A stretch of DNA of 64,000 nt. It comes from Halococcus sediminicola (GTDB taxonomy: Archaea > Halobacteriota > Halobacteria > Halobacteriales > Halococcaceae). The notes below the pieces were generated by a model, which saw only the letters and a list, made by a program, of their open reading frames with translations, had not been told where the DNA came from and did not search any database. The stretch lies in NCBI RefSeq assembly GCF_000755245.1, contig NZ_BBMP01000022.1, positions 806,001 through 870,000 of the forward strand, read 5' to 3'. Within the stretch, counting starts at the first letter, position 1, and each line of letters starts with the position of its first letter. The position numbers and the translations under genes are program-made. Of the stretch, positions 1 to 64,000 are shown in pieces.

Positions 1-163
1 TGCTGTGTCTGCGCCTCACCCATTACTCGTCATCGCGGGCCGCGAAGCATAAACCTGACCGATTGATACGCACCGTTCCGGACGGTTTCAGGCGTGAGAA
101 TCACTCACGGGCGGTCGTATCGTATCGGTAGATAGTTGAAACGCCCCCCTCTACGACGAGCCA
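1..163. other. Left-edge intergenic region
   Basis: No credible gene is seen in these 163 nt. The right end should hold the promoter of the epimerase gene: a weak AT-rich element (gatagttg) lies about 30 nt before its ATG. Whether the left part belongs to a gene outside the window cannot be told. Confidence 0.4.
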
Positions 164-1258
164 ATGCAAGCACACGCACACGACGACGAACGACTCACCG
201 AACCCGGCTCGCTGCTCGTCACCGGTGGCACGGGCTTTCTGGGCCTGCACACCTGCGAGTACTTCAAAGAGCGCGGCTGGGACGTGACCGCGTTCGACCT
301 CAAGCCGTTCAAACCCGAAGACGAGATCGAGGGCGTCGACTTCGTCGAGGGCGACGTGCGCGACGAGGAGGCGGTGAGCGCGGCCATCGCGGAGTCAGGG
401 GCCGACGCCATCGTCCACACCGCCGCCGCGCTCCCGCTTTGGGACGACCAGCGCATCCGCGAGACCACCATCGACGGCACGCGCAACGTGCTCTGGGCCG
501 CCAAGGACTCCGATGTGGAGCGCGTCGTCTACGTCTCCTCGACGGCCGTCTACGGCACGCACGACACTCATCCCATCACCGAGGAATCGCCGCTCGACGG
601 CGTGGGAGCCTACGGCGAGGCGAAGATCGAAGCCGAGAAAATCTGTGACGACTTCCGTCGGATGGGCCTCTGTGTGCCCATTCTGCGCCCGAAGACGTTC
701 ATCGGGCCGAAGCGCCTCGGCGTCTTTCAGGTACTCTTCGACTGGATCGAATCCGGCGCGAACGTCCCGATGGTCGGCTGGGGCAACAACCAGTACCAGC
801 TGATGCACGTCTACGACCTCGTGCGCGCGATGGAGTTCATGTTCGCAGAGGACGAAGACGACGTGAACACCACGTTCAATGTCGGAGCCGAGGAGTTCGG
901 CACGATGAAGGAGGACTTCCAGGCACCGATCGATTATGCAGGGACCGGCAAGCGCACCGTCGGAACGCCCACGCCGCTGACGGTCACCGCGCTGCGTGTG
1001 CTCGAAAAACTCAATCTCTCGCCGCTGTACCCGTGGGTCTACGAGACCGCCCACGAGGACTCCTACGTGTCCGTCGAGAAACTGAAATCGCTCGGCTGGG
1101 ACCCCAAGTACTCGAACAAGGAGGCGCTCGTCGAGACCTACGAGTGGTATCTCGAAAACTACGACGAACCCGAAAGCGAGGGCACAGGACTCGACCACCG
1201 CGTCGCGTGGGATCAAGGTGCACTCGCGCTCGTCAAGGGCGTCTTCAAGCTCATCTGA
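164..1258 (+). CDS. NAD-dependent epimerase/dehydratase (extended SDR family)
   Basis: A 364-residue nucleotide-sugar epimerase/dehydratase-like protein of the extended short-chain dehydrogenase family. It has the Rossmann dinucleotide motif GGTGFLG at residues 21-27, an SSTAVYG strand and a YGEAK segment matching the catalytic Tyr-x3-Lys near residue 150. The C-terminal half (GWGNNQYQLMHV, then WDPKYSNKEALVETYEWY) fits the substrate lobe of UDP-sugar epimerases and dTDP-glucose dehydratases. The substrate cannot be read from sequence. It stands before a GTP cyclohydrolase III gene with a 64-nt gap, so co-transcription is possible but no functional link is evident. Confidence 0.85.
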   Translation: MQAHAHDDERLTEPGSLLVTGGTGFLGLHTCEYFKERGWDVTAFDLKPFKPEDEIEGVDFVEGDVRDEEAVSAAIAESGADAIVHTAAALPLWDDQRIRETTIDGTRNVLWAAKDSDVERVVYVSSTAVYGTHDTHPITEESPLDGVGAYGEAKIEAEKICDDFRRMGLCVPILRPKTFIGPKRLGVFQVLFDWIESGANVPMVGWGNNQYQLMHVYDLVRAMEFMFAEDEDDVNTTFNVGAEEFGTMKEDFQAPIDYAGTGKRTVGTPTPLTVTALRVLEKLNLSPLYPWVYETAHEDSYVSVEKLKSLGWDPKYSNKEALVETYEWYLENYDEPESEGTGLDHRVAWDQGALALVKGVFKLI

Positions 1259-1322
1259 GCGCCGTCGGTCGCCGTAGACAACCAAAGCGCGGATACCGCG
1301 CCGCCGCCAACCCTCACCAACC

Positions 1323-2087
1323 GTGACGAACACGCAGATAACGCTCGTGCAGATCGACAACTACGGCCCGTGGACGGTCACCCCGGAGCCACGGCGCGAG
1401 GTCGACCTCCAGACCCTCCAGTCGCGGCTGTACGCCGACCTCTCACAACTGTTCGGCAACCGCGACGGCTACGTCTTCTTCTCGCGGTTCGACAACATGG
1501 TCGCCGTCACGAACGGCATCGACACCGATACTCACGCGATGGTTCAGGAGTCGGTCGGCAATCGCTATCCGGTGACGGTGAGCCTCTCGGTCGGTACGGC
1601 CCCAGCGCCCACGGAGGCCATCGAGACCGCGAGCGAACAGTTACAGGCCGCCGGCAGCGCACAGGCCAGTGACAGGCGCGAAATCCTGCGCGGCGAGCCG
1701 ATCGCCGAGTCGAAACGGACCGACGAGGACGTCCAGATCGCCCACTTCGACGTCAACGACGCCACGGGGAAGTACACCGACAGGCTGAACGAGTTCGATA
1801 CGTTCATCAACATCGAACAGAGCTACGCCGAGTTGATGCGCTACCTGCGCGAGACGCATGACTCGCTGTCCTTCTTCGTCGGCGGCGACAACATCATTGC
1901 CGTCTGTCCGATGCTCGACGGGGACGCCTACCACGACGCCATCACCCACGTCAGCGAGGCGGTCGGCGTCGAACTCAAGGTCGGCGTGGGACGAGCGGGC
2001 GACGCCCAGTCGGCGGGAATGGCGGCGAAACACGCCCTCGAAACCTGCCGGTACGACGGCCGTGACGTCGTTTTCGGGGAGCAGTAA
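1323..2087 (+). CDS. gch3: GTP cyclohydrolase III (archaeal type)
   Basis: A 254-residue protein, the usual length for archaeal GTP cyclohydrolase III. This enzyme opens GTP to the formylamino-pyrimidine nucleotide that feeds riboflavin and coenzyme F420 synthesis. The N-terminus (TQITLVQIDNYGPWTVTPEPRR) is characteristic. Two palm-like halves related to nucleotide cyclases can be seen, the first with FFSRFDNMVAV and the second with FFVGGDNIIAV; the Asp-Asn pairs are expected to bind metal and nucleotide. The start is a GTG and there is no good TATA box directly before it, so it may be read from the epimerase promoter. Confidence 0.93.
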   Translation: MTNTQITLVQIDNYGPWTVTPEPRREVDLQTLQSRLYADLSQLFGNRDGYVFFSRFDNMVAVTNGIDTDTHAMVQESVGNRYPVTVSLSVGTAPAPTEAIETASEQLQAAGSAQASDRREILRGEPIAESKRTDEDVQIAHFDVNDATGKYTDRLNEFDTFINIEQSYAELMRYLRETHDSLSFFVGGDNIIAVCPMLDGDAYHDAITHVSEAVGVELKVGVGRAGDAQSAGMAAKHALETCRYDGRDVVFGEQ

Positions 2088-2150
2088 GCGGGCAGCGGTC
2101 TTAACCCTACTGGAGGTAGTTTTTAGCCCGTGCGAGCGGAACGGATGGGT

Positions 2151-2678
2151 ATGAGTAGTGCTGTCACTGTTCGTGAGGTGATGACCCGCGAGTTCCTCGG
2201 CGTGAGCGAGGGCGACGACCTGCTGGAGACGGTCGAACTGTTGCTCGACGAGGACGCCGACTGTGCGGTCGTACTTCGTGGACGCGACCCGGTCGGATCG
2301 CTGAACGAACGCGACGCCCTCTCGGTGCTCGTCGGTGAGACCGTCCCGAACACGGCGACCGTCGGGGACGTGATGAGCGATGGCGTGGTGCGCATCGCTT
2401 CCGACGCCTCGCTCGCGGCGGCCGCGGGGGCGATGGCCCGCGAGGACGCCGACTGGCTGCTCGCCGTCGCGGACGAACCCGTGGGGGTCGTCTCGGCGTA
2501 CGACATCGTCGCCGCATCGACGATAGCGCCCACGACCGACGACGGGGCGTTTCCGAAGGTCACGGCCGATTCGACGGCCTACGACACGCAGGGTATCTGC
2601 GAGACCTGTGGAACGCTCGCGCGTGACCTCGTGAACGTGAACGGACAGTTAGTCTGTGCGAACTGCCGAGAGGCCTGA
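2151..2678 (+). CDS. CBS-domain pair with C-terminal zinc ribbon
   Basis: A 175-residue protein with two CBS repeats (VMTREFLGVSEGDDLLETVE near residues 8-60, and VGDVMSDGVVRIASD near 67-120). A short C-terminal zinc ribbon follows, with cysteine pairs CETCG and CANCR. CBS pairs usually bind adenosine ligands, and the ribbon hints at nucleic-acid or protein contact; the target is unknown. An AT-rich box (gtttttag, about 2118-2126) centred 28-29 nt upstream supports ATG 2151. ATG 2145 and GTG 2130 are in-frame alternatives. Confidence 0.85.
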   Translation: MSSAVTVREVMTREFLGVSEGDDLLETVELLLDEDADCAVVLRGRDPVGSLNERDALSVLVGETVPNTATVGDVMSDGVVRIASDASLAAAAGAMAREDADWLLAVADEPVGVVSAYDIVAASTIAPTTDDGAFPKVTADSTAYDTQGICETCGTLARDLVNVNGQLVCANCREA

Positions 2679-2745
2679 AAACCGAGTGTGGAGGGCGTGA
2701 CTAGGGACAAGACTTATGTCCTCATCTGCGAACAATACTGTTGAC

Positions 2746-4152
2746 ATGGCACGCAATCGCAAGCGACGTGAGTTCCTCGTCGGCGTCGGAGCGGCCGGCA
2801 TCGCCGGTCTCGCCGGCTGTATCGGCGGTGGTGGCGACAACGAAAGCGGTGGTGGCGGCGGCAGCGGTGGTGGGGGCGGTGGCACCGGCACCGAGGGCGG
2901 GAGCGGCGGCGGTGGCGGCAACGGCGGTGGTAGTGGGGGCAGCGGTGGTGGAGGTGGCGGTGGCGACCGCGCCATCAAAGTCGGCGTGCTCCAACCGACG
3001 ACCGGCGACCTCGCATCGGTCGGCAAGCCGATCCAGCAGGCCGCGCTGTTGCCGGCCAAGCAGCTACAGAACGCCGATATCCCGTTCACGATCGAGACAC
3101 AGACCGAGGACACCCAGACGGACTCACAGGCCGGCATCAGCGCCGCCCAAGCGCTCGTCGACGCGGGCTTTCCCGCCATCACCGGTGCGGCGTCCTCGGA
3201 GACGACGATCCAAGTGGCCAAGAACGTCACCATCCCGAATCAGGTCGTGCTGACCTCGCCGGCGAGCACCTCGCCGGACATCACGAACCTCCAGGACAAC
3301 GGCTACGTCTATCGGACGCCGCCGAGCGACGCCCTCCAGGGGAAGGTGCTCGCACAGGTCGCCAGCCAGCGCGTCGACGCCTCGGCGGTGTCGGTGATGT
3401 ACGTCAACAACTCCTATGGGCAGGCGCTCGCCGACAGTTTCGTCCAGGCCTTTGGTGGGGAGGTGCCCGCACAGGTCTCCTTCGAGAAGGCCCAGTCATC
3501 CTACACCTCGAAGCTTCAGGAGGCGATGTCGTCGAGTCCCGATGGCCTGCTGGTCATCGGCTACCCCGAGAGCGGCAACCAGCTGTTCCGGGACTTCTAC
3601 TCGAACTACAGCCGCGACACCACGATCATGGTGACTGACGGACTGCGCGATCCGGCGCTGCCGGGCAATGTCGGCCAATCGATGACGAACGTCGTCGGGA
3701 CGGCACCCATCGCCGCCGGGCCGGCCCAACAGTTCTTCACGAAATCGTTCACGGACGAATACGGCGGCGAACCCGGTGTGTTCACCTCACAGGCCTACGA
3801 CGCGACCGCGGTCCAGATCCTCGCCAACGCCGCCGCCGGCGAGAACAAGGGCTCGGCGGTCCAAGAGAACATGGACAAAGTCGCCAACCCCGGCGGGACG
3901 ACGGTCACGCCCAAAAACCTCGCCGAGGGCATCAAAATGGCCGCCAACGGCGACGACATCAACTACCAAGGCGCGTCAAGCAGCGTCAACTTCGACGAGA
4001 ACGGCGACATGAAGTCGGTCGGCTACGAGATCTTCAGCTATACCGAAAGCGGCGACATCGAACAGCAAGACACCGTTGAGTTCGAGGCCGACGGCGGCAG
4101 CGGTGGCGGTGGCGGCGGAAACAACAGTAGTGCGGGCACGACGAGCGCGTAA
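2746..4152 (+). CDS. livJ: Branched-chain amino-acid type ABC transporter substrate-binding lipoprotein
   Basis: A secreted periplasmic-binding-type protein of 468 residues (HAAT/LivJ family). A twin-arginine signal (RKRREFLVG) ends in the lipobox LAGC with Cys25, so it should be a Tat-exported, lipid-anchored lipoprotein. A glycine-rich tether of about 50 residues separates the anchor from the type I binding fold, which starts at IKVGVLQPTTGDLASVG. A second Gly-rich stretch lies at the C-terminus. An upstream ATG at 2716 sits inside the likely TATA element (gacttatg), so ATG 2746 is preferred. The gene converges with livF 14 nt away, and the permease and ATPase genes lie beyond it on the other strand. 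Confidence 0.88.
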   Translation: MARNRKRREFLVGVGAAGIAGLAGCIGGGGDNESGGGGGSGGGGGGTGTEGGSGGGGGNGGGSGGSGGGGGGGDRAIKVGVLQPTTGDLASVGKPIQQAALLPAKQLQNADIPFTIETQTEDTQTDSQAGISAAQALVDAGFPAITGAASSETTIQVAKNVTIPNQVVLTSPASTSPDITNLQDNGYVYRTPPSDALQGKVLAQVASQRVDASAVSVMYVNNSYGQALADSFVQAFGGEVPAQVSFEKAQSSYTSKLQEAMSSSPDGLLVIGYPESGNQLFRDFYSNYSRDTTIMVTDGLRDPALPGNVGQSMTNVVGTAPIAAGPAQQFFTKSFTDEYGGEPGVFTSQAYDATAVQILANAAAGENKGSAVQENMDKVANPGGTTVTPKNLAEGIKMAANGDDINYQGASSSVNFDENGDMKSVGYEIFSYTESGDIEQQDTVEFEADGGSGGGGGGNNSSAGTTSA

Positions 4153-4162
4153 TCACCCAGTC

Positions 4163-4167
4163 TTTTT
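4163..4167 (+). terminator. T5 run after livJ
   Basis: A run of five T residues about 11 nt after the livJ stop, inside the 14-nt gap to the convergent livF stop. Short T runs are the usual archaeal intrinsic termination signal, and there is no hairpin. Confidence 0.35.
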
Positions 4168-4925
4168 CAGCCGCCGAGGAACTCTCGGCGGACCTCTTCG
4201 TCGCCGAGCAACGCCTCGCCAGTGTCAGTGAAGCGGTTCTGGCCCTGGACGAGCACGTAACCACGGTCACAGCGTTCGAGCGCCTCCATCGCGTTCTGTT
4301 CGACCATCAGGATGGCCGTGCCGGCGTCGTTGATGGCGTCGATGCGGTCGAACATCTCGTCGACGAGATCCGGCGCGAGACCCGCCGAGGGTTCGTCGAG
4401 CAACAGCAGTTCGGGGTCGAGCATCAGCGCCCGACCCATCGCCAGCATCTGGCGCTGTCCGCCCGACAGCGTGCCCGCGCGCTGTGACTGGCGCTCGTCG
4501 AGGATGGGAAAGCGCTCGAAGACGCTTTCGAGACGGTCCTCGGGCACCGAATCGAGGATGTACGCCCCCATCTCCAGGTTCTCGCGCACCGAGAGGCCGG
4601 CGAAGACGTTCTCGTTTTGGGGCACGTAGCTCACACCCCGGTGGATGACCTCCTCCGGGGCGAGTCCACTGATGTCCTCGCCGTCGAAGGCGATAGCCCC
4701 ATCCATGTAGGTCGCCAGCCCGAAGACGGCCTTCATCACCGTCGATTTGCCCGCGCCGTTCGGCCCGACGATGGTGACGTACTCCCCGGCTCCGACCGCG
4801 AGATCCACTGCGGAGAGGATCTGCAGGTCGCCGTAGCCCGCATCGAGGTCCGCGACCGAGAGCAACCCCTCGGCGGTCGTCTCCTCGGGGCTAGCGTCGT
4901 CGGTGACCGCGCGGTCGTCACTCAT
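4167..4925 (-). CDS. livF: ABC transporter ATP-binding protein, LivF type
   Basis: A 252-residue ATPase subunit of the branched-chain amino-acid (HAAT) importer. Walker A GPNGAGKST, signature LSGGQRQMLAMGRAL and Walker B LLLLDEPSAGL are all intact, and LSVADLDAGYGDLQIL is typical of the LivF N-terminus. The ATG overlaps the livG stop by four bases (ATGA), so this start is chosen over the longer open frame running to 5300. It is the last gene of the livHMGF operon and works as a heterodimer with LivG on the cytoplasmic face. Confidence 0.93.
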   Translation of the reverse strand: MSDDRAVTDDASPEETTAEGLLSVADLDAGYGDLQILSAVDLAVGAGEYVTIVGPNGAGKSTVMKAVFGLATYMDGAIAFDGEDISGLAPEEVIHRGVSYVPQNENVFAGLSVRENLEMGAYILDSVPEDRLESVFERFPILDERQSQRAGTLSGGQRQMLAMGRALMLDPELLLLDEPSAGLAPDLVDEMFDRIDAINDAGTAILMVEQNAMEALERCDRGYVLVQGQNRFTDTGEALLGDEEVRREFLGG

Positions 4926-5815
4926 ACGTTCGCCCCGAGGTAGGCGTCGATGACCTGCTCGTTTTCGCGGATCGCAGCGGGCGTGTCGTCGGCGAGGACT
5001 CGACCCTGATGCATGACGATGACGCGCTCGCAGTTTTCCATGATGACGTCCATATCGTGTTCGACCAACAGGAAGGTGTAGCCCTGCTCGCGGAGTTGGT
5101 GCACCCGTTCGAGGAGTTTGCGTTCGAGCGTGGGATTCACCCCGGCGAGCGGCTCGTCCAGCAAGACGACTTCGGGGTCGGTCAAGAGCGCTCGCGCCAT
5201 CTCCAGGAGTTTGCGCTGGCCACCCGAGAGGTTGCCCGCGCGCTCCTCGGCGAGGTGGTCGATCTCGAAGAATTCGAGCGTCTCCCACGCCCGCTCGCAC
5301 AGTTCGCGCTCCTGTGTCTCGACCGAGCGGCGCGCGCCCGGCAGCACCGACCGCCAGAGTGACTCGCCCTGCTGGCCTTTGGGCGCGAGCATCATGTTCT
5401 CGATCACCGTCATGTCCTGTAGCTCGCGGGCGATCTGGAACGTGCGAACGAGTCCGCGACCCGCTATCTCGTGCGGGCGCAGACCCGTAATCTCCTCGTT
5501 GTAGAGATGCACCGAGCCACCCGTGGGGCGATGCACACCGGTGATGCAGTTGAACGTGGTCGATTTGCCCGCGCCGTTCGGGCCGATCAATCCCGTCAGC
5601 GAGCCTTCCTCGATGGCGAAACTGGCCCCATCGACCGCCGTCAGCCCGCCGAACTCCATCCGGAGGTCGTTGACGCGCAGCGGCCGGCCGGCCGGCGTCT
5701 CGCGAGCGGCGCGCTCGACGTCGGATTCGTCGTCCGGGTCGACCTCGGGGATGTTCTCAGGGCTCTCACCCCCGATAGCCGCGCGCGTGTCGGGCGCGTC
5801 GGTGCTCTCACTCAT
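4922..5815 (-). CDS. livG: ABC transporter ATP-binding protein, LivG type
   Basis: A 297-residue ATPase subunit paired with LivF. Walker A GPNGAGKST, signature LSGGQRKLLEMARAL and Walker B VVLLDEPLAGV are complete, and the C-terminal ending with an HQGRVLADDTP segment is LivG-like. An acidic N-terminal extension of about 45 residues precedes the ATPase core (RVNDLRMEFGGLTAV). The start chosen overlaps the livM stop by 8 nt; the open frame continues upstream to 6025 but only as the shadow of livM. Confidence 0.92.
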   Translation of the reverse strand: MSESTDAPDTRAAIGGESPENIPEVDPDDESDVERAARETPAGRPLRVNDLRMEFGGLTAVDGASFAIEEGSLTGLIGPNGAGKSTTFNCITGVHRPTGGSVHLYNEEITGLRPHEIAGRGLVRTFQIARELQDMTVIENMMLAPKGQQGESLWRSVLPGARRSVETQERELCERAWETLEFFEIDHLAEERAGNLSGGQRKLLEMARALLTDPEVVLLDEPLAGVNPTLERKLLERVHQLREQGYTFLLVEHDMDVIMENCERVIVMHQGRVLADDTPAAIRENEQVIDAYLGANV

Positions 5816-7121
5816 CCGTCGCCTCCCGATCGCCGGCCCGGCCATCGCGTGCGAGCGAGACGGCCGCGGCGGTCTCCGTGCGGTGGCCGAGCAGCCCCTC
5901 GGGCCGGTTCTGGACGAGATAGACCAACACCACCCCGACGAGCACGAACCGGAGGCTGGCGATGTCGGCGAGCGTGTAGGCGAGCAGCGGGCCGAAATCG
6001 AGCGATCCGAGCGCGGCGAGAGCATCTGTGATGGTGTTCGGCGCGCTGCCGAGGTCTACGGTCTGTTGGACGAGTCGCCGGACGAACGTCGGTCCCTCGA
6101 AGAGCAGTCCCGCAAAGAGCGCGCCACCGATGACGCTGCCGGTGTTCGACCCCGAGCCGCCGATGATGAGCGCGATGAAGATGTAGAAGGTGATGATCGG
6201 CAAGAACAGGGCAGGATTGACCAGCGCCTGACTGCCCTGCCAGAGGATCCCTCCTAAGCCCATCAGTGCACAGCCGAGCATGAACGTCTTAATTTTGAAA
6301 CGATTCGTGTTCTTCCCCAGCGAACTCGCCACGAGTTCGTCTTCGCGAATGGCCTTGAGGACTCTGCCGAACGGCGAGTTACCGACGCGCGTGAGCAGGA
6401 GGTAGAAGAGGCCGACGAAGACCACGAGCACGATCGTGTAGGTCCAGTCGACGACGACCGGCTCGCCGAGTCCCAGAGTGCCGAAAAAGCCGAAGACGCC
6501 CTCGCCGAGGGCTGTCTTGCCGGCGGCGGGACTCGATGGAGTAGTGTAATACAGCGCCATCACGGGGTTGGTCGGCGTCTGGATGCCCTGCGAGGCACCG
6601 GTGCCCATCTCCAGACCGCCGATCGAGAAGGTCTGGAAGGTGGTGGAGTTGTACGTCAGTCGGATGATCTCGGAGAGGCCGAGCGTGACGATGGCCAGAT
6701 AATCGGCCTTGAGCCGGAGTGCGGGCAGCGCCGCGAGCGCGCCGACCAGTGCCGAGGCGACCATCCCGCCGATGACGCCCGCCCAGAGCGGGAGACCGAG
6801 TCCGGGCACACCGCCGGCGGCGGGGCTGACGGGCGCGGTGAGCATCGCCATCGTGTAGACACCGACGGCCATGAACCCCGCGACGCCGATGTTGAGCAGA
6901 CCCGCGTAGCCCCACTGGAGATTCAGAGCGAGCGCGAGCAGCGCGTAGACGGCCGCGAAGAAGGTGACGCGCTGGAGAGTACTCGCAAGCCCCGCGATAT
7001 CGAGTCCGAGCGCCATGCCCAACACCGTGAAGCCGACGTACAGCCCGAACAGCACGCCGAGGATCAGGACGGCGTCGTTGTCGGGCAGGCGGGCCGCGAA
7101 CCGCTCGGTGGCGCTACTCAT
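5808..7121 (-). CDS. livM: ABC transporter permease, LivM type
   Basis: A 437-residue multi-pass permease of the branched-chain amino-acid importer. It shows the LivM core: NLQWGYAGLLNIGVAGFMAVGVY in the N-terminal half, LRLKADYLAIVTLGLSEIIR, then the cytoplasmic coupling loop SPFGRVLKAIREDELVASSLGKN that contacts the ATPases. It is longer than bacterial LivM because of a loop near residues 170-220 and a C-terminal tail after the last helix. It follows livH by 54 nt. Confidence 0.92.
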   Translation of the reverse strand: MSSATERFAARLPDNDAVLILGVLFGLYVGFTVLGMALGLDIAGLASTLQRVTFFAAVYALLALALNLQWGYAGLLNIGVAGFMAVGVYTMAMLTAPVSPAAGGVPGLGLPLWAGVIGGMVASALVGALAALPALRLKADYLAIVTLGLSEIIRLTYNSTTFQTFSIGGLEMGTGASQGIQTPTNPVMALYYTTPSSPAAGKTALGEGVFGFFGTLGLGEPVVVDWTYTIVLVVFVGLFYLLLTRVGNSPFGRVLKAIREDELVASSLGKNTNRFKIKTFMLGCALMGLGGILWQGSQALVNPALFLPIITFYIFIALIIGGSGSNTGSVIGGALFAGLLFEGPTFVRRLVQQTVDLGSAPNTITDALAALGSLDFGPLLAYTLADIASLRFVLVGVVLVYLVQNRPEGLLGHRTETAAAVSLARDGRAGDREATDE

Positions 7122-7175
7122 CGGCCAGCAACCCCCCTAGTTTCCACGGCCGGCCACGGGACACGTGACGGGCGT

Positions 7176-8279
7176 TCATGCGGTCGTCACCCCGCCGAAC
7201 AGCCCCGACGGCTTGACCAAGAGCATGAAGATCATCACGAGGAAGGCCGCGACGGTGGTGAAATCGGAGGGGATCCAGACCAATGAGACAGTGCTCGCGA
7301 GCCCGATGAGCAACCCGCCGAACATCGCGCCGTAGACCGAACCGATCCCACCGAGGATGACCGCCGCGAAGATGAGGAGGAGGAGCACCCAGCCGAAGTC
7401 GAAGGCGATAGTCCCCGTTTCGAGCGTGATGAGATAGCCCGCCGCGCCGGTGAGGCCGCCGCCGATGACCCACGTGGCGCGGACGACGCGTTCTGTGGGG
7501 ATGCCGGTGACGCGCGCGAGGTCGCGGTTGTCGGCCATCGCGCGCATCGCCGTCCCGAGTTTCGTGTACTGGAGGACGACGTGGACCCCGATCAGGAGTC
7601 CGATCGCACAGACCGCGAGCGTCGCCTCGTGGGCGTTGATCTGGATGCCGACGCCCGGAACGGTGACGCTTGGAAGCGACCCGCCGGTGATTCCCGGCCT
7701 GCTCGTGCCGAAGACGAACGCGATGAGGTAGCGGAGCGCGAGCGCGACGCCGACGCTGGCGATGAGCAACGAGATGCCATCCTGGTCGCGCATCGGCCGA
7801 TAGACGATGCGGTCGACGAGCAAGGTGAGAAGGATCGTGAAGACTACCGCGACGACGAGACCTACGACGACCGCCAGCGGCGTCGAGACGACGCTCACGC
7901 CGACCGTGCCGGCATCCGCGTTTCCGCTGACGCCGAGCAGGAGGAGGTCGCCCACCGAGAGCGTCCCGAAGCCCGCGATGACGTAGGTGGTCGCCCAGCC
8001 GGCGAACGCCCCACTGGAGATGTAATCGCCGTGTGCGAAGTTCGCGAAGCCGAGAATGGCGTAGGTCATCGAGAGACCTACCCCCGCGAGCCCGATTACG
8101 AGGCCGAGGATGAGGCCGTCCTTGAGGAAGATGGCCAGACTGAGCACCGACAGCGATCCCTCTACTATCTTCGAGACCAGATCGACCGCCAGCAGGGCGC
8201 AGACCACCACGACGAGAAGCGTGAGGGGTTGTTCGGCGACGAGACTCCGGCCACGAGAGTAGGTTTCAGCAATACCCAT
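7176..8279 (-). CDS. livH: ABC transporter permease, LivH type
   Basis: A 367-residue multi-pass permease, first gene of the livHMGF operon. Diagnostic segments are AILGFANFAHGDYISSGAFAG, the coupling loop RPMRDQDGISLLIASVGVAL and TKLGTAMRAMADNRDLARVTGI. A TATA-like stretch (cttattatcg on the coding strand, about 8311-8320) predicts transcription from about 8288. That leaves a leader of about 10 nt to ATG 8279 and disfavours the upstream in-frame ATG at 8294. The same AT-rich patch faces pgk on the other strand. Confidence 0.9.
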   Translation of the reverse strand: MGIAETYSRGRSLVAEQPLTLLVVVVCALLAVDLVSKIVEGSLSVLSLAIFLKDGLILGLVIGLAGVGLSMTYAILGFANFAHGDYISSGAFAGWATTYVIAGFGTLSVGDLLLLGVSGNADAGTVGVSVVSTPLAVVVGLVVAVVFTILLTLLVDRIVYRPMRDQDGISLLIASVGVALALRYLIAFVFGTSRPGITGGSLPSVTVPGVGIQINAHEATLAVCAIGLLIGVHVVLQYTKLGTAMRAMADNRDLARVTGIPTERVVRATWVIGGGLTGAAGYLITLETGTIAFDFGWVLLLLIFAAVILGGIGSVYGAMFGGLLIGLASTVSLVWIPSDFTTVAAFLVMIFMLLVKPSGLFGGVTTA

Positions 8280-8395
8280 GATATGAGTCCACATGAATCG
8301 GTGGGGGAGACGATAATAAGTGTTGCTCCCCTCGTCGGCCGAATCGGGACCCGCGGAGGGAAAGGGATTTGCCGGCGGCCGGAGGAGTGCGGGCA

Positions 8396-9586
8396 ATGAT
8401 ACGAACCCTCGACGACCTCGACTGCGAGGGCGTCGCCGTCGGGGTGCGCATCGACATAAACAGCCCCCTTTCGGAATCGGGATTGGCCGACGACGCCCGC
8501 CTGCGCGCCCACGTCGAGACGCTCTCGGAACTGCTCGAACGCGGCGGGCGCGTGGCGCTACTCGCCCATCAGGGCCGTCCCGGCGACGACGACTTCTCGA
8601 CGCTTTCGGCCCACGCCGACCGCCTCGACGAACTCCTCTCCGCTCCCGTCGACTACTGCGACGCCACCTTCTCGACGGCTGCCAGAGAGCGTGTCGCGGA
8701 ACTCGCGGCTGGCGAGGCCGTGCTGCTCGAAAACACCCGCTTCTACGCCGAGGAGTACATGGAGTTCGACCCCGAGCGCGCGGCCGACACCCATCTCGTC
8801 CGTGGTCTCGAACCCGCACTCGACGTCTACGTCAACGACGCCTTCGCCGCCGCCCATCGCTCACAGCCCTCGCTCGTCGGCTTTCCACAGCGACTGCCGG
8901 GCTACGCCGGCCGGGTGATGGAGCGCGAACTCGACGTCTTGGGAGCTATCGAAGACACGCCCCGGCCCCGCGTCTACCTGCTAGGGGGTGCGAAGGTCGG
9001 TGACTCGATCGGCGTCGCGCGCAGCGTCATCGAACGCGACCTCGCCGACGTGGTGTTGACGGCGGGACTGGTTGGGAACGTCTGTCTGCTCGCGAGCGGC
9101 GCGGAACTGGGCACTGCGAGCGCCGAGTTCGTCTACGACCAGGGCTACTGGGACGAGATCGACCGCGCTGGCGAACTGCTCGATACAGCCGACGAACTCC
9201 GCGTTCCGAAGGACGTCGCCATCGAACGCGACGGCGAGCGCCACGAGATCCCGGTGAGTGACCTGCCCCAGGAGACCGAATCGCCGGCGATGGACGTCGG
9301 GAGCGAGACCATCGAGAGCTACGCCGACGTCATCGACTCCGCCGGCACGGTCATCCTGAACGGGCCAGCGGGTGTCTTCGAAGAGGAGATCTTCGCCCGC
9401 GGGACACACGACCTCTACTCGACGGCCAGCGAGGCCGCATACAGCATCGTCGGTGGCGGCGACACGGCGGCGGCGATACGTCAGTTGGAAATCGAGGGGT
9501 TCGACCACGTCAGCACGGGCGGTGGCGCGTCGCTCGCGCTGCTCGCCGGCGACTCGCTTCCGGCGGTCGAAGCCCTCGGCGAGTGA
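8396..9586 (+). CDS. pgk: Phosphoglycerate kinase
   Basis: A 396-residue glycolytic/gluconeogenic kinase that transfers phosphate between 1,3-bisphosphoglycerate and ADP. Visible are the N-terminal substrate-site strand GVRIDINSPL, LLAHQGRPG, ENTRFYAEE, the hinge region LGGAKVGDSIG and the nucleotide-site glycine-rich STGGGASLALLAG near the C-terminus. A purine-rich GGAGGAG lies 10-15 nt before the ATG and may be a Shine-Dalgarno site. The frame opens further upstream (8369) but the conserved protein begins at MIRTLDDL. It overlaps the next gene by GTGA. Confidence 0.95.
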   Translation: MIRTLDDLDCEGVAVGVRIDINSPLSESGLADDARLRAHVETLSELLERGGRVALLAHQGRPGDDDFSTLSAHADRLDELLSAPVDYCDATFSTAARERVAELAAGEAVLLENTRFYAEEYMEFDPERAADTHLVRGLEPALDVYVNDAFAAAHRSQPSLVGFPQRLPGYAGRVMERELDVLGAIEDTPRPRVYLLGGAKVGDSIGVARSVIERDLADVVLTAGLVGNVCLLASGAELGTASAEFVYDQGYWDEIDRAGELLDTADELRVPKDVAIERDGERHEIPVSDLPQETESPAMDVGSETIESYADVIDSAGTVILNGPAGVFEEEIFARGTHDLYSTASEAAYSIVGGGDTAAAIRQLEIEGFDHVSTGGGASLALLAGDSLPAVEALGE

Positions 9587-10065
9587 CCATCGAAGCACCC
9601 GACACCGCGGTCGCGGGTGCGGTCGCGGACCTCTGGGTGGAACTGGCGCACGAACAGCGTGCGTTCGGCTCGCATCTCCGTGCCGACGCCAACCGGGCGA
9701 CCATCCGCGAGGCGATCGTCCGCGACATCATCGCCGGCGGGCTGCTGGTCGCCCGCGAGAACAGTGAGATAGTGGGGTTCGTCATGTTCGGACCCGAATC
9801 CGAGCGCTTCGAACAGGACGTCTCCCGGGGTGTGGTTCGCAACATCGTCGTTCGGCCCGAACACCGCAACGCCGGCATCGGCGCGGACCTGCTCGCGGCC
9901 GCCGAGGCGGAACTCGCCGCAGCGGGCTTCGACGTCGTCTCGCTGTCGGCGCTCTTCGAGAACCGGGCGGCGCGGCGCTTTTATGCTCGACAGGGCTACG
10001 AGCCACACCGCATCGACCTCGAAAAGCGACTCGAAAGCGACACCGACAAACCCGAGCACGGGTAA
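9583..10065 (+). CDS. GNAT-family N-acetyltransferase
   Basis: A 160-residue acetyltransferase of the GNAT superfamily. The acetyl-CoA binding loop reads VRPEHRNAGIGADLLAAAE, and the C-terminal NRAARRFYARQGYEPHRI is the usual last helix-strand of the fold. The GTG start lies inside the pgk stop (GTGA overlap), implying translational coupling to pgk. The acceptor (protein N-terminus, metabolite or antibiotic-like molecule) cannot be inferred. Confidence 0.85.
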   Translation: MTIEAPDTAVAGAVADLWVELAHEQRAFGSHLRADANRATIREAIVRDIIAGGLLVARENSEIVGFVMFGPESERFEQDVSRGVVRNIVVRPEHRNAGIGADLLAAAEAELAAAGFDVVSLSALFENRAARRFYARQGYEPHRIDLEKRLESDTDKPEHG

Positions 10066-10075
10066 GCGAACCTGC

Positions 10076-10149
10076 GCCAGGGGAGCTTGGGTGGTGCAAG
10101 CACTCGATTTGTAATCGAGAATTCGTGGGTTCAAATCCCACCCCTGGCT
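10076..10149 (+). tRNA. tRNA-Thr, anticodon UGU
   Basis: A 74-nt cloverleaf. The acceptor arms GCCAGGG and CCCTGGC pair fully. The anticodon stem CTCGA/TCGAG closes the loop TTTGTAA with anticodon TGT, and the T arm GTGGG-TTCAAAT-CCCAC is intact. Discriminator base T73 fits archaeal tRNA-Thr. There is no encoded CCA and no intron. It starts 10 nt after the acetyltransferase stop. Confidence 0.95.
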
Positions 10150-10242
10150 CTGTTCGGTCGACGGGACGACGATGTTCCGAAGTCGGGACCATAACCGGCG
10201 ATGGCTGCAAGACTGTTGTACCTTCCCACCGTTGTGACGACG

Positions 10243-11346
10243 ATGACGACCATCTCGACCGGCGACCCCACACCAGTGACCGTCGTGAGCGGCGCGCTCG
10301 GTGCGGGCAAGACGACGCTGCTCAATCGCCTGCTCGCCGATCCTGGCGACCGCGAAATCGCGGTCATCGTCAACGATATGGGCAAGGTCAACGTCGACGC
10401 TGACCTCCTCGCCCGGTCTTCTGGCGACGACCCGAACATCGTCGACCTCTCGAACGGCTGTATCTGCTGTCGTCTCCAGGATGACCTCCTCACCGAGGCC
10501 GCGCGACTCGCCGAGACGCGCACGTTCGACGCCCTGGTGGTCGAATCGTCGGGCATCAGCGAACCGGTGCCGGTCGCGCGGACGTTCCTCGAAGGCTCTA
10601 GCGAAAGCGACGTCGACCCGACCGACCACTACCGTCTCGACACGATGGTGACGGTGCTCGATTCGTATGGATTCTGGAAGGAATTCGATGCCGGTGCGTC
10701 GCTCCCTGCGGGGGCCGAATCCGACACCGATCGCCCGCTCGCGGACGTTCTGGTGAAGGGCATCGAGTTCTGCGACGTTCTCCTCTGCAACAAATGCGAC
10801 ATGGTCCCCGACGAGCGACTCGACGAGATCGAGGCGGCGCTCCGCACGCTCCAATCCCGAGCCGAGATCGTCCGCACGACGCGCGCCGACATCGATCCCG
10901 AACTCGTGCTCGATACGGAGAAGTTCGATTTCGACGCGGTGACGCGTTCGGCCGGCTGGAAACGGGCGCTCGCGGACGAGGGCCACGATCACGACCGACC
11001 GGCGGCCGCCGCACACGGCGTCTCGTCGTTCGTCTATACTTCGGAACACCCCTTCCATCCCGAACGGCTCGATGAATGGCTCGACTCGTGGACCGTGTCG
11101 GTGATCCGGGCGAAAGGCGTCTTCCGACTCGCCGGGCGCGAGGACGTGATGGGGCTGAATCGGGCCGGGCCGTCGGTGCAGGCCGGACCCATCGGACGGT
11201 GGGGCGAGGAGGACGACCGCCGAACCCGACTCGTGTTCATCGGCACCGACATGGACGAAGAAAACATCACTACCTGTCTCGACAACTGTCTGCTCACCGA
11301 CGACGAATCGAACACCACGTTCGACGACCCGTTCCCGACGGCCTGA
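10243..11346 (+). CDS. CobW/COG0523-family GTPase (metal chaperone type)
   Basis: A 367-residue G3E GTPase. Walker A GALGAGKTT is at residues 17-25, the family's metal-binding CxCC motif (NGCICCRL) is near residues 73-76, and NKCD is the guanine-specificity motif. The C-terminal CobW domain (FVYTSEHPFHPERLDEWLD) is complete. Relatives insert or deliver zinc or cobalt, including ZNG1-type activation of metalloproteins. A His/Asp cluster (DEGHDHDRP) before the C-terminal domain could bind metal. ATG 10243 is chosen because a weak AT box lies about 27 nt upstream; the frame is open to 10201. Confidence 0.88.
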   Translation: MTTISTGDPTPVTVVSGALGAGKTTLLNRLLADPGDREIAVIVNDMGKVNVDADLLARSSGDDPNIVDLSNGCICCRLQDDLLTEAARLAETRTFDALVVESSGISEPVPVARTFLEGSSESDVDPTDHYRLDTMVTVLDSYGFWKEFDAGASLPAGAESDTDRPLADVLVKGIEFCDVLLCNKCDMVPDERLDEIEAALRTLQSRAEIVRTTRADIDPELVLDTEKFDFDAVTRSAGWKRALADEGHDHDRPAAAAHGVSSFVYTSEHPFHPERLDEWLDSWTVSVIRAKGVFRLAGREDVMGLNRAGPSVQAGPIGRWGEEDDRRTRLVFIGTDMDEENITTCLDNCLLTDDESNTTFDDPFPTA

Positions 11347-11347
11347 G

Positions 11348-11503
11348 CTACGGCGACACCTGCTCGCGGAGGTCGTCCCACGACTCGTGAAAGCCGTAGT
11401 TCGATTCCGCGGCCTCCTCTTTCCGGACGACCTCCTGGTAGGTGTCGTCGTATTCGAGGAGCTTCCCCCAGCCGTCCATGTTGTAGCTACAGTAGATGCA
11501 CAT
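11348..11503 (-). CDS. Small CxxC hypothetical protein
   Basis: A 51-residue ORF starting MCIYCSYNMDGW and ending WDDLREQVSP. One cysteine pair (CIYC) sits at the very N-terminus and the rest is acidic with aromatic residues. A TATA-like gttatg on the coding strand about 37 nt before the ATG gives a leader of about 10 nt. I do not recognise the family. The codon pattern and its own promoter favour a real gene. It is convergent with the CobW-type GTPase gene, one base apart. Confidence 0.6.
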   Translation of the reverse strand: MCIYCSYNMDGWGKLLEYDDTYQEVVRKEEAAESNYGFHESWDDLREQVSP

Positions 11504-11600
11504 GGCTGTCGTTACCACGAGTAGCCAACCGCGACGCATAACGTTTGTGCGACCACGGATACCGCGAGCGGTTGCTGGACGTCACCGTCTCGTGAAGGCC

Positions 11601-11606
11601 AAAAAA
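11601..11606 (-). terminator. T6 terminator after formaldehyde dehydrogenase gene
   Basis: A run of six A on the plus strand, so six T in the minus transcript, about 24 nt after the dehydrogenase stop. This is the usual archaeal U-tract terminator form without a hairpin. Confidence 0.45.
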
Positions 11607-11629
11607 TCGGTGGGTCGGTTGGCGAGCCG

Positions 11630-12793
11630 CTAGGGTTCGAGCAGGACCTTCGTGACGCCTTCCTCGCGGTTGTCGAAGCGCTCGTACATCTCGGGAGCCT
11701 CGTCGAGACCCACACGGTGGGACACTAGGAAGCTCGGGTCGGCGCGGCCCTCGATGATGAGGTCGCGCAGCTGGCGGTTGTACGATTTGACGTCACACTG
11801 GCCAGTACCCAATTTCTGGCCCTTCTCGAACAGCAGGCCGAAGTCGATGCCCAGTCGCCCTTCGGCGGACATCTCGTCGGGTGCGCCGGGGTCGTCCGGG
11901 ACGTAGAGTCCGACGATGCCGAGCTGGCCGGTCGGGCGAACAGTGCGAATGAGGTTGTTGAGCACGTTCGCGGGGTTCTCGCGGGCCGGATCGTAGGCGT
12001 CGTCGGCCTCCTTGTCCGGGTCGATCGCCTGGTAGCCGACCGCATCCACGCCCTTGTCGACGCCGCCCCCATGAATGTCCTTGATCTGCTCGACAGGATT
12101 GCCCTCCTCGAAGTTGATGGGCGTGGCGTCGCAGTACTCGCGCGCGAGATCGAGTCGACTCGGCACACGATCGACGGAGTAGATCTCGGATGCGCCCTGG
12201 ATCTTCGCGCTGTAGGCAGCCATCAGCCCCACTGGTCCCGCGCCGTAGATGGCGACCGACTCGCCGGGCTGGAGGTCGGCCAGCCGCGTGCCGTGCCACC
12301 CGGTCGGGAAGATGTCGGCCAGCAGCGCGAACGAGTCCTCGTTGCTGCCGCCCTCGGGGAGTTTGAGCGCGTTGAAGTCCGCGTACGGTACACGGAGCTT
12401 CTCGGCCTGCCCGCCTTTGTAGGGTCCCATCGCGACATAGCCGTAGGCCCCGCCGGCGAAGCCGGGATTGACGTTGGTACAGAACCCTGTCTTGTTGTTC
12501 TCGCAGTTCTCACAGAACCCACAGGCGACGTTGAACGGAAGGACGATGCGGTCGCCCTCTTCGAGCGTGCTGACGCCCTCGCCGACCTCCTCGACGATGC
12601 CCATGTTCTCGTGGCCGAAGACGATACCCTCCTCGGCGGCCGTCCGCCCCTCGTACATGTGGAGGTCCGACCCACAGATGCACGACGTCGTGATGTCGAT
12701 CACCACGTCGTTCGGGTGTTCGATTTCGGGTTCGTCGACGTCCTCGACCGCCACTTCGTGTTCGCCCTGATAGACGACTGCTCTCATTGACAT
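11630..12793 (-). CDS. Zinc-dependent formaldehyde/alcohol dehydrogenase (glutathione-independent FDH type)
   Basis: A 387-residue medium-chain zinc dehydrogenase resembling glutathione-independent formaldehyde dehydrogenase. Catalytic-zinc residues appear in CICGSDLH (Cys40) and GHEN (His61, Glu62). The structural-zinc cysteines are 91, 94, 97 and 105, and the NAD Rossmann motif GAGPVG lies near residue 176. The FAGGAYGYV segment and the long cofactor-side insertion are typical of the formaldehyde dismutase/FDH branch. ATG 12787 is a close alternative start. It is divergent from a quinone oxidoreductase gene, sharing a short promoter region with a 12-bp palindrome. Confidence 0.85.
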   Translation of the reverse strand: MSMRAVVYQGEHEVAVEDVDEPEIEHPNDVVIDITTSCICGSDLHMYEGRTAAEEGIVFGHENMGIVEEVGEGVSTLEEGDRIVLPFNVACGFCENCENNKTGFCTNVNPGFAGGAYGYVAMGPYKGGQAEKLRVPYADFNALKLPEGGSNEDSFALLADIFPTGWHGTRLADLQPGESVAIYGAGPVGLMAAYSAKIQGASEIYSVDRVPSRLDLAREYCDATPINFEEGNPVEQIKDIHGGGVDKGVDAVGYQAIDPDKEADDAYDPARENPANVLNNLIRTVRPTGQLGIVGLYVPDDPGAPDEMSAEGRLGIDFGLLFEKGQKLGTGQCDVKSYNRQLRDLIIEGRADPSFLVSHRVGLDEAPEMYERFDNREEGVTKVLLEP

Positions 12794-12841
12794 TGTGTTG
12801 CCCCGAATCGAATACAGTCGAGAACCTCTTAGTCATTTTTC

Positions 12842-12853
12842 ATCATATATGAT
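12842..12853. promoter_or_regulatory. 12-bp palindrome in a divergent promoter
   Basis: The sequence ATCATATATGAT is a perfect 12-bp palindrome in the 120-nt gap between the formaldehyde dehydrogenase (minus) and quinone oxidoreductase (plus) genes. It lies 48 nt from one start and 60 nt from the other. Its AT-rich core could itself serve as a TATA element, or it could be an operator. Confidence 0.4.
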
Positions 12854-12913
12854 AGTTTCCGCGAGCGCCGCCGAACCCAAAGGTTCCTTCGGTAGCGGGG
12901 CCATAGCGGGTTC

Positions 12914-13936
12914 GTGAGCGAGAGCAACCGACAGTTCGTGCTGGCGAAACGCCCCGAGGGCAAACCCGACCGCGACACCTTCGAACTCGAAGAAGTCGAG
13001 CGACCGGAGCCGAAGCATGGGGAGGTGCTCGTCCGCACGCTCTCCCTCTCCGTGGACCCGTACATGCGCGGACGGATGCGTGACCGCGAGTCCTACGCCG
13101 ACCCGTGGGACGTGGGCGAGCCGATGGCGGGCCACGTCGTCGGCGAAGTCGTCGACTCCGAACACGAAAACTGGCAAGCGGGCGAGTTCGTCTTCGGAAA
13201 CGGCTACTGGAGCGAGTACGCCGCTCTCGACGGCGACGATCTCACAGCCATCGAACCGAGCGAGAACGCTCCGCTCGAATCGTATCTCGGCGTGTTGGGG
13301 ATGCCCGGCCGCACCGCCTACTTCGGCACGCGCGAGGTGCTCGAACCGACGCCGGGCGACACGGTCGTCGTCTCGGGCGCGGCGGGCGCGGTCGGCTCGA
13401 CGGTGGGCCAACTGGCGTCCTTCGCCGGTGCGCGCGTCGTCGGCTTCGCGGGAAGCGACGAGAAGATCGCATATCTCGAAGACGAGTTGGGCTTCGACGC
13501 CGGCATCAACTACAAGGAGACCGACGACTATCGAAAAGCGCTCGACGAGGCGGCCCCCGAGGGTGTCGATGGCTACTTCGATAACGTGGGCGGTCCCATC
13601 TCGGATGCTGTCTTCACCCGGCTCAACGTCGACGCACGGGTCGCGGTCTGTGGCCAGATCGCCACCTACAACGACGAGGACGTCTCGACCGGGCCCCGAA
13701 AACTCCCGCTGCTCATCGCCTCGCGCGCCCGCGTCGAGGGACTGCTCGTCGGTGATTACGTGGCGCGTTTCGAGCAGGCCAACGCACGCCTCCATGAGTG
13801 GGTGGAAGAGGGCGACCTCGCCCACCGCGAGACCGTGGTCGAGGGCTTCGAGAACGCACCCGACGCCTTCCTCGGTCTGTTCGATGGTGACAACATCGGC
13901 AAGCAGGTCGTGAAGGTCGCCGAGCCGAGCGAGTAG
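12914..13936 (+). CDS. NADP-dependent MDR-family oxidoreductase (alkenal/quinone reductase type)
   Basis: A 340-residue zinc-free medium-chain reductase of the leukotriene-B4-dehydrogenase / NADPH-alkenal-reductase branch. The marks are the N-terminal VLAKRPEGKP, SLSVDPYMRGRM, the cofactor motif SGAAGAVGSTVGQLA, and GYFDNVGGPISDAVF followed by ARVAVCGQIATYN. No zinc-ligand cysteines are present, as expected. It starts with GTG. Divergent placement with a formaldehyde dehydrogenase suggests a joint role in removing reactive carbonyls, which is inference. Confidence 0.88.
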   Translation: MSESNRQFVLAKRPEGKPDRDTFELEEVERPEPKHGEVLVRTLSLSVDPYMRGRMRDRESYADPWDVGEPMAGHVVGEVVDSEHENWQAGEFVFGNGYWSEYAALDGDDLTAIEPSENAPLESYLGVLGMPGRTAYFGTREVLEPTPGDTVVVSGAAGAVGSTVGQLASFAGARVVGFAGSDEKIAYLEDELGFDAGINYKETDDYRKALDEAAPEGVDGYFDNVGGPISDAVFTRLNVDARVAVCGQIATYNDEDVSTGPRKLPLLIASRARVEGLLVGDYVARFEQANARLHEWVEEGDLAHRETVVEGFENAPDAFLGLFDGDNIGKQVVKVAEPSE

Positions 13937-13995
13937 CCCGCCTGCTTTCGTCCGCAAACGACGGGCCTACCCCGGTCGGTCGCCAACCTCGGGTG

Positions 13996-14415
13996 ATGGT
14001 ATCCGCTGACGGCACGATCATGCCGGCCGACGACGTTCCTTCTGACACGACGGCGCTGTTCACGATCCGCGAGCGCAATGATGGAACGACCCACGAGGCC
14101 GTCCTCATCGACACCGACGACGGCATCGAGGCGTGGCTGAACCACTGTATGCATTTCACGCACATCGGTCTCGACAAGGGATCGGGAGCCGAATACCGGG
14201 ATGGTGAAATCGTCTGTACGAACCATGGCGCGATGTTCGCAGCCGACACCGGCTACTGCACCTTCGGGCCGTGCGAGGGTGCGCGCCTCGATGCGGTCTC
14301 CATCGCGGTCGAGAACGGCTCCGTGAAACTCGCTGACGAGCGCTACGAGTTTGTCGCCACCGGGCCAAAGGACGACGAAACGGATCTCACCTCGACATCG
14401 AACGTCGAGTTCTGA
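13996..14415 (+). CDS. Rieske [2Fe-2S] domain protein
   Basis: A 139-residue stand-alone Rieske protein. The cluster ligands are Cys51 and His53 (NHCMHF) and Cys74 and His77 (CTNHGAMF), with the usual GPCEGARLD loop after the second pair. There is no signal peptide or membrane helix, so it is cytoplasmic, of the NirD/ferredoxin-like type and not a cytochrome bc subunit. It lies 59 nt after the quinone reductase gene in the same direction and may be co-transcribed. The start could be GTG 13993. Confidence 0.88.
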   Translation: MVSADGTIMPADDVPSDTTALFTIRERNDGTTHEAVLIDTDDGIEAWLNHCMHFTHIGLDKGSGAEYRDGEIVCTNHGAMFAADTGYCTFGPCEGARLDAVSIAVENGSVKLADERYEFVATGPKDDETDLTSTSNVEF

Positions 14416-14442
14416 GCGCTCGTCTTCCTGGGTGTTTAGAGG

Positions 14443-15624
14443 CTATCGGTCGCGCGCGACCGTCTCGTTCGGGTTCGTTTGCGTGTCCGCCGAAAGCACG
14501 ATGCCCGGATAGAGCGTGGTGTGGATGCCCGTCTTCGCCCCGTCGCCGACGACGACGCCGTACTTCCGCCTGCCTGTGGAGACGCGCTCACCCTTCACGG
14601 TTTGATTCACCGGTTCGTCGTCGTGGCGGAGGTTGGCGACGGTCGTCCCGGCCCCGAAGTTCACGTTCCTCCCCAGAACGCTGTCGCCGACGTACGAGAG
14701 GTGGGGAACGTGCGTCCCGGCCATGACGACACTGTTTTTGATTTCGACGCCGTTGCCGACTCGCACCTCTTCGCCGAGCAGGGTCGCCCCGCGGACGTAG
14801 GCGTTCGGGCCGACGTGTGCGCCCGACCGGATCAGAACGGGGCCTTCGACGACCACGCCCGGTTCGACGTGTGCGCCCTCCTCGACCACGACCGGTCCCC
14901 GAAGTTCGGCGCGCTCTGCGACCTCGCCCTCCACACGCCCGTCGAGGTCGGCGAGTTTCCACTCGTTGGCCTCCAGGAGTTCCCACGGCCGGCCGACGCC
15001 CATCCAGCGGTCGAGTTCCGTGTAGGAGACGTCGTACTCGGCGAACACTCGATCGAGCACGTCCGTGAGTTCGTACTCGCCGCGCTCGCTCTGCTCGACG
15101 TCGAGCCACTCGCGGGCTTCGCCCGGCAGGACGCAGGCCCCGGCGCTCACGAGGTTCGTTTCGGGGTCGTCTGGCTTTTCGGTGACCCCTACCACTCGCT
15201 CGCCGTCAGTGTCGAGCACGCCGTAGTTGGAGGGATTGTCGGCGCGATAAGCGGTGATGCCCGGTGCGCTCTCGAACAGTTCCTCGATGCTCGCCGGGTC
15301 GTAGAGGTCGTCGCCGTAGAGCACGGCGAAGTCGTCGTCGAGGTGGTCGTGCGCAGCGCGAACGGCGTGAGCCGTCCCCAACTGTTCGTCCTGCGTGGCG
15401 TATTTGACTGAAACACCGCGATACTCCTCGCCGAAATACTCGCGAACGGCGTCGGCCTCGTAGCCGACGACGAAAATCAGTTCGTCCGTGCCGGCCGCGA
15501 TGGCCGCATCCGCAGTGTGGGCACAGAGCGGGCGGTCCGCCACGGGCAACATCGGTTTGGGGGTGTGGGCGGTCAGCGGGCGCATCCGTGTGCCTTCGCC
15601 GGCCGCGAGGAGCACTGTCTGCAT
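14443..15624 (-). CDS. Bifunctional sugar-1-phosphate nucleotidyltransferase/acyltransferase (GlmU-like)
   Basis: A 393-residue two-domain enzyme. The N-terminal nucleotidyltransferase has LAAGEGTRMRPLTAHTPKPM and the metal-binding YGDDLYD. The C-terminal half is a left-handed beta-helix with hexapeptide repeats (for example VVVEEGAHVEPGVVVEG). Archaeal members make UDP-N-acetylglucosamine or dTDP/UDP sugars, and the exact sugar is unresolved. A TATA-like cctattt centred about 27 nt upstream indicates a leaderless transcript from ATG 15624. Confidence 0.88.
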   Translation of the reverse strand: MQTVLLAAGEGTRMRPLTAHTPKPMLPVADRPLCAHTADAAIAAGTDELIFVVGYEADAVREYFGEEYRGVSVKYATQDEQLGTAHAVRAAHDHLDDDFAVLYGDDLYDPASIEELFESAPGITAYRADNPSNYGVLDTDGERVVGVTEKPDDPETNLVSAGACVLPGEAREWLDVEQSERGEYELTDVLDRVFAEYDVSYTELDRWMGVGRPWELLEANEWKLADLDGRVEGEVAERAELRGPVVVEEGAHVEPGVVVEGPVLIRSGAHVGPNAYVRGATLLGEEVRVGNGVEIKNSVVMAGTHVPHLSYVGDSVLGRNVNFGAGTTVANLRHDDEPVNQTVKGERVSTGRRKYGVVVGDGAKTGIHTTLYPGIVLSADTQTNPNETVARDR

Positions 15625-15673
15625 ACCGGGCCGACTCGCCGGCGTGAAATAGGCCTACCGTTCGCGCCCCGGA

Positions 15674-16918
15674 CTACCACCGCGTGAGCGCGGCCGTTCC
15701 ATGAGAATGCGAGAGCACACCGAGGAAGGTTCCGACACCGCTGAAGGCGGCGAGCGCGCCGACGAAGAAGACCCACTGCATGCCCACCTGTGCCATCAAC
15801 ACGCCGCCGAGCAGCGGCGCGGCGATGGAACCGGGCCGCCAGACGAGTTCACGGATGCCGAAACTGCTCGCCACGCCGCCGTCGTCGGTGCCCTCGTCGG
15901 CGAACAACGCCATGCTCGCGGGTTCACGGATGCTGTCGGCGATTCCCAACAGCCCGTTCAGTATCACCAGCGGCACGAACGCCGGCGAGAGTTGTCCGAG
16001 GAACGGTATCGCCGACGGAATCGAGAGAAATTCACCGATTGTCGGCGCGAACGGCACGGCGAGCGCCACCATCCCATAAAACCCGCCACCGGCGAAGACG
16101 AACAGCGCCCGACCGAAGCGGTCCGAGAGCTGGCCGGTGTAGGGCTGACAGACCATGTTGGTGAACTTCTCGGCGGTGATGACCACGGCGACGGCGACGG
16201 CCCCGTAGGCAAGTCCGCCGCGGGCGGCCGCAACACCAGCGTAGATGGGCACCCACGTCCGCACGAGCGTGACGGCGACGGCGTACTGCGCCCGGAAGCT
16301 CGATACCGTCAGCAGCCGGCGGTTGAGCGCCAGATCGGTGAACGGAACGCCCCCGACGGTGGTTCCGTCGGGCGAAACGAACAGCCAGACGAAGAGTGTG
16401 GCGAGCGCGAGCAGGCCGGCGACGACGGCGAACACCGCGCCGAAGCCGGCAGTCGAATAGAGCGCGCCAGCGCCGAGGCTGCCGACGATGCCGGCGGCGA
16501 AGCGCGCGGCGTTGGCCTTCCCGATGTGGTTCGCGCGCGTGCCCTGCGCGGCGAGTTCGCCGACCAGCGAGAGGGACATCAGGCTCGTCGCCGTGACAGT
16601 AATGCCCTGTGCGGCGCGGGCGAGGACGAATCCCATACTCGACGCGACGAAGGTGAAAGCGACGTACACCGCGAGACCGATCGCACAGCCGACCAGCAGG
16701 ACGCCACGCTTGTCGTAGCGGTCGCCGGCCCACGCCAGCGGCACGACCGCGGCGGTCTGGGCGAGGGTGAACGCCGTCGTGAACAGGCCGATAACCAGTC
16801 CGGAGGGGTCGTAGAGGTCGATATACTCCGGGAGGAGAGTGATGAGCGTGATGAAGCCGAAGCCGCCCGCAAAGCGGGTGAGATACAGCGAGTAGAACTG
16901 GCGGTCCTGTCGGTCCAC
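15674..16918 (-). CDS. MFS transporter
   Basis: A 414-residue major facilitator with about 12 hydrophobic segments. Family signs are the loop motif AGDRYDKRG between helices 2 and 3 and its echo QLSDRFGRALF in the second half. The substrate is unknown; such haloarchaeal carriers are often annotated as drug or sugar exporters. The start is a GTG (DRQDRQFYSLYLTRFAGGFG follows). It is divergent from the Dna2-like gene. Confidence 0.85.
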   Translation of the reverse strand: MDRQDRQFYSLYLTRFAGGFGFITLITLLPEYIDLYDPSGLVIGLFTTAFTLAQTAAVVPLAWAGDRYDKRGVLLVGCAIGLAVYVAFTFVASSMGFVLARAAQGITVTATSLMSLSLVGELAAQGTRANHIGKANAARFAAGIVGSLGAGALYSTAGFGAVFAVVAGLLALATLFVWLFVSPDGTTVGGVPFTDLALNRRLLTVSSFRAQYAVAVTLVRTWVPIYAGVAAARGGLAYGAVAVAVVITAEKFTNMVCQPYTGQLSDRFGRALFVFAGGGFYGMVALAVPFAPTIGEFLSIPSAIPFLGQLSPAFVPLVILNGLLGIADSIREPASMALFADEGTDDGGVASSFGIRELVWRPGSIAAPLLGGVLMAQVGMQWVFFVGALAAFSGVGTFLGVLSHSHGTAALTRW

Positions 16919-17013
16919 CCCCGAACGGGGTGGTGAGGCATGAAGCCGGTTTCGATACGACCATCATTTCGACGACCGACAAGCGTTTTTCGCCGGCTCT
17001 CCTCCACTACTCT

Positions 17014-19773
17014 GTGACCGAACTGCGGGGACCGCTCGTCGAGGTGGGCGAGACGACGTCGGTGAGTACCCAGTACGGCGAGCGTGACCTCGCGGAACTC
17101 ACGCTCAGGCCGGACGACGGACGGGCCGCCCCCGTGACGCTCACGCTGTGGGGCAAGTGGACCGAAACAGTAGACTACGCCAAAGCGGGCATGGAACTGC
17201 TCGCCGTCGGCGTCGAAAAAGAGGAGTATCGGGGCGAGATCCAGTATTCGACGACCGGCGATTCCAGGATCGTCGTCGAACCCGACTACCTCGTGAACGT
17301 CACCGACGTGCGCTCGTGGGTCCAGTGCCCCCGGATGCACTACCTCAACACGCTCTCGGGCGTCCCCCTGAACTATCCCGTGGTCAAGGGAACGATCGTC
17401 CACGAGGTGTTTTCGGACCTGCTCCGCGGCGGCGATGTCGAGGTGGCGATCGACGAGCGCGTCGCCGAGGCGGGTCTCGACCTCGGACTCCTCGAACGCG
17501 ACGCCGACGAGGTTAGGGAAGACGTCGCCGACCACGCCCGCGCCATCGACGGCTGGCTCCGGCAGGGAACCCTCGACGGTGGGGACGAGTGGCGCTCGGA
17601 GCGAACGCTGATTTCCGAACGCTACGGACTGAAAGGCCGAGCCGACGCCGTGCGCCGCGGCTCTCCGGTGGAACTCAAAACGGGCAAGAACACGAATAGC
17701 GAACCACGGTTTCAGGACAAGGTGCAAGTCGCCTGTTATGCACTCCTGCTCGACGAGATGGGCGAGCCACCCGACACCGGGACGCTGATCTACACGAAAA
17801 ACGCCGCCCTCGACAGAAACGAAACGGATGGTGACCTCTCGCCGGCGAAGGACTTCTCGCTCTCGGACGGACTGATCGGGTACGTCCTCAGACAGCGCAA
17901 CGAACTCGCCGCGATGGGCGTCGAGAGAACCGTGCCGACGGGCTACGAGGCCAACGCGACCTGCAACTACTGTTTCGAACAGGACACCTGCATGGTGGTT
18001 TCGGGCCGGCTCGATCAGGAATCGAAAGCCGGGCAGATCGGCGACCCGCTCCCCGCCGAGGAGCGCGACTATTTCGAGCGATTTTACCGCGCTATCGAGG
18101 ACGAGCGCCGGGCGGTCCACCGCGAGTACGCGAAACTCTGGACCCAGAGCGCCGACGAACGCGCCGCCGCCGACCGGGCACTCGTCGACCTCGAGCCAGT
18201 GGGAGAGAACGAGGCCGATGGGAAGTGGGAACTCCGCGCGCGCTGTGACGATCCCGTCTCGAAGATCCGCGAGGGCGACGTGGTGCTCGCGAGCGACGGT
18301 CATCCCGTGCGGGGGACCGCCGAGATGGCTCGCGTGATCGAAATGGGTGAGGAAATCGTCGTCACGACCGATGAACCGGTTGAACTCCGCCGGCTCGACG
18401 TCTATCCCTCCGAGATGGGCGTCGACGGGATGCTCACGGCGCTGCACGACGCGGTGCTCGCCGGTGACCCCACCCAGAAGGACGTACTCTTCGGCCGCCG
18501 TGAGCCGGAGTTTCGCGACGTCGACGAGGTGTTCATCAACAACAACTCCGCCCAGGATCGGGCCGTGCGCATGGCGGTCGGGGCCGACGACTGCGCGCTG
18601 ATCCACGGGCCGCCCGGCACCGGCAAGACCTACACGATTGCCCGGGCGATCCGGGCGCTGGTCGATCGCGGCGAGCGCGTGCTCCTCTCGGCGTTCACCA
18701 ATCGTGCGGTCGACAACGCGCTCGAAGCGCTCGAAGCACAGGGATTCACGGATTTCGTCCGCGTCGGCACCGAGCACGGCGTGCGCGAGGACATGCGGGA
18801 CTATCGACTCGAAACACGCGGCGACCCCGACGAACGGGCGCGCGAACTCCGCGAGGCTCCAGTCGTGGCGGCGACGACGGCGAGTTGTGGCTCGCGCGTG
18901 CTGCGCGCGGCCGACTTCGACGTGGCGCTCGTCGACGAGGCTGGCCAACTCACCGAACCGGCGACGCTCGCCGCGCTCGCGCGCGCAGAGCGGTTCGTCC
19001 TGGTCGGCGACCACCAGCAGCTCCCGCCGGTGGTGCAGTCGGCCGACACCGCGAAAGCGAGCGAGGCGAGTTCCGAGAGCACAGCCACGGCGCGCTCGGA
19101 CGGCGGGCAGGCCGAGGCTCGGGAATCGACCGAGCCATCGCCCGGACGGGACGTGGCGGACCTCTCGCGGTCGCTGTTCGAACGGCTGGTCGACGAGCGG
19201 CCGGACGCGTCGGTGTTGCTCGACACCCAGTACCGGATGGCCCAGCGGATCCAGGCCTACTCCTCGCAGGAGTTCTACGGCGGCGCGCTCCGGCCGGCCA
19301 GCCCGGACATCGCCGCCCAGCACGTCACCGACCTTCCGGCCGTGGGTGCCGACGCGCTCCCCGAACCCCTCAGGCAACGGGTCGCGTTCGTCGATCCCGA
19401 TGGCCAAGCGCAAGGCAATACGAACCTGGCTGAAGTCGAGGCTGTCGCGGACCTCGTCGAAAACTCCGTCGCGGCGGGCGTTCCACGCGAGGACATTGGG
19501 GTCATCGCCCCGTTCAGGGCGCAGGCAGCGGCCATCCGCCGGGCGGTGCCCAACGTCGCCGTCGACACCGTCGACCGCTTCCAGGGGTCGGCCAAGGAGG
19601 TCATCATCGTCTCGTTCGTCGCCACCGGGAATTTGGATTCGCCAATCTTCGAGGACCACCGGCGAGTGAACGTCGCGCTCACGCGCGCGAAGAAGGCGCT
19701 CGTGCTCGTCGGCGACGAGCGCGCACTCGCCTCGGACGAGCGCTACGCCCGGATGGTCGAGTGGGCGAAATAG
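17014..19773 (+). CDS. Dna2-like protein: Cas4/RecB-type nuclease fused to SF1 helicase
   Basis: A 919-residue nuclease-helicase. The N-terminal PD-(D/E)XK nuclease has GRADAV and VELKTGK, with four cysteines fit for an iron-sulfur cluster (QCPRMHY near 105, then CNYCFEQDTC near 317-326) as in Dna2, AddB and Cas4. The C-terminal superfamily 1 helicase has Walker A GPPGTGKTYT near 535, DEAGQ near 640, GDHQQLPPV, LDTQYRM and VDTVDRFQGSAKEV. A Ser/Ala/Glu-rich insert of about 40 residues interrupts the helicase after GDHQQLPPVVQS. GTG 17014 is chosen because a gttttt box sits about 27 nt upstream. It probably acts in replication or repair. Confidence 0.9.
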   Translation: MTELRGPLVEVGETTSVSTQYGERDLAELTLRPDDGRAAPVTLTLWGKWTETVDYAKAGMELLAVGVEKEEYRGEIQYSTTGDSRIVVEPDYLVNVTDVRSWVQCPRMHYLNTLSGVPLNYPVVKGTIVHEVFSDLLRGGDVEVAIDERVAEAGLDLGLLERDADEVREDVADHARAIDGWLRQGTLDGGDEWRSERTLISERYGLKGRADAVRRGSPVELKTGKNTNSEPRFQDKVQVACYALLLDEMGEPPDTGTLIYTKNAALDRNETDGDLSPAKDFSLSDGLIGYVLRQRNELAAMGVERTVPTGYEANATCNYCFEQDTCMVVSGRLDQESKAGQIGDPLPAEERDYFERFYRAIEDERRAVHREYAKLWTQSADERAAADRALVDLEPVGENEADGKWELRARCDDPVSKIREGDVVLASDGHPVRGTAEMARVIEMGEEIVVTTDEPVELRRLDVYPSEMGVDGMLTALHDAVLAGDPTQKDVLFGRREPEFRDVDEVFINNNSAQDRAVRMAVGADDCALIHGPPGTGKTYTIARAIRALVDRGERVLLSAFTNRAVDNALEALEAQGFTDFVRVGTEHGVREDMRDYRLETRGDPDERARELREAPVVAATTASCGSRVLRAADFDVALVDEAGQLTEPATLAALARAERFVLVGDHQQLPPVVQSADTAKASEASSESTATARSDGGQAEARESTEPSPGRDVADLSRSLFERLVDERPDASVLLDTQYRMAQRIQAYSSQEFYGGALRPASPDIAAQHVTDLPAVGADALPEPLRQRVAFVDPDGQAQGNTNLAEVEAVADLVENSVAAGVPREDIGVIAPFRAQAAAIRRAVPNVAVDTVDRFQGSAKEVIIVSFVATGNLDSPIFEDHRRVNVALTRAKKALVLVGDERALASDERYARMVEWAK

Positions 19774-19775
19774 GA

Positions 19776-21302
19776 CTATTGCGTCCGCTCGACGGCCGTT
19801 CCCCCGGAGCCGACCGCGACGACTGCCTCACTACCGATGGCGATTCCCCGTAGATCGGCGTCCGTGGGTGCGTCGACCGCTTTCCATCCTCCATCCGTGC
19901 GCTCGTACACCGCCCCGCCGCCACCGGCCGCGAACCCCGCTCCGTCGACGAGTGCGAGCGCCGCGAGCGCGCCGTCGCTCGGTTGGAGTCGCGTCCACAC
20001 CGCGCCGTCGTAACGAAACAGCGAGCCGTCGTCGGCCGTGACCACTACCATCGAGTCGCTCGCAGCAACGTCGGTGAAGGCGGCGTTGGCGTCCTCGATA
20101 CCGATTTCCTCGTAGCTCTCGCCGCCGTTCGTGGTTTCGTAGACCGACTGGTTGGTGTCACAGAGGTGGCCGCGGTCGCCGTCGACGAACGCGATCGAGG
20201 AAATGCTCGACCCGCTGCCGGGCTTCTCGATCTCGTCCCACGAGACCGTGCCGTCCTCGTAGGTCCCTCGGAGGAGTTCCCCGGAGCCGTTGACGAGATG
20301 CACCCGTTCGTCGCCGCTGTCGCCCGTCACGGCGACGTCCTCCCACGTGCTGGTCTGGTCTCTCGGTGCGGAGTGGTCGGTGAGTTTACCGTCCGTATAG
20401 CGCCCGAGCACGCCGCTGTCGCCGGCGAACCAGATGGCTTCACCGTCGTCGGTCGCGTCCACGCCACGCAGCGTGTTCGCATTCGCCGTCGGCCCGTCTT
20501 CGAGCGCTATCTTCCACATTCCACTGCCGCGGGCGAGCACGACGCCGTTCTCGCCGACCGCGTACGCACCGTTTCCGGTGGAAACCACATCGAGAAGCGG
20601 TTCTTCGGTCGGCGTGTCGGCCTCATCCCAGCTTGGCTCGCCGGTGGGGTCGGTATCGGTTTCGTCGCCACCGCTGGCATCGGTGTCGCGTCGCGTGTCA
20701 GATTCGATCTCGTCGATGGTGGCTGCCGTACCCATACCACCGGATTCCACGTCCGTGGTATCGGATCCCGTTGCAGCGGCGTCGGTCGCGGAAGCGCCGT
20801 TGTCGGTCGAATCGGCGTCACTGGGACGGCCGGTCTCGCGTTTGCTTTCCTCGCCCCGCTCCGATGGGACTTCGTCGATCCCCACGGCGGTGTCGTCGGG
20901 TTCGGCGGTTCGGCTTCCGCGGTTCTCGACGGTGGACTCGGGTTCCGTCTCGTCCTCGTCGATCCCGGTACGGCTGGAACCCCCTCCGAAATCACGGTTG
21001 GCGGTCGAATCGTCGCGGCCGACGGCTCCGCTGCCACCCGATTCGTATCCAGTAGTGTCGGCGGTGTCGTCCCCGACGACCGAGGGGACGTTCTCGCCCT
21101 CTCCGGTGAGATACAGGAATATCGGCGGGAGGATGTAGACCGCGATCGCCAGCAGGATGAACCACCGATTGCCGGTGAAACTGGCCCACAGTCCGAAGGC
21201 GGTGAGCGCCGCCGCACTCGCCGCGTGAACGCCCGAGCGCGCGTACTGGCGGTAGTATGCGAAAAAGCCGCGAGACCCACCGTTCGTGGACGATTCTGCC
21301 AT
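19776..21302 (-). CDS. Membrane-anchored beta-propeller-like protein, unknown function
   Basis: A 508-residue protein in three parts. Two membrane helices near residues 22-65 (YYRQYARSGVHAASAAALTA, then FILLAIAVYILPPIFLYL) come first. A disordered Asp/Ser/Thr/Glu-rich linker of about 170 residues follows. The C-terminal domain has about six repeats such as LRGVDATDDGEAIWFAGDSG and SISSIAFVDGDRGHLCDTN, resembling Ycf48/sialidase-like propeller blades. A propeller held outside or inside the membrane on a flexible stalk suggests a scaffold, but no catalytic residues can be named. It is convergent with the Dna2-like gene, 2 nt apart. Confidence 0.75.
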   Translation of the reverse strand: MAESSTNGGSRGFFAYYRQYARSGVHAASAAALTAFGLWASFTGNRWFILLAIAVYILPPIFLYLTGEGENVPSVVGDDTADTTGYESGGSGAVGRDDSTANRDFGGGSSRTGIDEDETEPESTVENRGSRTAEPDDTAVGIDEVPSERGEESKRETGRPSDADSTDNGASATDAAATGSDTTDVESGGMGTAATIDEIESDTRRDTDASGGDETDTDPTGEPSWDEADTPTEEPLLDVVSTGNGAYAVGENGVVLARGSGMWKIALEDGPTANANTLRGVDATDDGEAIWFAGDSGVLGRYTDGKLTDHSAPRDQTSTWEDVAVTGDSGDERVHLVNGSGELLRGTYEDGTVSWDEIEKPGSGSSISSIAFVDGDRGHLCDTNQSVYETTNGGESYEEIGIEDANAAFTDVAASDSMVVVTADDGSLFRYDGAVWTRLQPSDGALAALALVDGAGFAAGGGGAVYERTDGGWKAVDAPTDADLRGIAIGSEAVVAVGSGGTAVERTQ

Positions 21303-21398
21303 CGCCACACGGTGGGCCGGTGACACCCATTAGCCTTCGGCTTGAGAGTGAAACGCCCGGCGAGCAACGCTTTTGGGCCGCGCCGCCGCCCATCAACC

Positions 21399-22205
21399 AT
21401 GCGCGTGACTTTCCTCGGAACCGGTGCGGCGATGCCGAGCGGCCGGCGTGCCCAGAGCGGGCTCCTGCTCGAAAGCGCGGCAGACACTGCCGCGGAATCA
21501 GCGAGCGGGCAGTCCGCCCGCGAGCAAGCCGATGGCGACAGTCTCCTCGTCGACTGCGGCAGCGGCGTGCTCAACGCACTCGCGCGCACCGACGTGGGCT
21601 ACGAGGGCGTTTCGACAGTCCTCCTGAGCCATCACCATCTCGACCACGTGGCCGACCTCCTTCCCTTGATGAAGGCCCGGTGGCTTGCCGGCGCGGAGCA
21701 TCTGGAGATCGTCGGCCCGCAGGGAACCAAGGCCCTGCTTGACGGCCTGCTCGACGTCCACGAGTACATGGACGGCCGCATCGACCTGCGGGTGCGCGAG
21801 ATCGGCGAAGAGTCGTTTGCGGTCGCCGGGTTCGATGTCGAAGGAAAGGAAACCCGCCACTCGATGGACTGTCTTGCCTATCGGTTCGCACACGACGACG
21901 GACCGGCGTTCACCTTCAGCGCCGACAGCGAGGCCTTCGAAGGGCTGGCGACCTTCGCCGACGGTTCAGCCGTACTGGCCCACGACTGTTCGTTTCCCGA
22001 CGAGGTCGACGTCTCGAACCACCCGACACCGAGCCAACTGGGCGAAACGCTCGCCGAATCCGGTGTCGAAATCGGGCGGGTCTATCTCACTCATCTCTAC
22101 CCTCACACCGAGGGCCGCCACGAGGAGATGCTCGAATCCATTGGCGAGCACTACGCGGGGGACGTCCGGTTTGCGCGCGACGGACTGACGGTCGAAATCG
22201 AGTAG
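21399..22205 (+). CDS. MBL-fold metallo-hydrolase (RNase Z-like)
   Basis: A 268-residue metallo-beta-lactamase-fold hydrolase. The metal motif is SHHHLDH (HxHxDH), with later ligands in LAHDCSFPDEVD and YLTHLYPHTE. The start MRVTFLGTGAAMPSGRRAQ is typical of the RNase Z / cyclic-nucleotide phosphodiesterase branch. The RNase Z exosite arm is not evident, so a general phosphodiesterase is the safer call. A cttttgg box about 27 nt upstream of the ATG fits leaderless expression. Confidence 0.82.
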   Translation: MRVTFLGTGAAMPSGRRAQSGLLLESAADTAAESASGQSAREQADGDSLLVDCGSGVLNALARTDVGYEGVSTVLLSHHHLDHVADLLPLMKARWLAGAEHLEIVGPQGTKALLDGLLDVHEYMDGRIDLRVREIGEESFAVAGFDVEGKETRHSMDCLAYRFAHDDGPAFTFSADSEAFEGLATFADGSAVLAHDCSFPDEVDVSNHPTPSQLGETLAESGVEIGRVYLTHLYPHTEGRHEEMLESIGEHYAGDVRFARDGLTVEIE

Positions 22206-22212
22206 CTCGCGG

Positions 22213-23283
22213 CTACTCCAGTCGATATCGAAGGAGCGCCGCGACCCCACCGAGCGAGTTCAACTGGTCGCCCGGTGCGAACTCGCTCGAAAAAACAGTA
22301 ACAGAGCCGCCCTGCTGTTCGACGCGCTCGATGATTTCGTTTACGTCGACGCCCCACTCGCCGTCGCCGGCGCGTTCGGCGCGCAGGCGCTCGTCGAGTA
22401 TCAGCAACTCCTCTACGGCCCCGAACTCGGTGGCCTCGGCGACTTCTTCGATGCCATAGGTAGCCTCCGCGCCCTGTGCGATGCGGGCCGTGAGGTCGTC
22501 GATTTTCTCTGCTTCCTCGGCGATACGGGTCTCGGCCTGGACCTCCTCGACCGCACCGCGTTTGAGGACCTCGTGAACGCCGCGGTCACCGATGGCGCTC
22601 GTGTCGACGGTGGCTCCGAGTTTTTCGAGCACGTCGGGTGCGTTCCGCTCGATGTACTTCCTGGCGTCCTCTTTCGTGAACCCCGGCCCGGCCAAGAGGA
22701 TGGCATCGACGTCGAGATGCGAGAGCGCGCTCGCGAGCTCGGCGAAGAGTTCGGAACGCTCGCGGGCGTACTCGCCCTTGCCGGTGGGACCAGTGAATGA
22801 AGCGTACTCCTCGGCTCCGTACTGGGCAACGGTGTGGATGGATGCCGCACCTTCTTCGACGGTGGCGATGGCCACGTCGGCGTTCTCGGTCGCCTCGACG
22901 GCTTCTTCTATTCGTTCGCGCTGGTCGGGTTGCCAGATCTTCTCGATGTCGACCTCCTCTCGCTCCTCGACGTTGAGGGTGTGGTGGTGGCCGACTTGGT
23001 CCTCGCGCGAGGCCGATTCGATGGTGCCCGACACGCGGAGGCGGTTGGCGAACTTGTGGAACTCGCTGTCTTCGACCGAGAGCGTCACCGACATCGGCTC
23101 GCGCTCGCCGCCCGTATCGCGCATGCGGTCGTCGTCGCGCTGGATGCGCCGGCTGGTCTCGCCCGAGACGAGGTCGCCCGGTTCGAGCACGTAGGAGAGA
23201 TGCCAGAGATCGTCGAGACTCTCGGGGACGAGCGTCCAGCGCTCGCGCTCGCCGTCGAGGCGCGTGCGGCCGTTGATGTGCAT
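22213..23283 (-). CDS. pelA: mRNA surveillance protein Pelota
   Basis: A 356-residue archaeal Pelota (Dom34), the release-factor-like protein that with aABCE1 splits stalled ribosomes. The N-terminal Sm-like domain ([20 protein letters not shown]) is followed by the eRF1-like central domain, which lacks a GGQ motif as expected for rescue and not for hydrolysis. The C-terminal domain ends [16 protein letters not shown]. Its own TATA-like cacttactc about 27 nt upstream gives a leaderless start. It lies directly downstream of rqcH on the same strand. Confidence 0.95.
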
Positions 23284-23327
23284 ACTCGGACTGCGTGGTC
23301 CGGGAGTAAGTGCGCTGTCGTTGTGGC

Positions 23328-25415
23328 CTACTCGATCACTCGGCTCCCGCCGGGCGGCAGGAACTCCGCGATGAGGTCCGGACTCGCCACCTTCCGGACG
23401 AACGAAGTGTCCCGAAAGTGCTCGCGGAACTCGCGGTAGAGCCGCTTGGCCGCATCGTTTTGGGCGTACTGACCGGGTTCTACAGTTATCGCCGTCTCGG
23501 TGCGGTCGGTGATGGCCGCGGGCGGCCCGCCGATGACTCGCGTCTCCGGTTCGCAGGTGATTCCCACGGCGACGCCGACAGGCGTATCCCGGAAGTAGGT
23601 GCGGTCGCCGCGGATGGCGAACCCGCCCTTTTCGAGGTACTCGCCGCTCTCGGGCGTCTTCGAGACCTGGTCGGGGTCGGCCATGTAGGCGTCGCCGGCG
23701 AAGCGCCCGCTCTTCCAGACGGTCGAGTACGAGACGGCGAACTGAGCGGCTTCCTCCAGACTACGGTCGGGAATATCCACCTCGCGGGTCGGCTCGCTCG
23801 GTCCCGTGGCTTTGAGCACCGTGACCGGCCCGCCCTGCACCTGCGTGTGGAAGAAGCGGTCGCCACGGTCGAGATACTTCTTCACGAGGTCCTCGTTCTG
23901 GTCGGCGTTGCGCCCGCCGAGCACGAGAAAGCCGTCGGTCGTGTGGAACCATCTGAACCGCTCGTACCACTGCTCGTTTTTGCGAACGGGAATCGACCGC
24001 CGCGAGAGCCAGTCGATGTCCTCGCTCTCCTCGTCGGAATCGTCCTCGACATCGCCGGCCTCCCACTGTTCGCGCCGGCGTTCGATTTCTTCCAACTCGG
24101 CACGGGTCTCGGCGACGGCCTCCTCCGCGCCTTCCTTCTTTTCGACGACGCGCTTTGCCTCCCGATACAGCCGGTCGGCGTTCTGCTCGACACCCTCCTG
24201 CGGGTCGAGTTCCACGTCGCGGTCGTCGATTTCCATCGTGACGGTGCCCTCGCTCGGCTCGACGCCCGTGACGGCCTCGGCGGCCGGGATGCCGCGCTCG
24301 CTGCCCTCGGCGAACCGTTCGTCGATGGCCTCCCAGCCGATGCCCTCCGCGCGGGCGTTCCGCACCGTCGAAAGGACCTCGTCGACGAGTTCGTAGTTCG
24401 CGTACAGCGACTCGGCCTTCGCGCGCTCGCGGTCGGACTGTGCGTCGAAGTCCTCGATGGCACCCTCCTGCTGGTCGATGATGCGCTTTTGGCGTTCGAT
24501 ATCGTCCTCGAAATCCGGCCGGTCGCGCCCGCCGCTCTCCTCGTCCTCGGTGGTGTCGAGTTCGACGAAGTACGCATCGAGCGCCGCGGTGAACGAGTCG
24601 AATTCTTCACTGTCCAGTCCGGCGCGCTCTTCGAGCGCAAATGGGGTGACGTCGACCGGTTCGCCGTCGTCGCGGTAGATACGCGGGTCGAAATCGCCGC
24701 TCGATAGCTGTTCGGCGAGTCGCTCGAGCGCATCGTAGAGTGCCTCGAACTCCTGCTCGCCGGCCTCTTCGATGGCCAACTCCTTTTCGACGCCCGCGCG
24801 GGTACAGAGTTCTTCGCCATACAAACCGCCGAAGTTGAGTTGGGTGGCGAGCGTGCGCACGAGGTCGGTGTTCGACTCCTCCATCCGCGCGACGAACCCC
24901 TCGTACTCGACCGCGAGCGGGTCGAACCGGGAGGAGGGGAACTCGTACTGTGCGCCCGGGGCCACGGTCCGAGACTGAAGTCGGACGGTGTTCAGACAGT
25001 CGACCACCTCACCGGTCGCGTCGAGCACGGCAATGTTACCCTCGCCGAACAGTTCGGCGACGACCTGTGTGTTCCGATCCTCGCGCTCGAACTCGAAGGT
25101 GAGGATCCTGTCGAAACCGAACTGCGAGACACCGGCGAAATCCGCACCCGAGAGACGATTCCTGAGCATCTTCGCAAAGCCCGGCGGACGACCCGGCGCG
25201 TCGGGGACGTGCTCGGGCGAGACGACGTGTGCGCGCTTGGTCTCGCCGACCTCGATCATGAGTTCGACCCGTCCGCGCTCGAAATCCCTGAGTTTCAATC
25301 GAAGGAGATCGTCGCCGTAGAGGTAGGCCTTGTCGAGTTTCGCCCCCGCGTAGCTCCCGAGTTCGGTGACGAGCGCCGCGAGGTCCACACTCGTCAACTC
25401 GCGTTTCGGATTCAT
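23328..25415 (-). CDS. rqcH: Ribosome quality-control factor RqcH/NEMF (NFACT family)
   Basis: A 695-residue NFACT protein. It binds the 50S subunit with obstructed nascent chains and, in bacteria, directs alanine tailing. The order is NFACT-N with the Asp-Arg pair in [11 protein letters not shown], helix-hairpin-helix region, a long charged coiled coil (about residues 290-470, much [15 protein letters not shown]), then NFACT-R with [19 protein letters not shown] and [11 protein letters not shown]. It is complete in length. ATG 25415 has a TATA-like ctttttcgc about 27 nt upstream. Pairing with pelota is consistent with a ribosome rescue role. Confidence 0.93.
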
Positions 25416-25451
25416 GGCTTCCCTGCGCACGGGCGCGAAAAAGGGGTGTCG

Positions 25452-26501
25452 TTACGCCCGTTCGGCGACCCGCTCGCCGGCGTCGAGACCGCTCCGGAGC
25501 GCGAGATGGATGCGCCCCTCGCCCGCGACCCAATCGCCGGCGAAGAAGAGGTTCTCTTCCCCGGCGCGGTCGAGGCGTTCAGTATCGACGCCGCCGTCGG
25601 GCTGGGCGAGCCGCCAGCCCTTGCTATCGACCCAGTCCGGGTCGGCGAGGCGCTCGTCGTCGAGCAGGTCCGCGACCATCTCGGCGGCTGCACCCGCGAT
25701 TTCCTCTGTGGATTCGCCGTAGCGTTCGGCCGACCAGTCGGGAGCCATCTGCGCTATCAGGAGTGACTCGTCGTCCGGCACGTGGCCCGGTTTGCATCCC
25801 TCCCGGGAGAGCCAGCCGACGTCGTGCTCCCCATCAGTATTCACGAGCGCGTAGTACGGCCGGTCGAGTGCAAAGGGATAGTGCAGAACCGCGGAGACGG
25901 TCGTCCGGAACGGCACCGACTCGATGCTCTCGACGAGTTCCTCCCGAAGGTCGCTCTCCCACGCCGCGCTCGCCAGTAAGTTCGCCGTCTGCGGGGCGGG
26001 CGGCGTGAGCACCACCGAATCGAAGGTCCCGAGACCGTCGCCAGCCGCGTTTTCGAGTCGCCAACCGTCCGCCCGTTCGATGTGTCCGATACGCGTGTCC
26101 GTCTCGACGGTCCCGTCGCTCCGCTCGAACAGTCGCTTCGGCAACTGGTCGATGCCCGCGCGGTAGGTCCACTTCCGCTCGTCGGTGTCCCGGCCCTCGC
26201 TGACTGTCCCACTGCCGTCGAACGTCCAGACCGGCGCGTCGATGTCGATCGGTCCCTCCCCGTTGAGGTCGGTGAGGAGATCGCCGACGCCCGCCTCGTC
26301 CTTGCAGTAGTTCGCGCCGTAGTCGTACCGACAGCCGTGATTGCGGCGAGTCGCGGTCCGGCCGCCGACGCGCGATGCCTTCTCGAAAACGGTGACGGTC
26401 GCCGTGCCGTCGAGCGCGCACGCCGCCCCCGCACCGGCCACGCCCGCGCCGACGATGGCGACTCGCTCCTCGCTGCCGTGCGTCGAACGTCGGTCGTCCA
26501 T
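25452..26501 (-). CDS. FAD-dependent amine-oxidase-like oxidoreductase (renalase type)
   Basis: A 349-residue flavoprotein. The dinucleotide motif VAIVGAGVAGAGAACAL is followed by FEKASRVGGRTATRR and YDYGANY. The C-terminal FAGDWVAGEGRIHLALRSGL is the second FAD-binding signature. The layout matches the NAD(P)/FAD-dependent group that includes renalase-like proteins; the substrate is unknown. ATG 26501 has a tgtttacc box about 27 nt upstream, so the longer frame to 26576 is set aside. Confidence 0.83.
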   Translation of the reverse strand: MDDRRSTHGSEERVAIVGAGVAGAGAACALDGTATVTVFEKASRVGGRTATRRNHGCRYDYGANYCKDEAGVGDLLTDLNGEGPIDIDAPVWTFDGSGTVSEGRDTDERKWTYRAGIDQLPKRLFERSDGTVETDTRIGHIERADGWRLENAAGDGLGTFDSVVLTPPAPQTANLLASAAWESDLREELVESIESVPFRTTVSAVLHYPFALDRPYYALVNTDGEHDVGWLSREGCKPGHVPDDESLLIAQMAPDWSAERYGESTEEIAGAAAEMVADLLDDERLADPDWVDSKGWRLAQPDGGVDTERLDRAGEENLFFAGDWVAGEGRIHLALRSGLDAGERVAERA

Positions 26502-26745
26502 CGAGCGGGCTACGCGCTCCGAACGGTAAACACGACCGCCTGCTCGATAGTACAGAACGTCGACGAAAGGGGGCACGCACCCCCGAACCGGCTCCGCACC
26601 CCACGGGCGGGTCCGTCTGTGGCATCACCTGCAGTCGTCCCCGCCACAACGCGCTCACCCCATCCACATAAATCAACTGGCCGAAACGTCTGTGTGTGCG
26701 GCTTACACACCTGTTTTCGGCAACCTGAATGAACTGGGATACCGT
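26502..26745. other. 244-nt intergenic region between elp3 and FAD oxidoreductase genes
   Basis: No supported gene. It holds the leaderless promoter of the FAD enzyme at its left end and an imperfect 42-nt hairpin at 26680-26721. The open frame crossing its right part on the plus strand is the antisense shadow of elp3. Confidence 0.5.
26680..26721. repeat. Imperfect 42-nt inverted repeat downstream of elp3
   Basis: The outer arms GCCGAAA (26680-26686) and TTTCGGC (26715-26721) pair fully. An inner stem GTGTGT/ACACAC (26692-26697 with 26705-26710) closes a 7-nt loop. The unpaired middle makes an internal bulge. It starts 25 nt after the elp3 stop on the minus strand and could be a 3' stabilising hairpin. 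Confidence 0.5.
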
Positions 26746-28395
26746 TTACAGTCGTTTGCTCACGTATGGACCGTCCTGATGATAACCCCGATTCCGATAG
26801 TATTCGCGGGCACCGATACCACTGATGACGCTCAGTTTGTCGAACCCGGCGTCGTCAGCCATCGTCTCGGCATGACGAAGCAGTTTCTCGCCGTAGCCCT
26901 TGTGCTGCCAGTCGGCGCTTTCGTTCCCGACCTCGACCATCGGCCCGTACACGTGGATTTCGCGGACGATGGCCGCGTTTTCGAGTTCCCGGCGCACGGG
27001 GTCGTTCGGGAAGCGCAGCCGACAGAAGCCGACGAGCAGGTCGCGGTCGGGGTCCTCGTAGCTGATGAACTTCTCGGTGCCACCGCCCGATTTGTAGGTG
27101 AGTACGTCGCGTTCGACGTTTTTCGGCGGGTGTTCGTTCATCCCGACCTCACGACACCGGATACAGTCGCACGTCCAGCCGTGTTCGTCCATGCGCTGGC
27201 GGGCGAGCTGTCTGAGGTTGGACTTCCAGACGCCCGCGTCGATGAAGTCCGCCGGGATGTCCCGTTGTACCCGCTGCAGGCGGACGTACTTCGGGATCAT
27301 CGACTTGATCTCGGCGACCAACTCGGCCGCGCTCTCGTTGTCGAGCGGCTCGAACTCCTCTCTTCGCCACATGTCGTAGGTCGCGGTGCCGCGCACGATG
27401 AGCATCGGATAGATCTTCAGATAGTCGGGTCGCCACTCCGACTCCTCGAACAAGCGTCTGAAATCCTCGATACACATCTCCCGGCTCATTCCGGGTTGGC
27501 CGGGCATCATGTGAAAGCCGACCTTGAATCCCGCATCACGGAGCCGCCGGTTCGCGTCTACGGAGGCCTGCGTGCCGTGGCCCCGGTGCATCGCGCGGTT
27601 GATCTCGTCGTAGGTGGTCTGGACGCCGACTTCGACTTTCGTCCCGCCAAGCGAGAGCATCCGGTCGATCTGTTCGGGGTCACACCAGTCGGGTTTGGTC
27701 TCGAAGGTCGTCCCGATGTTGCGAACCCGCGCCGTCTCGTTGTCCGCGATGATGTCCTCCAGGTACCGAAAGTCGTACTCGTCGGGGTCCTGTGCGAAGC
27801 TCTCGCTCTCGGAGGGCGTCGGCTCGGCATCGGGGTCGAACTCGTTCAGCGCCTGCAACGCCCGCTTGACGAACCACTCCTGATAGTCGTGGCTGCGGGC
27901 GGTCATGGTTCCGCCCATCAGGATGAGTTCGACTTTGTCCACTGGATGACCGATCTCGCGCAACTGATTGAGGCGAAGCGTGACCTGCCCGTAGGGATCG
28001 TAGTCGTTCTGGACGCCGCGCGCGGCGGCCGGCTCGTGGCCCGTATAGGACTGGGCGGACGAGAACTCCGAGCCGGGTCCGCCGGGACAGTAGAGACACT
28101 GCCCGTGGGGACACATGTGCGGGCTGGTCATGATCGCCACTGGTGACACCCCGGAAGCCGTGCGGACGGGCTTGCGCCGGAGCACTTTCTCCAACTCCTC
28201 GCGGCGGCCCTCCGGCGCGCGGTCCAGGATCTCGGAGTTCTTGGGCACTTTCGGCGCGGAGTGGGTCGAGCAGGCCTCCAGTTTCGCCGCCTCGACCTCG
28301 CCCCGCTCGATTTCATCATTGAGAATCCGCTCTATCAGCGCCTCGCAGGTGCGCTCGAATTCCTCGGTCTCGGTCGGCGGAATCTCGGTACTCAT
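26746..28395 (-). CDS. elp3: Elp3: tRNA wobble-uridine carboxymethyl modification enzyme (radical SAM / acetyltransferase)
   Basis: A 549-residue archaeal Elp3, which installs cm5-type modification on U34 of tRNAs. The radical SAM cluster cysteines are 95, 100 and 103 (CPHGQCLYC), followed by MGGTMTARSHDYQEWFVKRAL. The C-terminal acetyltransferase domain ends with QHKGYGEKLLRHAE and GIGAREYYRNRGYH. Both domains look intact, so it should act alone as in other archaea. The start at 28395 has a TATA-like ccttattc upstream with a short leader. Confidence 0.95.
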   Translation of the reverse strand: MSTEIPPTETEEFERTCEALIERILNDEIERGEVEAAKLEACSTHSAPKVPKNSEILDRAPEGRREELEKVLRRKPVRTASGVSPVAIMTSPHMCPHGQCLYCPGGPGSEFSSAQSYTGHEPAAARGVQNDYDPYGQVTLRLNQLREIGHPVDKVELILMGGTMTARSHDYQEWFVKRALQALNEFDPDAEPTPSESESFAQDPDEYDFRYLEDIIADNETARVRNIGTTFETKPDWCDPEQIDRMLSLGGTKVEVGVQTTYDEINRAMHRGHGTQASVDANRRLRDAGFKVGFHMMPGQPGMSREMCIEDFRRLFEESEWRPDYLKIYPMLIVRGTATYDMWRREEFEPLDNESAAELVAEIKSMIPKYVRLQRVQRDIPADFIDAGVWKSNLRQLARQRMDEHGWTCDCIRCREVGMNEHPPKNVERDVLTYKSGGGTEKFISYEDPDRDLLVGFCRLRFPNDPVRRELENAAIVREIHVYGPMVEVGNESADWQHKGYGEKLLRHAETMADDAGFDKLSVISGIGAREYYRNRGYHQDGPYVSKRL

Positions 28396-28456
28396 CGCAG
28401 TCGGTGAAAACCAGTCGTGTCGCGCGAATAAGGCTGTTGTTCGTTCGTCGGACGGC

Positions 28457-30553
28457 TCAGGCCTGCTCGGCGACGACTTCGATGGTTGCCTCGCGCACGG
28501 TTTCGCGCTCGCCGACGAGGAACTCCAATCTGTCGCCCGCTGCACCCACCGAGACGGCCGCCTCGGGCGCGCGCTCGGCGACGTCCTCGGCCACGGCGTC
28601 GATGTCGAGGTCGCCACCGTGGCGGACGAGCAGTTCGTCCTCGCCGAGACCGAGTAGTACGGAGGCGTCCTCGCGGTCATCGCTTCGCGCTGCGGTGGCG
28701 TCCTCGCACGTCCTCCGGAAGAGTTCGTCACAGAGCAGGTCGGTCGGCGGGAAGTCGTAGCGATGGGTGAACGCGTCCGTATCGAGCACGTTCACGACCG
28801 TGCCATCGATCTCGTGCCGTTCGAGGTGGGCCTGTGCGGTCCCGATGGCCGTATCGAGTTTCTCGCGGAACTGGGTCGCAAGCCGGGCAGCCAGCGACTG
28901 GCGGCCGTCGAACAGCAGGTCCGCGACGAGTTCGCGCTTGTCCTCGTAGGCCTGGTAGTTCGCCACGAGCGCGACCGACTCACGGAGGTCACGTGTGCGC
29001 TCTGTGTCGTAGCCCGCCTCGGCGGCGAGGTCGGCGTACGCCTCGGGACTGTCCTCCCAGAAACTCACCGCCGGGAGGTGCTCGATCTCGCTCCGCACGT
29101 CGGGGTCGACGTGGACGGCGACGTTTGCCGCGAGCGCACCCGCCGTCGTTCTGGTCGTGTCGACGAACGCCTCGACGTCCCCGGTCCCTTCGTCGTCGAT
29201 GACGGCCCGGTCGGCGTCGTAAAGCGCGAGGAGTCCGAGACCATCTGCCGAGGCCTGCGTCCCGCCGACGCCACAGAAGACGAACAGGGGGAACTTCTCG
29301 TCGTGGCGCTCGTTGGCGTCGAGCATGGTGGTTATGTCCCGGGTCGCCGAGTCCATGTCGTAGACGCCCTCGCCGAGCGGGCGGCGGTCGAAGTAGTGGT
29401 ACTCGGCGTCGCTCTGGGCGTGTTCGTCGCGCACGAGGGGCAGCGTCGCCCGCTCGATGGCGCTTGCGGCGACGTAGCCGTCGGCGCTGGCGTCGTGGCG
29501 GACGATGACGGGCCGCGAATCGAGCACGGCGCGGCGGATCAGCCCCGCGAGGTCGCGGACGTCGTCGAGACGGTCGGCCACCGCGCTATCGTCGGCGAGC
29601 GGTTCGACTTCCTCGGGTCGGGCTCGTTCGGCGAGTGCCGTCTCCATCCGATCCTCGACGGCGTCGCGTTCCTCGTCGTTCAATACTGTGAGTCCCGACG
29701 CCTCGATCTGGAGGTCGTCGCGGTGGCGCTCGACGCGCCCCTCGATGGCGACGACTGCACCCTGCTCGACGTCGGGGTACGCACGGACGCCGGCCTCCTC
29801 GAAGGCCGCACAGTCCACGGATCCGGACTCGTCGCGGAGTTCGAAGACGGTCGGGCCGCCGGTCTGGCGCACCGAGGCGACCCTGCCCTCGACGCGCACC
29901 GGGTCGCCGACGCGCGATTCGAGGGCCTCGACGGCGACGCGCTCGCGGTCGGCGTCGGGTTCCGGCTCTGATTCGGATTCCGGTTCGGCGAGCGCCGCAC
30001 CGTCGCGCTCGTTGGCTCCGTCGGTTCCGTTGGTTTCATCGCGTTCGTCGGTGTCGGCTGTCGTGTCGGCGCTTGCACTCCCGTCGGTGCGGGGCCGGTC
30101 GGTCGTTATTTCGCTCGTGTCGGTCGCCGGACGCCCGGCGACCGCGTGCTCATTTGGGTCGGCGGCCTCCGCTTCGTCGGGGAGTTCGTCGCCTTCGGGC
30201 GTGTCGACGAGGCTGCCCCGAAATTCGCGGTCGGCCTGTCGGATCGACCACGTGAGGTCGACGTTGCCGTTGTCGTGAACGTCGGTGACTTGGACGTACA
30301 CCGTGTCGCCGGCGTCCCAATCGAGACTTTCGAGCCGGCTGTCGAGTTCGCTTCGGTGGAGCAGACCGGTGACGCTGTCGCCGATGTCGATGAAGACACC
30401 GAACTCGGCGAAGCCGTCGACCGAACCGCGGTAGAAGCGACCGGGCGTGAGTTGGTTGGCGTGCGAGCCTTCGAATTCGAAGACGACGTCCTCCTCGTGG
30501 CTCTCGCAGATGAAGCCGTCCGTGGAGGTGCCGCAGATGATACAGCTACCCAT
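28457..30553 (-). CDS. RecJ-like DHH-family protein with zinc finger, S1 and OB domains
   Basis: A 698-residue archaeal RecJ-like protein. The order is an N-terminal zinc finger (Cys4, Cys7, Cys16, His19), an S1 RNA-binding domain (GRFYRGSVDGFAEFGVFIDI), an acidic linker, an OB-fold (VRVEGRVASVRQTGGPTVFEL), then a DHH/DHHA1 core. Motif I reads HDASADG. The places where motif II (DCG) and motif III (DHH) are expected read FCG and DDE, so catalytic metal binding is doubtful. It may act as a Cdc45/GINS-associated factor or an RNA-binding relative. It starts leaderless at 30553 (TATA-like gttttag). Confidence 0.85.
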   Translation of the reverse strand: MGSCIICGTSTDGFICESHEEDVVFEFEGSHANQLTPGRFYRGSVDGFAEFGVFIDIGDSVTGLLHRSELDSRLESLDWDAGDTVYVQVTDVHDNGNVDLTWSIRQADREFRGSLVDTPEGDELPDEAEAADPNEHAVAGRPATDTSEITTDRPRTDGSASADTTADTDERDETNGTDGANERDGAALAEPESESEPEPDADRERVAVEALESRVGDPVRVEGRVASVRQTGGPTVFELRDESGSVDCAAFEEAGVRAYPDVEQGAVVAIEGRVERHRDDLQIEASGLTVLNDEERDAVEDRMETALAERARPEEVEPLADDSAVADRLDDVRDLAGLIRRAVLDSRPVIVRHDASADGYVAASAIERATLPLVRDEHAQSDAEYHYFDRRPLGEGVYDMDSATRDITTMLDANERHDEKFPLFVFCGVGGTQASADGLGLLALYDADRAVIDDEGTGDVEAFVDTTRTTAGALAANVAVHVDPDVRSEIEHLPAVSFWEDSPEAYADLAAEAGYDTERTRDLRESVALVANYQAYEDKRELVADLLFDGRQSLAARLATQFREKLDTAIGTAQAHLERHEIDGTVVNVLDTDAFTHRYDFPPTDLLCDELFRRTCEDATAARSDDREDASVLLGLGEDELLVRHGGDLDIDAVAEDVAERAPEAAVSVGAAGDRLEFLVGERETVREATIEVVAEQA

Positions 30554-30686
30554 TAGCGGAACCTACGGCCGGGGACTAAAACGGTTGTCGAAACGCGACG
30601 CGTACACGACGCCGAATCGAAACCGCGCCGCCGTCGAGTCGGGATTCGCCGTGGAGGCGTTGGCTGCTCTGCGAGTCCGAACTCCG

Positions 30687-30950
30687 TCACTCGAAAACCG
30701 CACTCTCTGCTTCGAGCGCCTCGATGTCGTCCGCGACTTTTCTGACCTGCTCGGGAAAGAGCGCGACCTGCACCTCGTTGCCTTCGTCGTCTTCGAAGAC
30801 GCATTTCACGCGCTTGTCGCCGAATTCGCGGGCCTCGGCACTCGTCACGTCGAACAGTTTCGCCTCCGCCGACTTGTTCGCCGGGCCGACGTTCTTGAGC
30901 GCGCCGTCTTTCAGTTCGACCATGAACTCGTCGAGTCGAAGGTTGAGCAC
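30687..30950 (-). CDS. Small conserved-looking hypothetical protein
   Basis: An 87-residue acidic protein: RLDEFMVELKDGALKNVGPA, then VKCVFEDDEGNEVQVALFPE and a C-terminal helix. It has no signal, helix pair or metal motif, and I do not recognise the family. GTG 30950 is preferred over ATG 30923 because a TATA-like cagttaactc is centred 27 nt upstream. It is divergent from the sulfite-oxidase-type gene and upstream of recJ-like on the same strand (133-nt gap). Confidence 0.7.
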   Translation of the reverse strand: MLNLRLDEFMVELKDGALKNVGPANKSAEAKLFDVTSAEAREFGDKRVKCVFEDDEGNEVQVALFPEQVRKVADDIEALEAESAVFE

Positions 30951-31016
30951 ACCGGCGCGAGGAGCACTGGAGAGTTAACTGTTGGTCCCCGCGAGCGCGC
31001 CGGCCGAACGGTCGTC

Positions 31017-31054
31017 GACGTGCCACGCCAAACGGTTATGGACGTACCACGCCA
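31017..31054 (+). promoter_or_regulatory. Direct repeats flanking the TATA box of the molybdopterin oxidoreductase gene
   Basis: GACGTGCCACGCCA (31017-31030) and GACGTACCACGCCA (31041-31054) differ at one base and lie 24 bp start to start. The TATA-like cggttatg (about 31033-31040) sits between them, and ATG 31064 follows 10 nt after the second copy. The spacing suits a dimeric regulator acting at the basal promoter. Confidence 0.5.
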
Positions 31055-31063
31055 TTCCGGACC

Positions 31064-32290
31064 ATGAGCGACGCACGCGAGGGACGGCGCGAGGAGATCG
31101 AGGCGATACTCGACCGCAAACCCGGAACGAGCGAGACGCGCGACGAGACCGAGCGCTATACGGCCGTCGGGGCCGCGAGCCGCGCGACCTTCGGGAACTG
31201 GCTGACGCCCATCGAGGAGCATTTCGTGCTCCATCGTAACCCGATTCCCGACGGCGACGCCGACTCGTGGACGATAACGCTCGTCGACGACGGGGAAACC
31301 GAACTATCGCTCGCCGAACTCATCGAGGAGCTTCCGACCGTAGCGGTCGCCCACACGATGGAATGTGCTGGCAACGGGCGCGGCCAGCACGACCCCGAGA
31401 CCGGAAACGTCCAGTGGGACTGCGAGGCCGCCGGCACCGCCCTCTGGACCGGCACGCCAGTGAGTTCGGTGCTGCGGGCGGCCGGCGTCGATGTCGATAC
31501 TGACGAGGACCGGTGGCTCACCGCCATCGGTGCCGACAGCACCGACGAGGAGGCGTTCGCGCGGTCGATTCCCCTCTCGAAGGCGCTCGACGACTGCGTG
31601 CTCGCCCACGGCATGAACGGCCAGCCCCTCCCCGACGAACACGGCCATCCCGTTCGACTGGTCGTGCCGGGCTGGTACGGCGTCAACAGCGTCAAATGGC
31701 TGTCCGAACTCCGCGTGATGGATGGTATGGTTCGTGAGGGGTCGCTCGACAGGCCCGGTAGCCACGCGCGCTGGCAGCAAGACGAGTACCGCATCCACGC
31801 CGCCGGCGAGGAGCCAGCAGAGAACGAAACTGTCGAGACGACCGGGACGTGGGCACAGCTCGAAGCGGGCGGGACAGCGCCCTACACCTTCGACGAGACC
31901 GTGATGTCGCTCGTCGGTCGGCCGACGGGTGAGGACGCCCGCACGCAAGGGACCATCGAGGTCAGGGGCGTCGCGTGGGCGGGCGACGAGCGCGTCGAAC
32001 GGGTCGAACTGTCGACGGACGACGGAGATTCGTGGCACGACGCGGAGCTGTTCGGTCCCGATTATCGGGGTGCGTGGCGGCTCTTTCGGTACGACTGGGA
32101 GGCCGACCCCGGCGAGCACCGGCTCCTCTCGCGGGCGAGCGACGAACGCGGGCGCACCCAACCCGAGACCATCGGTACGCCCGAGGAGAGCTTCGACGCG
32201 CTTGACGACGGTCGGTATCCGTGGAACGAGGGCGGCTACGCGGCGAACGCCTTCCGGCCGAACGGCGTCACCGTCGAGGTCACCGACTGA
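31064..32290 (+). CDS. Sulfite-oxidase-family molybdopterin oxidoreductase
   Basis: A 408-residue soluble enzyme of the sulfite oxidase family. The molybdenum-ligand cysteine is Cys101 in the TMECAGNGR motif. HPVRLVVPGWYGVNSVKWL is the cofactor-site signature, and the C-terminal Mo-co dimerisation domain (VRGVAWAGDERVERVELSTDDG) is present. There is no Tat signal, so it is probably cytoplasmic. The substrate (sulfite or another) is not proven. The leaderless promoter has paired direct repeats. It is convergent with the Yip1-like gene, with no gap. Confidence 0.9.
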   Translation: MSDAREGRREEIEAILDRKPGTSETRDETERYTAVGAASRATFGNWLTPIEEHFVLHRNPIPDGDADSWTITLVDDGETELSLAELIEELPTVAVAHTMECAGNGRGQHDPETGNVQWDCEAAGTALWTGTPVSSVLRAAGVDVDTDEDRWLTAIGADSTDEEAFARSIPLSKALDDCVLAHGMNGQPLPDEHGHPVRLVVPGWYGVNSVKWLSELRVMDGMVREGSLDRPGSHARWQQDEYRIHAAGEEPAENETVETTGTWAQLEAGGTAPYTFDETVMSLVGRPTGEDARTQGTIEVRGVAWAGDERVERVELSTDDGDSWHDAELFGPDYRGAWRLFRYDWEADPGEHRLLSRASDERGRTQPETIGTPEESFDALDDGRYPWNEGGYAANAFRPNGVTVEVTD

Positions 32291-32878
32291 CTACGCGACG
32301 AGGGCGGTGGCGGCCGCGACGCCGCGGAAGGCGTAGCCGAAGACGAACAGCCCGGGGATGGCCGCCGCGAGCGCCGCGCGCCCGAGACCGATCCCGTGAA
32401 CTTCGCTCGTGCCGACGACGAGCAGCGTCCATCCATAGAGCGCGCAAGCGACTCTGAGCGCGGGAACCGGCAGCCCGGCGAGCACGCACGGCGCGCTCGC
32501 GTAGGCGATGACCTGCACTGTTTCGCTGACGCCGGCGCGCTCGCTGGCCACGGGAACGAGCGCAAGCGTCTGGATGGCCGCCGCCAGATGGAGCGCGAGC
32601 GGCGCGACGAAGCCGACGGCGATGAGGAGTGCGAGGAGCGCCGAGGCGACCGGTCGGCCGCCGAGTACCGGGTACGCGCCGGGCACGAGCGCGAACCGGG
32701 CCGCCTCCTCGATGGCGACCACGGTCATCACGAACGCCAGCCCGGGCGCTTGGTCGCCCGGTGCGACCCCCGTGGCGAAAAACCGGCGCGGGCGCACCAA
32801 GGCTTCGAACCACGCGCGCGCGAGCGCTACCGGCCCCCTGTCGCGCCCGCCGGTCGGGTTCTCGACCCACTGCGTCAC
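32291..32878 (-). CDS. Yip1-like multi-pass membrane protein
   Basis: A 195-residue membrane protein with about five hydrophobic segments. It begins with a soluble ALARAWFEALVRPRRFFATG segment typical of the haloarchaeal Yip1 family. GTG 32878 is chosen because a ggatacgc box lies about 27 nt upstream; the frame is open to 33055 but the extra part is Arg-rich shadow. The role is unknown. It is divergent from the ccdA transcript. Confidence 0.72.
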   Translation of the reverse strand: MTQWVENPTGGRDRGPVALARAWFEALVRPRRFFATGVAPGDQAPGLAFVMTVVAIEEAARFALVPGAYPVLGGRPVASALLALLIAVGFVAPLALHLAAAIQTLALVPVASERAGVSETVQVIAYASAPCVLAGLPVPALRVACALYGWTLLVVGTSEVHGIGLGRAALAAAIPGLFVFGYAFRGVAAATALVA

Positions 32879-32937
32879 GGCTATCAGTCGTGTCCTGTGG
32901 CGTATCCCGGTTTCGATGCCCCGACGAAACGGCTGCG

Positions 32938-32944
32938 TATTTAC
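32938..32944 (+). promoter_or_regulatory. TATA box for the ccdA leader ORF
   Basis: The element TATTTAC is centred 27 nt before the GTG at 32968, the distance expected for a leaderless start. No comparable box lies 27 nt before ccdA itself (33073). Confidence 0.5.
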
Positions 32945-32967
32945 GTCGCCGTCACGACTACTCGACC

Positions 32968-33066
32968 GTGAGCGAGCAGCCCGTCCCAACACCCGATTCC
33001 TCCGACGGCCGATACACGCGAGCGGCCTCGTCGCAACGAGTGATGCCATGCGCAACCGTCGGGTGA
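32968..33066 (+). CDS. Short leader ORF before ccdA
   Basis: A 32-codon ORF (GTG start, VSEQPVPTPDSSDGRYTRAA, ending CATVG) whose start lies where transcription is predicted to begin. It stops 6 nt before the ccdA ATG, and a GGTGA near its end could serve as a Shine-Dalgarno site for ccdA. No family is recognised. Its value may be translational coupling and not the peptide. Confidence 0.4.
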   Translation: MSEQPVPTPDSSDGRYTRAASSQRVMPCATVG

Positions 33067-33072
33067 ACCGAG

Positions 33073-33993
33073 ATGGTCACCATCGACCAGCCCTCGCTGC
33101 TGACAGCCGCCTACGCCGCGGGCGTGTTGATGTTCTTCGCACCGTGTAGCGTCGGCCTGCTCCCCGCATATCTGACCTACTACTTCACTCACGACGCCGA
33201 AACTGACGGCGGAACTGCCACCGCGACGAGCACCAGTTCGGGGGGTTTCGCGCGGCAGCTGCTGCTCGCAAACGGCGTCCTGCTCTTTCTCGCCGGGGCG
33301 ATCCCCCTGTTCTATATGGCGACGGCGGGGATCCGTCTGCTGTTGCCTGGCTATGACCTCGTCGTCCCGCTCGCAAAACTCGGCACGGGAAGCTACCTCC
33401 CGCCCGTGGCGGCGGTGTTCGTCGGCACGGGACTGTCGGTCGCCGCCACCGGCCGGCGCGGGGCGCGGGGGCTTCGCGTCGGCGGTATCGCCACCCTCGG
33501 TATCGTTCTGCTCTACCTACTCGTCGGCGGCGTCGTGCTCGTCGTCGGCGAGTGGATACGACCGTACCTCGCCTCGCTCGAACTGCTCGTCGGCCCGTTG
33601 CTGGTGGCGCTCGGCATCGCCTACTACTCCGGTATCTCGCCGCTGCGCGCCATCGAACTCCCCGAGCGCGGCGAAGTCTCGGATTCGGAGTTCTTCACGT
33701 TCGGCTTGCTCTACGGCGTCGGCAGCCTCGCCTGTAATCTCCCGGTGTTTCTGGGCGTTGTGCTCTCGTCGTTTTTCACCGGCACGTTCCTCTCGGGACT
33801 GGCGGTCTTCGCCGCCTTCGCCGCCGGGATGGGCACGCTGATGATCGGGCTGAGCGTCGTCGCGGGTCTCACCGAAGGATCGCTCTCGCTCGGGCGCTAC
33901 GCCGCGCCGATTCAAACGATTGGGAGCGCCGCGTTCGTTCTCATCGGGCTGTACGTGACGTGGTTCACGCTGCGCTCGTTCGGTTATCTATGA
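33073..33993 (+). CDS. ccdA: Cytochrome c biogenesis / thiol-reductant transporter CcdA
   Basis: A 306-residue membrane protein with about eight helices. The redox-active cysteines are Cys25 (FFAPCSVGLLPAYLTYY) and Cys221 (SLACNLPVFLG), the two that pass electrons across the membrane in CcdA/DsbD. A loop of about 20 residues after helix 1 is Thr/Ser/Ala-rich. It supplies reductant to extracytoplasmic thioredoxin-like proteins; no such partner is adjacent. Confidence 0.9.
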   Translation: MVTIDQPSLLTAAYAAGVLMFFAPCSVGLLPAYLTYYFTHDAETDGGTATATSTSSGGFARQLLLANGVLLFLAGAIPLFYMATAGIRLLLPGYDLVVPLAKLGTGSYLPPVAAVFVGTGLSVAATGRRGARGLRVGGIATLGIVLLYLLVGGVVLVVGEWIRPYLASLELLVGPLLVALGIAYYSGISPLRAIELPERGEVSDSEFFTFGLLYGVGSLACNLPVFLGVVLSSFFTGTFLSGLAVFAAFAAGMGTLMIGLSVVAGLTEGSLSLGRYAAPIQTIGSAAFVLIGLYVTWFTLRSFGYL

Positions 33994-34141
33994 CCGAACG
34001 AGCCGTCGAGCATCGCTCACCGACACCGTCCGTGAAAAAACGATGTGTACTCCCAAATCGTGCACTACTGTCCCACGGTACCGTTCGTATCCGCGAATCT
34101 CAGGGGATAGTACTGGTTCGGTATTGTCTCATTCTCACCAT

Positions 34142-34149
34142 ACTATAGC
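34142..34149 (+). promoter_or_regulatory. TATA box for the DUF2270 leader ORF
   Basis: ACTATAGC is centred about 27 nt upstream of ATG 34174. A second AT-rich element, ctttatc, follows at 34153-34159. Confidence 0.45.
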
Positions 34150-34173
34150 AAGCTTTATCGGACTCAGTCGGGT

Positions 34174-34335
34174 ATGGTCGAGCAACGAGCGAACGAAGGC
34201 GTCGGTCGGACGGCGGTACTGAACGACCGAGCACTCGACCCAACGATGACCACAGACCACGAGCGACACGCGAACCGGCGACGTGACGGCTCAGGGGGAA
34301 CCAGCGACCGACCCACGATGGGGTGGTACTCGTGA
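34174..34335 (+). CDS. Short leader ORF before the DUF2270 gene
   Basis: A 53-codon ORF (MVEQRANEGVGRTAVLNDRA... ending PTMGWYS), rich in Arg and polar residues, starting at the predicted transcription start. Its TGA overlaps the downstream GTG start (GTGA), so the two are probably translationally coupled. No family is recognised. Confidence 0.45.
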   Translation: MVEQRANEGVGRTAVLNDRALDPTMTTDHERHANRRRDGSGGTSDRPTMGWYS

Positions 34336-35042
34336 GCGGAAGCGACTCGTTCGACCCGACCGACGAATCCGCACGTCACATCGGCCGCGGGATGTTCGAA
34401 GAGGAGATGGGTCCCGGCTCGTCGATGGCCCACCTCTATCGTGGCGAGGTCCACCGGATGAAGTTCTGGCGCGAGCGCCTCGACCGCACCACCAACTGGG
34501 CGGTCACCGTCATGGCGGCCATCCTGACGTGGACCTTCACGGGCGGCCATCCCCACTACATCCTCCTCGTGGGGCTGGTGATGCTCACCGTCTTCCTCGT
34601 CGTCGAGGCCCGCCGATACCGGGGCTACGACCTCTGGCGCTCGCGCGTGCGCCTGCTGCAGGAGAACGTGTTTGCGAACGCGCTCGACCCCTCGCGGGAG
34701 ATCGGCGACCCCCACTGGCGGCGCGAACTCAGCGAGGACTACCGCAAACCGAGAATCAAGATCTCCTTCGAGGAGGCGCTCGCCCACCGGCTGCGGCGCA
34801 TCTATCTGCCCCTGATGGCCGTGCTGCTCGTCGCGTGGTTCGTCCGCATCACCGCGTTCATGCCGGGGACCGACTGGCCGGCGAGCGCCGCCATCGGGGC
34901 CGTCCCCGGACTCCTCGTCAGCGCGATCGTCGCCGTCGTTTTCGCCTGTGCGGCGGCGATCGCCTTCCGCCCGCGAACGTGGAAGGCGAACGGCGAACTC
35001 CGACTCACCGACGTCGACGTCTGGGGCGACGCCGAACAGTAA
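34332..35042 (+). CDS. DUF2270 integral membrane protein
   Basis: A 236-residue protein of the DUF2270 family. It has a soluble N-terminal part (HIGRGMFEEEMGPGSSMAHLYRGEVHRM), a helix pair around TTNWAVTVMAAILTWTF and ILLVGLVMLTVFLVV, a conserved cytoplasmic stretch (RRYRGYDLWRSRVRLLQENV, then HWRRELSEDYRKP) and two more helices. The function is unknown. The start is the GTG that overlaps the upstream short ORF; GTG 34323 is an alternative. Confidence 0.82.
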   Translation: MSGSDSFDPTDESARHIGRGMFEEEMGPGSSMAHLYRGEVHRMKFWRERLDRTTNWAVTVMAAILTWTFTGGHPHYILLVGLVMLTVFLVVEARRYRGYDLWRSRVRLLQENVFANALDPSREIGDPHWRRELSEDYRKPRIKISFEEALAHRLRRIYLPLMAVLLVAWFVRITAFMPGTDWPASAAIGAVPGLLVSAIVAVVFACAAAIAFRPRTWKANGELRLTDVDVWGDAEQ

Positions 35043-35073
35043 TCGAAGACCGAACGCCGCGGCCACCGTCCGA

Positions 35074-35082
35074 CAGTATATA
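35074..35082 (+). promoter_or_regulatory. TATA box of the CoA-disulfide-reductase-type gene
   Basis: AGTATATAC is centred about 27 nt before ATG 35106, giving a leaderless transcript. Confidence 0.55.
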
Positions 35083-35105
35083 CCGGTTCACGACGACGCT
35101 CCCAC

Positions 35106-36509
35106 ATGACCTTCGTCGTCATCGGCGGCGATGCCGCCGGCATGTCCGCGGCGAGCAAGGCGAAACGCGATGCGCCCGACACCGAGGTGGTCGTCTTCGA
35201 GGCCGGCGAGTGGGTCTCGTATGGGGCCTGTGGCCTGCCCTACTACATCAAGGGCGAGATCCAGTCGCTCGACGACCTCGTCTCGGTCACGCCCGAGGAG
35301 TTCCGCGAGCAGCGAGACATCGACCTCCGGACGGGCCACGAGGTCGTCGCCATCGACCCGGATGGAAAAACCGTCACGGCTCGTGGGGAGAGCGAGGTCG
35401 TCCAAGAGTACGATCAACTGTTGATCTCGACCGGTGCTGCGGCCGTTGAGCCGCCGATCGACGGGCTCGACAGGGACGGTGTCTATACACTCGGTTCGAT
35501 GGCCGACGGCAAGGACCTCCGCGAGTACGTCTCGCGGGCGCGTACCGAGGGCGATCTCCAGCAGCCGGACAGCGGTCCCGCGTGTGAGTTCCTCGAAACC
35601 TGCAACGGTCCCGTGGGGGTCGTCGGCGGCGGCTACATCGGCATCGAGATGGCCGAGGCGCTCGCCGCCAACGACTTCGAGGTGCATCTCTTCCAGCGCG
35701 GTGATCGGCTGCTGAAATCGTTCAGCGAGGCGACGAGCGAGGCCGTTCTCGACCATCTCCGTGAACAGGACGTGGCGGTGAACCTCGGTGCCGAAGTCGC
35801 GGAACTCGCCGGCGGCGACCGGGTCGAGGCGGTCGTCACCGACGCGGGACGGACGCCCGTCGAGATGGTGCTCGTCGGAACCGGCGTCAGTCCACGGACG
35901 GACCTCGCCGAAGGGGCAGGAATCGAACTGGGCGAGACGGGAGCCATCGCGGCCGACGAGTATCGAGAGACCAGTATTTCGGACGTCTACGCGGCCGGCG
36001 ACTGTGCGGAGGCCGATCACGTCGTCACCGGCGACCCTGTGCACGTGCCGCTCGCGCTGACGGCCAACCGACACGGCCGGGCGGTCGGCCAGACGATTGC
36101 AGGGAACCCGACGAAAGGCGGCCCCGTCGCGGGCACGGCGGCGGTCAAGGCGTTCGACGTCGAGGCCGCTCGTACCGGTATTCTCGACCACGAGACGGCC
36201 CGCGACGCCGGCTTCGACCCCGTTACCGGAACCATCGACGCGAAATCGCGTGCCGGCTACTATCCCGAGGGCGGCACCGTGAGAGTGACGATCACGGCCG
36301 ACCGCGAATCCGGGCGCGTGCTGGGCGGGAGCCTCGTCTCCGAGTACGGCGAGGGGGCCGTCCACCGGAGTCACGCGCTCGTGGGCGCGGTCACGGAGGG
36401 CGTCACGCTCGCCGAACTCTCGAACTACGACCTCGCGTACGCACCGCCGTTCAACACGACGTGGGATCCGGTGCTGACGGCCGCGAAGGTGCTTGATGGC
36501 GACCGATAA
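35106..36509 (+). CDS. FAD-dependent CoA-disulfide reductase / NADH oxidase-type enzyme
   Basis: A 467-residue pyridine-nucleotide disulfide oxidoreductase of the single-cysteine class. The active cysteine is Cys42 in WVSYGACGLPYYIKG. An FAD motif (VVIGGDAAGMSAASKAK) opens the protein, an NAD motif (GVVGGGYIGIEMAEALA) is near residue 178, and VYAAGDCAEADH is the second FAD signature. The C-terminal dimerisation domain is complete. Family members reduce CoA disulfide, CoA persulfide or oxygen, and which applies is open. It stands before the selenium-binding protein gene, which has its own promoter. Confidence 0.87.
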   Translation: MTFVVIGGDAAGMSAASKAKRDAPDTEVVVFEAGEWVSYGACGLPYYIKGEIQSLDDLVSVTPEEFREQRDIDLRTGHEVVAIDPDGKTVTARGESEVVQEYDQLLISTGAAAVEPPIDGLDRDGVYTLGSMADGKDLREYVSRARTEGDLQQPDSGPACEFLETCNGPVGVVGGGYIGIEMAEALAANDFEVHLFQRGDRLLKSFSEATSEAVLDHLREQDVAVNLGAEVAELAGGDRVEAVVTDAGRTPVEMVLVGTGVSPRTDLAEGAGIELGETGAIAADEYRETSISDVYAAGDCAEADHVVTGDPVHVPLALTANRHGRAVGQTIAGNPTKGGPVAGTAAVKAFDVEAARTGILDHETARDAGFDPVTGTIDAKSRAGYYPEGGTVRVTITADRESGRVLGGSLVSEYGEGAVHRSHALVGAVTEGVTLAELSNYDLAYAPPFNTTWDPVLTAAKVLDGDR

Positions 36510-36584
36510 CCGAGATCGATCACGCCGCCCCTCGTGTGTCGGTACCACCAAACACTTATTCGCAGCCCAACAGTAGCGTGTCGG

Positions 36585-37988
36585 ATGAGCACCGACGAGC
36601 CGAGCGACACGGGGACCGCACACGGCCACGAACACCACGACGTCGAGGGACCGGGCTATCCGACGCCGGCGGCGATGCGGACCGAGTCCGGCCGGGAGAA
36701 AACGGCGTTCGTCATGGCACCGCGGGTCGGGATGGACAGTGACAAAGCGGATTTCGTCGGTGTCGTCGATGTCGACCCCGACTCGGAGACGTACAGCGAA
36801 ATCGTCGACACGCTGGAGATGCCGAACCGGGGCGACGAACTCCACCACTTCGGCTGGAACAGCTGTTCGTCGTCGTGTCACACCGAAGGACTCCAGCGCG
36901 ACCACCTGATCGTTCCCGGCCAGCGCTCCTCGCGTATCCACGTTCTCGACGCATCCGACCCACGGAACCCCGAAATCGAGCGCGTCATCGAACCCGAGGA
37001 GGTCTTCGAGTACGACCTCTCGGCACCCCACACCGTCCATTGCGTGCCGGGCGGAAAGATCGTCATCAGCATGCTCGGGAACGCCGACGGCGAACTCCCT
37101 GGAGGATTCCTCCAACTCGACCAGGAGGACTTCTCCATCGACGGCCACTGGGAAGCCGACCGCGGTGACGTCGAGATGCAGTACGACTACTGGTATCAGC
37201 CTCGCCACGGCGTGATGCTCTCGACGGAGTGGGCCGCCCCGAAGACCTACTACCCCGGCTTCGACTTCGACGACGTCGAGGCGGGCAACTACGGCGACAG
37301 CATCCACATCTGGGACTGGGAGTCCAGAGAGCATCGGGAGACGCTGACGTTCGGCGAGGAGGGACTAATCCCGCTGGAGATCCGCATGCTCCACAACCCC
37401 GAGGCGACCGAGGGATATGTGGGAGCGGCGCTCTCGTCCAATATCATCCGTTTTTGGGAGCGAAACGACGGGGCGTGGGACTGGGAGAAAGTCATTGACA
37501 TCGAGGAGCGCGAGCACCCCGACTGGGAGATGCCCGTGCCGGGACTCGTCACAGACACCCTCATCTCGCTCGACGACCAGTACCTGTTCTTCTCGAACTG
37601 GCTGCACGGCGACTGCCGGATGTACGACATCAGCGACACGGGCAACCCGCGGCTCGTGGACCAGATCTGGGCCGGCGGTAACTTCGGCGACCGACAGGAG
37701 GTACAAGGAACGGAGATCCGCGGCGCGCCACAGATGCTCCAACTCAGCCGCGACGGCCGCCGACTCTACTGGACGACCTCGCTGTTCTCGTCGTGGGACA
37801 ACCAGTTCTACCCCGACATCGCCGAGGAAGGCTCGCTGATGATGAAGGCCGACGTCTACCCCGAGAAGGGGCGGATGGAACTCGACGAGGACTTTCTAGT
37901 CGACTTCGGCGACGCACCCGGCGGGCCGGCGCGCGCCCACGAGATCCGCTGGCCGGGCGGCGACTGCACGAGCGACGTCTGGCAGTAG
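36585..37988 (+). CDS. Selenium-binding protein (SBP56) / methanethiol oxidase family
   Basis: A 467-residue protein matching SBP56/SELENBP1, which in bacteria and humans oxidises methanethiol to formaldehyde, sulfide and peroxide. Seen are GYPTPAAMRTESGREKTAF, the cysteine/histidine core HHFGWNSCSSSCHTEG, SAPHTVHCVPGGKIVIS and the C-terminal RAHEIRWPGGDCTSDVWQ. A His-rich N-terminus (HGHEHHD) may bind metal. The TATA-like acttatt is 27 nt before ATG 36585. The stop is followed at once by a ferredoxin start codon. Confidence 0.92.
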   Translation: MSTDEPSDTGTAHGHEHHDVEGPGYPTPAAMRTESGREKTAFVMAPRVGMDSDKADFVGVVDVDPDSETYSEIVDTLEMPNRGDELHHFGWNSCSSSCHTEGLQRDHLIVPGQRSSRIHVLDASDPRNPEIERVIEPEEVFEYDLSAPHTVHCVPGGKIVISMLGNADGELPGGFLQLDQEDFSIDGHWEADRGDVEMQYDYWYQPRHGVMLSTEWAAPKTYYPGFDFDDVEAGNYGDSIHIWDWESREHRETLTFGEEGLIPLEIRMLHNPEATEGYVGAALSSNIIRFWERNDGAWDWEKVIDIEEREHPDWEMPVPGLVTDTLISLDDQYLFFSNWLHGDCRMYDISDTGNPRLVDQIWAGGNFGDRQEVQGTEIRGAPQMLQLSRDGRRLYWTTSLFSSWDNQFYPDIAEEGSLMMKADVYPEKGRMELDEDFLVDFGDAPGGPARAHEIRWPGGDCTSDVWQ

Positions 37989-38306
37989 ATGGCCCACGAG
38001 GTGATGCTCGACTGGCGCGATGGCCCGGACCGAACTATCGAGGTCGATGGCGACGAGACTGTCGTCGAGGCCGCCGAACGGGTCGGGATGAACCTCCCCT
38101 ACGGCTGTCTGTACGGGGTTTGTGGAACCTGTACGGCCCGCCTGCTCGCGGGCAAACTCGTCCACACCGAGCGCCCGCGTGCGCTGAAACCTCGCCACAG
38201 CGAGGCGGGCTATGTCCTGCTCTGTGTGGCGAAACCCCGGTCTGACTGTCGCGTGGAGGTCGGGGCGACGGTGCAGGCCGACCTCGTCTCGAACCCCTGG
38301 AAGTGA
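37989..38306 (+). CDS. [2Fe-2S] ferredoxin
   Basis: A 105-residue plant-type ferredoxin. The cluster cysteines are 40, 45, 48 (CLYGVCGTC) and 79 (YVLLC). It is shorter than the usual haloarchaeal ferredoxin and lacks the acidic N-terminal insertion of about 30 residues typical of that protein. The ATG directly abuts the SBP56 stop codon with no gap, which points to co-translation and a joint role, possibly as electron acceptor for SBP56. Confidence 0.92.
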   Translation: MAHEVMLDWRDGPDRTIEVDGDETVVEAAERVGMNLPYGCLYGVCGTCTARLLAGKLVHTERPRALKPRHSEAGYVLLCVAKPRSDCRVEVGATVQADLVSNPWK

Positions 38307-38321
38307 GGTGGGAAGGGACGA

Positions 38322-40934
38322 TTACCCTGTTCTCGTGAGCAGTCGCTCCCGGATCACGAGCAGACACGGCAACACCGTCATGCACGCGACGAACGCGTAG
38401 ACGATGCTCAGTCCCGTGACGATGCCGAAGCGCTGGAGCGGCGGGGAGAGCGCCAGCGCGAGCACCCCGAAGCCGGCCGCCGTCGTCACCGCACTGCCCA
38501 GCAGCGCGCCGCCGGTACCCGTGAGCGTGGCCGACAGTGCGTCCGCGAGCGAGTCGTGGCGGGCGCGCTCGTCGACGAACCGCTCGCCGACGTGGATGCT
38601 GTAGTCCACGCCCAGCCCGATTGCCAGACTCGTGATCACGACCGTCTCGCTATTAAAGGGGATGTCGAGGGCGGCCATCGTCCCGAGCAGCCACGCGAGC
38701 GCGAGCAGGACGGGCACGATGGTCACCACGCCTAGTCCCGGCGCCCGGCTTCGCCACCAGTACAGCCCGACGAGCAGCGCGAGGATGACCCCGAGCGTGA
38801 TGGCGAAGCCCTCGACGAGCGTCTCGAACAGCGCGCTCTGGACGACCGCGGTGGTGACCGGCCCGCCAGTCGCGATGGCCGTCACCGGCGCGTTCGCTTC
38901 GACCGTCGCGGCGACTCCTCGCACGTCCTCCGCGACCGACTGGGACGAGGCGTTGCCCTGCACGCCGACCGTGAGCCGGGCGGACTCGTACGAGCCGTCG
39001 TCTGCCCGGTAGAGCACCGAGGATGCCTGCTCGGGAGCGGCGTCGAACAGCAGGTCGTAGACCGCCGCGACGTCCCTGTCGGGAAGCCCGTCGCCATCGA
39101 TGTCGCGCGCCTCGACCGCATCGGCGACCGTCCCGTTCTCGGCGGCGACGCTCCGGAGGACGGATGCCGGACTCTCGATGGCGGCCCGTCCGTCCCCGCC
39201 GACGACGATTGTTCCGCTCCCGTTGGCGTCCCGAGTCACGTCGTCGGCCGCGGTGAGCAGCGCCGGCGCGGTCATGTTCCCCTCTATCAGAATCTGTCCC
39301 TCCGAATCCTGTCCGCGCTGGCGGAAGTTGTCGCTCAGGTAGTCGAGGTCATCGCTCACGTCGTAGTCGCCCGGGGCGAGCGGTCCCGGCAGCGAGTCCA
39401 TCCACGCCGGCGCGTCTTGGGGCAGGAAGTCGGCCTGATTGAACTCCGTGTCGATGCCGGTCGCGCCGTACGCGCCCCCGGCGGCGAGCACCACCGCGAC
39501 GACGATGACGACGATGGGCGCTCGCCGGGCGAGCCGGGCGGCCCCCGAGAGAGCGCCGTTCAGCCAGCCCGCATCGACGCCGACGGCGCTCCTCTTCCGG
39601 GTGTGGCCACGGCGGTCGAGGAGGCGTTCGAGTTCGAGTTTGAGCGCCGGCACGAGCGCCGCGAACACGACGAAGATGGCGACGATGCCGACGCCGCTCA
39701 GAATCGCGAAATCCTGTATCGACTCTAGCGGGCTGACGTAGTTCGAGAAGAAGCCGACGGCCGTCGAGAACGCGGCGGTGGCCAGCGCGAGGACGACGCC
39801 GGCGAGTCCGAGGCGCATCGCGGTTGTGGGATCGCGCCGACCCGTGGACTCACGGTCGGTGTCGAGGGACCCCTCACGCGCCTCGCGGTAGCGCATGACG
39901 ACGTGCAGCGAGTAGTCGATGCTCAGGCCGATGAGCAGGAATGGCACGGCGATGAGCGTCGAGTTCGACGGGATTCCGAGCCAGCCCTGAACGCCGGCGT
40001 ACCAGACGAGCACGATCCCGACCCCGAAGAGGCTCACGAGAACGTCGAGGAGGTCGCGGTAGGCAATGGAAAGAACGACGAGCAGGAGGACGAGCGCGAC
40101 CGGTGTGATGACGATGAAACTGTCGCCGATGGCCTGTGAGGACTCCTCGTCGATGATGCCCTGCCCGAAGACGAACCCGTCGGTGAAACGGTTCTCGACC
40201 AGCGAATCGATGGCCACCTGCGCGTCGTTGACCTCCTCGTCGGTCGTTCCCGACCCGCTCGGACTTTTCTGGAAGACGAGGGTGGTTCGCGCGTCGGCCT
40301 GCGTCGTTCCCGGCTCGTACTCCGATGGCAGGAACTCGGCGGGGTCGCTGCCCGGCACGGACGCCTCCGGGTCGAGGATGCGGCTCAGATACGTCTCGAC
40401 TTGCTCGTCCGACCGCGATTCGAGGGCGGCGATCTGCTGGTCGAGCGTCGGTGCTGCCGGTTGGCTCTGTCCTGGGGCCGACGTGTCGTTCGCCCCCGTC
40501 GCACGGGAGTCGGAACCCGAGTCGTCGGCGCGCTCGCTCTGCTGGTGGGCGTATGCGACGTTCGCCACCACGTTCTCGATGCCGATGGCTCCCGTTCCTT
40601 CACGGAGCGTCGCGTTGATCGACTCGTTCTCGTGGAGTGCTTTCTGTAGGCGGAGGCTCTTTAGGAGCGACTGTCGCGTGAGGACGTTTCCTCCTTCGTT
40701 CCTGACGACGACCTGCGCGACCACCGCGTCGTCGGTCTCGTAGGTCGCGTCGATCTGGTCGAGTGCGGCTTGTTCCGGGGAATCGATGCCGGCATCGCCG
40801 ATGCCCGCCTCCCCGGTGGTGCCGACGACCGCGCCCGCGCCGACGGCGGCGGAGACGACGAGCAACAGCGCGATTATCAGCCGGCTCCGCGAGACGAGGG
40901 AATCCGCGTACCGAGAGGAGAGGTCGCGTTTCAT
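38322..40934 (-). CDS. RND/MMPL-family transporter (patched-like)
   Basis: An 870-residue protein with the duplicated RND plan: one N-terminal helix, a large outer loop, then a five-helix block (containing GLSIDYSLHVVMRYREAREG), repeated in the second half (LGVDYSIHVGERFVDERA). The conserved sterol-sensing/MMPL motif is seen in both halves. It probably exports lipids or hydrophobic compounds, as in HpnN/MmpL relatives. The ATG overlaps the stop of a 24-codon ORF by ATGA. Confidence 0.88.
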   Translation of the reverse strand: MKRDLSSRYADSLVSRSRLIIALLLVVSAAVGAGAVVGTTGEAGIGDAGIDSPEQAALDQIDATYETDDAVVAQVVVRNEGGNVLTRQSLLKSLRLQKALHENESINATLREGTGAIGIENVVANVAYAHQQSERADDSGSDSRATGANDTSAPGQSQPAAPTLDQQIAALESRSDEQVETYLSRILDPEASVPGSDPAEFLPSEYEPGTTQADARTTLVFQKSPSGSGTTDEEVNDAQVAIDSLVENRFTDGFVFGQGIIDEESSQAIGDSFIVITPVALVLLLVVLSIAYRDLLDVLVSLFGVGIVLVWYAGVQGWLGIPSNSTLIAVPFLLIGLSIDYSLHVVMRYREAREGSLDTDRESTGRRDPTTAMRLGLAGVVLALATAAFSTAVGFFSNYVSPLESIQDFAILSGVGIVAIFVVFAALVPALKLELERLLDRRGHTRKRSAVGVDAGWLNGALSGAARLARRAPIVVIVVAVVLAAGGAYGATGIDTEFNQADFLPQDAPAWMDSLPGPLAPGDYDVSDDLDYLSDNFRQRGQDSEGQILIEGNMTAPALLTAADDVTRDANGSGTIVVGGDGRAAIESPASVLRSVAAENGTVADAVEARDIDGDGLPDRDVAAVYDLLFDAAPEQASSVLYRADDGSYESARLTVGVQGNASSQSVAEDVRGVAATVEANAPVTAIATGGPVTTAVVQSALFETLVEGFAITLGVILALLVGLYWWRSRAPGLGVVTIVPVLLALAWLLGTMAALDIPFNSETVVITSLAIGLGVDYSIHVGERFVDERARHDSLADALSATLTGTGGALLGSAVTTAAGFGVLALALSPPLQRFGIVTGLSIVYAFVACMTVLPCLLVIRERLLTRTG

Positions 40935-41005
40935 CGGCTATCGCCTTCTCGAACCGGCGCGGCGACGAATGCACGGCGACTGACTGCTGGCGGGGAACCG
41001 TTCAT
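40931..41005 (-). CDS. Short leader ORF before the RND transporter gene
   Basis: A 24-codon ORF (MNGSPPAVSRRAFVAAPVRE, ending GDSR) whose ATG lies 27 nt after the centre of a TATA-like ctctttatc. Its TGA overlaps the RND ATG in the sequence ATGA. No TATA element lies 27 nt before the RND start itself, so the transporter is probably translated by coupling. Confidence 0.45.
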   Translation of the reverse strand: MNGSPPAVSRRAFVAAPVREGDSR

Positions 41006-41027
41006 GAACCCCTCTCCGATGGCGGGT

Positions 41028-41037
41028 GATAAAGAGC
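41028..41037 (-). promoter_or_regulatory. TATA box for the RND leader ORF
   Basis: The coding-strand sequence CTCTTTATCA is centred about 27 nt before the ATG at 41005. Confidence 0.5.
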
Positions 41038-41118
41038 GATGGAGGGTTCCCAGAACGTGAGACAACCGGGCGTCGGCCGAGTCACGACTGGAGGACGAAC
41101 GTTGGCGAGTACGCGGGT

Positions 41119-41394
41119 CTACGTTCGGTAGAGACCGATAATCATGACGCCGAACCCGGCACAGATGATCACGCTTTCGAGAACCATGCCGAGAGTCACC
41201 GAAGCGCCGCCGAGGTGGTGGAACGCGCCAACGAGAACCGTTCCGAGGGTGATGACCGCCAGCCCCACCGCGAAATACTGGAGTCCCGACATCCGGGTCC
41301 GACGGTAGGCTCGGTACGCCATCAGAGAGACGATACCGCCGAGGACGAGCGCGAGGACTTTGACGACGACCAGCAGCGCGACGAGCGCCTCCAT
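41119..41394 (-). CDS. Small three-helix membrane protein (DUF7521-like)
   Basis: A 91-residue membrane protein with three hydrophobic segments (VVVKVLALVLGGIVSLMAY, FAVGLAVITLGTVLVGAF, VLESVIICAGFGVMIIGLY) and a short basic loop RAYRRTR after the first. Such proteins are commonly encoded beside a winged-helix regulator in haloarchaea and fit DUF7521 as I recall it. The ATG overlaps the regulator's TGA by one base (TGATG). Confidence 0.7.
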   Translation of the reverse strand: MEALVALLVVVKVLALVLGGIVSLMAYRAYRRTRMSGLQYFAVGLAVITLGTVLVGAFHHLGGASVTLGMVLESVIICAGFGVMIIGLYRT

Positions 41395-41849
41395 CACGAC
41401 TCCTCCCGCATCGCCGACCAGAACGTGGCCAGCCGGTCCTCCGCGTCGGTCTCCGGGCGAGTCACTCTCATGGTGAACTCACCGGTGTCGTCGATGCCGA
41501 TGGCGATCTCGGAGAAATCCCGTTCGTAGAGCGTGACGTTCGGCCCGTCGCGCCGGACCTCCGTGTACTCCCGGACGAGCCTCGATTCGCGGAGCAGTTC
41601 GAGCTTTCGATAGACGGTCGAACTGGACAGTCCACACTCCTCGTGGAGTTCGCTCGCGGATTTCGGGCTGTCCAGCAGCGCGAGTATCGCCCGGCAGTTG
41701 TCGTCGTCGAGCGACGCCAACACCGCCGGAAGCGGGGGATCATCGGGTTCGTCGGACGACCATCGAGCCATGTCGGTAGCGGAGTCCGTCGAACCGGTGT
41801 TCGACGGTATCAGTGATAGTCGGTTCGAACCGATGCGCTGCTCGTTCAT
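41394..41849 (-). CDS. Winged helix-turn-helix transcriptional regulator
   Basis: A 151-residue regulator (125 if started at ATG 41771). The DNA-binding part is clear: LASLDDDNCRAILALLDSPK, ELHEECGLSSSTVYRKLELL with the recognition helix SSSTVYRKL, then a wing (EYTEVRRDGPNVTLYER) and an acidic tail. The inducer is unknown. The longer start is chosen because the TATA box lying inside an inverted repeat would place transcription about 10 nt before 41849. It is encoded as a tight pair with the small membrane protein, suggesting a sensor/regulator couple. Confidence 0.82.
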   Translation of the reverse strand: MNEQRIGSNRLSLIPSNTGSTDSATDMARWSSDEPDDPPLPAVLASLDDDNCRAILALLDSPKSASELHEECGLSSSTVYRKLELLRESRLVREYTEVRRDGPNVTLYERDFSEIAIGIDDTGEFTMRVTRPETDAEDRLATFWSAMREES

Positions 41850-41877
41850 CTCCTGCTCTACGTGATATTTTCGGTGG

Positions 41878-41896
41878 CGGGAGTATATGGCTCCCG
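41878..41896 (-). promoter_or_regulatory. Inverted repeat enclosing a TATA-like box
   Basis: Arms CGGGAG (41878-41883) and CTCCCG (41891-41896) are perfect complements, separated by the 7-nt spacer TATATGG. The TATA-like element is therefore flanked by operator-like arms, about 37 nt before ATG 41849, a layout that suits repression, perhaps autoregulation, of the winged-helix gene. Confidence 0.5.
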
Positions 41897-41993
41897 GTCG
41901 TTCCCCGATATTGGGAATGGCAAGACCGGCGTTGCCGTGCGGTCTGTCGTCGCTCACCTGGTACTCCCACGCTCTGGGACACCTCCAGCGACG

Positions 41994-42000
41994 TTTATAG
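41994..42000 (+). promoter_or_regulatory. TATA box for the CopD-like leader ORF
   Basis: TTTATAG is centred 26 nt before ATG 42023. Confidence 0.5.
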
Positions 42001-42022
42001 CCCGAGCACGAACGTCCCGGTG

Positions 42023-42148
42023 ATGACACGCCGACCCATTGATCGAGCCACGGCGGGTGGTTTCGAGCGCACGACCGGAATCGACACGGTACGGGCGGGC
42101 GAACGCACGAGAACGAACCCGTCGGCGAGCACGGGGGTTCGTCGATGA
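42023..42148 (+). CDS. Short leader ORF before the CopD-like gene
   Basis: A 41-codon Arg/Thr-rich ORF (MTRRPIDRATAGGFERTTGI ... STGVRR) starting at the predicted transcription start. Its TGA overlaps the next gene's ATG (ATGA). No family is recognised. Confidence 0.45.
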   Translation: MTRRPIDRATAGGFERTTGIDTVRAGERTRTNPSASTGVRR

Positions 42149-42582
42149 CGAGCGTGCTCGACGTCGTCATGACCGTCCATACGATGTTCGCCGCGCTCTG
42201 GACGGGCGGCACGCTCGTGGTCGCCGGTGCCGTCATCCCGGCGGCGCGCAGCGAGGCGCTCGACAGGGACGGACTGACCCTCATCGCACGACGATTCGGG
42301 TATCTGACGGCCGCCTCGGTTCTGCTACTGCTGTTCAGCGGCGGGCATCTCGCCGGGACGCTCTACACGGCCGAAACGCTCCAATCGACCGGGCGCGGAC
42401 ATCTCGTGCTGGCGATGGTCGGTCTCTGGCTCGTCCTCGCGGTCGTGCTCTTCGTCGGCTTCCGCCGACTGACTGGTGACGAATCGAAATCGGCGGTGGC
42501 GGCAGCGACGAGCGCGCGACCGTGGTTTCTCGGCGCGAGCGCCGTCTCGATCGCGCTGCTCGTCGTCGCCGGTCTCCTGTGA
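42145..42582 (+). CDS. CopD-like four-helix membrane protein
   Basis: A 145-residue membrane protein with four helices: VHTMFAALWTGGTLVVAGAV, YLTAASVLLLLFSGGHLAG, LVLAMVGLWLVLAVVLFVGF and the last near the C-terminus. The first helix with its His and the second with GGHLAG resemble the CopD/copper-resistance D fold. A transport or haem-binding role is possible but not shown. It is divergent from the winged-helix gene. Confidence 0.7.
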   Translation: MTSVLDVVMTVHTMFAALWTGGTLVVAGAVIPAARSEALDRDGLTLIARRFGYLTAASVLLLLFSGGHLAGTLYTAETLQSTGRGHLVLAMVGLWLVLAVVLFVGFRRLTGDESKSAVAAATSARPWFLGASAVSIALLVVAGLL

Positions 42583-42776
42583 ACTGACGAGAATATCACC
42601 CCGCGTTCGGGGAGTTATTCCCCTCGGAGCGCGTCGGACGTTCGACACTGACGGCGAGAGACACTCTGCTCCGGTGGCGACTCCGACTTTCGGTACGGTT
42701 TGCGGACGAACTTGTGGTGTCGCTACTGTCGAACGTGTCGTGAACCGATCCCTGGATTGCTATCGTGATTTGGAGT

Positions 42777-43673
42777 TTATCGGATCCCTTCGAACGTCTC
42801 CTCACGGATTGTGTCGGCGACCCGCTCGGCATCGGTCGTCGGCATCGCACTCGGGTACTTCCGGGTGAAGTACCCGAGCAGGTTCTCGACGTCGCGCGTG
42901 AGGAACTCGGTCGCATTCGCGTGGTCGACCGGGACGGCCTGGGGCCAGTCGAAGATCGTCACGCCGTCGTCCGCGACGAAGACGTTGTATTCGCTCATGT
43001 CGGCGTGGACGTAGCCCGCCTCGAAGGCGGCCGCGACTTCCTTGAGCACGAGGTCACAGACACCGGGCACCTGCTCGGCGTCGAGTTTCGCCGCCGAGAG
43101 CTCGACACCGGCGAGTTTCTCCATCACGACCGCGTGGCGGTTCTGGTCTACCGGTCGCGGGACCGAAACCTCTGGATAGAGCGTTTCGAGCGCGTCGTAT
43201 TCGCGCTCGGCGGCTTTGCGGGCGGTGTACATCCACGAGACGTGGTCGTGGTCGGCGGTGTACTCGCGCTCTTTCATCACCTCGCGGAAGTTCGTGTAGC
43301 CCTCGCGGTGGAATTTGAGCGCGAAGGGCGTGTACGAAGAGACCTCGTAGACGTCACTCTCCTTGCCGACGCCAAGCGGCGCGCCCATCCCCTCGATGGT
43401 GCCGCGCTCGGCGAAGGTGTGCAGCGCGAGCGCGTCGTAGCCCTCGAAGGTCAGTTTGTAGCCCTCGTACTGGATCGTCCGGCGTTCGAGCAGCCCCCGG
43501 TCGGCACAGCGATCCAAACGATAGTCGACGTTCTCGGGTGTGAGGTCGGAGAAATCGGGGAGTTTCCCTCGATTCACCCACTCGCTGAAGCGCATCCCCT
43601 GCTCGACGCCCGAGAGGAGATAGAAGTCCTCGGGGTCGAGGGCGGCCATCTCGCTTGCGACGTTGCGCACCAT
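42777..43673 (-). CDS. rio2: RIO2-type atypical serine kinase
   Basis: A 298-residue Rio2, the ribosome-biogenesis ATPase/kinase that matures the small subunit. The N-terminal winged helix (DPEDFYLLSGVEQGMRFSEW) is followed by the RIO kinase domain: flexible ATP loop GVGKESDVYEV, catalytic VHADMSEYNVFV (Asp and Asn) and metal-binding FDWPQAV (the usual IDFPQ with Trp for Phe). ATG 43673 has a cttttatcc box about 27 nt upstream; the frame opens further to 43856 as a shadow. Confidence 0.93.
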   Translation of the reverse strand: MVRNVASEMAALDPEDFYLLSGVEQGMRFSEWVNRGKLPDFSDLTPENVDYRLDRCADRGLLERRTIQYEGYKLTFEGYDALALHTFAERGTIEGMGAPLGVGKESDVYEVSSYTPFALKFHREGYTNFREVMKEREYTADHDHVSWMYTARKAAEREYDALETLYPEVSVPRPVDQNRHAVVMEKLAGVELSAAKLDAEQVPGVCDLVLKEVAAAFEAGYVHADMSEYNVFVADDGVTIFDWPQAVPVDHANATEFLTRDVENLLGYFTRKYPSAMPTTDAERVADTIREETFEGIR

Positions 43674-43788
43674 CGCCCGCGCTACGCTCGCCCCGGATAA
43701 AAGCGCCGCGCGACCCGTCGATAAATCGAATGCTGCGATAGAGAGTTGCCTCCACAACGGCTTTGGTCCGGTGGTCGCTTCACCTCTC

Positions 43789-44604
43789 ATGGCCGATATC
43801 GAGGAGAGGGAGTGGCGGCTCATCCGCGAAGACACCAGAACCGGGCCGCTGAACATGGCACTCGACGAGATCGCCGCCGAGACCGCCGCCGAGGGTGGAC
43901 CCCGGACCCTGCGCGTCTATCGCTGGGAGCCGGCGACGCTTTCGCTGGGCTATCATCAGGACCCGGCGACCGTGGATTGGGACTTTTGCGAGCGCGAGGG
44001 CATCTCGGTGACGCGCCGACCGACCGGCGGCGGCGGCATCTATCACGACTCGTGGGGCGACGTCTCGTATTCGATCGTCGCGCCGGCCGAGGAGCTGCCC
44101 GGCGACCTGATGGAGACCTACGAACTGCTCTGTGAACCCCTCTTCGACGGGTTCGATAGCCTCGGGGTTCCCGTGTCGTTCGCGAGCGAAGAACTTCCAG
44201 CCATCCACGACCCCGCGTGCTATCTGCGCGCGCTGCATCCGGCCCACGACGTCGTGGCGGATGACGGTCGGAAGATCAGCGGCAACGCCCAGTACCGCCG
44301 TCGTGACAGCGTCATCCAGCACGGCTCGATACTGTTCGCCGACGCGACCGACCACCACCTCGCGTGTTTCGCCGACCCACCCTCGACGGAGCGCTTCCGC
44401 GAGCGGGTGACGAACGTGCGCGAACGGACGGACGTGAGCCGCGGGCAAGCCGTCGCGGCCTTCGAGGATGCACTTGCCGATTGGGCCGATGCCGAGGAGG
44501 GTACGTGGACCGACGACGAACTCGACCGAGCGCGCGAGCGTGCCCGCGAGAAGTTCACGAGCGACGACTGGAACCGGCGTCGGGAGGACCCGACCGCACC
44601 GTGA
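43789..44604 (+). CDS. lplA: Lipoate/octanoate-protein ligase A family
   Basis: A 271-residue biotin/lipoate ligase-fold enzyme that attaches lipoyl or octanoyl groups to 2-oxoacid dehydrogenase or glycine-cleavage proteins. The marks are NMALDEIAAE, RRPTGGGGIYHDSWGDVSYS and the catalytic lysine in GRKISGNAQYRR. The extra LplA C-terminal region is short (about 60 residues), so a separate accessory domain may be needed. It is divergent from rio2. Confidence 0.9.
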   Translation: MADIEEREWRLIREDTRTGPLNMALDEIAAETAAEGGPRTLRVYRWEPATLSLGYHQDPATVDWDFCEREGISVTRRPTGGGGIYHDSWGDVSYSIVAPAEELPGDLMETYELLCEPLFDGFDSLGVPVSFASEELPAIHDPACYLRALHPAHDVVADDGRKISGNAQYRRRDSVIQHGSILFADATDHHLACFADPPSTERFRERVTNVRERTDVSRGQAVAAFEDALADWADAEEGTWTDDELDRARERAREKFTSDDWNRRREDPTAP

Positions 44605-44674
44605 GATGTGACCCACTCCCGAGTCGGCCACGACCCTTCGATGGCCCTATGAGTGCCGCCGGCGATTTCGACCC

Positions 44675-45508
44675 ATGCACGTCGGAGCACACGTCTCGGT
44701 CGCCGGCGGCGTCGACAACGCTATCGAGCGCCAGACCGAGGTCGGCGGGAACTGCGGACAGATATTCACGGCCTCGCCACAGGTCTGGGCCGGTCCCGAT
44801 ATCGCGGACGACGAGGCCACCCGCTTTCGCGACTCGGACCTCGGCCCGTGGGTCATCCACGCCTCCTATCTGGTGAACCTCGCCACGCCCAAAGACGACC
44901 TTCGCGAGAAGTCGATCGCAAGCCTGCAAGCCGAATGCGACGCCGCCGCACGACTGGGCATCGAGTTCGTGAACGTCCACCTCGGCGCACACACCGGTGC
45001 AGGTGTCGAGAACGGGCTCGACAACGCCGCGAGCGCCATCGACGACCTCGACGTTCCCTCGGGGGTCACCCTCTTGATCGAGAGCGACGCCGGCAGCGGA
45101 ACTAAACTGGGCGACGAGTTCGCCCATCTCGCGGCCGTTTGCGACCGCAGCCACACGGACATCGGGTTCTGTCTCGACACCGCCCACACCTTCGCCGCAG
45201 GCTACGACCTCTCGTCACCCGATGCGGTCGCAGAGACCGTCGCCGCCTTCGACGATACGGTCGGTCTCGGCGATCTCCACTGTTTGCACCTCAACGACTC
45301 GAAACACGCCTGCGGGACGAACAAGGACGAACACGCCCACGTCGGCGAGGGCGAAATCGGCGTCGACGGAATGCGCGCCATCATCAACGACGATGCGTTT
45401 CGTGACCTCCCGTTCGTCCTCGAAACGCCCACCGAAAACGGAAACGGGTTCGCGTGGAACATCGACCGCGTTCGGGAACTCCGGGCCGCGTCGTCGACTT
45501 CTCAGTAG
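44675..45508 (+). CDS. nfo: Endonuclease IV (AP endonuclease)
   Basis: A 277-residue zinc AP endonuclease for base-excision repair. Metal-site segments in order are [73 protein letters not shown] and LETPTENG. The length is normal. It overlaps the convergent Gly-rich lipoprotein gene by 7 nt at the 3' ends. Confidence 0.95.
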
Positions 45509-45780
45509 CCACCGTCGTCCTCGTCGCCACCGCCACCGCCGCCCTCTTGCTCGTCCCCTCCGCCTTCTCCTCCTTCACCGTCTTCACCGCCGCCACCGCC
45601 ACCGTCTTCTCCACCTCCACCGCCTCCATCCCCATCCTCACCGCCCCCGTTGCCTCCCTCACCACCCTCTCCGCCGAGACCGATGTCGGTACAGCCGGCG
45701 AGCACGACCGCGAGCGCGCCAGCCGACAGCGAGAGCGTTCGTCGTCGAGTCAATCGTTTTTCTCCGTTTTGATCGGCCAT
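45502..45780 (-). CDS. Gly/Asp/Glu-only lipoprotein, unknown function
   Basis: A 92-residue predicted lipoprotein. A twin-arginine-like start ([11 protein letters not shown]) and hydrophobic segment end in VVLAGC with lipobox Cys30. The mature part, about 62 residues, is almost only Gly, Glu and Asp ([18 protein letters not shown] and on) with a final Tyr and no room for a folded domain. It looks like the flexible tether of haloarchaeal binding proteins without the binding domain. A TATA-like cagttaactc 27 nt upstream supports expression. Confidence 0.7.
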
Positions 45781-45826
45781 GCGTCCCGCCGATGGCCGAT
45801 GGGGAGTTAACTGTTCTCGTGGGGCA

Positions 45827-46480
45827 CTACACCACGTCGCCGCGAACGCTCGCGCCCTCCTGACGGTCGCGGTACGCCCTGACCTCGCTCGCAGCCCGTT
45901 CGGCGTCGTCTCCTTCCATGCCGACCATTTCGAGCGCCCCGGCCAGCGTCGGAAAGACGAACTCGCCCTCCCTGAGTTTCCCGAAGGCGTCCTCCGAACG
46001 TTGGCCGTCGAGCCAGAGACAGACCCCGCGCGGGTCGAGCAGCTCCTCGTAGGTGTCCCGACTCATCGCGCCCTTGAGGCGCTGGGTCACGTTGTCCTCG
46101 AAACTCGCGTTGCAGACTTCGAGGTGGATGGGTTCGTTCTCGCCGACGAGATGGGCCGCGAGACACTTCTCGGGGGCGGCGTAGCCGTTGGAACTCGCGC
46201 GGATGTGGTCTGGGTACTGGTCGGCCCACTCGGCGCTCACGGTCTTCCCGATCCCCTCGACGCCGTGTGATTCGCGAAAGTCCGCCTCACGCTCGTCGTC
46301 ACCGCCGAAGAGCAGGTCCTTCGTGAGATAGACGTCGAGGCGCTCGACGGGGTCGAGACCGAGCGCGAGGTCGCCGTAGACCCACACCTCGCGCACCGGG
46401 ACGGCCATCGGCTCGCTCTCGACGGTCTCGACGAGGCGCTCGATGCGCGAAACGGCTTCCGTGCGGGTGAATCCGGTCAT
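45827..46480 (-). CDS. Haloarchaeal conserved protein (DUF7095-like)
   Basis: A 217-residue soluble acidic protein. Segments such as MAVPVREVWVYGDLALGLDP, RLDVYLTKDLLF, GVEGIGKTVSAEWAD, LEVCNASFEDNVTQRL and FVFPTLAGALEMVGM look like a family I associate with haloarchaea (probably DUF7095). The function is unknown; the YGD-ALGLDPVERLDVYLT part recalls a nucleotidyltransferase-like strand pair, which is speculative. ATG 46480 has a ctttttcg box about 27 nt upstream. It is divergent from the acyl-CoA dehydrogenase gene. Confidence 0.7.
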   Translation of the reverse strand: MTGFTRTEAVSRIERLVETVESEPMAVPVREVWVYGDLALGLDPVERLDVYLTKDLLFGGDDEREADFRESHGVEGIGKTVSAEWADQYPDHIRASSNGYAAPEKCLAAHLVGENEPIHLEVCNASFEDNVTQRLKGAMSRDTYEELLDPRGVCLWLDGQRSEDAFGKLREGEFVFPTLAGALEMVGMEGDDAERAASEVRAYRDRQEGASVRGDVV

Positions 46481-46554
46481 TGTCGGGGGAAGTCGCCCAC
46501 GACGAAAAAGCGACTCGCCCCAGCAGTTATTGTGCGGGCGGCGAATGGGATACC

Positions 46555-48303
46555 ATGACACGCGAGGCCATCGACTACGGGGCGTTCGAGGCAGGTCGCG
46601 ACGTGAACTACTGGGACCTCGACCGCACGCTCCAGTTCGAGGCGCGGCGGACCTACCCGGACGAGGAGTTCGCGTGGGCCGAGTCACGGCTGGCGGAGTT
46701 CGGTGCGGTGGTGGGGTCGACGGTCGCCGACAACGCCGACCGTATCGACAGGCACGGACCCGAACTCCACAGCTACGACAAGGAAGGTGAGATCAAAAAC
46801 GAGGTCGAATATCATCCCACCCAGCACGACAACGAACGCATCGCGTACGAGGAATTCGGCCTGACCCACGACGCCTTCCACGCGCCACCGGGCCGCGATG
46901 AACCGATGGGACTGACCCACACCCTGACCCAGCAGACGCTGCTTTCGTACGTGGACATGGGCTTCGTCTGTCCGGTCTCGATGACGACCGGCGTCGCGCT
47001 CGTGCTCGACAAGTTCGACGATTCGCTCGACGAGTATTTCGAGGGCCTCACCAGCCGCGACATCGACGAGCACATCGAGGGCGCGATGTTCCTCACCGAA
47101 AAGCAGGGTGGGAGCGACGTCGGCACCAACGAGACCATCGCGGAAAAGGCGAACGACGGCACCTACCGACTGACGGGTGAGAAGTGGTTTTGCTCCAATA
47201 TCGATGCCGAGGGCGCGCTCGCGCTCGCGCGCCGCCCCGACGCACCCGAGGGAACGGCGGGTCTGTCGCTGTTTCTGGTGCCACACACGAAATCGAACGG
47301 CGAGGTCAACGACGCGCTTTTTCGCCGATTGAAGGACAAACTCGGGACGATTTCGGTGCCCACGGGCGAAATCGAGTTCCGCGGTGCGGAGGCGTATCTC
47401 GTCGGCGAACCCGAGAACGGCTTCCGACAGATGACGGAGATGCTGAACTTCGAGCGGCTTTCCAACGCCACCGGCGCTGTGGGCATCATGGGGCGCGCTC
47501 TTCTAGAGTCGAAAATCAGAGCCGCGAACCGCGAGGCGTTCGGCGAACCCATCCAGGACAAACCGCTGATGCGCCGCGACTTGGTGGATATGAGTGTCGA
47601 TTACGAAGCCGCCGCGGCGTTCACCTTCGAGTGTGCGCGCCTGCTCGACCGCTATCGGCGCAAAGAAAGTGGAGAGGCGTTCAAACTCCTGCGCGCGCTC
47701 GTCCCGATCGCGAAGCAGGTGACCGCGCGGATGTCAGTCGAGGCCGCCTCGTATGCCTGTGAAATCCTCGGCGGCAACGGGTACGTCAGGGAACACGTCA
47801 CGCCACGCCTGCTCCGCGACGCCCAGGTACTCCCCATCTGGGAGGGGACCTCGAACGTCCTCAGTCTCGATTTACTGCGGGCGCTGGAGCGTGAGAACGC
47901 CCACGAGGCGCTGCTGCCGGCGATTCGAGAGAACATCGACACGGCCAACCATCCGGCGCTCGAAGAGTGTGTCGAGACGGTCGAAGACGAGTTCGAAGGC
48001 TTGCAGGAGGCACTCGCCCACCTCGCAGGCACCGACATGGAGGATGCCCAGTTGCAGGCGAAGGAACTCGCCGAGTATGTCTTCGACGTCTACACGGCGG
48101 CGTTGCTGCTCGCCGAGGCCCAGAGTGAACTCAACCGTGGCGACGCCCGAAAGGCGCTGGTCGCCGAGCGCTTCGTCGAGACGCGCCTGCGGGAGTCCGA
48201 GGCGCGCGGCATCACGGATGGAAATCGTTTCGCCGTCGAACACTTCGACGCGATCGTCCGCTACGGCCCCGCCGCCCCCGAATCGCTTCCGGCTGACGAC
48301 TGA
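46555..48303 (+). CDS. Acyl-CoA dehydrogenase (AidB-like long form)
   Basis: A 582-residue flavoprotein of the acyl-CoA dehydrogenase family, longer than the standard 380-residue enzymes and closest in plan to AidB. It has AMFLTEKQGGSDVGTNET (FAD site), GEKWFCSN, the region LNFERLSNATGAVGIMGRAL, ILGGNGYVREHVTPRLLRDA and PIWEGTSNVLSLDLLRA with the Glu often serving as base. A C-terminal helical part of about 130 residues is added. TATA-like cagttattg lies 27 nt before the ATG. The true substrate is unknown. Confidence 0.9.
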   Translation: MTREAIDYGAFEAGRDVNYWDLDRTLQFEARRTYPDEEFAWAESRLAEFGAVVGSTVADNADRIDRHGPELHSYDKEGEIKNEVEYHPTQHDNERIAYEEFGLTHDAFHAPPGRDEPMGLTHTLTQQTLLSYVDMGFVCPVSMTTGVALVLDKFDDSLDEYFEGLTSRDIDEHIEGAMFLTEKQGGSDVGTNETIAEKANDGTYRLTGEKWFCSNIDAEGALALARRPDAPEGTAGLSLFLVPHTKSNGEVNDALFRRLKDKLGTISVPTGEIEFRGAEAYLVGEPENGFRQMTEMLNFERLSNATGAVGIMGRALLESKIRAANREAFGEPIQDKPLMRRDLVDMSVDYEAAAAFTFECARLLDRYRRKESGEAFKLLRALVPIAKQVTARMSVEAASYACEILGGNGYVREHVTPRLLRDAQVLPIWEGTSNVLSLDLLRALERENAHEALLPAIRENIDTANHPALEECVETVEDEFEGLQEALAHLAGTDMEDAQLQAKELAEYVFDVYTAALLLAEAQSELNRGDARKALVAERFVETRLRESEARGITDGNRFAVEHFDAIVRYGPAAPESLPADD

Positions 48304-48315
48304 CCGGCAATACGG

Positions 48316-49656
48316 CTACTCGAAGTAGTCCTTGTAGGCTTCGAGGGTCCCCTCGACGTCCTCGTCGGTGTGGGCGTCGCTCACGAACTGCGATTCGAGC
48401 TGGTTGGCGGTCAGCAGGATGCCTTCCTCTCTCATCGCCGGGCGAAAGAGCCTGTCCCAGCGGTCGGTCTCGGCGTTCTCGACGTCCGCGCCCGTCTTCG
48501 GACAGCGCTCGAACCGCTCACAGTCGGGCGTCTGGCGACAGCCCGCTTTACAGGACTCGCTAACGGCGGTTCCGCCGGCGCGCGTGAACACGAGTTTGAA
48601 CATGCTGTCGGTGCCCAAAACCGTGTAGCCCGGCGCGCGCTCGGCCACGATGTCCGCAATCCCGCTCCTGAGTCGCTCCCCAAGACGGTTCACGTGGTCG
48701 TAGACGTCGTTCTCGGCGGCGTAGCGCAGGGTTTCGAGCCCAGCGGCCATCGCGACCGGGTGGCCCGAGTAGGTGCCCGACTGGAAGACGTCGCCGGCGG
48801 GCGTGAACGATTCGAGGATTTCGGCCGGGCCACCGACCGCAGCCGCCGGGAACCCCCCTCCAATAATTTTGGCGAACGTCGTCAGATCGGGTGTGATGTC
48901 GAACTTGCCCTGTGCGCACTGGAGTCCCCCCACTCGAAAGCCGGTCATCACTTCGTCGAAAATCAGGAGTGCGCCGGACTCATCACAGAGGTCGCGCAGG
49001 TGCTCGTGGTACCCCTCCATAGGGAGCACGCTCGCCGTGTTCCCCAGGAGTGGTTCGGTCAGCACCGCCGCAATGTCCTCGCCGTGGGTCTCGAAGACCT
49101 CTTCGATGGCTTCGGTGTCGTTGAACGGCACGGGGATGGTGTGCTCGGCGAACGACTGGGGGATGCCGGGCGAGGAAGGCCGCGGGTTCTCGGCGTCGCC
49201 CGCGACGAGCGTCGATTCCTGTGCGCCGTGGTAGCCGCCCTGCATGACGACGATCTTCTCGCGGCCGGTGTAGCCGCGCGCGAGACGGACGGCCGAGACC
49301 GTCGCTTCGGTGCCAGAGTTGACGAACCGGAGCATCTCGACGCTCGGGACGTGGCGGGCGACGAACTCGGCCAGCTCGACCTCGATCTCGGTCGGTGCAC
49401 CGTACATCGGGCCGTCGCTCATCGTCGACTGGATCGCCGCCCGGACCGACTCGGGCAGGTCATGACCCAAGAGGAGGGGTCCGTAGCCCATCACGTAGTC
49501 GATGTAGCGGTTGCCGTCGGCGTCGATGACGTGACCGCCGTCGCCGCGCTCGACGAACGCCGGGTAGGGCTGGGTCGCCCGCACCGACGAGTTGACGCCA
49601 CCGGGGAGCACCGAGAGCGCGCGGTCGTAGAGGTCGCGCGAGGCTTCGTGGTTCAT
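48316..49656 (-). CDS. hemL: Glutamate-1-semialdehyde 2,1-aminomutase
   Basis: A 446-residue PLP enzyme making 5-aminolevulinate for haem, sirohaem and cobalamin. Seen are [54 protein letters not shown] and the PLP lysine in [17 protein letters not shown]. An unusual cysteine-bearing segment ([20 protein letters not shown]) lies between the strand [10 protein letters not shown] and the terminal [13 protein letters not shown]. The start at 49656 has an AT-containing box about 27 nt upstream. Confidence 0.95.
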
Positions 49657-49946
49657 GGCTCGAATTCGACCGGCGGGCTGAAAGTCGTTACTGAGCGCCG
49701 GTCGCGGTTCGGTCGGCGGCCGCAGGGCGACTGCAGCGCGGTAGCGGTTCCTCGGAGGATGAAGGGCGAGGTGCGCGAGCGAAGCGAGCAGCGAACGAAG
49801 TGAGCGCGTGCCGAGGGCTTCGGCGATGCAGAGGCGGTGCGCGGGCGTAGCTAGCCTGTGCGAGTGGAACGAGCGCGATTCACTGCTCGCGCGGTTTGCA
49901 AGCGGGGGTCGTCGTGGTCGACCCTCCGCAGCAAAAGGTTCGGGTT
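49657..49946. other. 290-nt structured intergenic region upstream of hemL
   Basis: No supported gene. Apart from the hemL promoter at the left, it contains the quasi-repetitive GCGAGCGAAGCGAGC and CGAACGAAGTGAGCG (within 49773-49808), a stem GCGCGA/TCGCGC (49872-49877 with 49887-49892) and a hairpin GGGTCG/CGACCC (49906-49911 with 49919-49924). This type of GC-rich repetitive spacer is frequent in haloarchaea. It lies downstream of the regulator gene on the minus strand. Confidence 0.5.
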
Positions 49947-50912
49947 TCAGGCGGATGACGCCGCACGTTCGCGGATCAGTTCGCGCAGAGCATCGGGGTC
50001 GTCGATGGTGGCGATCTCCTCGCGTTCGATGAGCGCGGTGTCGGCGACGGCGTCGCGGCGCGCCTCGTCGACGACGTAGACCGAGCGCGTCCGCGTGACC
50101 GTCCCGAGCGAGGACATGATGCGGGCGCGCTTTTCGGCCGTCGGGGTGAACGCCGAGTGCCCGGTCAGGACGTTCTCGTCGTCGCCGTCGTCCTCGCTCA
50201 CGGTTTTGAACGGGGCGCGTGTCGTCGGGTGAACGTCGAAGCCGACTCTCGTGAGCACCGCGACGACGGCGTCGTCAGCCGCGTTATCGGTCGCGTCGTC
50301 GGCCGCGCTGTCGGTCGCGTCGTCCGTGAGGGTCTCGGCACCGCCGAGCACGTCGACGGGGTTGGCAAGCGGCGCGTCGAGGAGGTCTTCCATGCGCGCG
50401 GCGACCTCGACGGAGGCGTTCATTCCGTCCTCGTATTTCGATACCGTTCGCCGCGAGACGCCGAGTTCGGTGGCGAGCCGGCCGAGGCTCCACTCGCGCT
50501 CTTCGCGCTCGTCGGCGAGCACGTCGCCGTCGATGTTGACGTAGAGACCGCCCGGCGCGGCGTATATCATCGGCGGCACGCTCTCGACGAAGAGGTCGAG
50601 AGCGGTGTCGGGACTCAGGACCGGCACGCCGTGCCGGAGGTACATCACGCCGGGTTTGAGTTCCTCGTCGCGGGTGCGCAGGCCGATGACCAGCGGCGTG
50701 GCATCCAGATGGGTGCCGAGCCGTCGCATCTCGATGCCGGTCCGTGAATCGAAGGCGTCGATGTTGCCCAAAATCTTGACCAGTAATACAGTCTCGTCGC
50801 GGCGAGCGGCCACGTCGAAACTCTTCGGGCGGACCGCACAGCGCTCGCTGACGAGAAAGCCCGCGTCTTCGAGCATGGCCGTTACGTTGCCGACGAACGC
50901 GGACCGGGACAT
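49947..50912 (-). CDS. Archaeal HTH-type transcriptional regulator (XRE-like core)
   Basis: A 321-residue protein matching the archaeal putative HTH-type regulator family. The N-terminal domain ([32 protein letters not shown]) resembles a restriction-like or nuclease-fold domain. The central XRE helix-turn-helix reads [37 protein letters not shown] without obvious defects. After an Asp/Ala spacer, a C-terminal domain ends with a dimer-like helix. Targets are unknown. The TATA box at 50935-50942 gives a leaderless start at 50912. Confidence 0.88.
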
Positions 50913-50934
50913 ATCAGTACGTAAGTAGCCCACC

Positions 50935-50942
50935 GTATATAG
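50935..50942 (-). promoter_or_regulatory. TATA box of the XRE-type regulator gene
   Basis: The coding-strand CTATATAC is centred about 27 nt before ATG 50912. It lies in the divergent gap shared with tiaS. Confidence 0.55.
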
Positions 50943-51045
50943 TGATTGTGCCGGCGGTAGGACGCTCCGTCGGGCGGTTCGTGTCACCTGTGGCGGAAGG
51001 GTTAAATACAAAGTTCGATGCGGAACGCGGTTGTCGCTCGGGACC

Positions 51046-51051
51046 GGAGGG
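51046..51051 (+). promoter_or_regulatory. Shine-Dalgarno site deciding the tiaS start
   Basis: GGAGGG lies 5 nt before GTG 51057. A TATA-like ttaaata (about 51002-51008) predicts transcription from about 51030, downstream of the in-frame ATG at 51018, so the GTG with this site is the likelier start. Confidence 0.6.
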
Positions 51052-51056
51052 AACCC

Positions 51057-52316
51057 GTGACGCTCATCGGTCTCGACGATACCGACTCGCGCGAGCGGGG
51101 GATGTGTACGACGTATCTCGCCGTGCGGATCGCCGAGCGGGTGCGCGCGGCCGGCGGAGCGGTCGAGCGGTTGGTGCTCGCCCGACTGAATCCCGCCATC
51201 GAGCACAAAACCCGAGGAAACGCCGCGCTCTGTGTCCACACCGACCTCGCGGCCGACGATTCGTTCGCCATCGCCCACGAGGCGGTCGATGCGCTCGCCG
51301 CGACCGACGACCCGCGAACCCATCCCGGAATCGTGGTCGCGCCGGGCGACAAAGCACCTGTGTCGGTCGTCGGGTTCTCGCGCCGGGCGGTCCGCGAGCG
51401 TCTCTCGCTCGACGAAGCGGAGGGGTGCATCGAATCCGCTGGTTATCGCCACTCCGGCTGGGGAAATTCGCGGGGCGTCATCGGCGCGCTCGCGGCGGTC
51501 GGGGCGTGGGGAGCGTTCGACGACCCGACCTACGAGCACATCAGTTATCGGGAAGCACAGAGACGGGGAACGCCGCGCGAGGTCGATTTCGATTCCCTCG
51601 TGGCGGCCGCCGACTGGGGCTATCCGGCGGCGTGGGACACGGTCGACCGCGGCGAGGGCGCGATGGTCTGTGTGCCGCACGCGCCCGGTCCGATTTTACA
51701 CGGGGTTCGCGGCGACGACCCCCGAACTGTGAAAGCGGTCGCCGAGCGCATCGAGAGCGAACCGGTCGAACGAGTAGGACTATTCGTGACCAATCAAGGG
51801 ACCGACGCGCACCTACGCGATGGCACGATCGGGACCTGCACCGACGGGCACGCCTACCGCCTCGATGGCCGGGTGTCGAATCCGCCCGCAACGCGCCGGG
51901 GCGGCCACGTCTTCTTCGAACTCGAAAGGAATAGAACACTTCGATGTGCGGCCTTCGAACCCACGAAACGCTTCCGCGAGCGGGTGCGCTCCCTGCGAGC
52001 GGGCGACGCACTCACCGTCTGTGGCGAGGTGTCGGACGGAACTCTCAAACTCGAAAAGTTCGCCGTCCGTGACCTCGTGACGACCGAGCGCGTGGTTCCC
52101 TCCTGTCCCGACTGCGGGTGCTCGATGGAGAGTGCGGGCCGCGGGCAGGGCTATCGCTGTCGGGACTGCGAGACGAGCGCGCCGGGGAAAGTCGAGCGCC
52201 CGGTCGAGCGCGACCTCGAAATCGGCTGGTACGAGGTGCCGCCGTGTGCGCGCCGACACATCGCCAAACCGCTCGTCCGGGGTGGGTTCGACGCGCCGAC
52301 CCATCCCGAGCGGTGA
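51057..52316 (+). CDS. tiaS: tRNA(Ile2) 2-agmatinylcytidine synthetase TiaS
   Basis: A 419-residue TiaS, which modifies C34 of tRNA-Ile(CAU) with agmatine so that it reads AUA. The N-terminus [20 protein letters not shown] holds the conserved Asp-Asp-Thr-Asp. Then come [37 protein letters not shown] and [11 protein letters not shown], an OB-like domain and a C-terminal zinc ribbon with CPDCGC and CRDC cysteine pairs. All expected parts are present. The GTG start is set by a strong Shine-Dalgarno site. Confidence 0.94.
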
Positions 52317-52368
52317 TAGCGTCGATCGGCGGCCGCGGGTTCAAGCGCCTGCGCCGCGAGAACTCGAT

Positions 52369-53139
52369 ATGGGGATTCGACGCGGGTTCGTCACACAGGT
52401 CGGGATGGAGTACCACGAGGCGTTCGGGCGTGCCGACGAGTTCGGTCTCGATTTCGTCGAACTGATGCTGGACGGGGCACACGAACGCTCTCGCCTCGAT
52501 CCTGAGGTAGTGAGCGAGAGCGCCGACGCGAACGGTGTCGATCTCGCGGTGCATCTCCCCTTCGCCCTCGATATCGCCTCGCCGTTCGAACACGTCCGCG
52601 AGGGCGCGCTGCGGGAGCTACTGGCGGCGATCGAAACGGCCGCCGATTGCGGTGCGGAGAAGGGGGTCGTCCACGCGAGCACGTCGGCGTTCGAACCCGC
52701 GTGGGACCACGACGGCCTCCGCGAGCACCTCATCGATTCAGTGCGCGAACTCGACAGCTTTGCGGGCGAGCACGACTTCGAGGTCTGTGTCGAGAACGTC
52801 CCCGGCGAGTTCTTTCCCGCCGAGCGGTTCCCGAACCTGTTCGACGCGACCGGGGCGAGCATGACCCTCGACACCGGTCACGCGCGGATGAACGGGATGG
52901 ATTCGAACGAGATGGCCGACTTCCTCGACGCGCACGGCGAGCGAGTTACCCACCTCCACCTGAACGACACCCGGCGGGCCGCCGACGAACACCTGCCCTT
53001 CGGCGCTGGCACGCTCGATTTCGAGACGATCCTCGAACCCCTCCGGGAAGACTGGACCGGCACGCTCTCCATCGAGGCGTTCACGCTCGATTGGGGCTAT
53101 ATCGAGACGAGCGTCGAGCGACTGGACGCGCTCCTTTGA
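52369..53139 (+). CDS. Sugar phosphate isomerase/epimerase-like TIM-barrel protein
   Basis: A 256-residue xylose-isomerase-like TIM barrel (AP-endonuclease family 2). Metal-site candidates are in FVELMLDG, HLPFALDIASP, VENVPGEFFP, LDTGHARMNG, HLHLNDTRRAADEHLPFG and SIEAFTLDW. It has the fold of endonuclease IV but lacks the third-metal region, so a sugar isomerase/epimerase or a lyase is likelier than DNA repair. It lies 52 nt after tiaS and may share its transcript. Confidence 0.82.
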   Translation: MGIRRGFVTQVGMEYHEAFGRADEFGLDFVELMLDGAHERSRLDPEVVSESADANGVDLAVHLPFALDIASPFEHVREGALRELLAAIETAADCGAEKGVVHASTSAFEPAWDHDGLREHLIDSVRELDSFAGEHDFEVCVENVPGEFFPAERFPNLFDATGASMTLDTGHARMNGMDSNEMADFLDAHGERVTHLHLNDTRRAADEHLPFGAGTLDFETILEPLREDWTGTLSIEAFTLDWGYIETSVERLDALL

Positions 53140-53215
53140 ATGGTGTGTTCTCGGCGGCGTCGCCGAGGACCGCTCTATGAATTCACGACCTGTTCGTATC
53201 TCCGCAACAGGTATA

Positions 53216-54595
53216 TCACGACAGTCCGCGTCGGGCCGGCGACCCCGTGGCGTTCGTCGCGGGTCGACCCGAATCGGTGCGGGCGGTATCGACGAAGCGC
53301 GCTTCGACGGTCACGTTGTGCCCGGTGGCCCGCGTCAACCGACGGTCGAGGGCCGCGGCGAACCGTGGATGGGTGGTGCCCGCCGGCCGGTCGAGCGTCA
53401 CGGAGACGTCGATGGGACCGCCGGCGACGAGACCCACCTCGTCGAAGGCGATGGTCGTCTCGCTCGGCCCGGTCGACGTGTCCCGCAGTTCGAGCGCCGC
53501 GTAGGCCTCTTGATCCATCATTCCGTCGACCTCGGTCTCGACCTGCCGTTCGAACTGTGCGGACTGGTAGGTGAGGTAGGTGACGCCAGCGAGAAAGGCC
53601 GAGAGCACGACGAGCGCGAGCACGAGCACGCGGACGCGCTGGCGGAGTCGCTCGCGCACCGTATCGAGTTCGACGCCCGCCTGCGGTCGGTAGCCGATGG
53701 CCCAGAGCACGACCAGCGCGGCGAGGTTGATCGAGAGCACGTTTACGAGGACCAGCACCCCCGAACCGAGGCTCACGAGCGGCCGGCCCCACGCGATGCC
53801 GAGTCCCACGGTCGCGGCGGGTGGAATGAGCGCGACCGCGATCATCACGCCGACGAGCGCCGCGCCGGCCCCGGTTGCGAGGCTGATGGCTCCGGCGACG
53901 CCCGCGCCGAGCGCGACAGCTAACGACAGAAAGTCGGGTGCGAGACGGCTCTGGACCTCCGGGATCGTCGTGATGTCGGTCCCCGGTGGGACCAGCCCGA
54001 CGAACCGCACGGCCGCCGCGAAGACCGCCGCGCTCGCGACGGCAAGCCCGAGACCGAGCACCTGCAGAGCGACGCCGCGGGCGGTCAACCCGCGGTCGTC
54101 GACGACCGTTCCCGTGGCGGCGGCCATCGCCGGTCCGATGAGCGGGGCGATGACCATCGACCCCACGACGACGGCCGCCGAGTTCTGGAGCAGGCCGACG
54201 ACGGCGACGGCCGAACTCACCACCGTCATCGCCACGTACGACCAGCGCTCGGAGCGTTCGGGCGCGAGGTCCGCGGCCGCCGTCCGGAGTTCGTCGCGCG
54301 CGATGCGTCCTCGACGTGCCTCCCGGTCGTCACGACCCTCGACGGCGAGACGCTCGGAGACGACGGTCTTGGCGTCGAGCACGACCGTCCAGGCGTCCTC
54401 GCCGACGCCGCACTCGCGGAGGCGGTCGAGCAGCGGTTCGACGTCGTCCTGGGCGAGCGGGAACGCCACCACCGCCGCGTAGCGGTCGCTGTCGCCGGCG
54501 TCGTCGGTGACGACGTAGTCGACGTCCTCCGCGTCGAGAACCTCGAGGATCGCGCTTCGTTCGTCGGTCGGGACGGACAGCTCGACGAATCGCAT
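53216..54595 (-). CDS. DUF389 / TIGR00341-type membrane protein
   Basis: A 459-residue protein with an N-terminal soluble domain of about 110 residues (MRFVELSVPTDERSAILEVL) and about six helices. The family core is seen in VVSSAVAVVGLLQNSAAVVV, GSMVIAPLIGPAMAAATGTV and VALIPPAATVGLGIAWG. A C-terminal soluble domain of about 120 residues follows. The function is unknown. A GAGGAGGG purine stretch directly precedes the ATG and a gtttatgaatc box lies about 27-30 nt up. Confidence 0.87.
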   Translation of the reverse strand: MRFVELSVPTDERSAILEVLDAEDVDYVVTDDAGDSDRYAAVVAFPLAQDDVEPLLDRLRECGVGEDAWTVVLDAKTVVSERLAVEGRDDREARRGRIARDELRTAAADLAPERSERWSYVAMTVVSSAVAVVGLLQNSAAVVVGSMVIAPLIGPAMAAATGTVVDDRGLTARGVALQVLGLGLAVASAAVFAAAVRFVGLVPPGTDITTIPEVQSRLAPDFLSLAVALGAGVAGAISLATGAGAALVGVMIAVALIPPAATVGLGIAWGRPLVSLGSGVLVLVNVLSINLAALVVLWAIGYRPQAGVELDTVRERLRQRVRVLVLALVVLSAFLAGVTYLTYQSAQFERQVETEVDGMMDQEAYAALELRDTSTGPSETTIAFDEVGLVAGGPIDVSVTLDRPAGTTHPRFAAALDRRLTRATGHNVTVEARFVDTARTDSGRPATNATGSPARRGLS

Positions 54596-54652
54596 ACGCC
54601 CTCCTCAGTGCAGGGATTCATAAACGCTCGCCATCAGGGGGTGAGGCCGGCG

Positions 54653-54910
54653 CTACTCGCTGAGGCTTCGCCCGGCAGCCAGCGACCGCTCGGCCACGCC
54701 GGCCAGCGAGAGCCACGTGTTCTGGCCCGCCCGGAGCGCCACGAGGTCGGATGCCTCGATGTCGATTCGTACTGTCTTTCCATCGCGTGACAGCGCTGCC
54801 GCGGTGCGCTCGCCCTCGATGTCGCCGATTTCGGGTTCGAGGCTCCGCTCGACCGTCGCAGCGGCGCTCGCGGTGTCGTACTCTAGTGAAAACGAACTCT
54901 CGTGGCGCAC
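54653..54910 (-). CDS. pcc1: KEOPS complex subunit Pcc1
   Basis: An 85-residue Pcc1, the dimerisation subunit of KEOPS, which makes t6A37 on ANN-reading tRNAs. The family pattern is seen in TVERSLEPEIGDI, VRIDIEASDLVALRAGQNTW and the C-terminal helix LSLAGVAERSL. The GTG start shares a base with the rpoP stop (TAGTG), so it is the third gene of the L37Ae-RpoP-Pcc1 operon. Confidence 0.93.
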   Translation of the reverse strand: MRHESSFSLEYDTASAAATVERSLEPEIGDIEGERTAAALSRDGKTVRIDIEASDLVALRAGQNTWLSLAGVAERSLAAGRSLSE

Positions 54911-55044
54911 TACTCGACGGGTATCTCTTTGACGTCGCGGCTGCGCTCCTTCAGCAGCACCCGATGACCGCAGTACGGACAGCGCACCCCACCATAATCG
55001 TCGAGTTCGACGTCGCGCTTACACCGCGAGCACTTGTAGCTCAT
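54910..55044 (-). CDS. rpoP: DNA-directed RNA polymerase subunit P (Rpb12)
   Basis: A 44-residue zinc-ribbon subunit of archaeal RNA polymerase. Zinc ligands are Cys5, Cys8, Cys22 and Cys25 (KCSRC and [10 protein letters not shown]). The ATG overlaps the L37Ae stop by ATGA and the stop overlaps the pcc1 GTG. It is too short to be found by length-limited gene searches. Confidence 0.96.
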
Positions 55045-55322
55045 TCGTCCTCGCTGCCCTCGTCGGCGAGCGCCGCTCGGATCGAGCGCTCGACGGTGCG
55101 CCCGCCGGGCGTCGCGGGGCGATAGGCCCCGCCGGCGAAGGCGTACCCACAGTTGCCACACTCCCAGATGCCCGTGTCGGTCCGCTCGACGCGGCTCTCC
55201 TCGCACTCGGGACAAGCGTGGTCGTCTTCCATGTCGGCTTCGATCTCGGCGACCCGTCGCCGTGCGACGCGACCGTAGCGCGCGCCGAAGCGACCGGCGC
55301 TCCCGACTTTCTCAGTACCCAT
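55041..55322 (-). CDS. rpl37ae: 50S ribosomal protein L37Ae (eL43)
   Basis: A 93-residue zinc-ribbon ribosomal protein. It starts [20 protein letters not shown], has zinc cysteines 37, 40, 55 and 58 (CPECEE, CGNCGY), then [20 protein letters not shown]. It heads the rpoP-pcc1 operon, with a leaderless promoter (TATA-like gttttactc about 27 nt before the ATG). Confidence 0.97.
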
Positions 55323-55370
55323 AGTGAGCCACGCTACGACGGTGAGTGAGTAAAACCCTTCGTGTTGGAC

Positions 55371-56096
55371 TCAGTCCCGAACCCCCTCCTCGGCGAGCGC
55401 ACGGTTCAGGTCCTCGCGGACCCGCTCGCCCTGCGCACGGTCGGCGGCGGTCGTCACGACCCGCACCTCCTGGACGCTCGACCCGTCACGCACCAGCAGT
55501 CTGACGTTCCCTCTCCCGTCGGCGCGGGTCGCCTTCGCCCGGACCCCAGTTCTAGAACCGCGCCCCCCGGACTCGATGGGCCCCGGAATCACCTTCTTGA
55601 CGTGGGGATGGTCGGTCGCGATCGCCACCACCGTCTTGCCCGTGCGCCCGCCCACGAGCGTCGAGTGACTCCCACCGAGCTTTTTCCGTGGTGGGATCTC
55701 GACCACCTTCAGTGGTGATTCCTCACTCCGGGAGAGCACCGTCTCGACGGCGTCCTCACCCGGATTTGCGATCCGCCGGAGGTCGTAGTGGAGCTGTGCG
55801 CGCAGCGTCCTGAGAACCTCGCGCTCGCCGGTCGCGTACACCTCCTCGGGTCGTTTGCGGTGTACCTCGTCGGCGACTCGTCCAGCGAAGTTCCGGCGCT
55901 CGCGCTTCTCGTTCTCGCCCTCTTCGGGTATGGTGGTCACCGTCCACGTCCCGACGCGCTCACCCTCAAACAGTCCTGTCACGCTCGCGCGCTCGCGGCC
56001 CAGTTCACAGACGACGGTATCGACGTTCGGGTTGTGACAGACCAGACAGAAGTCGCCGGCCCGGTCGAGCCGCGACCCACACCGCCGACACTCCAT
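55371..56096 (-). CDS. DUF2103 protein with N-terminal zinc ribbon
   Basis: A 241-residue protein. The zinc ribbon has Cys3, Cys6, Cys17 and Cys20. A middle part (RNFAGRVADEVHRKRPEEVY) is followed by a DUF2103-like C-terminal domain with LGGSHSTLVGGRTGKTVVAIA and HVKKVIPGPIES, which is basic enough to suggest nucleic-acid binding. The function is unknown. It lies between the L37Ae operon and truD, 38 nt after truD in the same direction. Confidence 0.83.
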   Translation of the reverse strand: MECRRCGSRLDRAGDFCLVCHNPNVDTVVCELGRERASVTGLFEGERVGTWTVTTIPEEGENEKRERRNFAGRVADEVHRKRPEEVYATGEREVLRTLRAQLHYDLRRIANPGEDAVETVLSRSEESPLKVVEIPPRKKLGGSHSTLVGGRTGKTVVAIATDHPHVKKVIPGPIESGGRGSRTGVRAKATRADGRGNVRLLVRDGSSVQEVRVVTTAADRAQGERVREDLNRALAEEGVRD

Positions 56097-56134
56097 GTCA
56101 CGATTCGCGCACGCCGGCGGATAAGCCGGTCGCT

Positions 56135-57502
56135 TCAGCCCAGTTCGACCGGGTCGCTCTTCAGGTACTCCCGAAGGAGCACGGTCGCGTACGACCCTTT
56201 CGGCAGCCGGAAGTCGAGGGTGAGCGGGTCGTCCTCGATGGACAGTTCGGTCGTGAGCAGTATCGCCCGCCGGGTGCCAGTCGAGTGGAATTCACCAGGG
56301 AGATCGAACATCGAAGGATCGATACCCTCCTCGTCGAGGATCGCCCGCTCGATGTCGCCCGGCTGGCCGTCGGCGAGTGCTGTTTCGGTGCCCACGAGCG
56401 GCGCGGTGACGAACGCCCGTCCCCGTTCTGCGTGACGATTCACCGTCGCCACCTGGTTCTCACTCACTCGCTGGCTCCTGTCGGGGTCCGGGAGGGCGAG
56501 TCCGTTGGGAGCCTCGCTGTCGGCGAAACAGACCACGTCGCCGGCGATCGCCCGGTGAAACGGAAGACCGTTATCGAGACGTGCGGAGAGGATTCGGTTG
56601 AACACGTAGGATTGGGCGGCGTTGACGAACAGTCGCTGGAGGTTCGACGGGACGGTTTCGAGCGCCGCACGGAAGTCACTCGAACTCTCGCCACCGTTCT
56701 CGACCAGTCGGTGGAGCATCGAGCGCTCGAAGCCCAACTGCTTGGGATAGCCATCGAGCGCCGCCGCCCAGTCCGCCGTGCCTGCCGCCGCGGCCTCGCG
56801 ATCGACGAACGCGCGTGCCTCGCGGGTCGCGTCGGGTTCGCTCTCGTGTGGGCGGCCGACATAAGCCAATACGGCATCGCGCCAGTCGCCACGGACGACG
56901 GCGAGCCCGACCTCGTGGGTCACCGGTCGATAGGAACCGAAGCGCTGCTGGCCGAAGTAGTTCGGCACGCCCACGATATCGCCATCGCCGCTCGCGTCCC
57001 CACCGTTGCCGCCGAACGACCGGAGAGCGGCGGTTATCCCCTCTACTGGCTCGGTGTCGGCATCACGGACGACGATCCCGAAGGCGTTGCCCGCGAGGTC
57101 GCCGAACCGTAGCCCGCGACCGGCGCGCCCGACCGGGTCGATGGTCGCTCCCCGCAGCTCGACGTTATCGAGGGCGTCGCTTTCGGCGCGCACGGAGAAC
57201 AGTTGGGTGCTGACGGCGCGCTTGTCCTTCGTGCCTGCCCAGTCGATGCGCTCGCGGCTCATCTCCAACCGACCGGAGAGCGTGCTCACGAAGTCGTTCG
57301 TGTCCCAGTTTTCGAGCGTTGCCCGAAAGACGAGGTGGGGGTAGGCGTCCGTGTCGACATCGAGCGGTTCGAACCCCTGTGTTTCGAGTTCGCACACCCG
57401 GAAATCCGATGGGCGGGCGCGGAGCCGTCCCCCGGTGCCGTCGCTCTCGCTAATATACCAGTCGATGCCGACCGCCCGTTCGCTGGGTTGCGCTTCGCGC
57501 AT
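56135..57502 (-). CDS. truD: tRNA pseudouridine(13) synthase TruD
   Basis: A 455-residue archaeal TruD/Pus7-like enzyme. The catalytic Asp93 is in [12 protein letters not shown]. Further family motifs are [36 protein letters not shown] and the TRUD insertion domain with [19 protein letters not shown]. The length is normal for archaea. The start is ATG 57502, with GTG 57505 just before it. The gene follows trkA by 43 nt without its own clear promoter. Confidence 0.95.
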
Positions 57503-57545
57503 CACCGATCCTCGTCTATCGTCTGCCCGCTTTCGGGACTGCTAC

Positions 57546-58877
57546 TCACAGTGCCGCCGCGACGTCGTCCAATACGTCCGTGTCGACGAACGCGACCACG
57601 TGGTCGCCGACCTGCACGACCGTGCCGCCGCGGGGCGTCTTGAGTGAGCCGTCACGGACGACCGCACCGATGACGAACCCATCCGGGAGGTCGTGTGCCA
57701 CGTCGGCGATGGACTCGCCAGCGAGCACGCTGTCGCTCTGTACTGTGATTTCGAGCACTTCGGCGCTGTCGCGTTCGAGCGTCGCGGCCTCGTCGGCGTA
57801 GTCCTGCGTCGCGCGCGTCGTCTCGCTGGCGACGACCGCCCGCGGTTCGATGGTTACATCGACGCCCGCGGCCTCGAACAGGTCGACGTACTCCGATTCG
57901 TTCACGATGGCGGCCGTGTGGGCGACGCCGAGGTTTTTGGCCAACAGCGCCAGCACGTAGTTCGTCTCGTCGTCAAGCGTCCCGACGAGCAGGTCGGCCT
58001 CGTCGATGTCCGCCTCGGTGAGGAAGCCGGCGGTCGTCACGTCGCCCTCGACGACCGTCGTTCCCGGGAGCCTCTCGGCAAGCGCCTCGGCGCGGTCGGG
58101 GTCGTGTTCGATCAATCGGGGAGCGTACCCGCGCTCTTCGAGGATTTCCGCGATGTGGGTGCCAACCGCACCGCCACCGACGATTACGACGTCGTCCTCG
58201 GGGTCGAGCGTCGCCTCGGGCGCGAGCCGTCGCGCGAACCGCCTGATGCTGGAGGGACTGCCGATGACGACCACCCGGTCTTCCGGTTCGAAGACCGTCT
58301 CGCCGCTCGGGATGAGTACGTTGCCGTCGCGGATGACGCCGGCGAACGTCAGCGACGGGAACTCGTCGGCCTCGGCGACGCTCTTGCCGACGAGTTCGCT
58401 CTCCTCGCCGAGTTCGAACTCCGCCATCTCGACCCCGCCGTCGGCGAACGTGCTGACCGCGAGCGCGCCGGGCAGCGCCACCGTTCGAACGAGCGCCGCG
58501 GCGGTCAGCCGGTCGACCGAAAGCATGCGCTCGATGCCGAGCGCGGCGTCGTAGGTCTGCCACGTCTCGTAGAGGTCGGCCGACTTCGCTCGCGCGATGG
58601 TGTAGGCGTCGGCGATGTTCCTGACCGCGCCACAGACCATGACGTTGACCGCGTCGTCGTCGGTGCTGGCGATGACGACCTCGGCCTCGCGGATGCCCGC
58701 CGCCTCCAAGATCTCGAGCGAGCGCCCGTCGCCCTCGATGGCTGTCACCCCCAGTGTGGATTCGAGTTCGGCGACGCGCTCGCCGTCCGTGTCGACGACC
58801 GCGATCTCGTGGCTCCCGGCGAGGTCCGCGGCGATGTACGTACCGACGTCGCCCGCCCCGACGATGACTACCCGCAT
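57546..58877 (-). CDS. trkA: Trk potassium uptake regulator TrkA
   Basis: A 443-residue cytoplasmic regulator of Trk K+ uptake. It has two Rossmann NAD-binding halves (VVIVGAGDVGTYIAADL at residue 3 and VVIVGGGAVGTHIAEIL in the second half), each followed by a TrkA-C domain (AEFELGEESELVGKSVAEA; LEITVQSDSVLAGESIADV). No TrkH gene is adjacent. A GGAGG lies 8 nt before the ATG, so it is probably translated from a leadered transcript. Confidence 0.94.
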   Translation of the reverse strand: MRVVIVGAGDVGTYIAADLAGSHEIAVVDTDGERVAELESTLGVTAIEGDGRSLEILEAAGIREAEVVIASTDDDAVNVMVCGAVRNIADAYTIARAKSADLYETWQTYDAALGIERMLSVDRLTAAALVRTVALPGALAVSTFADGGVEMAEFELGEESELVGKSVAEADEFPSLTFAGVIRDGNVLIPSGETVFEPEDRVVVIGSPSSIRRFARRLAPEATLDPEDDVVIVGGGAVGTHIAEILEERGYAPRLIEHDPDRAEALAERLPGTTVVEGDVTTAGFLTEADIDEADLLVGTLDDETNYVLALLAKNLGVAHTAAIVNESEYVDLFEAAGVDVTIEPRAVVASETTRATQDYADEAATLERDSAEVLEITVQSDSVLAGESIADVAHDLPDGFVIGAVVRDGSLKTPRGGTVVQVGDHVVAFVDTDVLDDVAAAL

Positions 58878-58935
58878 CGGCGAATCCTCCTCATGGCCGC
58901 GTTCCGACGGGTATCAGTAAGTGCGTTGTGGTCGC

Positions 58936-59113
58936 CCGAGAATCTAATTTCTCGGTAGAGACCTTTGGACAGAAGTCCGAATTGGAGGCGGTGGCGCGCG
59001 GTGAATCCGGCCTCCGGCCGGAGAGCGCGCGGGGTCTGCACGAACGAAGTCGTTCGAGAGAGAAGCTCTCCTGTGATGCCGAAACGGCTTCGTCGTCTCG
59101 TAGCACAGAAAAA
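58936..59113. repeat. Cluster of short hairpins and a U-tract between trkA and pth2
   Basis: This spacer holds several short inverted repeats: CCGAGAA/TTCTCGG (58936-58955), CGAACGA/TCGTTCG (59041-59056), GAGAG/CTCTC (59058-59070) and GCCG/CGGC (59078-59088). A run of five A (59109-59113, T in the minus transcript) lies about 8 nt after the pth2 stop and is a likely terminator. No ORF in it is credible. Confidence 0.6.
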
Positions 59114-59120
59114 GTGTGTT

Positions 59121-59459
59121 CTAGTACAGCGACAGATCGCCGGTGATGCGGTCGATGCTCTCGTCGGAGCCGGGCCCGACCGCCAGCGCCGTCACCGTGC
59201 CGGGGTCGAGTTGCGTGTGACCGGCATCGCGGATGATGGCGTGGGGGAGACCCTCGCGCTCGGCGCGATCGGCGAGTTCGAACAGTGTTCGCTCGCTGTC
59301 GCCCTTGAGAACGACCTTCTTCTGACCCGACCCCTTCCACTCGGTCCGTGCGCGCGAACCGGTGTCCTCGTAGGCCGACAACGAGGCGTGGGCGACCTGT
59401 GCGGCGAGTTTGCCCTTTCCCATCCCGATGTCGGTGCGCGCGACGATGGCCTGTTTCAT
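59121..59459 (-). CDS. pth2: Peptidyl-tRNA hydrolase, archaeal type (Pth2)
   Basis: A 112-residue Pth2, which releases peptides from dropped-off peptidyl-tRNA. The marks are [35 protein letters not shown] and [13 protein letters not shown]-like [21 protein letters not shown], with [13 protein letters not shown] near the end. The TATA-like tatatgg at 59483-59489 places transcription at the ATG. It marks the boundary between housekeeping genes and the gas-vesicle-linked block. Confidence 0.95.
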
Positions 59460-59559
59460 GGCCGAAGACAGGCTGGTGTGGATATATGGCTGGCTACTCG
59501 GGGTTCACACTAGAGGTTTCGTCTGACAGCACTCGACGGCTAGACGGTTGTGGTTCGAC

Positions 59560-60054
59560 TCACTCGTCTTCCAGTCCGAACTCCTCGGCAAGCTCCTCGA
59601 TCATCCGCTCCTGCGAGATGTTACCCTTTACGTCCGTTTCCGCCGCGAGCGATTGGAGTTCGCGGTAGGACAGCTCCTCCAACTCCTCGCGCGTCTCCGG
59701 CCTGTCGGTGTCCGTCTCGGATTCGCCGTCGGTCGAGTGCTCGTTCGCTTCGGCGCTCTCGTCCGTGTCCTCCTCGGTGTCGGTGTCGTCGGTGTCGCCC
59801 GTGGACTCGCCTTCATTACTACTAGATTCGTCCGCCGAGTCGTTCTCGCCGGTGCCAAGCGTCGCATCGACCCTCCGGCCGAGTATCGCGCCGACCTCGC
59901 CGCCGGCGGCCGCGCCGAACCCGCCGAGTATCGCTTCGAGCGGGAGTTGCTTGAGTAGCTCCCACAACTCCACCTGCTGGAGCACGTTTTCGATGTCGAT
60001 GTCTTCGAGTAGCTGTTCCGTGTCGATGTTGTCGGCGAGAGAACTATCACTCAT
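59560..60054 (-). CDS. Glycine-zipper protein A after the gvp genes (164 aa), unknown
   Basis: A 164-residue acidic protein not recognised. It has an amphipathic N-terminal helix region (LLEDIDIENVLQQVELWELL), a glycine zipper with Gly47, 51, 55 and 59 (GAAAGGEVGAILGRR) and a Ser/Thr/Asp/Glu-rich disordered stretch (about 70-120). The C-terminal helical unit, ELSYRELQSLAAETDVKG then MIEELAEEFG, resembles the Rho-N/SAP kind of small helical domain. It lies 69 nt after the 589-aa gene with no TATA box seen, so it is probably co-transcribed. Confidence 0.72.
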   Translation of the reverse strand: MSDSSLADNIDTEQLLEDIDIENVLQQVELWELLKQLPLEAILGGFGAAAGGEVGAILGRRVDATLGTGENDSADESSSNEGESTGDTDDTDTEEDTDESAEANEHSTDGESETDTDRPETREELEELSYRELQSLAAETDVKGNISQERMIEELAEEFGLEDE

Positions 60055-60123
60055 GCTGTGGTTGGGGTTTCGTGGGTCGTCGTGCTGTCTCCGTTCGTCG
60101 CTGTCGGCTCCGTTCCGGTCATC

Positions 60124-61893
60124 TCAGGCCGTCTCCTCGGTGTCGGAATCGTTCGAAAGGACTCCGGAAATCGTCTTCCCGAGCCGTCGACCGGCCATCT
60201 CTCCGATTCGCTGGCCGACCGACCGCGTCGACGATTCGTCGCTTTCGTCCTCGTCTCCGGAGAGCTCGTCGAAGGCGTCCGTCGTCGCCTGCGTGAGGCG
60301 GTCCGAGTCCGGCACCGCATCCGAGACACGGCTCCCGATACCGGACGACTCGTCCTGGTCGTTCTCCCCATCCTGTTCGTCGGTCGATTCGCCTTCTCGG
60401 TCCTCGTCGTCCCGTTCCTCGTCGCTTTCGCCGTCTTCACCGAGCAATCCCAGAATTCCGTCCAGGACGCTGTTCACCGCGCCGAAAAGCACGCTGGATG
60501 GCGACGGGAACGATGGCAACGACGGAAGCGACGGAAGCGATGGCAGTGACGGCAGCGATGGGAGTCGTTCCTTGATGCGCTGCCATCGCTCCGCGGTCGA
60601 TTCCGGCAGTGAGGGGAGGAGACCGTCCGACTCCTCGTTGCCGAGGCCTCCACGGAGCCAGCGGACCGGAGCCGTCAGCACCCCCCAGAGACGACTCGCG
60701 GCGCTTTTCACCCAGCCGACCGGGGTCGAGAGCACGTTTGCGATCCGGGTTCCGATGCGGCGTGCCCACTTGAACGGCTTTTTGAGCTGGTTCCAGAGCC
60801 ACTTGAGCGGCGAGGTGATGTAGCTCAGCAGGTTCAAGACGGTGTTGAGCAGGCGGTTGAGCAGCGACGACAGCGGACTCAACAGGTTCGCAACCGCCGA
60901 CAACAGGTTCCCGAGGAGCTTTCCCGGTCCGGTGATCGCTCGCACGTCGAGGACGACCTCGTGAAGGTCGACTTCGAGCCCGAGGAGGTCCAAAAACAGC
61001 CCTTCGAGGTCGAGGTACAGCACCGTCGCGCCGCGTGACGTGCCGTGGCTCGCGGATTCATCCTCGTCGACCTCGCCCTCGGCCTCCTTCGGTCCCCGGC
61101 GACCGTCCTCCTCTTCGTCTTCCTCCGTGACATCGAGGGTGAGCGTGGTCTCCTCGTCACCACCATCGATTTCGAGCGCTCGATCGCTCTTTTCGTTGTC
61201 GGCCTCGACTGTGACCGTGTACTGCCCCTCAACCAACTCGAAAGCGGCCTGCCCGCCGGCGTCGGTTTCGGCCTCCGACGGACGGGTCCGAAACCCTTCG
61301 ATGAGACCCATGTCCTCGCTTTCTACCGTGATGGACGCCCCCGAAACGGGGTCGCCGTCCTCGTCCTGAACGGTGACCGTCAGCTCGTAGCTCTCCTCGT
61401 CCGGGACTATCGTGAGTGTGGTCTCCTCGTCGCTCTCGACGCTGAGTTGGTCCTCGGCGCTCCCGTCGTCGGTATCGACGGCAACGATATAGTCGCCGTC
61501 GTCGACGAGGAACTTCGCCTCGCCGTTGGCTCCGGTCGCCTGCTGTTCGTCGGCTTCCGTGTCCTCGTCCTTGCCTTCGACCGAAACGGTGGCACCCTGA
61601 ACGCCCTCCCCGCTCTCGTCCTCGACGATAACCGTTAGCTCACGTGTCTCTTCGGGTTCGCCCGTTTCCGATCCCGCCGACTCGTCGCCGCTCTCGGTCT
61701 CGTCGTTTTCGTTCCCGTTGCTTTCGTCGGACGACTCCCCGCTTCCGTCGGACTCGCCGTCCTGTTCTGTCCCTTCGGACTCCTCATCTTCTCTCTCTCC
61801 GTCGTCGCTTTCACCGCCGTCGGCGAGTATCCTGTTCGTGCGTGGCCTTCCCCCGTCGAAAAGCGTCCTATCGTCTCCACTACCGGGACTCAT
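60124..61893 (-). CDS. Large multidomain protein after the gvp genes (589 aa), unknown
   Basis: A 589-residue protein without a signal peptide. In order: an acidic Ser/Glu/Asp-rich N-terminus (to about 80); two CarboxypepD-regulatory-like beta domains (near 84-165 and 173-255, each with VxxxDxxGxxVxGAxVxVE-type strands); a segment LYLDLEGLFLDLLGLEVDL followed by GPGKLLGNLLSAVANLL; an amphipathic Trp/Arg/Lys-rich helical stretch (LKWLWNQLKKPFKWARRIG); a Leu-Pro-Ser repeat (about 443-464); acidic sequence; and a terminal glycine zipper (Gly560, 564, 568, 572). The TATA box at 61918-61926 gives it a promoter. The function is unknown. Confidence 0.78.
   Translation of the reverse strand: MSPGSGDDRTLFDGGRPRTNRILADGGESDDGEREDEESEGTEQDGESDGSGESSDESNGNENDETESGDESAGSETGEPEETRELTVIVEDESGEGVQGATVSVEGKDEDTEADEQQATGANGEAKFLVDDGDYIVAVDTDDGSAEDQLSVESDEETTLTIVPDEESYELTVTVQDEDGDPVSGASITVESEDMGLIEGFRTRPSEAETDAGGQAAFELVEGQYTVTVEADNEKSDRALEIDGGDEETTLTLDVTEEDEEEDGRRGPKEAEGEVDEDESASHGTSRGATVLYLDLEGLFLDLLGLEVDLHEVVLDVRAITGPGKLLGNLLSAVANLLSPLSSLLNRLLNTVLNLLSYITSPLKWLWNQLKKPFKWARRIGTRIANVLSTPVGWVKSAASRLWGVLTAPVRWLRGGLGNEESDGLLPSLPESTAERWQRIKERLPSLPSLPSLPSLPSLPSFPSPSSVLFGAVNSVLDGILGLLGEDGESDEERDDEDREGESTDEQDGENDQDESSGIGSRVSDAVPDSDRLTQATTDAFDELSGDEDESDESSTRSVGQRIGEMAGRRLGKTISGVLSNDSDTEETA
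60503..60565 (-). repeat. Seven 9-bp tandem repeats coding Leu-Pro-Ser
   Basis: Seven consecutive 9-bp units, such as GACGGAAGC and GATGGCAGT on the plus strand, differ mainly at codon third positions. They encode LPSLPSLPS-type tripeptides ending in FPSPSS within the 589-aa protein. Third-position variation shows selection on the peptide and is not what a fresh slippage array would look like. Confidence 0.8.
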
Positions 61894-61917
61894 GAGTAGT
61901 ATCTTGCTCAGCCCTCG

Positions 61918-61926
61918 CTTAAATAG
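61918..61926 (-). promoter_or_regulatory. TATA box of the 589-aa gene
   Basis: The coding-strand CTATTTAAG is a strong archaeal TATA match centred 28-29 nt before ATG 61893, so this gene can be transcribed apart from gvpKLM. Confidence 0.6.
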
Positions 61927-62025
61927 CTGAACCTTGCTAACTCAGCCACCCACCTTACAGAGAACGACGATCGGACTGACTGTGGTCGACGACGGACGAA
62001 AAACGGACGATGAACGCCGGCGATA

Positions 62026-62436
62026 CTACGCGCTTCGCTCTTCGAGTTCGCCACTGATCTCTTCGGCCGCCGACTGGAGCTCCTCGTCGGACATCTCGGT
62101 TGGGTCCGGTGAGTTCCCGCTCGATTCCTCGTTCTCGTCGTCGGATTCTTCCTCGGCCGATTCCTCGCCGTCCGCACCGCTGGATTCTTCTTTCATCCGT
62201 CGGATCTGTTCGTCGAGTTGCCGGCCGAGCGCCTCGCCGAGCAACCGGCCGACCTGCTCGCCGAGTTCGCGCCCGACGGATTCGAAATCCGCGTCGCCGT
62301 CGCCGCCGAGACCGTCGAGCAACCCCTCGCCGAGTCCGCTCCGGAGGCTCTCGACGAACGCCGACGACCCGCTCTCGTCCGACCCTTCGCTCGCCCCATC
62401 TCCGTTCTCGGCCGACGCCGATTCTGCGTCACTCAT
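62026..62436 (-). CDS. Glycine-zipper protein B after the gvp genes (136 aa), unknown
   Basis: A 136-residue acidic protein not recognised. After a Ser/Asp/Gly-rich start it has FVESLRSGLGEGLLDGLGG, then a five-glycine zipper (Gly55, 59, 63, 67, 71: VGRELGEQVGRLLGEALGRQ) continuing into a charged helix, an acidic disordered region and the tail MSDEELQSAAEEISGELEER. This tail resembles the ELQSLAAE segment of protein A nearby. It lies 65 nt after gvpM with its own TATA box. Confidence 0.72.
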   Translation of the reverse strand: MSDAESASAENGDGASEGSDESGSSAFVESLRSGLGEGLLDGLGGDGDADFESVGRELGEQVGRLLGEALGRQLDEQIRRMKEESSGADGEESAEEESDDENEESSGNSPDPTEMSDEELQSAAEEISGELEERSA

Positions 62437-62458
62437 GGGAGCACGGTTGCGGTCGCGG

Positions 62459-62467
62459 TACTTATAG
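62459..62467 (-). promoter_or_regulatory. TATA box of the 136-aa gene
   Basis: The coding-strand CTATAAGTA is centred about 27 nt before ATG 62436, in the 65-nt gap after gvpM. Confidence 0.55.
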
Positions 62468-62501
62468 GTGCGGCCGGCAAGCGCACCGGGTCATCGACGG
62501 G

Positions 62502-62771
62502 TCACCGGCCGCCGTCGCCACTTTCCACTCGGTTCTCGCCGTTCGCCTCGCCCTCGTCGAGTGCGCGCTGGCGCTGGACGCGGTCCCACTCCTCGAAGAT
62601 GCCGTACTCGGTCATCGTCGCCATGCCGGCCAGCGCCGCCCGGAGTTTCAGTCCCACCAGTGGAATGTCGGCGACTGAGATGATCGCGTCGGCCTCGATG
62701 ACCGCCCCGTCCCGCAGGATGACGTCGATGAGATCGACGATGACGTCGTCATCCGCCCGTCTGGGTTCCAT
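62502..62771 (-). CDS. gvpM: Gas vesicle protein GvpM (GvpA/J/M family)
   Basis: An 89-residue member of the GvpA/GvpJ/GvpM family of small gas-vesicle shell-related proteins. The family core is VIVDLIDVILRDGAVIEADA, then ISVADIPLVGLKLRAALAGM and ATMTEYGIFEEWDRV. The C-terminal polar tail and the position after gvpL identify it as GvpM and not the main shell protein GvpA. It overlaps gvpL by 23 nt. It is thought to act in nucleation of gas-vesicle assembly. Confidence 0.9.
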   Translation of the reverse strand: MEPRRADDDVIVDLIDVILRDGAVIEADAIISVADIPLVGLKLRAALAGMATMTEYGIFEEWDRVQRQRALDEGEANGENRVESGDGGR

Positions 62772-63570
62772 CCTCACCCCCGATTTCCGGGACGAACGAG
62801 TACGGCGGCCACGGACCCGTAAACCGTATTTCGGTCCCCGCTTCGGCGGCCACCTCGTCGAGCATCTCGCCCATCGCCTCCTCGCGGTCGTCGGGCGCGA
62901 GCACGGTGAATCTGGCCTGTGTCGCCATGCCGTCGTCCTCGTTCGATTCGTCGTCGAGCGTCGTGCGCTCGCCGAGTTCGTTCACCTCGCGGGCGAACTC
63001 GGCCAGTCGGTCGCCGAGTGCCGTTGCACGCTCGTTGCGGCGCTCGCGGCGCAGTTCGCGGAGTCGCTGGTCGTACTGCTTTTCGAGCATGAACGCCGTT
63101 CCCGACCCCGCCGCCTCGATCTCCTCGTCGAGTTCGGCGAGCCGGCCGTCGCTGGCTGTGAGGTCCTCCTCCAGGGCGTCCTCGTCGCGCCGGAGTTCGA
63201 CGCGATACTCCCAGTGACCCGAGAGGCTATCGAGGTACTCCGAAAGCGTCTCGTGCTCGTCGTCGACCCACTCGTGCACGCGGTCGTCGCTACCGGTGAG
63301 AACGGTGTCGAACTGGAAGGGAATCGGCGTGTCGAACGCCTCGCCCGCCGCGTCGACGACGCCCTGATGCTGGAGCACCCACCTCCTGAGTTCGTCCATG
63401 TCGGCGGTGTCGTACAGCGATTCGCAGTCGTGGACGACGATACCGATCTCCCCGACCGCGAGCAGCCTGACGGGTTCGTCGTCGACACCCGTCTCCTCGA
63501 AGCTCGATTCCTCGTCGAGGGACACGGCACAGTAGAGATAGCGCCCCTCGTCGAAGTCGGTCTCGGACAT
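62749..63570 (-). CDS. gvpL: Gas vesicle protein GvpL (GvpF/L family)
   Basis: A 273-residue GvpF/L family protein. It opens with GRYLYCAVSLDEESSFEETG, has PIPFQFDTVLTGSDDRVHEW and WEYRVELRRDEDALEEDL, a coiled-coil-like charged middle, then ARFTVLAPDDREEAMGEMLD and the ending FTGPWPPYSFVPEI that is diagnostic of the family. The length and position between gvpK and gvpM point to GvpL. The ATG overlaps the gvpK stop by one base (TAATG). Confidence 0.93.
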   Translation of the reverse strand: MSETDFDEGRYLYCAVSLDEESSFEETGVDDEPVRLLAVGEIGIVVHDCESLYDTADMDELRRWVLQHQGVVDAAGEAFDTPIPFQFDTVLTGSDDRVHEWVDDEHETLSEYLDSLSGHWEYRVELRRDEDALEEDLTASDGRLAELDEEIEAAGSGTAFMLEKQYDQRLRELRRERRNERATALGDRLAEFAREVNELGERTTLDDESNEDDGMATQARFTVLAPDDREEAMGEMLDEVAAEAGTEIRFTGPWPPYSFVPEIGGEDGTQTGG

Positions 63571-63887
63571 TACTCGATGACACCTCCCTGGCCTTGCCGG
63601 GGTTCGTCGGCGCGCTCGACGAGATCTCGGACCAATCCATCGAGTTCACCCCGGAGGTCGTCGACCGAACTCTCGATGCCTTCGTCCCGTTTGATGCCCT
63701 CGATCTCCTCTTCGAGCGCGGCGAGCTGCGAGCCGAGGCGTTCGATCTCCGCGTCGGTGAGTTCGCCCGACTCCATCCGCCGGATGGCCTCGCGCTCCAT
63801 CGCGTCCACCAGCAGTTCGACGACGGTGACGACGAGCGTCATCAGCCCGTCGCGCGCCTCGTCGCCGTCGACGTCAATCGTCGTCAT
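63570..63887 (-). CDS. gvpK: Gas vesicle protein GvpK
   Basis: A 105-residue GvpK. The conserved core is GLMTLVVTVVELLVDAMERE followed by AIRRMESGELTDAEIERLGS and a charged helix. The C-terminal end (LVRDLVERADEPRQGQGG) is polar. ATG 63887 lies inside the preceding gene, overlapping it by 14 nt, and the frame continues upstream to 63968 only as a shadow. It works with GvpF-M as accessory assembly factors. Confidence 0.9.
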   Translation of the reverse strand: MTTIDVDGDEARDGLMTLVVTVVELLVDAMEREAIRRMESGELTDAEIERLGSQLAALEEEIEGIKRDEGIESSVDDLRGELDGLVRDLVERADEPRQGQGGVIE

Positions 63888-64000
63888 CGTCCTCCGACTC
63901 CGCGTCGGCGTCCTCGCTATCCTGTTCGTCCTCGTCCGAATCGTCGGCGGTTCCGGTGTGTCCCGCACGCGCGCCGGCGTTCGGTCGCGCGCCGATTTCG
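63874..64000 (-). CDS. C-terminal end of the gene preceding gvpK (probably gvpJ), partial
   Basis: An open frame runs from the window edge to a TGA at 63874-63876. The visible 41 residues (ARPNAGARAGHTGTADD then a run of Asp/Glu/Ser) form a disordered acidic tail. In the known halophile order gvpI-J-K-L-M the gene here would be gvpJ, but the conserved GvpJ core is outside the window, so the name rests on synteny only. Confidence 0.5.
   Translation of the reverse strand, partial: EIGARPNAGARAGHTGTADDSDEDEQDSEDADAESEDDDDD

Follow-up and report, generated by a model that had tools for sequence, protein, structure and literature searches.

Short leaderless ORFs as probable ribosome launchers in front of multi-pass membrane protein genes in Halococcus and other Halobacteria

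The analysis of a 64,000-nt stretch of a Halococcus genome (the window) suggests that short leader ORFs in front of membrane protein genes are, in all likelihood, leaderless launcher ORFs, which load ribosomes and pass them on to the following gene by termination-reinitiation. This reading draws on features of the DNA, namely the promoter spacing, the conservation of the reading frame, a near-neutral peptide, a motif at the junction and a bias towards membrane proteins. In the window these features point firmly to such launching for an RND/MMPL transporter gene and a CopD-like gene, and a ccdA-like gene with a GTG-started leader is probably launched in the same way. The leader of a DUF2270 gene is, as judged from its predicted promoter, a coupled but leadered small ORF.

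Results

Leader ORFs and promoters in the window

The original prediction had described four leader ORFs of 32, 53, 24 and 41 codons, and both their coordinates and lengths were matched exactly. The same was true of the junctions, three of which are ATGA/GTGA overlaps, while the ccdA-like gene begins 6 nt after the stop codon of its leader. The resulting spacings of -4, -4, -4 and +6 nt lie within the overlap or gap of at most about 10 nt that is typical of haloarchaeal termination-reinitiation pairs. The features are as follows:

32938..32943, plus strand: TATA-like element TATTTA, putative promoter of the ccdA leader (matrix score 6.9 at -37 from the GTG at 32968)
32968..33066, plus strand: leader ORF 1 of 32 codons, GTG start, separated by 6 nt from the ccdA-like gene (ORF and comparison with relatives)
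33073..33993, plus strand: gene for a CcdA-like multi-pass membrane protein of 306 aa (weak similarity to CcdA among PDB sequences)
34154..34159, plus strand: conserved TATA element (TTTATC, score 9.4) for the DUF2270 transcript, predicted transcription start at about 34182-34184
34174..34335, plus strand: leader ORF 2 as first claimed, 53 codons, start upstream of the predicted transcription start
34246..34335, plus strand: conserved DUF2270 leader, MTTDHERHA..., 29 codons, GTGA overlap with DUF2270 (comparison with relatives)
34332..35042, plus strand: DUF2270 integral membrane protein gene (PF10028, E 3e-71)
38322..40934, minus strand: RND/MMPL family transporter gene, 870 aa (PF03176, E 2e-33)
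40931..41005, minus strand: leader ORF 3, ATG start, 24 codons, ATGA overlap with RND; layout shared by all close homologues in Halococcus and found across the Halobacteria
41028..41033, minus strand: TATA element TTTATC of the putative RND leader promoter (matrix score 4.5 at -37), kept in relatives
41048..41062, minus strand: probable operator preceding the RND TATA element, inverted repeat TCTCACGTTCTGGGA; 26 RND loci have it in the same position
41119..41397, minus strand: DUF7521 small membrane protein gene (PF24365, E 2e-25)
41394..41957, minus strand: winged-helix/ArsR-like regulator gene, start uncertain (HTH_20, E 7e-11; ArsR/SmtB-like match below cut-off)
41965..41979, plus strand: probable operator preceding the TATA element of the CopD leader, inverted repeat TCCCACGCTCTGGGA
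41994..41999, plus strand: TATA element TTTATA of the putative CopD leader promoter (matrix score 8.6 at -36)
42023..42148, plus strand: leader ORF 4 of 41 codons, ATG start, overlapping the CopD-like gene by ATGA, kept in relatives
42145..42582, plus strand: gene for a CopD-like multi-pass membrane protein of 145 aa (PF05425, E 2.5e-6)

Promoters were scored by a matrix trained on the gene starts of this genome; at leaderless starts its maximum lies at -36 to -38. Leaderless spacing had been proposed for all four leaders; it holds for those starting at 32968, 41005 (minus strand) and 42023 (-37, -37 and -36; scores 6.9, 4.5 and 8.6), and it does not hold for the leader at 34174, whose strong promoter match lies only 27 nt upstream. 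RND promoters of the operator type generally get low matrix scores (about 0.5-5). In agreement with the prediction, the same matrix detected no promoter signal at leaderless spacing for the four downstream genes, and all four products are hydrophobic, multi-pass proteins. The names proposed for these genes are borne out by firm Pfam matches for DUF2270 and RND/MMPL. The CopD-like protein stays below the curated cut-off of PF05425 (28.2 versus 32.1), and the ccdA-like protein has no Pfam or NCBIfam match; among PDB sequences it resembles CcdA only weakly (E 0.094).

The ccdA leader represents the weakest leaderless case, since it starts with GTG and shares its layout with one other copy only (L015). 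The element TATTTA also precedes a GTGAGCG leader in this copy, which belongs to genome G004.

For the DUF2270 leader the start at 34174 was rejected, the ORF being mis-started and the leader not being leaderless by its promoter. Matrix scores at -36 to -38 from 34174 do not exceed 2.4, and as the TATA element TTTATC lies only 27 nt before this ATG, the predicted transcription start falls about 10 nt inside the claimed ORF. The TATA element was detected at the same place in G003, G004 and G009 (scores 9.9-11.0), and the ATG equivalent to 34174 is missing in the relatives L035, L036 and L039 although the TATA element is kept there. In these relatives the leader begins at the equivalent of 34246 (MTTNHERHA...). 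Thus, the first 24 codons of the ORF at 34174 probably lie outside the functional leader. Small ORFs also precede DUF2270 in the operon copies L037-L046.

Conservation of the reading frame across Halobacteria

Of 52 promoter-anchored RND loci from Halobacteria, 46 have an ORF that begins with the first start codon behind the promoter and runs up to the start of RND. Among the operator-anchored loci this applies to 22 of 24 (other two frames: 1 and 12), and among the matrix-anchored loci to 24 of 28 (other two frames: 3 and 5). Furthermore, 48 RND leader frames are open, while the alternative frames hold 54 and 47 stops; since these leaders were picked as open, the promoter-anchored count and not the stop tally provides the unbiased figure. 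The ATGA overlap itself comes free because the second codon of both RND and CopD begins with A, so that the evidence lies in the frame. In two Natrialba loci the RND gene itself is located at leaderless spacing.

The 162 reciprocal orthologue pairs obtained from two sampled genome portions were too few for a general conservation test, and genus searches were therefore used for PiT, BASS and MFS. The CopD leader has 41-44 codons and the ATGA overlap in nine Halococcus copies, and it also occurs in Saliphagus (L074) and Halocatena (L077). Length differences between close relatives preserve the frame, as seen in the RND leaders of Natronorubrum (11, 33 and 37 codons) and in the BASS leaders (16, 19, 29 and 32 codons). 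The comparison with relatives that had been proposed as a check revealed no frame-breaking indels in the RND, CopD, PiT, BASS and MFS leaders; a few homologues lack the layout (CopD copies L006 and L007, RND copy L122).

The encoded peptides appear to drift. Orthologous genes have leader peptides that are unrelated and vary between 11 and 54 codons, and for the RND, CopD, PiT and MFS leaders the linkage is conserved without conservation of the peptide. The pN/pS values of RND leaders were 0.92 and 0.77 compared with 0.36 and 0.16 at the start of the RND gene, and those of the other leaders were 0.90 (CopD), 1.26 (PiT), 1.17 (MFS) and 0.61 (BASS). The leader peptides are rich in arginine (K+R 17% versus 9% in the proteome). 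As the frame is kept while the peptide changes freely, the leader most likely serves to deliver ribosomes.

Start codons and SD-like motifs

SD-like 4-mers were detected at the junction in 32 of 37 divergent RND sequences, compared with 3 and 7 in control windows. Their frequency amounts to 16% at leaderless starts and 60% at operon overlaps. In the window the ccdA and DUF2270 junctions have such a motif, and no SD-like 4-mer was found at the RND and CopD junctions. SD motifs have been reported to be ineffective for de novo initiation in 5' UTRs (PMC3986360), and according to the literature their contribution to haloarchaeal coupling varies by gene pair. In Haloferax volcanii all nine overlapping or close gene pairs that were tested proved to be strictly coupled (PMC6728339). 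Leaderless initiation reportedly requires AUG, GTG being non-functional there (PMC3986360), which agrees with the 89% of leaderless starts in our survey that are ATG and with the lack of enrichment of GTG leaders (2 of 42 promoter-linked versus 230 of 2678 unlinked in 2.57 Mb). For the ccdA leader, its GTG start is a point against leaderless launching.

Genome-wide survey and membrane protein bias

The survey covered 2.57 Mb of two Halococcus genomes, including 1.6 of the 2.7 Mb of G004. Upstream ATGs whose ORF ends in a 4- or 1-nt overlap were more frequent when linked to a promoter (21 of 69) than when unlinked (145 of 1616; p 9e-7). This excess represents the genome-wide over-representation of overlaps of the RTGA type, to which leaders 2-4 belong.

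The link to membrane proteins, originally drawn from four cases, holds across this survey. Multi-pass membrane proteins account for 46% of the genes with ATG leaders, a share based on 24-26 genes that were predicted by an ad hoc caller, versus 13% of leaderless genes. For genes with at least three TM segments, 11 of 22 promoter-linked ATGs end in an overlap compared with 32 of 276 unlinked ones; for the remaining genes the counts are 13 of 68 and 127 of 1444. A separate membrane check in the RND loci comprised only two leader genes, one of them the PiT homologue L107. With respect to N-terminal hydropathy, leader-preceded genes did not differ from leaderless membrane genes. According to RNA folding, the starts of main genes that follow leaders are not more structured than those of leaderless genes, and the 5' ends of leaders are not less so. 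A role of the leader as an unstructured landing site is therefore unsupported.

Discussion

Proposed mechanism and alternative explanations

Transcription would begin at or just before the start codon of the leader, and the ribosome would consequently load there in leaderless mode. It would make a short dispensable peptide, terminate on the ATGA/GTGA or a few nucleotides before the gene and reinitiate on the transporter gene, which would have no start signal of its own usable from the 5' UTR. We infer such transcription starts, the translation of the leaders and the dependence of the downstream genes on them. Selection would maintain the start, the frame, the lack of stops and the junction but not the peptide, and the layout would be preferred for multi-pass membrane proteins. 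The ribosome recruitment and termination-reinitiation put forward in the original prediction are supported by the kept frame, the changing peptide, the SD-like motif at the junction and the directly leaderless RND genes of Natrialba.

It seems very unlikely that the leaders are ORFs that happen to be open in ordinary 5' UTRs, with the ribosome beginning directly on the main gene. Stops are scarce in GC-rich DNA, the A following the RND and CopD start codons eases ATGA overlaps, and about 9% of the unlinked upstream ATGs end in an overlap, too. However, chance would hardly account for 46 of 52 promoter-anchored RND loci ending at the gene compared with 1, 3, 5 and 12 in shifted frames, for a three- to four-fold excess of overlaps genome-wide, or for length changes that preserve the frame and an SD-like motif confined to the junction. 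A sensor or attenuator peptide exerting sequence-specific control as in amino-acid operons, for which leader ORFs of such size before transporters would be suitable and with which the N-terminal MTT-x-HE motif retained by the DUF2270 leader would agree, is most improbable given the unrelated peptides of orthologues and pN/pS values near 1; the control function originally considered thus finds no support as far as it would act via the peptide. Among the leaders compared, none had a peptide whose conservation or enrichment in particular residues could be related to the substrate of the operon.

It is just as hard to believe that the leaders are true genes for small proteins that work together with the membrane protein. 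The survey does contain small genes with a coupled next gene, among them presumably a SecE-like ORF that precedes a NusG-like gene of G004, and the DUF2270 leader is partly conserved. Against this stand the RND, CopD, PiT and MFS leaders without peptide conservation, their arginine-rich composition, which is unlike that of the acidic haloarchaeal proteins, and a plasmid annotation with no gene at the leader position. An origin of the leaders as remnants of upstream operon genes, where a coupled gene gaining its own promoter would need a short ORF for coupling, complements the launcher explanation and is possible, if somewhat doubtful. In most relatives the ccdA-like gene follows a gene ending in CRVS*/CRVN* at its start, and the window and L015 retain the end of this sequence behind the new promoter and leader; DUF2270 likewise follows an upstream gene in L037-L046. 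The RND, CopD, PiT and BASS leaders, however, mostly have promoters of their own, and no vestige of an ancestral gene is seen with them.

Returning to the launcher explanation, we tentatively suggest that such ORFs might constitute a distinct and widespread initiation mode of haloarchaea, used mainly for multi-pass membrane transporters and class-wide at some genes, in which coupling at the start would determine how much membrane protein is made, or when, in a manner that direct leaderless starts do not allow. Launcher ORFs would offer, for one gene class, a concrete answer to the question of haloarchaeal initiation on mRNAs that are neither leaderless at the gene itself nor equipped with a working SD, and would account for apparently long 5' UTRs before transporters. 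They also call for caution in annotation, as leader ORFs of 10-60 codons need not yield functional peptides. If it holds in more genomes, the membrane bias would connect the mode of initiation with the class of protein in a new way.

Comparison with known systems

The bicistronic design of expression vectors is engineered and employs ordinary SD initiation at the first ORF, unlike the leaders described here. A short ORF likewise supplies ribosomes to the coupled gene in these vectors (review PMC12548453).

The termination-reinitiation pairs of Haloferax volcanii (Huber et al. 2019, PMC6728339) resemble our junctions in their 4-nt or 1-nt overlap or short gap. They also have an SD-like motif ending the upstream ORF, as do most divergent RND junctions, and lack a de novo downstream start, as proposed here. 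In those pairs the upstream partner is a functional gene, for instance for urease or ribosomal proteins, whereas here the partner is an ORF of 10-60 codons without a conserved product. The H. volcanii uORFs of Babski et al. (2016, PMC4983044) are likewise ORFs of 15-31 codons between the transcription start and a normal gene, several of them, in the part of that paper considered here (Table 2), before transport genes. That part covers only UTRs of 150-250 nt, reads low isoelectric points as a sign of functional peptides and contains no discussion of the overlap layout or a membrane bias; compared with the uORFs described there, the present leaders are shorter-range and arginine-rich.

The closest likeness is found in the leaderless coupled small ORFs of mycobacteria (Shell et al. 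2015, PMC4633059), which place a short ORF at the start of a leaderless transcript, as the promoter spacing predicts here for leaders 1, 3 and 4, and which likewise show the RTGA overlap and its genome-wide over-representation and conserve the linkage but not the small protein (Fig. 6B). The haloarchaeal leaders differ in occurring in Halobacteria, in marking one gene family across most of the class and in their multi-pass membrane bias, and their translation is predicted here from the sequence, whereas ribosome profiling would show it directly. No recurring launcher layout in archaea was found in the literature covered; an earlier description elsewhere is possible. The architecture is known from mycobacteria, and the deep archaeal conservation and the membrane bias appear to be new. 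Mycobacteria and haloarchaea, in both of which leaderless mRNAs abound, would thus share one solution.

Promoter spacing of the leader ORFs

All four leader ORFs, junctions included, were located exactly as originally described, upstream of a ccdA-like gene (leader 1, 32968-33066), a DUF2270 gene (leader 2, 34174-34335), an RND/MMPL gene (leader 3, 40931-41005, minus strand) and a CopD-like gene (leader 4, 42023-42148). Gene calling with a simple caller yielded 978 genes on contig NZ_BBMP01000022.1 of the 3.76 Mb Halococcus genome (window at 806001-870000), and a promoter matrix trained on their starts by expectation maximisation recovered BRE plus TATA. Its sharp peak 36-38 nt 5' of the start codon represents the leaderless signature and is present at approximately 41-47% of first genes, depending on the chosen cut-off. 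Leaders 1, 3 and 4 lie on this peak, which predicts leaderless transcription starts for them, and the matrix detected no promoter at leaderless spacing for their downstream genes, as had been proposed. Leader 2, for which the same spacing had been claimed, lies off the peak.

The good TATA box at 34154 is too close to the leader 2 start first noted, which lies 27 nt 3' of the beginning of the matrix match. The DUF2270 loci of relatives retain this TATA box and lack the corresponding ATG. The conserved leader starts at 34246 and shares the GTGA overlap with DUF2270; its start would lie about 60 nt inside the predicted transcript. Further relatives possess a similar small ORF before DUF2270 within an operon.

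In the region 33040-33075, the ccdA leader closes with a sequence (CGGGTGAAC...) that can be recognised as the terminus (CRVS* or CRVN*) of an upstream operon gene, which is still present in relatives (loci compared: L015-L017, L023-L025). The frame closing there is altered in the window.

Conserved layout of the RND and CopD leaders

The RND and CopD leader promoters share an inverted repeat, which is conserved in relatives and many Halobacteria:

41048-41062, minus strand, inverted repeat TCCCACGNTCTGGGA directly 5' of the TATA box of the RND leader promoter
41965-41979, plus strand, inverted repeat TCCCACGNTCTGGGA directly 5' of the TATA box of the CopD leader promoter

No further exact copies were detected on the contig. 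The repeat probably serves as operator for the winged-helix regulator whose gene lies between both leaders in a conserved divergent module (CopD, HTH, DUF7521, MMPL).

For the RND leader, 53 loci were fetched across Halobacteria in addition to the Halococcus loci, anchored by the promoter only (inverted repeat plus TATA, or matrix), and the first start codon was taken. The stop of the resulting ORF fell between -4 and +7 nt relative to the start of RND in 22 of 24 repeat-anchored and 24 of 28 matrix-anchored loci (46/52), compared to 1 and 12 and to 3 and 5, respectively, for the other two frames, although the sequences are related and the counts are not independent events. We regard this as the main count, since the leaders used for the substitution and composition analyses were preselected as open. 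The frame is kept in relatives but the peptide is not: the leaders range from 11 to 54 codons, substitutions are distributed almost evenly over the codon positions (169, 139, 143), and pN/pS amounts to 0.92 and 0.77 in two alignable groups vs. 0.36 and 0.16 for the first RND codons. The peptides are rich in arginine, in contrast to the acidic haloarchaeal proteins. CopD leaders in Halococcus, Saliphagus and Halocatena follow the same pattern. For Natrinema zhouii and Haloferax larsenii, the plasmid annotation (an incomplete table) lists no gene at the position of the RND leader.

In 48 RND leaders, uncorrected for relatedness, Leu and Lys were rarer and Asp commoner than predicted from base composition, perhaps because codons or peptide are weakly constrained.

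Two Natrialba loci (L098, L103) lack the leader; there, RND itself begins at the first ATG that follows the same TATA box, so that it is predicted to be directly leaderless. L092 lacks the leader as well, and in these three loci the same operator and TATA box place RND at the leaderless position or a few nt from it. As judged from their sequences, they represent a natural swap of the launcher, a leader ORF proposed to load ribosomes and pass them on, for a direct leaderless start.

A different promoter block, about ATAGTAGATATCTACAAACACTTAA, is common to L104, L107, L108, L110, L115 and L125 upstream of the RND leader. Leaders behind this block, found in another group of genera, start with GTG farther from the TATA box.

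Overlap excess and membrane-protein bias

The contig and 1.6 Mb of a second Halococcus genome were surveyed (2534 genes in total). Among upstream ATGs at leaderless promoter distance, 21/69 open an ORF that overlaps the gene by 4 or 1 nt, vs. 145/1616 of the unlinked ones (p = 9e-7). GTG leaders showed no such excess in this survey, which agrees with the AUG requirement of leaderless initiation (PMC3986360) and with the 89% ATG starts among leaderless genes of the survey genomes.

The proposed link to membrane-protein genes was borne out in the same survey. According to a simple count, at least three TM segments are encoded by 18/48 leader-preceded genes (11/24 in the ATG overlap class), compared to 76/573 leaderless genes and 32/189 leadered genes without leader ORF. 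After removal of discovery genes and duplicates 14/42 remained (ATG leaders 13/31; p = 1.4e-4 vs. leaderless genes), and the share rose with stricter promoter scores (7/9 at a score of 8 or more). Leader frame and junction are kept across the genus in all three survey-only cases checked, which from their sequences presumably encode a PiT phosphate permease, a BASS-type transporter and an MFS transporter. The BASS leaders comprise 16-32 codons across the genus, and a Halostella PiT homologue is likewise preceded by a leader. Neither RNA structure of the start region nor N-terminal hydropathy differed; candidate reasons for the membrane preference are dose control of membrane insertion and an origin in operon coupling, as for ccdA.

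Junction motif and probable translational coupling

Of 37 RND sequences less than 60% alike, 32 carry SD-like 4-mers in the 15 nt that precede the gene, vs. 3 and 7 in the adjacent windows. The frequency of such 4-mers in the two genomes is 16% for leaderless genes, 21% for other first genes, 44% for leader-ORF genes and 60% for operon-internal overlapping genes. Translation of the leaders and the dependence of the downstream genes on it are predictions. In Haloferax, SD motifs in 5' UTRs do not support de novo initiation (PMC3986360) and overlapping gene pairs are strictly coupled (PMC6728339); seen against this system, the SD-like junction motif points to termination-reinitiation as the way in which ribosomes would pass from launcher to gene.

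Follow-up and report, generated by a model that had tools for sequence, protein, structure and literature searches.

In a 64,000-nucleotide stretch of the Halococcus sediminicola genome (the window; contig NZ_BBMP01000022.1, positions 806,001 to 870,000), a gene for a 467-residue SBP56-family protein (36585..37988; ATG at 36585, TAG at 37986-37988; PF05694, E 2.9e-192) is followed by one for a 105-residue plant-type [2Fe-2S] ferredoxin (37989..38306; ATG at 37989, TGA at 38304-38306; PF00111, E 2.5e-16). These genes, and the features placed within or just before them below, lie on the forward strand. The spacing from the SBP56 stop codon to the ferredoxin ATG is 0 nt, and both genes are in one frame. 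A preliminary description had called the genes fused head-to-tail: the ferredoxin ATG does abut the SBP56 stop, but they are two separate ORFs and not a fusion. A true SBP56-ferredoxin fusion was rejected in general, since SBP56 reaches a stop codon ahead of the ferredoxin in all traced loci (49 archaeal, including the window, and 82 bacterial). The position of a putative TATA-like box, recognized by eye about 27 nt 5' of the SBP56 ATG (36555..36561), suggests a two-gene transcript without a leader.

Comparison of the neighbouring genes in the window with Pfam and NCBIfam gave DUF2270, a pyridine nucleotide-disulfide oxidoreductase, ferredoxin, an MMPL transporter, an HTH regulator and one protein without a match; SCO1/SenC and MauG genes were absent among these neighbours. 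An operon extending to the upstream FAD/NAD oxidoreductase (35106-36509), the DUF2270 protein or the MMPL transporter was rejected, since none is a conserved partner. Across 30 loci, taken with 1.5 kb on each side, the oxidoreductase was matched only in the window and in part of one other locus (L004), the MMPL transporter only in the window, and DUF2270 in none (the window's own copy lies beyond that reach). Over about 7 kb, the window oxidoreductase and MMPL protein each fall in families of at most two proteins; DUF2270 was missed by the gene caller in this clustering.

The SBP56 protein scores 639.9 bits against PF05694 (gathering threshold 34) over residues 21-466, which places it in the SBP56 family, and 122.7 bits against the NCBIfam MtoX equivalog NF052453 (cut-off 650). 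Given the low equivalog score, the label "methanethiol oxidase" in the preliminary description is upheld only in part. Its closest named homologues among the 40 records listed (34 weaker ones lie beyond these) are Natronorubrum plasmid genes, at 85% identity. By eye, no hydrophobic signal stretch was seen in the N-terminus (MSTDEPSDTGTAHGHEHH...), and the protein looks cytoplasmic. This region carries the His-rich stretch HGHEHH (residues 13-18; 36621..36638), where bacterial paired proteins mostly read CCGPGY and haloarchaeal ones are often His-rich before GPGY.

Mutation of six residues strongly suppressed the methanethiol oxidase activity of the human and worm proteins, although copper content fell with four of these mutations only (excerpts of PMC10362175). 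We found equivalents of all six in the window protein, assigned by motif and spacing rather than by alignment with the human sequence: His87-His88 (36843..36848; human SELENBP1 His73/His74), His149 and His152 of the HTVH motif (37029..37040; human His137/His140), Asp201 (37185..37187; human Asp189) and Glu265 (37377..37379; human Glu252). Each is identical in 136/136 homologues, paired and unpaired, in an alignment that excludes one split gene, one contig-end fragment and one remnant. His452 (37938..37940; 135/136) matches the putative copper ligand His412 of Hyphomicrobium MtoX (excerpts of PMC5739008) by its position near the C-terminus only, as the sequences were not aligned. The cluster 1 Cys motifs GWNAC, HTVHC and GGDC are all represented, by C94 (the window reads GWNSC), C153 and C461, which are kept in 136, 136 and 132 of the 136 aligned homologues; Cys461, in the GGDC(T/S) motif (37965..37967), corresponds to the reported catalytic cysteine of cluster 1 MTOs (excerpts of PMC10936201). 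Judged from these residues, SBP56 is probably a copper-dependent thiol or methanethiol oxidase.

The downstream protein is a plant-type [2Fe-2S] ferredoxin, with 59.8 bits against PF00111 (Fer2; threshold 21) and a CX4CX2C...C pattern made up of the cluster-binding loop C40-X4-C45-X2-C48 (38106..38132) and the fourth cluster cysteine C79 (38223..38225). It reaches 65.4 bits with the plant ferredoxin model TIGR02008, under that model's cut-off of 81.15; the nearest NCBIfam models after it are BenC, PaaE and MmoC, electron-donating oxygenase components with ferredoxin domains that serve oxygenases. Against the halophile ferredoxin model NF041393 it scores 38.6-39.8 bits (cut-off 150), and two other loci in the same genome pass that cut-off. 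This bears out the earlier proposal that the ferredoxin, without the halophile N-terminal insertion, is not the general cellular one. Its C-terminal tail, NPWK (38292..38303), is a signature of SBP56-linked ferredoxins: every archaeal one examined ends in [N/T]PW plus one residue, and the bacterial ones carry NPF within LYRNPF, or LYVNPF in the case of Paracoccus, and continue beyond it with an additional tail. Some genomes have a further ferredoxin, Fd2, which contains SPW towards its end; it lies upstream of SBP56 in L046, L053, L054 and L055 and has no adjoining SBP56 in L081-L085. In the ferredoxin tree Fd2 forms one group (99) inside the SBP56-linked archaeal ferredoxins; this tree has too few columns to decide whether the archaeal and bacterial SBP56-linked ferredoxins are sisters.

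To see how widely the two genes occur together, we examined 146 relatives from the same genus, family or order as the window genome. SBP56 was present in 48 of them, and at 48 of the 50 SBP56 places (a count that omits the N-terminal parts of two genes giving two matches each) a ferredoxin homologue was next downstream, on the same strand and within 183 nt. Of the two remaining places, one (G097) is a fragment at a contig end and the other (G139) a remnant of 59 residues. The possibility that the pairing is unique to this strain, which the preliminary description had named as a test by synteny, was thereby answered in the negative. Furthermore, all 44 of the strongest ferredoxin matches (E <=2.2e-30) adjoin SBP56, and in relatives without SBP56 the ferredoxins are limited to Fd2, one fragment at a contig end (G090) and homologues with E 1e-25 or weaker. 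When 61 loci were clustered, 51 around SBP56 and 10 around other ferredoxins, SBP56 was found in 51 and the ferredoxin family in 50 (the crude gene caller misses some ferredoxins), with the next commonest family in at most 12. Gene order around the pair is conserved in close relatives and differs between families, and the conserved unit includes no ferredoxin reductase gene. Across the phylum, 20 of 392 sampled genomes have SBP56, all within the window's order. These results demonstrate that the association of SBP56 with the ferredoxin is more than chance, and the ferredoxin, consistently paired and distinct from the general halophile type, looks like the dedicated partner that had been proposed.

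The two genes also appear to have been inherited together. Pairwise distances between SBP56 proteins correlate with those between their ferredoxins (r 0.673 over 49 archaeal pairs and 0.932 over 70 pairs, with 0 of 1000 permutations as high), a correlation inflated by shared ancestry. In a genome with two pairs (G069), the three nearest relatives of each ferredoxin are those of its neighbouring SBP56; in the other two-pair genome (G044) this holds for one pair and partly for the second. One genome (G067) has ferredoxin, SBP56 and Fd2 in a row, and another (G111) carries Fd2 alone between those two flanking families, a pattern that would arise if SBP56 and its ferredoxin had been gained or lost as a single unit. 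Of the 82 bacterial pairs, 68 are spaced by -4 or -1 nt; of the 49 archaeal ones, 18 are spaced by 0 or -4 nt and 4 by more than 60 nt. For these values the possible start nearest the SBP56 stop was chosen, which favours small gaps, and L069, L078 and L079, archaeal loci without the C-terminal motif, were dropped. It has been reported that translational reinitiation in Haloferax and E. coli needs very short distances or overlaps, and that short overlaps are enriched among genes of heteromeric complexes (excerpts of PMC10666635); SBP56 and the ferredoxin may be translationally coupled.

Exceptions were seen among eight named haloarchaeal plasmids, taken from the 40 SBP56 records listed, beyond which lie 34 weaker ones. 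The ferredoxin adjoins SBP56 in four (Natronorubrum aibiense, Natronococcus occultus, Halocatena salina and Haladaptatus halobius), and in the other four SBP56 is open and has no intact neighbouring ferredoxin. On the Natronorubrum bangense plasmid the ferredoxin is reduced to its first four codons (MHRV, by eye), even though SBP56 there shares 98.7% identity with its paired counterpart in N. aibiense; in Natrinema gelatinilyticum the ferredoxin is broken by stops and frameshifts; and the Haloterrigena turkmenica and Natrinema salinisoli plasmids gave no ferredoxin match within 3 kb of SBP56. Three changes on the tree are needed to account for this distribution, and the comparison covers the plasmid copies. 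A lone open SBP56 on half of the plasmids indicates that the ferredoxin is either not strictly required or supplied from elsewhere.

The pair is not an archaeal peculiarity, as the preliminary description had implied, since the same pair occurs in many marine alphaproteobacteria. Plasmid homologues from Phaeobacter inhibens and Paracoccus seriniphilus, 52% identical to the window protein, are each followed by a [2Fe-2S] gene. When genomes were scanned with the Phaeobacter protein as lead query, the ferredoxin lay directly downstream in 80 of the best 80 loci, kept out of at least 562 relatives; chosen by closeness to the query, these are uninformative on remoter branches and on the frequency of pairing. 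They come from Rhodobacteraceae, SAR11, SAR116, Granulosicoccaceae, Geminicoccaceae and others. In five remoter bacterial loci, the 4-5 kb downstream of SBP56 lack a ferredoxin of this kind. One is from Rubrobacter (L091); the other four, with about 40% identity, are from Phyllobacterium, Azospirillum, Gemmatirosa and Caballeronia, and in these the gene after SBP56, as judged by eye, encodes a membrane protein. In a tree of 76 SBP56 rows, built by a quick search and with long branches present, the paired archaeal proteins form one clade (100) and the paired bacterial proteins another (98), and both, together with Rubrobacter, are split from the Sulfolobus and rhizobial type with full support.

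To ask what the enzyme might act on, we looked at about 4 kb on each side, where the contig allows, of the 82 bacterial pairs (the 80 scan loci plus the two plasmid loci). All counts are minimum values, with one or two members tested in each family: at least 56 loci have a CoA-binding protein family, at least 48 an enoyl-CoA hydratase, at least 24 the family of a Rieske oxygenase-like member (upstream of the pair in some SAR11 loci), at least 10 a DmdA-like protein, at least 9 a rhodanese-like-looking family (rhodanese was confirmed in Phaeobacter), at least 7 an acyl-CoA synthetase and at least 6 a persulfide-dioxygenase-like protein. Paracoccus has two further genes that score over cut-off, one for a copper chaperone (PF09948) immediately after the pair and one for a formaldehyde dehydrogenase (TIGR02818) nearby. 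These bacterial neighbours fit a putative reaction with methanethiol in, and formaldehyde and sulfur out. A DMSP pathway beside the bacterial pair was considered and is suggestive only, as the candidates fall under the specific cut-offs (the DmdA-like protein at 381.2 bits against 410; two acyl-CoA synthetases at 295.3 and 288.5 bits against 822 for methylthiopropionyl-CoA ligase). For the archaeal SBP56 it is homology that points to such a substrate; for methionine gamma-lyase, a candidate origin of methanethiol, this genome has only paralogues below the cut-off (best 395.2 bits against 549.7), and none was assigned that role. Methanethiol consumption is reported for cluster 1 MTOs, which share the three Cys motifs (excerpts of PMC10936201), and a SAR116 study predicted a methanethiol oxidase, written "SELENBP1/mtoX", in most subclades (excerpts of PMC12262181).

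Taken together, the conserved pair in salt-loving archaea and ocean bacteria argues that SBP56 and the ferredoxin probably work together. We propose, with a probability of roughly 0.5, a two-component redox module in which a cytoplasmic copper SBP56 splits methanethiol, or a similar small thiol, into an aldehyde and reduced or sulfane sulfur, and the ferredoxin from the next cistron serves as its dedicated electron carrier, most likely as donor. We infer both the binding of the two proteins and the direction of electron flow; the donor direction is favoured since the ferredoxin's relatives in oxygenases act as donors and since electron acceptance seems to run uphill. The donated electrons could keep or return copper at Cu(I), so that O2 would go to water instead of released peroxide, or they could reduce a persulfide on the catalytic cysteine and regenerate it. 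Donation might also spare the cytoplasm peroxide and free sulfur from a cysteine persulfide. We also consider it possible, though rather doubtful, that the ferredoxin makes SBP56 a two-component copper oxygenase in haloarchaea, SAR11, SAR116 and roseobacters, that is, a monooxygenase-type C-S lyase that would convert thiol, O2 and two electrons to aldehyde, H2S and water. A single-chain AlphaFold model, in which the in-frame SBP56 TAG was read as Gln to join the two proteins, had a mean pLDDT of 73.1, a pTM of 0.73 and low confidence at the junction, which is too weak for an interface. A counterpoint to the redox module is that recombinant cluster 1 MTOs, whose branch may be paired or unpaired, act on methanethiol in vitro with the ferredoxin unmentioned in excerpts of PMC10936201, the main text of which has 0 occurrences of ferredoxin or 2Fe-2S. 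The lone open SBP56 genes on plasmids, the partial agreement for the second pair of G044 and the lack of a reductase gene in the conserved unit also speak against it.

The electrons could also run the other way, as the preliminary description had suggested, with SBP56 as a thiol dehydrogenase that converts thiol and water to aldehyde and sulfide and passes two electrons singly to the ferredoxin, avoiding O2 and peroxide. The same dedicated pairing in archaea and bacteria agrees with this, and in haloarchaea ferredoxin accepts electrons from 2-oxoacid oxidoreductases. With formaldehyde couples near -0.2 V and plant-type ferredoxins near -0.3 to -0.4 V, however, the step would be uphill unless this ferredoxin were unusually positive, and the groups carrying the pair are typically aerobes. 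The absence of H2O2 in cluster 1 assays would fit any non-peroxide route, but in excerpts of the same report methanethiol is consumed with the ferredoxin unmentioned (PMC10936201), and we judge an acceptor role to be improbable. Somewhat less so, but still unlikely, is a ferredoxin that acts outside turnover as a maturation or maintenance factor, reducing Cu(II) to Cu(I) for loading or reducing disulfides or persulfides on SBP56. Such a factor would be in keeping with the SCO1/SenC and MauG genes clustered with MtoX (excerpts of PMC5739008), with the copper chaperone that follows the pair in Paracoccus, and with SBP56 staying open on plasmids where the ferredoxin is decayed or absent. It would need neither tight coupling nor one-to-one co-inheritance, however, and among the minority of neighbour families compared with profile libraries, the Paracoccus chaperone was the sole copper gene recognized beside the pair. 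Finally, the two genes might merely be co-transcribed and the ferredoxin serve another enzyme, such as the Rieske oxygenase upstream in some SAR11 loci. Although a family of this kind recurs near the bacterial pairs, and Fd2, of the same lineage, stands without SBP56 in several haloarchaea, SBP56 is the partner kept in two domains while other neighbours change, and the closest ferredoxins in the 146 genomes occur only with SBP56; we therefore regard this as very improbable.

The proposed redox module bears on methanethiol oxidation, a step of the global organic sulfur cycle. Should the SAR11/roseobacter branch work with the ferredoxin encoded beside it, the reaction measured for SBP56 by itself may not be the true one. 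If the copper oxygenase reading is true, the pair in SAR11, SAR116 and roseobacters would consume methanethiol made from DMSP, and the dispute over H2O2 and sulfane sulfur would reflect assays without the ferredoxin partner. The products are disputed, being H2S and H2O2 in one report (PMC10362175) and sulfane sulfur and water in another (PMC10936201). The earlier statement that known methanethiol oxidases use O2 and yield peroxide accordingly agrees with the former and not with the Rhodobacteraceae enzymes, for which sulfane sulfur and no H2O2 are given (excerpts of both).

SBP56 and methanethiol oxidases are already known, and a full-text literature search, with most subscription papers outside its reach, found no description of the pairing with a ferredoxin. 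The Rhodobacteraceae cluster 1 enzymes RdMTO and RlMTO share the motifs GWNxCS, HTVHC and GGDC(S/T) with the window SBP56, but were characterized as single proteins (excerpts of PMC10936201). Human SELENBP1, in which the six residues needed for activity all have window equivalents by motif and spacing, differs in its reported release of H2S and H2O2 and in that excerpts of PMC10362175 mention no ferredoxin partner. The Sulfolobus tokodaii protein (2ECE), 47% identical to the window SBP56, has the same copper-site residues, but it lies across the fully supported split from the paired clade and reads GGDASSD, without the GGDC cysteine. The halophile ferredoxin (NF041393; PDB 1DOI, 1E0Z) shares the plant-type [2Fe-2S] fold with the window ferredoxin, which differs by its lack of the N-terminal insertion and by its NPWK tail. 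The periplasmic copper enzyme MtoX of Hyphomicrobium, 26-29% identical to archaeal homologues, shares the SBP56 family, putative His copper ligands and a conserved redox or maturation neighbourhood, but has a signal peptide and SCO1/SenC and MauG neighbours (excerpts of PMC5739008), and the window protein falls under the MtoX equivalog cut-off. Unlike for MtoX, a ferredoxin partner makes sense for an SBP56 in the cytoplasm, and an [N/T]P[W/F]-tailed ferredoxin beside SBP56 is a signature by which genome surveys could tell this branch from periplasmic MtoX.

Immediately upstream of the SBP56-ferredoxin pair, and on the same strand, we found an FAD/NAD pyridine nucleotide-disulfide oxidoreductase (35106-36509, +) that resembles CoA-disulfide reductase with scores under the cut-offs. 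In the plasmid locus of Natronorubrum aibiense, a Pyr_redox_2 protein different from this oxidoreductase comes after the pair. Either protein could act as a ferredoxin reductase, but the window oxidoreductase is not a conserved neighbour of the pair. An open frame of 748 codons (35088-37334, -) runs antisense to the genes for the oxidoreductase and SBP56 and is probably a by-product of high G+C. A membrane protein judged by eye to be CcdA-like (33073-33993, +; FFAPCSVGLLPAY) had no Pfam match at 0.01.

Disrupted SBP56 loci were also seen among the relatives. In genome G064, an insert of ~1.7 kb coding for an IS605-type OrfB/TnpB protein splits the SBP56 gene (L076:8023-9760), and the downstream ferredoxin frame is still open. 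In genome G139 (locus L078), only a 59-residue SBP56 remnant is left, with no downstream ferredoxin found after it; Fd2, the second archaeal ferredoxin type, is retained. Elsewhere, Fd2 is convergent with a NifU_N gene, overlapping it by 4 nt (L081:6830-7590, L083:6741-7474), with an aminotransferase class V (SufS-like) gene close by; the NifU_N (SufU-like) assignment was tested on the L081 member. These genomes carry their SBP56-ferredoxin pair at another place.

Two haloarchaea that lack the ferredoxin have a gene for a membrane protein after SBP56 (L186:4550-5329, L187:4589-5317); its product gave no Pfam match and, from inspection of the sequence by eye, looks like a ZIP metal transporter. 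A plasmid of Microvirga ossetica encodes a ferredoxin-domain protein within a copper-related cluster (L179:4476-8525): this [2Fe-2S] protein of 340 residues has a CueR-type regulator on one side and a heavy-metal P-type ATPase on the other.
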